From a virus, in IMG/VR virus record IMGVR_UViG_3300035070_000584, positions 1 through 22,291 of that record: a stretch of DNA of 22,291 bases; one strand, written 5' to 3'. The position numbers and the translations under genes were made by a program. The notes beneath the pieces are model-generated. The model searched no databases, was not told the origin of the DNA, and saw only the letters and a list, made by a program, of their open reading frames with translations. Below, piece after piece: positions 1 through 22,291 of the stretch (positions within the stretch are counted from its first letter, which is position 1; every line of letters starts with the position of its first letter).

Positions 1-1
1 G

Positions 2-3000
2 ATTGCCGATAACGAAGAAACAAATGAAACACCAAGTGTTGCTCTTGATCCAGACCCAACATCAAGTATTGATACCAGTGCTAAAGCTATAGACTTTAAT
101 GTGTTTCAAGACTTTATAGCTAAGAGTTATAGAAGTGGTAAGAAAACAAATAATCCTGGTGTTACTGAAAACGAACGACCTGCAAACAAAACACAAGAAC
201 AGATAGAGAAGACAGACGAAAGACTAGCCAATGAACATACACCAGAAGCACAAGAAGCTGACGAGATAGATGATGCAGGTGACAATGAGGCCGAATACAA
301 AACAAATCCAAAAGCGGAGGCAGATAATCGAACATTATTTCAAAGGGCTTCAAACTTTTTAACTGGAGCTAAAACATCTATCGGTCGTTTGGTTGGCAAC
401 TGGTTTGCTGATCTAAGACATCTAGCTTCAAAAGATAAAGCACTTGCAAAAGTTTTAAATGTAATTGTTAAACGATCAGAATTTAGAGGCAGAATATACG
501 AAGAGTTAATGGCAATAATGAAGCCGTGGGCAAACTTAACAGAGGAACAAGCTGAACGTGTAACTAAGGTTGCAATCTTTGCTCGAAACGAAGCTTCCGT
601 AAATGGTAACAGAAAAGTATTAACACCAGTAGACGGAGAGATTACTGTAACTGAGGATGAGTTTAGATTTGGTACACAAGTTGATGAGAATGGTGATAAA
701 AAATTTAAGTTTGGTGTATCTCGTATGTTTGACCCAGAGACCATCACTCTTACTGGTGCAGAGATAGAAGCATATAATGCTTTACTTGAGATGGGTAATT
801 ATGAAAGACAATTAATTATTGAACAAACTATAGATCAATTAAAAAGTAATAAAGTTACAAGTTCTACGGTGACACAGTATTTAAAGAACATTGACTTTAC
901 CACAAACTATGCCAGAGATACACAAGCCTTGTTAAAACTAATAGGTCAACTAGAAACAGCAAGTGAAAGTTTAAAAGGTATTGATAGAGACGGTTCTCAA
1001 TCAATTAAAAATGCTATCAGTCGTATTGAAAAAATAGGTAAACAAATGAATACCGTTTACTTTCCAATGAGTCGATCAGGTGATAAGTATGTTGCCGTTA
1101 CAAAGAATGTTTTGAAAGATGGAAAGATTAAAAAAGAAGTTGTGTTGTGGAAAGCTTATGACACAAACAAAGGTATTAATGTTGCTGAGATGAATAAAGC
1201 TAAAAGTATGGCTTCACAACTGCTTGATAAATTTTCTAAAGATGAAGTTGTAAGAGATCCAAATACTAATGAAATATATAAAGATGAAAAAGGTAAAACT
1301 GTAAAAAAATATATACACTCTGGTGTTCAAGATAATACATATAATAATATAGCTAAAAGAGTCGGTCCAGATTTTATTGAAAGTCTTGATGCGTTTTTAC
1401 AACTATCCCCAACAGATACAGATGCCGTAAACCCAGATGTAAATTTTTATGAAAGTTTAAAAGACAAAGCTCAAGCATTAAAAGCTACCAAAGGTATACC
1501 TACATTTTTAAGAGAGTCACGAATGATTGCTGGGTTTGATCCTAAAGATGGTCTTGATGCTATAGGTAAACATATTAACTCTTTTGCTACTTGGGATGCT
1601 GGTTTTGTTTTTGACGATAGAATAAGAACAGCTTTTCGTGATGCTAAAAAAGTTCCTAATTCACCAGCAGCAGAGTATTCAGAAAAACTAGAACAGTATT
1701 TAGATAATGATCCACACGAGTTTCAAAATTTAAGACAAATTGGTTTCTTATATTTCTTAACAGATATTAGTGCTTCAGCTATGAACATGTTTCAAGGTAT
1801 ACCTGCTATGGTATACAACGGTATATATGCGGGGCAGTTTAAAGCAGCTAAGAAACAAGCATCAGTCACTAAAGAATTATTTGCCAAAGGTATTACACCA
1901 ACAACAACCTCAGATAATCAGTTTGATTTAGAAAAACTATCAAAGGCATTTGGACAACGAATACCACTGTTTAGAGATCCTAATAATTTATTAAGTTCTG
2001 TCATAAATCCAAGTCGTGCTAATGAATATTTAGGTAAACAAACTACAGATTTTATAAAAGGCGAAAAGCTAATTAACAAGGCTGGTATACCCAGAGGTAA
2101 GGCTAAACTTGAAAAGTTTGTAAGAACACTTGGTTTGATGTTTACAACAACAGAGGTAGCAAACAGATTAGCTTCGTATATCTCATCATATGAATTAACT
2201 GCTGACCGTAACACACTTCGTAAGGCTATCAACTATGCTCTACAAGATGAAGTATTTAAAGTTAGGCTACAAGATGATTTAAAACTAGATCCAAACACAA
2301 TATTACAAAACATAGATAATCTAACAACAGAACAAAACGAAGGTGTTAGAGATTTAATTGCACGTAATGCTGTTGAAGAAACACAGTTCCTTTATGGTAA
2401 AGAAACTAAGCCAAGAATCAGTAGAGGATGGGGCGCTTTAGCATTTCAGTTTAGTGAATATCCAACAATGATGTTAGCTTTAATGAAACGATTAGCATAT
2501 GATAAAGGACCAGAAGGTAGAAAAGCTTTTTTGGTTTACATGTTAGCCCTTATGATGACATCAGGTTTAATGGGTCTACCTTTTGTAGAAGACTTAACAG
2601 AATTAACTGAGGGTTTATTAAAAACTGCGGGTTATAAAAATGCAAATGCCACGAAGCTATGGTATGACATTACTGGAGATATTATGCATCCAAAGTTTGC
2701 CGAAGCAATTTATAGAGGTGGCTTTAGATTTGCAGGTGGTGTTGATATTGGTAGAAGAGTTGGTCTTGGTTCACACCCCGTTAGTGGTGGTCTAATAGAT
2801 TTCTTATTTAGTGATAAAGGTTTTTCAAAAGCAAGTGTGCCTTTGTTTAGTGTATTAAGTAAACCAAGTGTTGCTTATGATTATTTACAAACAGATGATG
2901 TTGGATTAGCCGTAGCTGAGCTTATGCCTAAACCGTTTGCAAATATTATTAAGTCAGTGCATTTAAAAGCTGATGGATATAAAACAAGATTTGGTGATAA

Positions 3001-3445
3001 AGTTATTGTTCCTAAAGATGTATCTTCTTTTGATGCAATTATGCAAAGTTTAGGTTTTACACCAGCAGATGTTGCTAGAGAAAGAGAAGCTATGTATTTA
3101 ACAAAGACAGAACGAAATGCTTCGGCGCATATCAGTAGAAGATTTTATAGAAGACTACAAAAATACCAAGGACAATTACACAGAGCCATCCAAGCCAAAG
3201 ATCAACAAGCTATTCAAAGCGCACGAGATGATATAAGAGAAATGTACGAAGATATTACCGAACATAATAAGAAGATGCTTAGTGATGGTAAAATTAATAT
3301 GACTATTAAGCTTAATGCCGACACAATTGCTGATAATTTTTACAACGAAATAGCTGGAGGTAATAGAACATTATCTAACCTTCCGTCTGATGATAGATAT
3401 ATGGCTAGAGAAAGACTTAAAAAACTACCACGAGGTATTGACTAA
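2..3445 (+). CDS. Very large internal virion / polyvalent-type protein, C-terminal part (5' end outside window)
   Basis: The frame is open from base 2. The first usable start (GTG at 101) has no ribosome site, and the codons before it look coding (acidic, Asp/Thr/Pro/Ser-rich), so the gene very probably begins upstream of the window. The visible 1,147 codons begin with an acidic low-complexity stretch and continue as mostly helical sequence. There is a hydrophobic segment around GFLYFLTDISASAMNMFQG (about residue 547 counted from base 101) and a second, more membrane-like one around FLVYMLALMMTSGLMGLP (about residue 810). A Lys/Arg/Gln-rich coiled-coil-like stretch lies near the end. Size, composition and a position ahead of late genes and a holin fit the giant internal virion proteins or multidomain polyvalent proteins that podoviruses inject with their DNA. 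No enzymatic motif was recognised here. The coding call is very firm; the role is inferred from size and context. Confidence 0.75.
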   Translation: MADNEETNETPSVALDPDPTSSIDTSAKAIDFNVFQDFIAKSYRSGKKTNNPGVTENERPANKTQEQIEKTDERLANEHTPEAQEADEIDDAGDNEAEYKTNPKAEADNRTLFQRASNFLTGAKTSIGRLVGNWFADLRHLASKDKALAKVLNVIVKRSEFRGRIYEELMAIMKPWANLTEEQAERVTKVAIFARNEASVNGNRKVLTPVDGEITVTEDEFRFGTQVDENGDKKFKFGVSRMFDPETITLTGAEIEAYNALLEMGNYERQLIIEQTIDQLKSNKVTSSTVTQYLKNIDFTTNYARDTQALLKLIGQLETASESLKGIDRDGSQSIKNAISRIEKIGKQMNTVYFPMSRSGDKYVAVTKNVLKDGKIKKEVVLWKAYDTNKGINVAEMNKAKSMASQLLDKFSKDEVVRDPNTNEIYKDEKGKTVKKYIHSGVQDNTYNNIAKRVGPDFIESLDAFLQLSPTDTDAVNPDVNFYESLKDKAQALKATKGIPTFLRESRMIAGFDPKDGLDAIGKHINSFATWDAGFVFDDRIRTAFRDAKKVPNSPAAEYSEKLEQYLDNDPHEFQNLRQIGFLYFLTDISASAMNMFQGIPAMVYNGIYAGQFKAAKKQASVTKELFAKGITPTTTSDNQFDLEKLSKAFGQRIPLFRDPNNLLSSVINPSRANEYLGKQTTDFIKGEKLINKAGIPRGKAKLEKFVRTLGLMFTTTEVANRLASYISSYELTADRNTLRKAINYALQDEVFKVRLQDDLKLDPNTILQNIDNLTTEQNEGVRDLIARNAVEETQFLYGKETKPRISRGWGALAFQFSEYPTMMLALMKRLAYDKGPEGRKAFLVYMLALMMTSGLMGLPFVEDLTELTEGLLKTAGYKNANATKLWYDITGDIMHPKFAEAIYRGGFRFAGGVDIGRRVGLGSHPVSGGLIDFLFSDKGFSKASVPLFSVLSKPSVAYDYLQTDDVGLAVAELMPKPFANIIKSVHLKADGYKTRFGDKVIVPKDVSSFDAIMQSLGFTPADVAREREAMYLTKTERNASAHISRRFYRRLQKYQGQLHRAIQAKDQQAIQSARDDIREMYEDITEHNKKMLSDGKINMTIKLNADTIADNFYNEIAGGNRTLSNLPSDDRYMARERLKKLPRGID

Positions 3446-3472
3446 CCATGACTAAGGTATATATTTAACTAT

Positions 3473-4258
3473 ATGAAAGACGTCCACGTGGCGATTGGTT
3501 GGGACTCAAGAGAAATAGATGCATACGATGTATGTGCACACTCAGTTGTCAGACGATCGTCAATACCTGTGGCTGTCACTCCACTCATGCATAATAATTT
3601 ACGATTCTTTAAATTGTTTGATCGTGAATGGCGCATTGATAAGAACGGACAACACTGGGACGTTAAAGACAACGCACCTTTTTCTACGGAGTTCAGTCAT
3701 ACTCGGTTTCTTATTCCAGAACTAGCGAGAAGAAACAAAGTAAAAGGGTGGGTAATCTTTTGTGATTGCGACTTTTTATGGCTTGATGATATAAAAAATT
3801 TACTTGATGAACTAGATGATGACTATCCAGTAATGACAGTTAAATTTAATTATCACCCAGAAGAAGATACTAAGATGGATAATAAGATACAGACGAAGTA
3901 CAACTGTAAGTTGTGGTCTTCGCTTATGGCTTTTAATATGAACCATAAAGCTAACAAAGAATTATCTTGTTATGATGTCAACGATATGAAAGGTCTTGAC
4001 CTTCATCAATTCGCATGGCTCTCACGAGGGCCTGCTAGTGTAGGAGAACTCAACCCAAAATGGAATTATGTTCCTGGTATAATGGGAGAACATACCCCGC
4101 TTACACCATCAGCTGTTCACTTTTCTTTAGGTGGTCCGTGGATGAGTGGCTATGACGACTGTGAGTATGCAGACAAATGGTTTGCTGAAAAAGCTCACAT
4201 GGATTACCAACATGGATCAACATTGAAGGATATGAAATGCCTACATTTTCACTTGTAA
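3473..4258 (+). CDS. GT8-like glycosyltransferase (GT-A fold)
   Basis: A protein of 261 aa. It opens with a beta strand typical of nucleotide-sugar transferases (VHVAIGWDSRE). The segment WVIFCDCDFLWLDD holds a DxD-type metal site (Asp98, Cys99, Asp100). AVHFSLGGPWMSGY (about 215-226) resembles the HF-x-G-x-PW motif of GT8 enzymes. Family knowledge: GT-A enzymes bind a nucleotide-sugar through Mn/Mg held by DxD. The acceptor cannot be read; virion or host-envelope glycan are both possible. It lies 27 nt after the virion gene and overlaps the next glycosyltransferase gene by 22 nt, so the two are probably co-translated. A weak AAGG lies upstream of the ATG. The fold call is fairly sure; substrate unknown. 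Confidence 0.75.
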   Translation: MKDVHVAIGWDSREIDAYDVCAHSVVRRSSIPVAVTPLMHNNLRFFKLFDREWRIDKNGQHWDVKDNAPFSTEFSHTRFLIPELARRNKVKGWVIFCDCDFLWLDDIKNLLDELDDDYPVMTVKFNYHPEEDTKMDNKIQTKYNCKLWSSLMAFNMNHKANKELSCYDVNDMKGLDLHQFAWLSRGPASVGELNPKWNYVPGIMGEHTPLTPSAVHFSLGGPWMSGYDDCEYADKWFAEKAHMDYQHGSTLKDMKCLHFHL

Positions 4259-5865
4259 CGTCGTTTCGCGGCGACCATTGGAATGTCTATGCAAAAGAAT
4301 GTATAGACAGTTTCGTAAAATACTGGCCTAAAGAAACTAAATTATATGTATATTATAATGACTGGCCTGAACGTGGTCTACAGAACTATGACCCTAATAG
4401 AGTCGAGTTCATTGACCTTATGAATCAATCAGAAGAACTCTGTCAGTTCTTTGCTAAACATAAAGATAAGAAAGATGACCCTAACTGGAGAACCGATGTA
4501 AAGAGGTGGGCCTATAAAGTATACACTGAGTATGACTTCTTTGTTAAGAATGCACCTAAGTGTGATGTCGGTATATGGCTTGATGCTGATACCGTTACGT
4601 ACAAAAAGGTAACTATGGATGATATCCAAAAGTGGATCCCAGAAGATGTCGATATATCTGTACTCGGTCGAACGGCTGTCAACTATATCGAGGCGGGGTT
4701 CTTAGCTTTACGTATGTCTGATCTCAACAAGGCTTTGTTTGCTGATATGTTTGGAGTGTGGAACACGGGTGAAGTGTATAACTATCGTGAGTGGCATGAT
4801 GCTTTTGTATTGACACGTATAATTAATTTACATCAAGCGCATGGTCTCAAGGTACATAACCTTTCACCACACTGTGCCGATCTAAATGCATTTGAGGCCT
4901 CACCGTTAGTCCGACACATGTATCACAACAAAGGTATGTTGAAGTTCAAACAACAACAAGCTAGTCAAGAACCGCCAAATACTAAAGTACAAGCGCAGAA
5001 GGAAGAAGGCTCAACTAAGAAACCAATTGTAGTTACACCACAAGATTGTATGCCGATAGAAGATATCCGTATGAATATCATAACTAATTCTAAAAGAGTT
5101 GACTCTAAACTAGAACGATGTAAATGGAACAACGAAGAAGTTATCATTGCATCAGCTGGTCCATCTCTTATGAAAGACCTTGACAAAATAAAAGAGATGC
5201 AAGCTAAAGGTATAAAAGTTGTGTGTGTTAAACATAGTCACAATACACTAATAGATAATGGTGTAATACCGTGGGCTTGTACAATACTTGATCCAAGACC
5301 ATTCAACGAAAAATCTACACACGGTTATGTACGTAAAGATTTACTAGCTAAACCACATAAAGATGTAATGTATTGGGTAGCAACCATGTCTAATCCAGAA
5401 GTAGTTACACATCTATTAGAACATAAATGTAAAATTGTAGCTTGGGATGCCTACTGTAATGCAATTGAAGGTTGGGATTATTTTAAGAACAAAACATTAA
5501 TTACTGGTGGCACTTGCGCAGGTATGAGAACTATTGGTATGCTACATACATTGGGTTTTAGATCCGTACACTTGTTCGGATTTGATTCATCAATTGAGGG
5601 CGAGCCAAAAAATAAGGATGAGTTAGCCGAGGATGGGAGAAAGAAATGGCTAAAGGTATCTGTTGGCGAAGAGAACGAACCACACTGGACAACAGGTGAG
5701 TTACTAGCTCAAGCCCAAGACTTTGAAAAACTTATGCAAAGAGAAGAAGTCGATATAGATATCCACGTGCACGGTGACGGTCTTGTCAAAGCACTGTGGG
5801 AAGATGGTCTTAAAGATAAAAATAAACAATTAAGTTACAAGGAGTTATTCGATGACATCCCGTAA
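4237..5865 (+). CDS. Fusion: GT-A glycosyltransferase plus DUF115/Maf-like domain
   Basis: A 542-aa protein with two modules. Residues 1-230 look like a GT-A glycosyltransferase: FSLVTSF at the N terminus, then GIWLDADTV with a DxD at Asp116-Asp118. A Gln/Glu/Lys/Pro-rich linker follows at about 235-265. Residues about 275-542 resemble DUF115 (MptE-like, the family of the motility accessory factors Maf/PseE linked to flagellin glycosylation), with the strand-loop IIASAGPSLMKD (about 303-314), a VVCVKHSHNTLIDNGVIPW segment and a later GGTCAGMRTIGMLHTLGF segment. Inference: one protein may both transfer a sugar and handle a nonulosonic-acid-like or protein-linked glycan. The start overlaps the previous gene by 22 nt and the end overlaps the next by 14 nt, giving a translationally coupled trio. 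The two-domain reading is likely; function is open. Confidence 0.72.
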   Translation: MPTFSLVTSFRGDHWNVYAKECIDSFVKYWPKETKLYVYYNDWPERGLQNYDPNRVEFIDLMNQSEELCQFFAKHKDKKDDPNWRTDVKRWAYKVYTEYDFFVKNAPKCDVGIWLDADTVTYKKVTMDDIQKWIPEDVDISVLGRTAVNYIEAGFLALRMSDLNKALFADMFGVWNTGEVYNYREWHDAFVLTRIINLHQAHGLKVHNLSPHCADLNAFEASPLVRHMYHNKGMLKFKQQQASQEPPNTKVQAQKEEGSTKKPIVVTPQDCMPIEDIRMNIITNSKRVDSKLERCKWNNEEVIIASAGPSLMKDLDKIKEMQAKGIKVVCVKHSHNTLIDNGVIPWACTILDPRPFNEKSTHGYVRKDLLAKPHKDVMYWVATMSNPEVVTHLLEHKCKIVAWDAYCNAIEGWDYFKNKTLITGGTCAGMRTIGMLHTLGFRSVHLFGFDSSIEGEPKNKDELAEDGRKKWLKVSVGEENEPHWTTGELLAQAQDFEKLMQREEVDIDIHVHGDGLVKALWEDGLKDKNKQLSYKELFDDIP

Positions 5866-6760
5866 AGTAGTCGGTGTATTTTTAAACTCGGCTGTACATC
5901 AACCACATGTAAATACATTAACAGCCATGACTCATGGTATTAGAGAAACAACAGACGACCTAGTATTCTTATCTAACTCAACAGAATATATGGAGTGTGA
6001 CGTAGCTATTATATTTGGATCTTGGAAAGATAGAGGTACGTCTCATCATCTATTAAAGAATAGTGTTGTTAACAGACACAAAGGTGACCTACTTGTTATT
6101 GAGACACCACTACTAGGTAGAACAATAACAGAAGATCATAAGTATTATCGTGTTGGTAAGGGACACTACATGAATACGTTAGGCACCTTCAACAATAAAG
6201 ATTCTGAAAAAGATAGATGGGGTATAATTAAAACAGACCTTGATCTTGGGATTAAGGACTGGAGAAAAGATGGAGACTATATACTATTCTTGATGCAGCT
6301 ACCAGGTGATGCAGCTACGGCTAACGTAGATATATTACAATGGTTACGAGAAGAAATAATTAAATGTAAAAAGGTATCGAAGAGACCTATAAGAGTACGG
6401 ATGCATCCTCTTATATCGTCTTACGATCTGTCTAAATTTGAGGAGTTTGTAGATGGACAAGAAAATGTTACTATGGTTTATGGAAATAAAGACCCAATTT
6501 ATAAAGACTTGCAAGGCGCTTGGGCAACTGTTGGATACTCGTCGGGAGGTACTGTGGATAGTCTGCTTGCTGGTGTCCCTGTTATTACACCTAGCAATCT
6601 TAACTTTGCTTATCCAATCAGCTCCCACGATATTAGTTGTGTAGAGAATCCAAAGATGGAAGATAGACAACAACTGTTTAACGACTTAGCTTACACACAG
6701 TGGACTGTAACAGAAATGGCTCATGGTCTACCATATAAACATTTATTGGAAAGCAAATGA
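5852..6760 (+). CDS. GT-B-like capsule-type polysaccharide glycosyltransferase
   Basis: A 302-aa protein. The C-terminal half has VRMHPLI (182-188) and WATVGYSSGGTVDSLLAGVPVI (about 224-245), the pattern of a loop, Gly/Ser-rich nucleotide-sugar site and buried strand in GT-B enzymes, especially capsule biosynthesis proteins of the KpsC/KpsS type. The N-terminal half has Rossmann-like strands (VVGVFLNSAV, CDVAIIFGSWK). It overlaps the upstream fusion gene by 14 nt, and GGAG lies before the ATG. It is the third gene of a sugar-modification cassette. Its TGA overlaps the ATG of a 15-codon micro-ORF. The acceptor is unknown. An alternative is a non-catalytic glycan-binding relative of the same fold. 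Confidence 0.65.
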   Translation: MTSRKVVGVFLNSAVHQPHVNTLTAMTHGIRETTDDLVFLSNSTEYMECDVAIIFGSWKDRGTSHHLLKNSVVNRHKGDLLVIETPLLGRTITEDHKYYRVGKGHYMNTLGTFNNKDSEKDRWGIIKTDLDLGIKDWRKDGDYILFLMQLPGDAATANVDILQWLREEIIKCKKVSKRPIRVRMHPLISSYDLSKFEEFVDGQENVTMVYGNKDPIYKDLQGAWATVGYSSGGTVDSLLAGVPVITPSNLNFAYPISSHDISCVENPKMEDRQQLFNDLAYTQWTVTEMAHGLPYKHLLESK

Positions 6761-6804
6761 CAACATACATAATTATAAACGTAATAATATTTCTATTGTT
6801 TTAG
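6757..6804 (+). CDS. 15-aa hydrophobic micro-ORF (candidate)
   Basis: This reads MTTYIIINVIIFLLF then TAG. Its ATG overlaps the TGA of the glycosyltransferase gene (ATGA), and its TAG directly abuts the ATG of the next gene at 6805. Almost every residue after the fourth is hydrophobic, enough for one short membrane helix. The exact fit between two genes with no spare base argues for translation. Against it: AT-rich DNA often gives Ile/Leu/Phe codons by chance, and no separate ribosome site is seen. It may only carry ribosomes across to 6805. Confidence 0.4.
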   Translation: MTTYIIINVIIFLLF

Positions 6805-7116
6805 ATGACAGATAAAAAGAAACCTGAAGACGTGGTTGTTAATTTATTTAAAGACACTAACGAACATATCATGACTGCTGACATGGCTAGACAGTTTCCA
6901 CCAGATCATTTTAATAAATTAGTTATGAATCAAATAGATGTTATTAAAGAAGATGCTAGTAAGCATGAAGCCACTGGTGTCATGACTGTTTTGTTTGATG
7001 ATAAAGGACCCTTAGTAGATTACTTTGCAGGTAGTATTAACTTACATATGGCCTACGTTTTGATGGACCAACTAAAAGATGTTATACTAGAGAAAATTGA
7101 AGAAGGATCTAAGTAA
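6805..7116 (+). CDS. Small hypothetical protein before the holin
   Basis: A 103-aa soluble, charged protein of no recognised family. The N terminus is Lys/Asp-rich (MTDKKKPEDVVVNLF). The middle has GVMTVLFDDKGPLVDYFAG, which looks like a small beta hairpin, and the end is an amphipathic helix (VLMDQLKDVILEKIEE). No signal peptide, membrane segment or cysteine pair is visible. It starts directly after the micro-ORF stop, and its TAA shares a base with the ATG of the holin gene (TAATG), so it belongs to the same late transcript. A link to lysis is suggested only by position. Confidence 0.7.
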   Translation: MTDKKKPEDVVVNLFKDTNEHIMTADMARQFPPDHFNKLVMNQIDVIKEDASKHEATGVMTVLFDDKGPLVDYFAGSINLHMAYVLMDQLKDVILEKIEEGSK

Positions 7117-7526
7117 TGTTAACAGCACTCATCGGTCCAGTTACTGGGCTACTTGATAAATTCATAGAAGACAAAGACCAAAAAGCACGTCTAGCTCACG
7201 ACATAGCTACCATGTCACAGAAGCATGCGAATGCTTTAGCAAAAGAACAAGCCAAAGCTAACACCGAGGCAGCTAAACATCCAAGCATGTTTGTAGCAGG
7301 AGCACGACCAGCAATCATGTGGGTCTGCGCAATAGGTTTATTTGTAAACTTCTTTATACTACCACTAATGACTTGGTTCACAGCCTTGTTTGCACCAGAA
7401 ATTAGTATGCCAAACTTTATAGATACTGGTGAACTTATTTCTTTAACGATAGCCTTACTCGGAATGGGAGGCTTACGTTCTTTTGAAAAATCAAAAGGGG
7501 TTGCAAGAGAGAACATGAAGAAGTAA
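7116..7526 (+). CDS. Holin, 3TM GTA-type family
   Basis: A 136-aa protein. A charged Lys/Glu/Ala-rich amphipathic helix (about 15-55) is followed by a segment with the motif ARPAIMWVCAIGLFVNFFI (63-81), then a second hydrophobic helix (about 106-121, ISLTIALLGMGGLRSFEK). The R-P-x-I/W-M-W arrangement and the closing GMGGLRSFEK match the 'holin of 3TMs, for gene-transfer release' family known from alphaproteobacterial gene transfer agents and many marine phages. Role: oligomerises in the inner membrane and releases or activates the endolysin at lysis. It is coupled by TAATG to the preceding gene. No endolysin is in the window. Confidence 0.82.
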   Translation: MLTALIGPVTGLLDKFIEDKDQKARLAHDIATMSQKHANALAKEQAKANTEAAKHPSMFVAGARPAIMWVCAIGLFVNFFILPLMTWFTALFAPEISMPNFIDTGELISLTIALLGMGGLRSFEKSKGVARENMKK

Positions 7527-7540
7527 AATATAATAATAAT

Positions 7541-7574
7541 CAGTGGGCTGCGGTCGTTAAGGCAACCAGCACTG
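7541..7574 (+). promoter_or_regulatory. Bulged hairpin in pqqA leader
   Basis: CAGTG (7541-7545) plus CTG (7548-7550) can pair with CAG-CACTG (7567-7574), leaving a two-base bulge and a 16-nt loop. TTTGTT follows. It could end the holin transcript weakly or form the 5' structure of a pqqA mRNA. Pairing was read by eye; no energy was computed. Confidence 0.4.
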
Positions 7575-7593
7575 TTTGTTAACCTTTAACAAA
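7575..7593 (+). promoter_or_regulatory. Perfect 8-bp dyad just before the pqqA ribosome site
   Basis: TTTGTTAA, spacer CCT, TTAACAAA is a perfect inverted repeat ending one base before the GGAG of pqqA. It may be an operator, or an RNA hairpin that limits access to the ribosome site. Confidence 0.45.
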
Positions 7594-7604
7594 TGGAGTT
7601 GATT

Positions 7605-7679
7605 ATGTGGTCTAAACCATCAATCACGGTTGTATCTATTGGTCTTGAAATCAATAGCTATGCTTGTGCCGAAAAATAA
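7605..7679 (+). CDS. pqqA: PqqA-like pyrroloquinoline quinone precursor peptide
   Basis: A 24-aa peptide starting MWSKP and containing GLEINSY. Family knowledge: PqqA is a 22-29-aa peptide whose Glu and Tyr, spaced E-x3-Y, are cross-linked by the radical SAM enzyme PqqE with chaperone PqqD and then cut out to make PQQ. Here Trp2, Lys4, Pro5, Gly13, Glu15 and Tyr19 fall at the same positions as in classical PqqA (Glu15/Tyr19). The tail SYACAE recalls alphaproteobacterial PqqA. The ATG at 7605 has GGAG (7595-7598) six bases upstream; the in-frame ATG at 7593 overlaps that site and is less likely. No pqqB-E is in the window, so maturation would rely on host enzymes. The gene sits alone between the holin and a convergent operon, behind two inverted repeats. 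The match is by eye, but the spacing is exact. Confidence 0.8.
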   Translation: MWSKPSITVVSIGLEINSYACAEK

Positions 7680-7704
7680 GGGAAGGGGCGAATCAGCCCC
7701 ACCC
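7680..7704 (+). terminator. GC-rich hairpin after pqqA
   Basis: GGG-AA-GGGGC, loop GAATCA, GCCCC-A-CCC can form an 8-bp stem with a small internal bulge, starting directly after the pqqA stop. It stands out in AT-rich DNA. No T-run follows, so it may stabilise the mRNA 3' end or act as a factor-dependent stop rather than a classical terminator. Confidence 0.5.
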
Positions 7705-7800
7705 ATTACAATTCTTCACAGACCTCCTAAAGGTAGTAGATTTCCAAATAGTAATAAAAGAAACTTGTTAGGGTATAGATGTCCGATAATTTGTTTGGGC

Positions 7801-7843
7801 AAAAAAAATCCCTAGAGGTTTACATTACCCACCCCTAGGGATT
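7801..7843 (-). terminator. Intrinsic terminator of the - strand operon
   Basis: Read on the - strand, AATCCCTAG (7843-7835) pairs perfectly with CTAGGGATT (7815-7807) and is followed at once by six T (7806-7801). It lies 35 bases after the stop of the last - strand gene. It closes the replication/metabolism transcript and separates it from the convergent + strand genes. The sequence from 7705 to 7800 holds no gene I can support. Confidence 0.85.
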
Positions 7844-7877
7844 ATTGACGACGTTGGTGTTCACTTCTAAATATATA

Positions 7878-8303
7878 TTATTTAGTAGCTTGGTCAAGTA
7901 AATTTCTAACAATATCTGAAGAAGATTTAGTCTTAGTCCCACCAATATTAAATAGCATCGGTATGTTATGTTTAAGACAATATGTCATCTCTGGTGTAGA
8001 TGTAGGTATACGATCGCCACCGTTAGCAAAAGCAAAATCCATATCGTTCTTAACAAACTCTTTTAAATTATTTACTACAGTATCGTCATCATCTTTTGCT
8101 TTGATAACTTTGTCTATATATTTGTTTGAACTTACTACAAGCTCACGTTCGTCGTAGCTTAATAAGTTATAACCTTTCTTTTTTTGTAGCCATTCGTCTG
8201 TATTAACGATTGCCCACACAGTTCCGAACTCATAAGCTTGTTTGAACATATTTATATGCCCAGAATGTAGAGGATCAAACCCTCCACTCACTACTATAAT
8301 CAT
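7878..8303 (-). CDS. Cytidylyltransferase-like nucleotidyltransferase (TagD/RfaE2 type)
   Basis: A 141-aa protein close to the minimal size of the family. SGGFDPLHSGHINMF carries the HxGH nucleotide-binding motif (His13-His16), and KSSSDIVRNLL (126-136) corresponds to the second signature of the class (S-S-T-x-I/V-R). Family knowledge: these enzymes join CTP or ATP to a phosphorylated sugar, polyol or pantetheine; the closest small relatives are glycerol-3-phosphate cytidylyltransferase and the C-terminal domain of HldE. Substrate cannot be fixed from sequence. AAGGAT lies before the ATG. The start overlaps the cupin gene by 29 nt. It is the last gene of the operon, next to another sugar-phosphate-type protein, suggesting activated sugar supply for phage or host glycans. 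Confidence 0.8.
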   Translation of the reverse strand: MIIVVSGGFDPLHSGHINMFKQAYEFGTVWAIVNTDEWLQKKKGYNLLSYDERELVVSSNKYIDKVIKAKDDDDTVVNNLKEFVKNDMDFAFANGGDRIPTSTPEMTYCLKHNIPMLFNIGGTKTKSSSDIVRNLLDQATK

Positions 8304-8625
8304 GATGTATCCTTATTATATCGTTTTCATCTAGTTTTTCACCCTCCCAAACCTCGAATATCGTTATATGGCCCTTAGAAGCTCGTACACAATGAACAGT
8401 ATTTTTTGGGATATAAACTCTATGGCCAGGTAGAAACGTCCACCAGTGCTCATCTATGAGGGCCGTTACTTCGCCTTCAAGTATTTTCCAGTGCTCATTT
8501 CTATATTTATGATATTGAACAGACATTGCCTTACCTGGATACACATGTAATATCTTTACAACCATTTTTGGTGTAGATTTTAGCACACGATATGTTCCCC
8601 ATGGTCGTACTACTAAATCTTTCAT
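8275..8625 (-). CDS. Cupin like the type II mannose-6-phosphate isomerase domain
   Basis: 116 aa from the ATG at 8625. An upstream in-frame ATG at 8655 would add ten residues, but 8625 overlaps the stop of the small gene before it (ATGA), which favours coupling there. The order RPWGTY (7-12), QYHKYRNEHW (37-46), EGE, VYIPKNTVHCV (70-80) and IFEVWEGEKLDENDIIRIHHDY (about 89-110) is that of the C-terminal cupin of mannose-1-phosphate guanylyltransferase/mannose-6-phosphate isomerase. Likely metal ligands are Gln37, His39, Glu44 and His78. It could isomerise mannose-6-phosphate to fructose-6-phosphate or act on another sugar. The guanylyltransferase half is absent. Neighbouring a cytidylyltransferase, it fits a sugar-nucleotide role. 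Confidence 0.78.
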   Translation of the reverse strand: MKDLVVRPWGTYRVLKSTPKMVVKILHVYPGKAMSVQYHKYRNEHWKILEGEVTALIDEHWWTFLPGHRVYIPKNTVHCVRASKGHITIFEVWEGEKLDENDIIRIHHDYSSEWRV

Positions 8626-8711
8626 ACAATAGAAGCCATAAAAATACATATCCACTGTATAGCTAATACATATAATGAAAATTTAAGAAGTCCCCACAAG
8701 AATTTATCCAT
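8622..8711 (-). CDS. 29-aa single-span membrane peptide (candidate)
   Basis: The frame begins MDKFLWGLLKF and ends ICIFMASIV, with one strongly hydrophobic span covering most of its length. Its ATG shares a base with the TAA of the oxygenase gene (TAATG at 8713-8709), and its TGA overlaps the ATG of the cupin gene (ATGA at 8625-8622). It therefore fills exactly the apparent 55-base gap between two genes. No homologue is recognised. The double coupling is good evidence that ribosomes pass through it. Confidence 0.6.
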   Translation of the reverse strand: MDKFLWGLLKFSLYVLAIQWICIFMASIV

Positions 8712-9277
8712 TATCTAAACGGTGGCCCCATGAACCAACACACTAAACTGTGTCGTGTTCCTTCTGTTACTGCTTTTATTCTGTGTAAATAAAAAGATGG
8801 GAAGATAATCATATCACCTTTATCTTTGAATCCTTCAATCGGTTCTATCTTACCGTCCATATTTTTAATTTGTAAGATACCACCTTTGTAATCCTCGAAG
8901 TTAGATAACTGTACAATCATAGATAACTTTCGCACTAGTCCTGGGTATGGTCCATCCATCTCTGGTGGGTATATATCTCTGTGCCATTGGTAGTGTTGTC
9001 CTTTTGTATACTCAGTAAACTGAGGGCACTGTAAGTTAGTCACATCGAAACCATAATCTTGTTTGTTTACTTGCGATGCAACTTCACATAACTTAGGAAC
9101 AATCCAATGCTCAAGAGGATACCATCTAACTTTAGAGTTTCTGTCTTTCTTTAAGTCCGCCTCTTTTTTCCACATGACACCAGCCAACTGTTCCGAATAA
9201 TCTGGTGATTCTTTTACCATCTCATCACATAACTTTATCGGAACAGCTTTCGGTATAGTTATAAATGTTTTATACAT
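8711..9277 (-). CDS. 2-oxoglutarate/Fe(II)-dependent dioxygenase (PKHD type)
   Basis: A 188-aa protein. QHYQWHRDIY gives the HxD iron motif (His99, Asp101). SFYLHRIKAVTEGTRHSLVCWF gives the distal iron His165 and the Arg175 that binds 2-oxoglutarate. The segment LSMIVQLSNFEDYKGGILQI is the usual strand before the distal site, and the C terminus WFMGPPFR resembles PKHD hydroxylases. All key residues are present, so it should be active. Family knowledge: such enzymes hydroxylate proteins, nucleic-acid bases or small molecules, and they are frequent in marine phages with unknown targets. It overlaps the end of the RNR gene by 8 nt and leads into the membrane peptide. Confidence 0.87.
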   Translation of the reverse strand: MYKTFITIPKAVPIKLCDEMVKESPDYSEQLAGVMWKKEADLKKDRNSKVRWYPLEHWIVPKLCEVASQVNKQDYGFDVTNLQCPQFTEYTKGQHYQWHRDIYPPEMDGPYPGLVRKLSMIVQLSNFEDYKGGILQIKNMDGKIEPIEGFKDKGDMIIFPSFYLHRIKAVTEGTRHSLVCWFMGPPFR

Positions 9278-11198
9278 CTACAACCTCACATGACCCAGCA
9301 CTGCATGCAAGAGTTTGGGAGGACTTGGTGTGATCCTCTTGTTCATACAGTGCTAGTTCATTCCAGTTAATTTTATTTGGTTGGTTCTTTTTTAACTTGT
9401 GATATTTTATTTCATCTATATCTTCATACGGTGCTTGTTGATACACATGTCCGAAGTTAGGTAAGAAAGATATACCACTAAGATCATCGAAGTTTTTCCA
9501 ACACCAATCAGCCACACCAAGCCACTCATCTTCGTTAACTGATATAGTTACACTTGGTTTGTGCTCGCACCAATGTTTAGCATAAGCTAACCAATGGTCT
9601 AATTGTTCTATAGCCGTACGTTTATTACGAGTTATACAACCACTTGGTGCTTTCTCTACAAATGAAAAGACAGATGTAGAATCTGGTTTCATAACACAGT
9701 CTTCTATTGGTATGTTCTGAGATTGTAAGAATTGTGTTAGTGGATCTTTCTTGTCTCCTCTAACTCTACGAATGTAATAATCATTGTGCCTTGCATGTAT
9801 ACCAGATGCAGCATTAACTAATTGTGATACTGTACCTGATGGTTTAACACAAGTAATAGCCGTAGCTTGGTTGATACCAAATCGTTTAGACCATATCTTA
9901 TTAACAGCTACTGCCTTATCTTTTAACTTCACAAGCAACTCTGTTAGTACAGCTTTGTTATAAATATCTCCAGATAATATTTTATGATCCATGATACCAG
10001 TTAAAGATACTCCGAGTAATCTTTCTTTCTCTGTTGCATCTTTCCATTGTCTTCGTAGATATTTAAAGTTTGTTAAGGTAGCTTGCATAGTACCAAGTAT
10101 AGTAGCCGCTTCAACCTTATCTAGTAAGTCTTCTTCTTTATCGCCCTCACGTACCACTACTTCGGATAAGTTACAAAATTGGAAAGGTTGTAAAATTATT
10201 TCCGAACACGGATTAGTTCCGAACTCAAAGTCAGCGTCTCTTCTTTTATTACGTGATGCAACTTTCTTTGAGGCTTGTCTGTTAAAGATACCGCGTTCAC
10301 CACTACCAGATTTATATAGCGCTAACCATTCTTCCATAAAAGTTCCGATGTTATCTGGCTTGGTTTCGTATACGGCAGAGTTATTTGATAGCGCACGTTG
10401 TGCCTCAACTCTATACCACTCACCAGACTTTGCATCTCTCATGTCTCTATCATCAAGGTCTGATAAACTAATCATAGCCGAACGTCTTACTCCTCCGACA
10501 ACAACAATCTCCCCTACTTTACAGACAAGATCATGACACTCAAGTGGTGTTAGTTGTCTGCCTTTCGCTTTAGTAAAGGTTTCGATGGCGAAGTTAAAGA
10601 GGTCGACGAGAGGTGCAGGTCCAGAAGCTCGGCCGCCGAAAGTGTTAAGTCTTGCTCCTGATGGTCGCACGTTAGATACATCCCACCTTGGGATTTGCCC
10701 GGCATACAGTAGTGTAATGATTTCCCTAAATGCTTTTGCCCAACCAAGCTTGGAGTCTCTGACCATAATAACAGTCTCTGTATTGTGAAACTCATCAGCA
10801 ACACTAGGCAAATTTCTGGTATATTTTTTCTCAACACTAAAGCCAACTCCCGTCCCGCACATAAGTACATATAATATTTCATCAAAAGCTTTTGGGTGAT
10901 CTACTGGAACATAAGAACAATTATACCCAGCTATGTTTTCTTTTTCCAAGGCTGGGCCCGCAGTCATCAGTGCCCTCATTGAAGGCATGACATCTAACTT
11001 CATGACTTTATTAGATAAATAGTCCATAGTTTTTTTATCTAAATCATAGTCACAATTCTTTTTTAGTTGTTGTTTAAAGAAATCAAAGTACCGACTTACA
11101 GTTTCGTGCCATTCCTCTCTTCTCTTTTCTTCTGGTAACCATCTAGCATATCTAGATTTGTGTATAAATTGTTGGTAAACAGTTGGTAATGTCGTCAT
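9270..11198 (-). CDS. nrdJ: Class II (adenosylcobalamin-dependent) ribonucleotide reductase, monomeric type
   Basis: A 642-aa enzyme for making deoxyribonucleotides from ribonucleotides. Near the N terminus is MPSMRALMTAGPALEKENIA, then YNCSYVPVD with Cys94, then LYVLMCGTGVGFSVE. The catalytic loop is NPCSEI (Asn329, Cys331, Glu333), followed by FCNL with Cys342. Cys94 and Cys342 would be the substrate-reducing pair and Cys331 the thiyl radical site, by analogy with Lactobacillus RTPR. VGGVRRSAMISLSD is another family signature. The C terminus has Cys-x4-Cys (ACSAGSC) for re-reduction by thioredoxin. No small radical-bearing subunit is encoded nearby, in keeping with class II, which needs vitamin B12 coenzyme from the host. 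AGGGAG precedes the ATG, which overlaps the upstream gene by four bases. Confidence 0.93.
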   Translation of the reverse strand: MTTLPTVYQQFIHKSRYARWLPEEKRREEWHETVSRYFDFFKQQLKKNCDYDLDKKTMDYLSNKVMKLDVMPSMRALMTAGPALEKENIAGYNCSYVPVDHPKAFDEILYVLMCGTGVGFSVEKKYTRNLPSVADEFHNTETVIMVRDSKLGWAKAFREIITLLYAGQIPRWDVSNVRPSGARLNTFGGRASGPAPLVDLFNFAIETFTKAKGRQLTPLECHDLVCKVGEIVVVGGVRRSAMISLSDLDDRDMRDAKSGEWYRVEAQRALSNNSAVYETKPDNIGTFMEEWLALYKSGSGERGIFNRQASKKVASRNKRRDADFEFGTNPCSEIILQPFQFCNLSEVVVREGDKEEDLLDKVEAATILGTMQATLTNFKYLRRQWKDATEKERLLGVSLTGIMDHKILSGDIYNKAVLTELLVKLKDKAVAVNKIWSKRFGINQATAITCVKPSGTVSQLVNAASGIHARHNDYYIRRVRGDKKDPLTQFLQSQNIPIEDCVMKPDSTSVFSFVEKAPSGCITRNKRTAIEQLDHWLAYAKHWCEHKPSVTISVNEDEWLGVADWCWKNFDDLSGISFLPNFGHVYQQAPYEDIDEIKYHKLKKNQPNKINWNELALYEQEDHTKSSQTLACSAGSCEVVDV

Positions 11199-11425
11199 GA
11201 TCTCCCTTTCATTTTAATTATGTTTCTAATATGTGTTAATGTCATTACCACATTCAGTACCATCATAAAGTATAGACCCTCTTGGATCGTCCATGCCCAC
11301 CAAAAAACTTGGGAGCATATACCAAACAACGGTGCTTTCAGTGATCCGTTTCCGTACAAGTACACTGACACACATGCACTGAGTGAGCAGATTATTTCAA
11401 GTATCGGAAGTTCTGATACTATCAT
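11195..11425 (-). CDS. Small polytopic membrane protein
   Basis: 76 aa, largely hydrophobic, with two or three likely membrane spans: about 7-24 (PILEIICSLSACVSVYLYG), 32-45 and 48-66 (LYFMMVLNVVMTLTHIRNI). It ends with a basic tail (KMKGRS). The pattern FWWAWTIQEGLYFMMVLNVVM is faintly like PnuC-type or other small transporters, but is too short to assign. Its start overlaps the DUF3310 gene by four bases (ATGA) and its end overlaps RNR the same way. Host-membrane location inferred. Confidence 0.7.
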   Translation of the reverse strand: MIVSELPILEIICSLSACVSVYLYGNGSLKAPLFGICSQVFWWAWTIQEGLYFMMVLNVVMTLTHIRNIIKMKGRS

Positions 11426-11652
11426 TCTTTTTCTAGCAATTCAATATATCTATTTAAATACCATCGAGCTTTCTGTAAATCCTCTAGTCTTTTGCCTTTG
11501 TAATTACATCTCCAAGAGTATTTCATTACTTGTCCACGTAGGTATCCTCTGTATTCTTCAGGTGTAAGTGCAGCTTCGATAGCTTCTATACATTCAATAC
11601 CTTTATCATTGTACTTGTAATGTGGTGGGTGATTAACTAAATCATCTTTCAT
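11422..11652 (-). CDS. DUF3310 protein
   Basis: 76 aa matching the DUF3310 (SaV-like) signature seen in many phages: VNHPPHY at the N terminus, GIECIEAIEAALTPEEYRG, then LRGQVMKYSWRCNYKGKRLEDLQKARWYLNRYIE. The family is sometimes annotated as a nucleotide-kinase-like protein, but its biochemical role is not settled. It lies in the nucleotide/replication part of the operon, with ATGA overlaps on both sides. Confidence 0.88.
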   Translation of the reverse strand: MKDDLVNHPPHYKYNDKGIECIEAIEAALTPEEYRGYLRGQVMKYSWRCNYKGKRLEDLQKARWYLNRYIELLEKE

Positions 11653-12059
11653 TTTTTGTCCTCTCCATGTGTCATGTTTAGTAGTACATTTAATCTCTTC
11701 CTTTGGAAGTCTGTGTTATTAGGTTCATGAATGAGCTTACGAGCAAAAGACCGCACTTGACTATAATGCAAACCAGCAAGATCACAAACATCGACGAACC
11801 AAGAAGCAGTAACCCCAACAGATTTGCTAAACCAACGAACAGCTTCTTCCCTAATCTGTATAGCTTCTTTAGTGGTGTTATTATCATCGTTACTAGCATC
11901 AAGTAAAGCTTGGTATATAACGGCTCTGAATAATGCTCTTTCATTCTCTCCCTCTTTATTTCCCTCGGTGGTCGTATCGAGTATAGGGTCTAAAACTATT
12001 CGGGTTTGACTTTGGTTTAACAAAGATTTCTGTTGTGTTGATTTCTTTTGGTCGTTCAT
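11649..12059 (-). CDS. Hypothetical helical protein, possible HTH regulator
   Basis: 136 aa. After a polar N-terminal tail (Gln/Lys/Thr-rich, about 40 residues) the core reads ALFRAVIYQALLDAS, then EEAVRWFSKSVGVTASWFVDVCDLAGLHYSQVRSFARKLI. The last part has helix-turn-helix-like spacing (VCDLAGLHYSQVRSFARKL) seen in small uncharacterised phage proteins. DNA binding is inference only. The ATG at 12059 lies inside the endonuclease I gene, giving a 104-nt overlap in a different frame. No other ATG occurs in this frame before the conserved core, so either this start is real or a non-ATG start is used. The stop overlaps the DUF3310 start (ATGA). Confidence 0.7.
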   Translation of the reverse strand: MNDQKKSTQQKSLLNQSQTRIVLDPILDTTTEGNKEGENERALFRAVIYQALLDASNDDNNTTKEAIQIREEAVRWFSKSVGVTASWFVDVCDLAGLHYSQVRSFARKLIHEPNNTDFQRKRLNVLLNMTHGEDKK

Positions 12060-12438
12060 CTATCCAGTCCACTGGTACAAATCTATCTGCCCATATAAAA
12101 TTATTATTAGTTAGCCAATCACCATAAGTTGTTTTACTAGTTTTGTAAAGTTTATTTCTAGAATTTTGTAATACAAATCTAATATCTAAGTCTGGCCTTT
12201 GCTTTTTAATATACAAATGCTTGGCTCTATCTTCTCTTGTTAACTGTCCTTTGAGTTCTATTATAATACCGTTTGTTAGTATAATGTCTGGGGTGTATGT
12301 CTTCCTAATCTCTGGAACTACATAAGGTATGACAAGTGTTTCATATTCAAATTTAACTTTATCTTCATCAAGCTTAGCGCAAACAGTAGCTTCAAAGATG
12401 GATCTATAAAATCCTTTTTCTTTTCTTAATATACTCAT
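11956..12438 (-). CDS. Endonuclease I (T7 gp3-like Holliday junction resolvase)
   Basis: A 160-aa protein collinear with phage T7 gp3 (149 aa): GFYRSIFEATVCAKL, then KFEYETLVIPYVVP, YTPDIILTNGIIIELKG, KHLYIKKQRPDLDIRFVLQ, and LYKTSKTTYGDWLTN. The metal-binding set of the PD-(D/E)xK fold is visible: Glu16, Asp51, Glu61 and Lys63 (D-x9-E-x-K). Family knowledge: it cuts branched DNA, resolves recombination junctions and helps degrade host DNA. The C terminus, from about residue 126, is longer than in T7 and overlaps the next gene by 104 nt. The start overlaps the RecB-like nuclease gene by four bases (ATGA). Confidence 0.93.
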   Translation of the reverse strand: MSILRKEKGFYRSIFEATVCAKLDEDKVKFEYETLVIPYVVPEIRKTYTPDIILTNGIIIELKGQLTREDRAKHLYIKKQRPDLDIRFVLQNSRNKLYKTSKTTYGDWLTNNNFIWADRFVPVDWIDERPKEINTTEIFVKPKSNPNSFRPYTRYDHRGK

Positions 12439-13298
12439 GGTATATCTTCTGATACATTGGGTTCGCTAACCACTTTGGTTAACCATCGTGGCCCTTTACT
12501 GTAGATAAACTTTCGTAATCCTTGTCCATCATTAGCATCAGACCAACAGTCAACTTTATATGCGCAGTAAGAACAACCGATACTTAACTTCATGTTACCT
12601 GATACTCCGTCTGGTTCTTCGTCGTAACATCTTGGTGGTGGTTTGTTCTTATCCTTTAATACTTTTCGTAAGTGTTTAATTCTTTCTCGTGCATTAGGTA
12701 TATCTGATTTATGTGGGCGACATAATGCAAGTGCTCCACTTTGTTTATCAATAGCAAGAAATCCTACCTCATCATTCTTATTTGCTTGTGAGTATGCAGC
12801 AATCTGATGAAGATATCCAAAGGCATCTGTCTCTGGAGTGAGATCATTCTCTCTAAACTTTCTGAATCCAAACTGTGATGCCGACTTAACATCAATAACA
12901 ACTCCATCTATTACTGCATCTTGATGGCCAACAACTCCATCAAGGTCTAATGTTTTCTGTTCATCTGTGACAGAATGTCCTGCCGTTTTAGCTAGTAATA
13001 ATAGAAGTGCTTCTAACATATGCCCATATAAAAACTTTATTCGAACATGAGATGGCATATGCTCTCTTAGTTCTGGTTTGTATAACTCATACCATAATTG
13101 TCTATCTGGTTTGCCGAGGCTCGACATACGAATACCTCGGCTACCAGATTGTTTCTCTGTTAGATAAGTAAGAACAGCATCTTTCATACTCTCTGCAAAT
13201 TCATTTAAATTATTTGTTGTGGGTTGATTAGTGTTGCCCTCGTCAAACAATTTGTAAATATCTTTTACAAGAGTATCTATGCTCTTCTTATCTGACAT
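12435..13298 (-). CDS. RecB-type PD-(D/E)xK exonuclease with C-terminal Cys cluster
   Basis: 287 aa. IRMSSLGKPDRQLWYEL (57-72) is a typical N-terminal motif. GHQDAVIDGVVIDVKSAS supplies Asp127 and the D-x-K of Asp136/Lys138. GYLHQIAAY (161-169) carries the Q-x3-Y motif of RecB/AddB/Cas4-type nucleases. Toward the end lie Cys224 and the CSYCAYKVDC cluster (Cys242, Cys245, Cys251), which could bind an Fe-S cluster as in AddB or Cas4. No helicase domain is present. Probable job: DNA-end processing for recombination or host DNA turnover with endonuclease I. No ribosome site is visible; its ATG shares a base with the TAA of the SSB gene (TAATG), implying coupled translation. Confidence 0.87.
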   Translation of the reverse strand: MSDKKSIDTLVKDIYKLFDEGNTNQPTTNNLNEFAESMKDAVLTYLTEKQSGSRGIRMSSLGKPDRQLWYELYKPELREHMPSHVRIKFLYGHMLEALLLLLAKTAGHSVTDEQKTLDLDGVVGHQDAVIDGVVIDVKSASQFGFRKFRENDLTPETDAFGYLHQIAAYSQANKNDEVGFLAIDKQSGALALCRPHKSDIPNARERIKHLRKVLKDKNKPPPRCYDEEPDGVSGNMKLSIGCSYCAYKVDCWSDANDGQGLRKFIYSKGPRWLTKVVSEPNVSEDIP

Positions 13299-13801
13299 TA
13301 GAATGGAAGTGTGTCGTCTTCCAATCCATCTTTCTTAGATGCGCCGTTAGTTGGAGCCTGGTATCCAGACTCTTCACCGAACTCATCTAAGTTTTCAGAA
13401 GGACTGTACTCAACTAGTTTAGTTACTTGTACAGCTTTTAAAGATGAGCCAACACCTTGGTTACCACCGACGTTGTAATCGTATGTATCAAAAGCCACAT
13501 TAACTTTTGAACCATTACCAATTAAAACATCAGGACTAACTGGTGTCTTCTTAGAATCTACAACACGAGGTGCAGAGTTCTTTGTACCATCTTTACGAGT
13601 GTACTTTCTTTTGATAGTAACGAAATCATTTCTCTCGTCACCCTTGTTTTTAATACGAGGACCAAGACCCAAGTCTTGTAATTGTTTCTTAGTCTTTGCA
13701 TCCACTGTTACATCAATGGAAAAAATACCTTGTTCATTATACTGATCAAAGTGTGGTTGGTGGACTTTCGCCCAATAAGCAGTGCCTGAAATTACTGGCA
13801 T
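13298..13801 (-). CDS. ssDNA-binding protein, gp2.5-like
   Basis: 167 aa. The N-terminal two thirds read as an OB-type beta barrel (GTAYWAKVHQPHF, FSIDVTVDAKTKKQL, FVTIKRKYTRKDG, GSKVNVAFDTYDYNV). The C terminus is acidic and finishes DGLEDDTLPF, with the terminal aromatic residue and acidic tail typical of SSB and T7 gp2.5, used to contact polymerase and primase-helicase. It lies between the polymerase and the nucleases, as expected. AAGGAG precedes the ATG, and a strong sigma70-like promoter lies 70-97 bases upstream, so it opens its own transcription unit. 'DUF2815-like' would be an equivalent family name. Confidence 0.85.
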   Translation of the reverse strand: MPVISGTAYWAKVHQPHFDQYNEQGIFSIDVTVDAKTKKQLQDLGLGPRIKNKGDERNDFVTIKRKYTRKDGTKNSAPRVVDSKKTPVSPDVLIGNGSKVNVAFDTYDYNVGGNQGVGSSLKAVQVTKLVEYSPSENLDEFGEESGYQAPTNGASKKDGLEDDTLPF

Positions 13802-13868
13802 ATTTATCTCCTTAAATTAAAAGTTTATAAAAGTTATTAAAATTAGTGTCTCAATAAAGAAACACCTC

Positions 13869-13887
13869 GACAGTATACCATACTATC
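13869..13887. promoter_or_regulatory. Dyad overlapping the SSB promoter -10
   Basis: GACAGTAT, spacer ACC, ATACTATC forms an inverted repeat with 7 of 8 matching positions per arm, centred on the -10 hexamer of the SSB promoter. Its position is that of an operator; the binding protein is unknown. Confidence 0.45.
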
Positions 13888-13898
13888 AATGGTGTCAA
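13872..13898 (-). promoter_or_regulatory. Sigma70-like promoter with extended -10 before SSB
   Basis: Read on the - strand: TTGACA (13898-13893), 15 bases, then TATACT (13877-13872), preceded by TGG to give an extended TGn -10. The short spacer is compensated by the extended element. It lies just after the DNA polymerase stop and points into the SSB, nuclease, gp3 and RNR genes. Confidence 0.65.
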
Positions 13899-13901
13899 CA
13901 G

Positions 13902-15602
13902 TTAGTGGGTTTCTTTCCAAGTCGTGCCGATTGAATACTCACTATCTAGTGGACATCGTAGGTCAAATTGTTTCTCTACACGTTTCATTGCCTCCTTTGT
14001 AATGTTACCAAAATCTACAGCTTGTTCCTTACGGACTTCAAACTGCACCTCATCATGGACGTTAGCCACTGGCTTAGCATCCAAGTTCTGCTTGTCGACC
14101 TCATCAATTATATTGAGTAGCCATTGCTTACATATAATAGCACCCGCCCCTTGAATAAGTGTATTCAAACTAGAGTGAATGGATCGTGCAAGTAGAATCC
14201 TTTTATCAAGCGCAACCAATTGGTACTCACCATACTTGCGCTTACGTTGTTGTAATAAATTAACTAAGTTACTTGTTAAAGTTTTCATACCTTTAACTTT
14301 ATTTATAAATCTCTTACGACTACCTAATCCAGCAACCGTATCACCACCTACTATCTGACCTAGCTTTGCATCTCCAGCTCCATAGATAAATGCATAGACC
14401 CAAGTCTTTGCCGTTGGTCTATCTTTTAATCCGATAATCTTTTGATTGTATGTATGTATATCACCATCAACTACTTGCTCCGTGAACTTTGGGTTCTGTA
14501 AGTAATGCGCAAAGCATCGTAGTTCTAAACCACTAGCATCCGAACCGACTAAACAATACTTATTTGGATCTTGTATAGTCCATAATGAACGACACTCTTT
14601 ACCGTATGGTGAGTAACTTGCTGGAACTTGTGCCATATTAGGGCCATAGTGACTCATACGAGATGTCACACAACCCAGTGTTATGACTCTGCCGTGCACT
14701 CGGTTATCACCTTTAACATTCTTCAACCACGATTGTATTTGTGATACACGTTTCTCATACAATAGATACTCTGCAATCATCTTAGCCTCTGGATAATCTA
14801 ACTCCTTTAAAACTTTCTCATCTATAACTGGTAGTCCAGTTGGTGTGGTTTTACTTGGTACCCAATCATATTTCTTTTGTAATCGTTCTGCCACTTGCTT
14901 ACGAGAACTAGGGTTAAACTCATCGACGTGATCCTTGAGTGGTTTACCAGTGGTCTTATGAAATCGTGGTGTATATATTGTAGGGAATATAGTTTTCAAA
15001 TCTTTCTTTAAATCTTCTGACTTTGTTTTCAACTCTTCTAATAAATCATGTGCCTTATTTACATTTAAATAGAATCCATTCTTCTCTTGTTGATCTATAA
15101 TTCTTCTGACTCTATGTTCCATACGTACACTCTCTACACTAAACCGTGTTATCTTAGGTGCTAGGTGTGCCATAAGTTTACGTGTGACATGTACATCTTG
15201 TTGACAATACTTCAGCATCTCTTCTGAATATTCCTCGAAGTCTTTAAACTCTAGCTTACCACCTCGTGTTAGTTTCTTACCCCAAGATTTTAAACTATGA
15301 CCACCATCTATGTGTGCATTAATCATTTGAGATATAAGAAGTGTATCAATAATATTTTCCAAGGGAATTGTTATGCCTAATAATCTTTCTAGCACTGGGC
15401 CATCAAAGCTTACACCATTATGCATGATGTACTTACGATCTTGATTGTGAAACTCTTTGAACTCTTTACATCCTTGCTCTTGTATAAAGTCTCTCTGTTC
15501 TCCAGTTGCATAGTCTTGAATACATATACAATGTATCTTGGTAGCATCTAAACTATCCGTCTCTATATCTAGAACTACTGTGTCAAATTTTGAATCCATC
15601 AT
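13902..15602 (-). CDS. Family A DNA polymerase (T7 gp5-like) with 3'-5' exonuclease
   Basis: 566 aa. Exonuclease motifs: VLDIETD (Asp12, Glu14), HNGVSFDGP (Asp67), YCQQD (Tyr132, Asp136). Polymerase motifs: A, SDASGLELRCFAHYL (Asp355); B, DRPTAKTWVYAFIYGAG with Lys399 and Tyr403; C, NVHDEVQFEV (His516-Glu518). Tyr403 aligns with E. coli PolI position 762 and T7 Tyr526. T7 gp5 has 704 aa; the segment before FNPSSR that holds its thioredoxin-binding loop (about 76 aa) is only about 25-30 aa here, so thioredoxin dependence is doubtful (inference). AAGGAGGTGA (15612-15603) is an unusually complete ribosome site; the second ATG (15599) has the better spacing. The start overlaps the primase-helicase gene by 20 nt. 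Confidence 0.95.
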   Translation of the reverse strand: MMDSKFDTVVLDIETDSLDATKIHCICIQDYATGEQRDFIQEQGCKEFKEFHNQDRKYIMHNGVSFDGPVLERLLGITIPLENIIDTLLISQMINAHIDGGHSLKSWGKKLTRGGKLEFKDFEEYSEEMLKYCQQDVHVTRKLMAHLAPKITRFSVESVRMEHRVRRIIDQQEKNGFYLNVNKAHDLLEELKTKSEDLKKDLKTIFPTIYTPRFHKTTGKPLKDHVDEFNPSSRKQVAERLQKKYDWVPSKTTPTGLPVIDEKVLKELDYPEAKMIAEYLLYEKRVSQIQSWLKNVKGDNRVHGRVITLGCVTSRMSHYGPNMAQVPASYSPYGKECRSLWTIQDPNKYCLVGSDASGLELRCFAHYLQNPKFTEQVVDGDIHTYNQKIIGLKDRPTAKTWVYAFIYGAGDAKLGQIVGGDTVAGLGSRKRFINKVKGMKTLTSNLVNLLQQRKRKYGEYQLVALDKRILLARSIHSSLNTLIQGAGAIICKQWLLNIIDEVDKQNLDAKPVANVHDEVQFEVRKEQAVDFGNITKEAMKRVEKQFDLRCPLDSEYSIGTTWKETH

Positions 15603-17271
15603 TCACCTCCTTGAAGTCATCGTTGTCTTTGGATTTTGGGTTAGATATTTCAGTTAAGCGACCACTATCTTTATGCCATTGTAACCAACAACATGGGCCA
15701 GTCTCTCCACTAAATCTGTTCTTCAGTATACGAACTGTAGTTTGGTTTCTCTTCTCCATGTCTTCTGCTTGTCCGTTTCTTTCTAATGAGAAACAAAAGT
15801 CAGAAAGTTGTGCAATACCATGTGAACCTCTGAGTTGTGACAGACTAACTATCGCACCTTCTTCGTGTCCACTATCTGAACTAGCTCGTCTACTTAAATG
15901 AGATACCAACATCAGATGTATGTTCTGTTCTTGAACTAAAGTTCTAAGCCTTGTCATGATACTATCGATTGCTCTTCTCTCATTGTCACCAGTCATAGCC
16001 GATACAATCATAGTCAAGTGATCGAGTATAATAAACTTACAATCTAATCCACTAGCTAGGTATTGTACTTTAGATATGATGTTATCGATATCAGTAGAAC
16101 CAAAGTGATCCCACATTCTTACTTTGTTTGTACCAAGGGTAGCCTCCCATGCTGCACGTTTCTCTTCCATAGTTGATTCACAGAATGGTAGGTGCAGTGG
16201 TTTGTTGGCATGTACAGACATGATACCTTTGGTTGTTCGTTCAACAGATTCCTCTAAGAATAAACAACCAACTGAATGATTACTGTTCTTTATTATATGA
16301 TAAGCTAGTTCTCTCATTACACTAGACTTACCTATACCTGACCCCGCAGTGTACGTACATAACTCACCGAGTCTCATACCATAAGTCATAGTATTCATAC
16401 CCTCCCACGGATAAGGTATTGATTCAATTACCTTTTCATTAGCAATAAGATCCCATGTATTCTCACCAAGTATGATACCCTCTGGTGTATATGTTTGTGC
16501 AGCATAGTATCTATCTTTAAATTCTTTTTGTTTACCTTGCATAAGATAATCATTAGCATCTTTAAGATTAAGATTAACTATGTGTACTTTTTTTGGAGGG
16601 AATAGTTCGGCTACTCTTCTACTAGCCTCACGTCCTGGATCGTCATTATCAAAGCATAGGTATATCTTTTCAAAACTATTTAAAAATTCATACTGCTTTT
16701 TACAATCGGTGATAGCTCCAGCTGCACCAGTTCTAACACTAACAACTGGATAGGAGTTTGGTGCAAACATTTCGAACACAGATAAAGCATCTATCTCTCC
16801 CTCACATATTGTTATTGTTTTTAAATTGTTAGAACTAAATAGATGTTGACCAAACAATAAAGCTTTACCAGTCTTGCCCTCTACACTGAATGATTTATCG
16901 GCTACTCTTCTGACCTTAGTGGCGATATGATTACCCTCACTATCATAGTATGGGTAGTGGTGTTTATATACATTAGGTTTATCACTGTTAGTTGTAGTCA
17001 CTCCGAAGAACTCACAAGTCTTTTGGCTTATCTTTCTTTCGGTAATAGGTTGACTAATACCTAGTGGTATAACTTGTGGCGCCGAGCCTTGAATTTTTGT
17101 GTCATCTCCGAGCAGTTCCTCAAGGCGGGTCTTGTCCTTGGGAGGCTCAGTGTAGGTGCGGCACGAGAAGCAGAATCGTGAGCCGTCAGCATATAAAGCA
17201 TTGGCATCGGATGATCCACACTTATCACAAGTTGTGTGCCTTACGAATGGGTTAGGATTATTAGTTGTCAT
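15583..17271 (-). CDS. Primase-helicase (T7 gp4-like)
   Basis: 562 aa from the ATG at 17271, close to T7 gp4 (566). AAGGAG lies seven bases before it. A longer frame to 17358 runs through a promoter and is rejected. Zinc-binding domain: Cys15, Cys18, Cys34, Cys37. TOPRIM primase core: CEGEIDA (156-162) and FDNDDPG (207-213). RecA-type helicase: Walker A AGSGIGKSS (309-317), Walker B FIILDH (413-418), then SHLSRR and SQLRGSHGIAQLSD (478-491). Family knowledge: it unwinds DNA as a hexamer and makes primers for the polymerase. All three parts are intact. It leads the replication operon, and the repeat-rich region 17388-17554 lies directly upstream. Confidence 0.95.
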   Translation of the reverse strand: MTTNNPNPFVRHTTCDKCGSSDANALYADGSRFCFSCRTYTEPPKDKTRLEELLGDDTKIQGSAPQVIPLGISQPITERKISQKTCEFFGVTTTNSDKPNVYKHHYPYYDSEGNHIATKVRRVADKSFSVEGKTGKALLFGQHLFSSNNLKTITICEGEIDALSVFEMFAPNSYPVVSVRTGAAGAITDCKKQYEFLNSFEKIYLCFDNDDPGREASRRVAELFPPKKVHIVNLNLKDANDYLMQGKQKEFKDRYYAAQTYTPEGIILGENTWDLIANEKVIESIPYPWEGMNTMTYGMRLGELCTYTAGSGIGKSSVMRELAYHIIKNSNHSVGCLFLEESVERTTKGIMSVHANKPLHLPFCESTMEEKRAAWEATLGTNKVRMWDHFGSTDIDNIISKVQYLASGLDCKFIILDHLTMIVSAMTGDNERRAIDSIMTRLRTLVQEQNIHLMLVSHLSRRASSDSGHEEGAIVSLSQLRGSHGIAQLSDFCFSLERNGQAEDMEKRNQTTVRILKNRFSGETGPCCWLQWHKDSGRLTEISNPKSKDNDDFKEVNDGFKI

Positions 17272-17305
17272 ATGTCGTCTCCTTATTTTTGCGGGTCTTA
17301 CCCTA

Positions 17306-17334
17306 TAAATACATCCTCTAATTATTTTTGTCAA
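17306..17334 (-). promoter_or_regulatory. Sigma70-like promoter before primase-helicase
   Basis: On the - strand, TTGACA (17334-17329) is followed after 17 bases by TATTTA (17311-17306). The -35 is perfect; the -10 matches only three of six. The start codon lies 35 bases downstream and the repeat arrays lie just upstream. Confidence 0.5.
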
Positions 17335-17387
17335 GGGGTTGCCAGATTTCGAAATCAATGATAGCCTATCCCCATATACAGAGGGGG

Positions 17388-17399
17388 ACTATATATAGT
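17388..17399. repeat. 12-bp palindrome ACTATATATAGT, copy 1
   Basis: A perfect palindrome identical to 17543-17554. The two copies bracket the 11-bp and 10-bp arrays. A five-base CCCC/GGGG-type inverted repeat (17369-17388) lies beside it. Confidence 0.8.
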
Positions 17400-17439
17400 C
17401 TAGTATTAGTCTAGTGTTAGTCTAATGCTAGTTCTATAG
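17396..17439. repeat. Four tandem 11-bp repeats
   Basis: Units TAGTCTAGTAT, TAGTCTAGTGT, TAGTCTAATGC and TAGTTCTATAG follow each other without gaps. The word TTAGTCTAGTG at 17406-17416 recurs exactly, in reverse, at 21728-21738. Iteron-like; candidate binding sites upstream of the primase-helicase promoter. Confidence 0.75.
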
Positions 17440-17450
17440 GGATCTAATAA

Positions 17451-17550
17451 TAACTATAATTATCTCTTTATAACTATAGGTATCTATAGATAACTATAGG
17501 TATCTATATATAACTATAGGTAACTATAGATAACTATAGATAACTATATA
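17451..17550. repeat. Ten in-phase 10-bp repeats (iteron-like, possible origin or control region)
   Basis: Every ten bases from 17451 a unit close to TAACTATAGR begins: TAACTATAAT, TATCTCTTTA, TAACTATAGG, TATCTATAGA, TAACTATAGG, TATCTATATA, TAACTATAGG, TAACTATAGA, TAACTATAGA, TAACTATATA. The first six alternate TAAC/TATC, giving a 20-bp higher-order repeat. The period equals one helical turn. Nearly all A/T, with a CTATAG palindrome in many units. It lies between the HNH gene and the primase-helicase. A replication origin or multi-site operator is the natural reading; neither is proven. Confidence 0.85.
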
Positions 17551-17554
17551 TAGT
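17543..17554. repeat. 12-bp palindrome ACTATATATAGT, copy 2
   Basis: Identical to 17388-17399. It covers the stop codon of the HNH gene and overlaps the last 10-bp unit. Confidence 0.8.
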
Positions 17555-18038
17555 GGCCACACCCTTTGTTTCTACCTTTGAAGTTCTGTGTTCTCCCATG
17601 ACAATTACGGCAGAGCACCATCGAGTTTGACAGACGGTTGTGATAGCGATTCCCATCGATATGATGGAACTCCATCGGCGCCTCTTCTGCCCCTACTTTA
17701 CATTGGTGACAATACCATTGGTTAGTATCCTTGAGATAAGCAATGATCAGTCTCTTCTTACCAACAGACTTACCCATATGTTCATCTCGTTCTATTTTAG
17801 TATTGCGAATATATTTGCGATGCTTTTGTTGGCATACATTATCACAATACTTGTTCATTGTATTGTTCCGTTTTGGTTGTTCTTTGTTACAATAGTTGCA
17901 ACGGAAAACACCTGGATCTTTCTTGATCCGTTTAACATACAACTTATTGTTAACAGTTGTTGCACAACTTATCGAACAATACACATTCCGTGAGGATGTG
18001 ACCTCATTATCACACCCTACTCTTTTGCAGCTTGTCAT
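17544..18038 (-). CDS. HNH endonuclease with several zinc ribbons
   Basis: 164 aa, very Cys/Lys/Arg-rich. Zinc-knuckle pairs occur at Cys4/Cys9, Cys21/Cys25, Cys47/Cys50 and Cys65/Cys69. The HNH domain follows: Cys110/Cys113, MEFHHIDGN (His125, His126), the Asn-rich NRLSNSMVLCRNCHGRT with Cys143, Cys146 and His147. All catalytic and zinc residues appear intact. Family knowledge: phage HNH proteins are often free-standing homing nucleases, or cut DNA at packaging or replication sites. It lies directly against the repeat arrays, its stop codon being inside the palindrome. It overlaps the upstream gene by four bases (ATGA), so it belongs to the early operon. Confidence 0.87.
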   Translation of the reverse strand: MTSCKRVGCDNEVTSSRNVYCSISCATTVNNKLYVKRIKKDPGVFRCNYCNKEQPKRNNTMNKYCDNVCQQKHRKYIRNTKIERDEHMGKSVGKKRLIIAYLKDTNQWYCHQCKVGAEEAPMEFHHIDGNRYHNRLSNSMVLCRNCHGRTQNFKGRNKGCGHYI

Positions 18039-18274
18039 TTGAAGTTGACCCTCACTACATTATCTGGTGCCTCAGTGTCACATGGACGATCGTCAGTGGT
18101 TACTTCGTTTAGTATCCTATCTCTCACAGATTGTTTAGGTGGATTCAATATCTCATACATTGCATAGTCAATTAACTTACCAATCTCTTGATCAGATAGA
18201 TCATCTACATCTGTACCATCTCGCACTTGATCTATAACTTCTCTCATCATTTGTTTTAAAGTTTCTAGTTTCAT
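18035..18274 (-). CDS. Hypothetical small acidic protein
   Basis: 79 aa, no known family. It begins with an amphipathic helix (METLK-type, KQMMREVIDQVRDG) and an acidic stretch DVDDLSDQEIGKLIDYAMYEIL that may form a small helical bundle, and ends with a disordered-looking tail. AAGGAG lies before the ATG. Start and stop overlap its neighbours, so it is a regular member of the early operon. Confidence 0.72.
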   Translation of the reverse strand: MKLETLKQMMREVIDQVRDGTDVDDLSDQEIGKLIDYAMYEILNPPKQSVRDRILNEVTTDDRPCDTEAPDNVVRVNFK

Positions 18275-18480
18275 TATTGTTTCTCCTTGTCAGTTCGTGG
18301 GTTAAATATGTCCTCAAAGATAGCTTCAACAACATCAACATATTCTTCTTGAGAATATCTTTTAATTGATACTGTTTGTACTATATCTTTGAAGTGTTTT
18401 ATCTTAGCTAATGCATAGACTATTTCTACATCAGAAAGAATCTCGTCATCGTTTATATCTGATCCGTTACTTTTTACCAT
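18274..18480 (-). CDS. Hypothetical small protein
   Basis: 68 aa from the ATG at 18480, chosen because GGGAG lies ten bases upstream and it leaves only a 14-nt overlap with the previous gene; a longer frame to 18522 would overlap by 56. No family recognised. Mostly helical and acidic (DDEILSDVEIVYALAKIKHFKDIV; YVDVVEAIFEDIF). The DVVEAIFEDIFNP ending loosely resembles the AMYEILNP of the next gene, so the two may be distant relatives. Confidence 0.68.
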   Translation of the reverse strand: MVKSNGSDINDDEILSDVEIVYALAKIKHFKDIVQTVSIKRYSQEEYVDVVEAIFEDIFNPRTDKEKQ

Positions 18481-18676
18481 GGAAATACTCCCTCTTATCT
18501 TTGTATTGTTTATATGTATCACATTTTACTGCGACAACTTTGCCGTTAGACTTTTCGTACTGCTCATAGATTTGAGAGACGATAGGCTCACACTCATTGT
18601 ATACTTTTGGTATAGTCTTCTCGTATAACCGAGAGTTAATCTCAATCCAAAAGGTTATGATCACTGGTTCAATCAT
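18467..18676 (-). CDS. Hypothetical small protein
   Basis: 69 aa. It begins IEPVIITFWIEINSRLYEKTIP, likely a beta hairpin, followed by a helix (ECEPIVSQIYEQYEK) and a short strand (GKVVAVKCDTY). The same EPIV-[SE]-Q word and order occur in the gene upstream (18669-18890), suggesting a duplicated small fold. AAGGA precedes the ATG. It overlaps both neighbours. Confidence 0.7.
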   Translation of the reverse strand: MIEPVIITFWIEINSRLYEKTIPKVYNECEPIVSQIYEQYEKSNGKVVAVKCDTYKQYKDKREYFHGKK

Positions 18677-18890
18677 GATTATTCCTTTGTCTTATAAGAT
18701 GAAACTTCCAACCAATACACATATGCCCAGAGTTTATTCCATCTCGATTAATATTCAATCGTTTAAACTCTTGTTCAACGATCGGTTCTAGATTGTCACA
18801 GTTCTTTCGTTCCATAACAAACCTCTCCTCCACACCAGTTGGTGTAGAGAAAATTAGGTATAGGGCAAACAGTTCTTTAGTCATCATCAC
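18669..18890 (-). CDS. Hypothetical small protein
   Basis: 73 aa. ELFALYLIFSTPTGVEERFV at the start reads as a strand-turn-strand rather than a membrane span. It is followed by CDNLEPIVEQEFKRLNINRDG, parallel to the EPIVSQIYEQYEK helix of the next gene. No family recognised. Three successive Met codons open the frame, so the exact start is uncertain; the ribosome site is weak, and the gene overlaps the end of the one before it. Confidence 0.66.
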   Translation of the reverse strand: MMMTKELFALYLIFSTPTGVEERFVMERKNCDNLEPIVEQEFKRLNINRDGINSGHMCIGWKFHLIRQRNNHD

Positions 18891-19149
18891 TCGCTTTCTT
18901 TCTTGCCTCCAATACTTTCTGATGTGCAGTTAATATTAAATGTGTAGCACTTGAATCCTCTGGCGCATGAAAGTAACATGCATCCATGAGGGTTGTCATA
19001 GCACCAACAAACAGATTCTGTCTGTTAACAATCTCAGCTTCTAGATTAGTGATTAACTTTACTGTCTCGTCTTGAGCATACTCTCGCTCTCGTAAATCAT
19101 CATCATCGTTATCATCTGAGTAGTCAAAGCCGTCAACATCTTTTAACAT
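18877..19149 (-). CDS. Hypothetical acidic helical protein
   Basis: 90 aa from the ATG at 19149, which has AAGGAG five bases upstream; a longer frame to 19251 would run into the next gene without a better site. The first 25 residues are very acidic (DYSDDNDDDDLRERE). The rest is helical with two conserved-looking blocks (LITNLEAEIVNRQNLFVGAMTTLM; THLILTAHQKVLEARKKA). No known family. A DNA-mimic or protein-binding role is conceivable from the acidity, but nothing more specific can be said. Confidence 0.7.
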   Translation of the reverse strand: MLKDVDGFDYSDDNDDDDLREREYAQDETVKLITNLEAEIVNRQNLFVGAMTTLMDACYFHAPEDSSATHLILTAHQKVLEARKKASDDD

Positions 19150-19159
19150 TATGTCTCCT

Positions 19160-19345
19160 TTAAAATAATGGTTCGTATTCTCTACCTTGCAGTAGCATTT
19201 CTTCGTAGTAGTCGGCTTGTGTCTCATACCACATAGCCTTGTTGTCCTCACCTTTCACTCTAGACATTCGTGCTTGGTGACGACAGTCATTCATTGCTTG
19301 TTCGCAATGTATGAATCGTGGGTCAACACCAATAGACTTGCTCAT
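19160..19345 (-). CDS. Hypothetical small protein
   Basis: 61 aa, charged, with a helix around CEQAMNDCRHQARMSRVKG and a Tyr/Glu-rich end (WYETQADYYEEMLLQGREYEPLF). No family recognised. AAGGAGG lies six bases before the ATG, inside the end of the methyltransferase gene (23-nt overlap). Confidence 0.7.
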   Translation of the reverse strand: MSKSIGVDPRFIHCEQAMNDCRHQARMSRVKGEDNKAMWYETQADYYEEMLLQGREYEPLF

Positions 19346-20270
19346 GATCGTCCTCCTTTGTTACAGTTACTATTGATTTAAATAATTGATAGGCAATCTG
19401 TGGCACTATGGAATTACCAAGTGCCTTTATTCGATTGGCTCTATCTTTGTCCAATTCGTAGGATATCCCATGAGGAACTCCACGAACTGAGCATTCAGTT
19501 TGCCACCATGTACGTTGTCCTTGAGGGCTACTGATGGAACTGACTTGTCCCTCATCTTTTTCCATGTTGGTTTGAACCCTATATCCTTGTAGTCCTTCGC
19601 CTTTGGAGTCGGATACATCCCCTCGTGTTGTAGTTTGTTTACCACATCGTTCAGTTTCGCTCCGAACTTTGTTCCAGTTTTTAGCCTCGTCACTGACCAC
19701 CCACTTTTGTTTTGCTTTACTGTGTTTGGTGGTGCTACTACGTCCATCTGACAACTCGCCGATGGAGTTGGATACATTGTGTCCAATGATCCAGACTCTT
19801 TTTCTTTGGTGCCAAGCACCGATGCTTGAAGCTGGAATAACAAGACATTGGACTTGGAAACCCTCTTTCTCCAAGTCATCTTGCACTTGTCTGAGTACCA
19901 TGCCGTCTTGGATGCTAACAAGTCCGTCAACATTTTCTCCAATAAACCATTCTGGTTTTGTTTCGGCAACGACTCTAAGAGTTTCATCCCAGAGATATCT
20001 GTCGTCATCTTTGCCTTTTCTTTTTCCAGCTTGACTGAATGGTTGGCATGGGAATCCTCCACTGACAATTGTAACTCCATCTGTTTCATAATCTTCTCCT
20101 TTCACTGTTCTAATATCAGATATGATTGGTGTGTTACTCCAATGTTTACGTAATACTTTCTGACAGAATGGGTCTTTCTCTACAAAGGCTACAGTTGGTA
20201 TGCCGTTTGCCTCTGCACCAAGAGAGAACCCACCGATGCCAGAAAATAAATCTAGTAGTTTATGTTTCAT
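19323..20270 (-). CDS. C5 cytosine DNA methyltransferase
   Basis: 315 aa with the family motifs in order: I, LLDLFSGIGGFSLGAE (5-20); IV, GGFPCQPFSQAG with the catalytic Cys75; VI, ENVDG (112-116); VIII, QRKRVW (155-160); and X, ALGNSIVPQIAY (283-294). The target-recognition region (about 165-270) is short and rich in Ser/Lys/Gly. It transfers a methyl group from S-adenosylmethionine to cytosine, probably shielding phage DNA from host restriction; no partner restriction enzyme is nearby. AGGAGG lies four bases before the ATG, which overlaps the upstream stop. A second long frame with its own ribosome site lies inside it (19427-20089). Target sequence unknown. Confidence 0.93.
   Translation of the reverse strand: MKHKLLDLFSGIGGFSLGAEANGIPTVAFVEKDPFCQKVLRKHWSNTPIISDIRTVKGEDYETDGVTIVSGGFPCQPFSQAGKRKGKDDDRYLWDETLRVVAETKPEWFIGENVDGLVSIQDGMVLRQVQDDLEKEGFQVQCLVIPASSIGAWHQRKRVWIIGHNVSNSIGELSDGRSSTTKHSKAKQKWVVSDEAKNWNKVRSETERCGKQTTTRGDVSDSKGEGLQGYRVQTNMEKDEGQVSSISSPQGQRTWWQTECSVRGVPHGISYELDKDRANRIKALGNSIVPQIAYQLFKSIVTVTKEDDHEQVYWC
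19427..20089 (-). CDS. Candidate overprinted gene inside the methyltransferase
   Basis: 220 codons on the same strand as the methyltransferase, one base out of frame. The ATG at 20089 has AAAGGAG (20102-20096) with a six-base spacer, an ideal ribosome site inside coding sequence. The product reads like a protein: TMYPTPSAS and MYPTPKAKD repeats, then GGKLNAQFVEFLMGYPTNWT at the C terminus. I recall similar (L/W)PTP and LNPxWVEWLMGxPxGWT patterns in phage proteins linked to cytosine methyltransferases. Because this frame is locked to the methyltransferase frame, conservation of one can mimic conservation of the other. No function can be given. Real translation is plausible but unproven. Confidence 0.45.
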   Translation of the reverse strand: MKQMELQLSVEDSHANHSVKLEKEKAKMTTDISGMKLLESLPKQNQNGLLEKMLTDLLASKTAWYSDKCKMTWRKRVSKSNVLLFQLQASVLGTKEKESGSLDTMYPTPSASCQMDVVAPPNTVKQNKSGWSVTRLKTGTKFGAKLNDVVNKLQHEGMYPTPKAKDYKDIGFKPTWKKMRDKSVPSVALKDNVHGGKLNAQFVEFLMGYPTNWTKIEPIE

Positions 20271-20488
20271 ATGTCCTCCTTAATATAATATTTCATACTC
20301 CAAGCAAGTGATTCTATCTGCTCCCATATAAACTTAGGTTCACAATACTCAAAAAATTCCCAAGCATTCTCTGAAAGAAACTTATCAAGTTTTTTCTCAG
20401 ACCATTGATCGTAGTCTATTGGTAAAGTCTTGCCTAGATAGTGACCACTTGCCCATCGCAAGTCTTGTTTAGTTACTTCGATAGTCAT
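20267..20488 (-). CDS. Hypothetical small protein
   Basis: 73 aa, rich in Trp/Tyr/Phe and acidic residues (DYDQWSEKKLDKFLSENAWEFFEYCEP; IWEQIESLAWSMKYYIKEDI). No family recognised. GGAGGTGA precedes the ATG. Its stop overlaps the methyltransferase start (ATGA), so the two are probably co-translated. Confidence 0.72.
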   Translation of the reverse strand: MTIEVTKQDLRWASGHYLGKTLPIDYDQWSEKKLDKFLSENAWEFFEYCEPKFIWEQIESLAWSMKYYIKEDI

Positions 20489-20817
20489 ATCTTCACCTCC
20501 TCGTGACCCTCACCACTATCTGGACAGTAGAATAATGTTTCATCTACTACCTCAGAATCGTGTTGTTCTAAGTCCCAATCGATAGCGCCACTTCTCATTC
20601 GTTCTAACTCTTGTTGAGCATCTGCATCAGAGTGAGCCTCGAACCATCGTTCACTTATCACTGTCTCAGTTACAACGTAACGATACATTCTAAGTGGTGC
20701 CTTTTCTTTGAGAGCATCTCGTTCTTCAACACATTTCTTCAATCGCATTTGGAGATTGTGTACCTCTTGTTGCTTTTGGTTTAGTTGTTCAAGTGTAAAG
20801 TTTGTAGCTTTTGTCAT
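20485..20817 (-). CDS. Hypothetical protein with N-terminal coiled coil
   Basis: 110 aa. Residues about 8-40 form a heptad-like coiled coil (LEQLNQKQQEVHNLQMRLKK). Then comes a small alpha/beta part (MYRYVVTETVISERWFEAHSDADAQQEL), which looks like the 'cell-division-like' DpnD/PcfM-type sandwich found in small phage proteins, although this is weak. The tail is acidic. AAGGAGG precedes the ATG. It overlaps both neighbours by four bases. Confidence 0.72.
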   Translation of the reverse strand: MTKATNFTLEQLNQKQQEVHNLQMRLKKCVEERDALKEKAPLRMYRYVVTETVISERWFEAHSDADAQQELERMRSGAIDWDLEQHDSEVVDETLFYCPDSGEGHEEVKI

Positions 20818-21170
20818 ACTGCCTCCTTTTTAAATTGATGAAGCTTAACATTTAGCTTGTCGTAATAAAGTATATCGTGACCACTGACAGACCAATTCTT
20901 CATATCCCATACAGAGCATAGACTCTCTAACGTACAGTCGTCAGTCTTGGCTTTGTCTAATGATGTGATTACAATTACAGACCTTGGATCAGAGTTGAAT
21001 TGTAAACTCCAACTGACCCATTTAGTATCGTCATCTCTTGGTCTACCTAACATACGAACTAAGTTCTCGTATGGTTCTGTTAGTTTACCCAAGAAACTAG
21101 AACCCACCGATATGATGTGCATATCATTGTGAGTTACAACATTTAGTTTATCCCATTTTCTAATTGGCAT
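20814..21170 (-). CDS. Hypothetical protein
   Basis: 118 aa, mixed alpha/beta. Noticeable blocks are VVTHNDMHIISVGSSFLGKLTEPYENLVRMLGRP and DDTKWVSWSLQF, then VIVITSLDKAK and WSVSGHDILYYDKL. No catalytic motif or known family is recognised. AAGGAG lies before the ATG. Its stop overlaps the coiled-coil gene. Soluble; role unknown. Confidence 0.75.
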   Translation of the reverse strand: MPIRKWDKLNVVTHNDMHIISVGSSFLGKLTEPYENLVRMLGRPRDDDTKWVSWSLQFNSDPRSVIVITSLDKAKTDDCTLESLCSVWDMKNWSVSGHDILYYDKLNVKLHQFKKEAV

Positions 21171-21180
21171 AGTTGTCTCC

Positions 21181-21270
21181 TTATATTAATCCAAATAGTA
21201 GTGAATATAATGCCCAAAATATTAGGACAGTTGTGGATGTCCACCAAATAAGTATTTTAATAAACTCCAT
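21181..21270 (-). CDS. 29-aa single-span membrane peptide
   Basis: The frame opens MEFIKILIWW and closes ALYSLLFGLI, a single hydrophobic span of about 22 residues with one Lys near the N terminus. A perfect AGGAGG (21283-21278) lies seven bases before the ATG. The ATG overlaps the stop of the upstream 46-aa gene (TAATG). The ribosome site makes translation likely. No homologue recognised; inner-membrane location inferred. Confidence 0.65.
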   Translation of the reverse strand: MEFIKILIWWTSTTVLIFWALYSLLFGLI

Positions 21271-21410
21271 TATTTAACCTCCTGGTTTTTAAAGATATTA
21301 CCTTTTCGTAGATAAATTTTATACTGACTATCGATGACGGCTAGTGTACGTTCGTACAACTCTTTGTCGTCCATCCTAGGGTGGCTCATTATTATTTTAG
21401 GTTTTCTCAT
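21270..21410 (-). CDS. 46-aa hypothetical protein
   Basis: A short soluble protein: MRKPKIIMSHPRMDDKELYE, then RTLAVIDSQYKIYLRKGN, ending NQEVK. Basic at the N terminus. GGGGGA lies seven bases before the ATG, only one base separates it from the stop of the upstream gene, and its TAA overlaps the start of the membrane peptide. It fits the operon exactly, which supports a real gene. No family recognised. Confidence 0.62.
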   Translation of the reverse strand: MRKPKIIMSHPRMDDKELYERTLAVIDSQYKIYLRKGNIFKNQEVK

Positions 21411-21411
21411 C

Positions 21412-21624
21412 TTACGTCCCCCAATGTCCATGTTTCATGGCTTGATAGTCTAGATATTCTCTAACCATCTCTTCAACTTCCTCCTCAGTAACGAGGGATA
21501 GTCTTCTGTCTTTAAGAACATTATGCATGATCTCACTTAGACATTCACCATCAGTCTTAGGAATGGCTTTACCTATCTCGTTCAGTTCTTGTTCTCTGAA
21601 CATATCTTTTTGTGCTTGTGACAT
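21412..21624 (-). CDS. Hypothetical small acidic protein
   Basis: 70 aa from the ATG at 21624, which has AAGGAG eight bases upstream; a longer frame to 21669 would start within the regulatory dyad region. Mostly helical and acidic (FREQELNEIGKAIPK; LVTEEEVEEMVREYLDYQAMK). No family recognised. First gene of a unit served by the promoter at 21741-21768. Confidence 0.7.
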   Translation of the reverse strand: MSQAQKDMFREQELNEIGKAIPKTDGECLSEIMHNVLKDRRLSLVTEEEVEEMVREYLDYQAMKHGHWGT

Positions 21625-21673
21625 ATTGTCGTCTCCTTTTCGGTGTGGGTTATACCACCTAACTATCACCGAG

Positions 21674-21744
21674 TTATAGTTAGGCTAGTGGGATAGTGTA
21701 ACAAAGGAAATTAAAAAATCACTACCCCACTAGACTAACTATAA
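21674..21744. promoter_or_regulatory. Long imperfect inverted repeat (25-bp arms)
   Basis: Positions 21674-21698 pair with 21720-21744, with 23 of 25 matches and a 21-base loop. The outer edge overlaps the -10 of the - strand promoter at 21741-21746. The arms contain TAACTATA and a CACTAGACTAA that equals the reverse of TTAGTCTAGTG in the 17396 array. It may be a two-sided operator or a structured leader. Confidence 0.75.
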
Positions 21745-21768
21745 TATAATTAATCTAGCGAAAGTCAA
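21741..21768 (-). promoter_or_regulatory. Sigma70-like promoter for the 21624 operon
   Basis: On the - strand, TTGACT (21768-21763), 16 bases, TATTAT (21746-21741): five of six matches in each box. It starts right after the stop of the upstream gene and reads into the inverted repeat and the small early genes. Confidence 0.65.
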
Positions 21769-22017
21769 TCAGTCTTTCAGTTGGTCGATGTTCGAGTTGA
21801 TAGATGAACAGTATCCCTCAATGTTTTTCACTTCGGAATCTATACCATCACAAGTCACATAGACATCATGAATCTCATCTCTGATCTCTGTCTGACCATC
21901 GTTGACCTTAGAGTATAATTCATTTACTCTGTCATCAATGTCTTGTAACTTCATTTCAATTCGACCGATAGCATCAAATATATCTGATACCTTATCGCCC
22001 AATGTTTCTAGTTCCAT
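21769..22017 (-). CDS. Hypothetical coiled-coil protein
   Basis: 82 aa. Almost the whole length shows heptad spacing (IFDAIGRIEMKLQDIDDRVNELYSKV; IDSEVKNIEGYCSSINSNIDQL), with acidic surface and Asp/Glu-rich turns. No domain recognised; such proteins usually self-associate. AAGGAGGT lies six bases before the ATG, which overlaps the stop of the upstream gene (TAATG). Confidence 0.75.
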   Translation of the reverse strand: MELETLGDKVSDIFDAIGRIEMKLQDIDDRVNELYSKVNDGQTEIRDEIHDVYVTCDGIDSEVKNIEGYCSSINSNIDQLKD

Positions 22018-22291
22018 TATGCTACCTCCTTTTTGAACATTTGTTTAGCACTCTCAAGTGTAAACTTGTAAGTCTTACCATTGCTTTTCTTTTCCATTAG
22101 TATTGGATATCCTCTAGCTTTACGATTATATCCTACAAGTATCCACTCTGGATGTTCTTTGTTAAGGTCAAGTCCAAAGTAGTCTGCATTCTTTTCAAGT
22201 TCTACTCTCTCCTCACTCTTAGCACCCTTGATAGTTACTTCAAGTTTGAATGTAGCTTTAGAGTCATTGTAGCTACAGTTACCAATATCAA
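22017..22291 (-). CDS. Hypothetical protein, C-terminal part (runs off the window)
   Basis: About 90 codons are visible, open to the right edge, ending in TAA at 22019-22017. The readable end includes FKLEVTIKGAKSEERVELEKN, FGLDLNKEHPEWILVGYNRK, ARGYPILMEKKSNGKTYKF and a basic tail KQMFKKEVA. The fold looks like beta strands plus a short helix. The N terminus and the start lie outside the window. No family is recognised with confidence. Coupled to the coiled-coil gene by TAATG. Confidence 0.7.
   Translation of the reverse strand, partial: DIGNCSYNDSKATFKLEVTIKGAKSEERVELEKNADYFGLDLNKEHPEWILVGYNRKARGYPILMEKKSNGKTYKFTLESAKQMFKKEVA

Follow-up and report, generated by a model that had tools for sequence, protein, structure and literature searches.

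A repeat array matched to the N-terminal tail of a T7-type primase-helicase in marine phages, and its possible role as a replication origin

Replication of phage T7 starts at RNA polymerase promoters and their transcripts. In phage P4, primase, helicase and origin binding are united in one protein, alpha, which recognises repeated origin sequences. The zinc domain of the T7 primase confers sequence recognition (PMC5517523, PMC9198812), priming-site choice depends on the 10 nt that lie 3' of the site, which this domain may read (PMC12839067), and ring loading is assisted by the primase domain (PMC9198812, PMC3401641). For the RepA/iteron modules of the PLE satellites, cognate pairing was shown by swap experiments, and the diversification was attributed to a nuclease directed at the origin (PMC8263062). 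Initiator-matched repeat arrays are already known; as far as we found, a primase-helicase as the matched partner was not. In the literature searched, we found no report on how start sites are chosen in phages with a T7-type replisome and no RNA polymerase. The locus described here offers an allele-resolved, testable answer, with seven array types and seven matching tails.

The window, that is the whole stretch of 22,291 nucleotides analysed (IMG/VR record IMGVR_UViG_3300035070_000584, positions 1 to 22,291), is a virus contig of a marine-type phage. Its minus strand carries replication genes for a primase-helicase, a T7-type polymerase, a Gp2.5-like SSB, a Cas4-like exonuclease, an endonuclease and a ribonucleotide reductase. 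Read along this strand, the order at the locus is HNH gene, array, 11-bp repeats, palindrome, hairpin, putative promoter, ribosome-binding site and primase-helicase:

17544..18038, minus strand: HNH endonuclease gene, ending within the first array unit
about 17433..17555, minus strand: class-variable repeat array of alternating 10-bp units, (A/T)TA-N4-(T/G)AG in minus-strand sense
17514..17520, minus strand: class-core site CCTATAG, intact copy
17494..17500, minus strand: class-core site CCTATAG, intact copy
17474..17480, minus strand: class-core site CCTATAG, intact copy
17434..17440, minus strand: class-core site CCTATAG, final copy ahead of the invariant block
17397..17432, minus strand: class-invariant 11-bp repeats of the TAGACTA type (17396-17432 by TRF; 2-3 copies in relatives)
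17387..17400, no strand: invariant palindrome GACTATATATAGTC closing the array
17370..17387, minus strand: CCCC...GGGG hairpin in the interval between array and promoter
17306..17334, minus strand: putative sigma-70 promoter of the primase-helicase (TTGACA 17334-17329, 17 bp, TATTTA 17311-17306)
17274..17283, minus strand: ribosome-binding box AGGAGACGAC
15583..17271, minus strand: T7-gp4-type primase-helicase, 562 aa (phrog_239, E 4e-182; T7 gp4 6n7i, E 8e-90)
17242..17268, minus strand: hypervariable tail of the primase-helicase, TTNNPNPFV (codons 2-10), which matches the array core
17161..17229, minus strand: primase zinc-binding domain (Cys15/Cys18/Cys34/Cys37), aligning with the T7 gp4 zinc domain

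An earlier sequence-only reading had described ten consecutive decamers at 17451-17550, with a 20-bp alternation, upstream of the primase-helicase, and was right on these points; the gene lies on the minus strand and starts at 17271. Units 1-5 are TAACTATAAT TATCTCTTTA TAACTATAGG TATCTATAGA TAACTATAGG and units 6-10 are TATCTATATA TAACTATAGG TAACTATAGA TAACTATAGA TAACTATATA, the second of the ten being degenerate. The repetition is far beyond chance. Lag-10 identity was 68/90, against 30 +/- 6 (maximum 56) in 20,000 Markov shuffles, and lag-20 identity 70/80, against 27 +/- 5 (maximum 47). Outside the array, the best lag-10 score in the whole window was 37/90. TRF placed the array at 17434-17552 with period 20 and at 17470-17552 with period 10. 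The full array is slightly longer than the ten decamers, and at its far end takes in the stop codon of the HNH gene, which belongs to the first array unit (CAC TAT ATA TAG). Its A+T content is 76%, compared with 63% for the window. Tandem direct repeats and A+T-rich DNA lie beside a replication protein gene, as in iteron origins. On the window's own strand, the DNA of the whole array folds well (z -4.1), which the palindromic CTATAG of the window's own type may account for.

Downstream, the putative primase promoter has a weak -10: a consensus scan did not pick up TATTTA, and relatives carry TATTAA or TATAGT. The box AGGAGACGAC occurs again at ~21630 on the minus strand, upstream of a small ORF (21412-21669), and also in relatives, possibly as a shared early-gene start module. 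Upstream of the HNH gene, at 18035-19251, the window has small early genes of unknown function, with 35-95% identity among relatives and unrelated to array type. A 10-bp repeat, ATTAAAAGTT, is present in 2.7 copies at 13816-13842, where an A+T-rich spacer separates the SSB gene from the DNA polymerase gene.

The primase-helicase is a DnaG-type primase with a Cys4 zinc domain, fused to a DnaB-fold helicase, and matches 6n7i over its residues 6-543. It is the one DnaB-fold helicase of each genome. The four cysteines of the zinc domain are invariant, as is a Phe that ends the hypervariable tail directly ahead of this domain. The AlphaFold2 model was poor (pLDDT 61; tail <50 and disordered), and structure therefore gives no argument for contact between tail and array.

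Searching with the primase-helicase, we obtained 55 IMG/VR loci, the majority at 84-100% protein identity. Thirty-four sequences, including the window, spanned the site and represented 29 distinct haplotypes. Conservation in relatives had been proposed as a check of the array, and it was kept in all 29 haplotypes, upstream of the primase-helicase, between this gene and the HNH gene, with identical borders. Aligned arrays, 114-155 bp long, consist of (A/T)TA-N4-(T/G)AG units in which ATA and TTA alternate. This odd/even structure is the 20-bp alternation seen in the window: every second unit bears a 4-bp core that is uniform per genome and different among genomes. In the window, the odd units carry CCTA. 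We assigned core types from the arrays alone, ahead of any look at the tails, as follows:

core CCTA: window, L004, L009 and L038; tail TNNPNPF
core TATA: 13 haplotypes; tail (I/V)N(N/Y)DPKRF
core ATCA: 2 haplotypes; tail (E/Q)NDPKRF
core ATCT: 4 haplotypes; tail QFDDKRF
core TCTT: 2 haplotypes; tail EQFGTYDNRKF
core CTAA: 2 haplotypes; tail VNQNPF
core TTAC: 2 haplotypes; tail QTDPKGF

A count of core+TAG copies showed the cores to be nearly exclusive to arrays of their own type, except for TATATAG, which doubles as the even unit in some types. Outside the array, the cores were not enriched (15 contigs), which led us to reject a genome-wide regulon. The final core copy, beside the 11-bp block, varies mainly in the core (ACATATATAGAAC, ACAATCTTAGAAC, ACAATCATAGAAC) while its flanks are constant, which is not what unit-wide slippage would do.

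The core type matched codons 2-10 of the primase-helicase in 28 of the 29 haplotypes. The single mismatch, L027, combines an ATCT array with a TATA-type tail (around L027 1-380) and may be a natural recombinant, a chimeric contig or assembly, or a tolerated mismatch. Assembly chimeras would be expected to blur the match between core and tail, not to create one.

We scanned the locus, in a Mantel-type analysis, for correlation between a difference in array type and local sequence distance. The peak was at primase codons 1-10 (r 0.58-0.68), where none of 400 permutations was as high; the permutations were not tree-aware, though the haplotypes are related. Across the following 20 codons r fell, to mostly 0.0-0.3. 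Over the HNH gene, right up to the bases that adjoin the array, r ranged from -0.16 to 0.24 and was mostly about 0, and for palindrome, hairpin, promoter and ribosome-binding site it was -0.11 to 0.11; variable sites are scarce in the intergenic region, and HNH homing could increase recombination on the HNH side. In an unbiased scan of 10-aa windows over all 26 gene families shared among 15 longer contigs, the primase tail ranked first, its identity being 0.96 within core types and 0.44 between them.

On a tree of the primase body, core types are scattered (11 changes, compared with a minimum of 6). The CCTA genome L004 is the sister of the TATA genome L005, L009 (CCTA) lies among TATA genomes, and in both cases the tail switches with the type. 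Among independent pairs this happened in 4/4 for CCTA, 4.8/5 for TATA and 2/2 for ATCA, numbers too few for single-trait sign tests to reach 0.05. Two controls on the same tree, the -10 variant and the HNH type, had no association with core type. Within types, the tail had a pN/pS of 0.09, with varying silent sites; between types, pN was 0.22 and pS 0.53. The 44 codons after the tail did not differ by core type. Relative to core type, the HNH gene, the promoter and the remainder of the primase are shuffled. The HNH N-terminal halves of relatives fall into at least three highly divergent versions, shuffled across genomes.

Base pairing of array RNA or DNA with the start codons of the primase was considered and rejected: complementarity of tail DNA to arrays of the own type was 5.55 nt, compared with 5.41 nt to other types, showing no excess. 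Given the scan peak, the recurrent switches, the pN/pS of the tail and this lack of base pairing, we treat the match as selected co-variation at the protein level, within the limits set by sample size, relatedness and metagenome assembly. The spelling of the array and the N-terminal residues of the enzyme change in step, which suggests that the enzyme reads the array.

The sequence-only reading had named the HNH and a 136-aa protein as candidate binders. Neither was supported. HNH sequence bears no relation to core type, even in the part next to the array, and the scan for type-linked segments did not single out the 136-aa protein. Judged by the sequence comparison, the best-supported partner is the primase-helicase. 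The same reading had considered an origin or a cooperative control region, with one repeat per helical turn placing every site on the same face of the DNA. Conserved position and allele matching to the primase-helicase agree with the suggestion of an origin or control region, the array being a candidate origin. GC skew, suggested as a check, has no switch at the array; it follows gene orientation only and is uninformative as an origin marker. As for phasing, the periodicity is real, but placement on the same face is doubtful and does not seem to be conserved. Core-to-core steps are 20 bp (59 cases) or 19 bp (17 cases), and 38-42 bp where one site is degenerate; steps of 19-20 bp fall short of two turns at 10.5 bp/turn, the flanking invariant repeats measure 11 bp, and cousins have 12-bp repeats. 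The repeat period might instead reflect an enzyme that recognises DNA in units of 10 nt.

Arrays at the same place were found in the more distant relatives L119/L198 (59% identity to the window's primase), L201 (71% to L119) and L120/L277-L283 (57%). As in the window, they precede a hairpin, here of a CCCCTC type and at the position equivalent to that of the CCCC...GGGG hairpin, and a TTGACA-like promoter. Their repeats are unrelated to the window's: 12-bp TAGTAGTAGTAA, 12-bp ATATAGGTAGTA with ACATACATTAAT, and about 10-bp CTATGTATAC. The tails of L119/L198, L201 and L120/L277-L283 are MTQTTTNKSKF, MNTNKPKARF and MEHQTDSKF, respectively, and cousins with nearly identical primases have identical arrays and identical tails. 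None of about 70 T7-type primase loci at 44-50% identity carries a comparable array immediately upstream; in the scan, only the relatives at 57-59% had one at this position, and the arrangement therefore seems restricted to the window's clade. The nearest cultured primases (~45%) are those of the Pelagibacter phages HTVC115P and HTVC103P, which share the T7-type SSB, primase and polymerase module but lack a comparable array in the stretch immediately before the primase. A weak 10-bp periodicity, CTAAAGTATCC, was seen in the distant relatives L161 and L163, ~480 bp upstream of the primase and upstream of an SSB-like gene. The contigs L086-L116 carry a capsid gene 53% identical to that of HTVC023P-type pelagiphages. 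The cultured HTVC023P-type genomes lack a window-type primase-helicase, which makes it probable that the replication module was exchanged between phage groups.

No PF00940 RNA polymerase was detected in contigs of 58,972, 58,901 and 59,090 bp, which may lack ends; the same search found the enzyme in Pelagibacter phage HTVC031P, used as positive control. If these contigs are close to complete, the phages appear unable to initiate in the T7 manner. On balance, we lean towards reading the array as recognition sites for the phage's own primase-helicase, most likely a replication origin or helicase-loading site. It would then replace the origin that T7 makes with RNA polymerase. The enzyme's short N-terminal tail would recognise the variable 4-bp core of the odd units, and the conserved zinc-binding domain next to it the constant TAG, or CTA in the complementary strand, comparable to the recognition of the priming trinucleotide by the zinc domain of the T7 primase. 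The repeated sites may be occupied by several subunits of a single hexamer, which would melt the 76% A+T stretch, load the ring and synthesise the first primers. We infer physical binding, the strand and subunit arrangement, and the origin function from the pattern described above; a constant TAG/CTA next to a variable 4-mer, and a tail beside a zinc domain, would fit tandem high-affinity sites for the enzyme. As core and tail must match, they would be inherited as allele pairs. More tentatively, a T7-type primase-helicase could here be its own origin-recognition protein, with a short hypervariable tail that reads the matching array. As the locus suggests, this would sort marine phages, which recombine freely in other respects, into replication types akin to incompatibility groups, with selection maintaining their diversity. 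Such selection might come, for example, from co-infecting rivals, satellites or origin-cutting nucleases.

The main functional rival is autoregulation, in which tail and zinc domain of the primase-helicase would bind the array as the operator of the enzyme's own promoter, ~60-100 bp downstream. Array and putative primase promoter are always neighbours, the array on the upstream side, even in the cousins at 57-71% identity, and the matched partner of the array is the gene driven by that promoter. Against this, an A+T-rich array of 114-155 bp, well upstream of the -35 and with a hairpin between them, would be an unusual operator, and we know of no case of a T7-type primase acting as transcription regulator; we consider autoregulation unlikely. 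Binding of the array by another phage protein, the association with the tail being historical linkage of old haplotypes that persist despite the recurrent markers between them, seems to us likewise unlikely. Tail and array are only ~130-250 bp apart and the tail alleles are old (between-type pS 0.53), as long-kept haplotypes predict. Yet the HNH gene, closer to the array, and the hairpin, promoter and spacer all lack the association, no other gene window in the 26 families tracks core type as well, and the tail alleles are conserved as protein.

A neutral satellite, homogenised per genome by slippage and gene conversion and bound by nothing, was already disfavoured by the data above and is improbable. 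The length of the array does vary among genomes, and concerted evolution is frequent in tandem repeats. What changes, however, is mainly the 4-bp core of alternate units, while unit flanks, the flanks of the final copy, the 11-bp block and both borders are fixed; slippage would not pick a matching primase tail, and the position of the array is kept in cousins with unrelated repeats. Still less probable is a role of the array as target for the nearby HNH endonuclease, or for the nuclease of a rival or satellite, with core types as resistance alleles. The HNH gene ends in the array, and origin-directed nucleases drive replicon switching in ICP1/PLE (PMC8263062), but the HNH sequence does not track core type and the primase tail would be left unexplained; nuclease targeting might be the selection behind the diversity instead of the function of the array. 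We give hardly any credence to tandem promoters for a T7-type single-subunit RNA polymerase, suggested by the resemblance of ACTATAG to the 3' half of T7-like promoters. The CTATAG(G) likeness is superficial and limited to the window's own type, the ATCATAG, CTAATAG and TCTTTAG types are unlike such promoters, copies are not enriched elsewhere in the 15 contigs, and no RNA polymerase gene was found in the three ~59 kb contigs with a search whose positive control worked.

Among known systems, the nearest precedent for the observed pattern are the PLE RepA/iteron modules of Vibrio cholerae satellites, in which repeats co-vary with the DNA-binding part of the initiator. The likeness includes repeated specificity swaps against a shared protein body. 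In the window's clade, too, repeats co-vary with one protein segment against a shuffled background, with the primase-helicase as the inferred initiator. The parts differ: PLEs combine a RepA_N initiator with three ~30-bp iterons, whereas the co-varying protein here is a T7-gp4-type primase-helicase with a variable tail of ~9 residues and not a RepA_N-type initiator, and the clade has seven array types of 10/20-bp units, unlike the PLE iterons. By analogy with PLE, nuclease pressure could also act on the window's locus.

T7 gene 4 encodes an enzyme of the same family with the same zinc-domain layout, in which the zinc domain sets priming-site specificity and no separate loader is needed. T7 starts from RNA polymerase promoters, whereas no phage RNA polymerase gene was found in the window's phage group. 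To our knowledge, T7 gp4 has no cognate repeat array and is not itself a binder of duplex origins. P4 alpha differs in domain arrangement and binds via its C-terminal domain, and we know of no allele-matched tail in this protein. Array types differing by ~4 bp and tails differing by ~9 residues would form a very small specificity module, useful for studying switches in protein-DNA recognition. The origins of iteron plasmids and their Rep proteins likewise have direct repeats near an A+T-rich stretch, beside a replication gene, and type-specific matching; there the initiator is of the Rep type, whereas in the window the candidate reader is the replicative enzyme itself.
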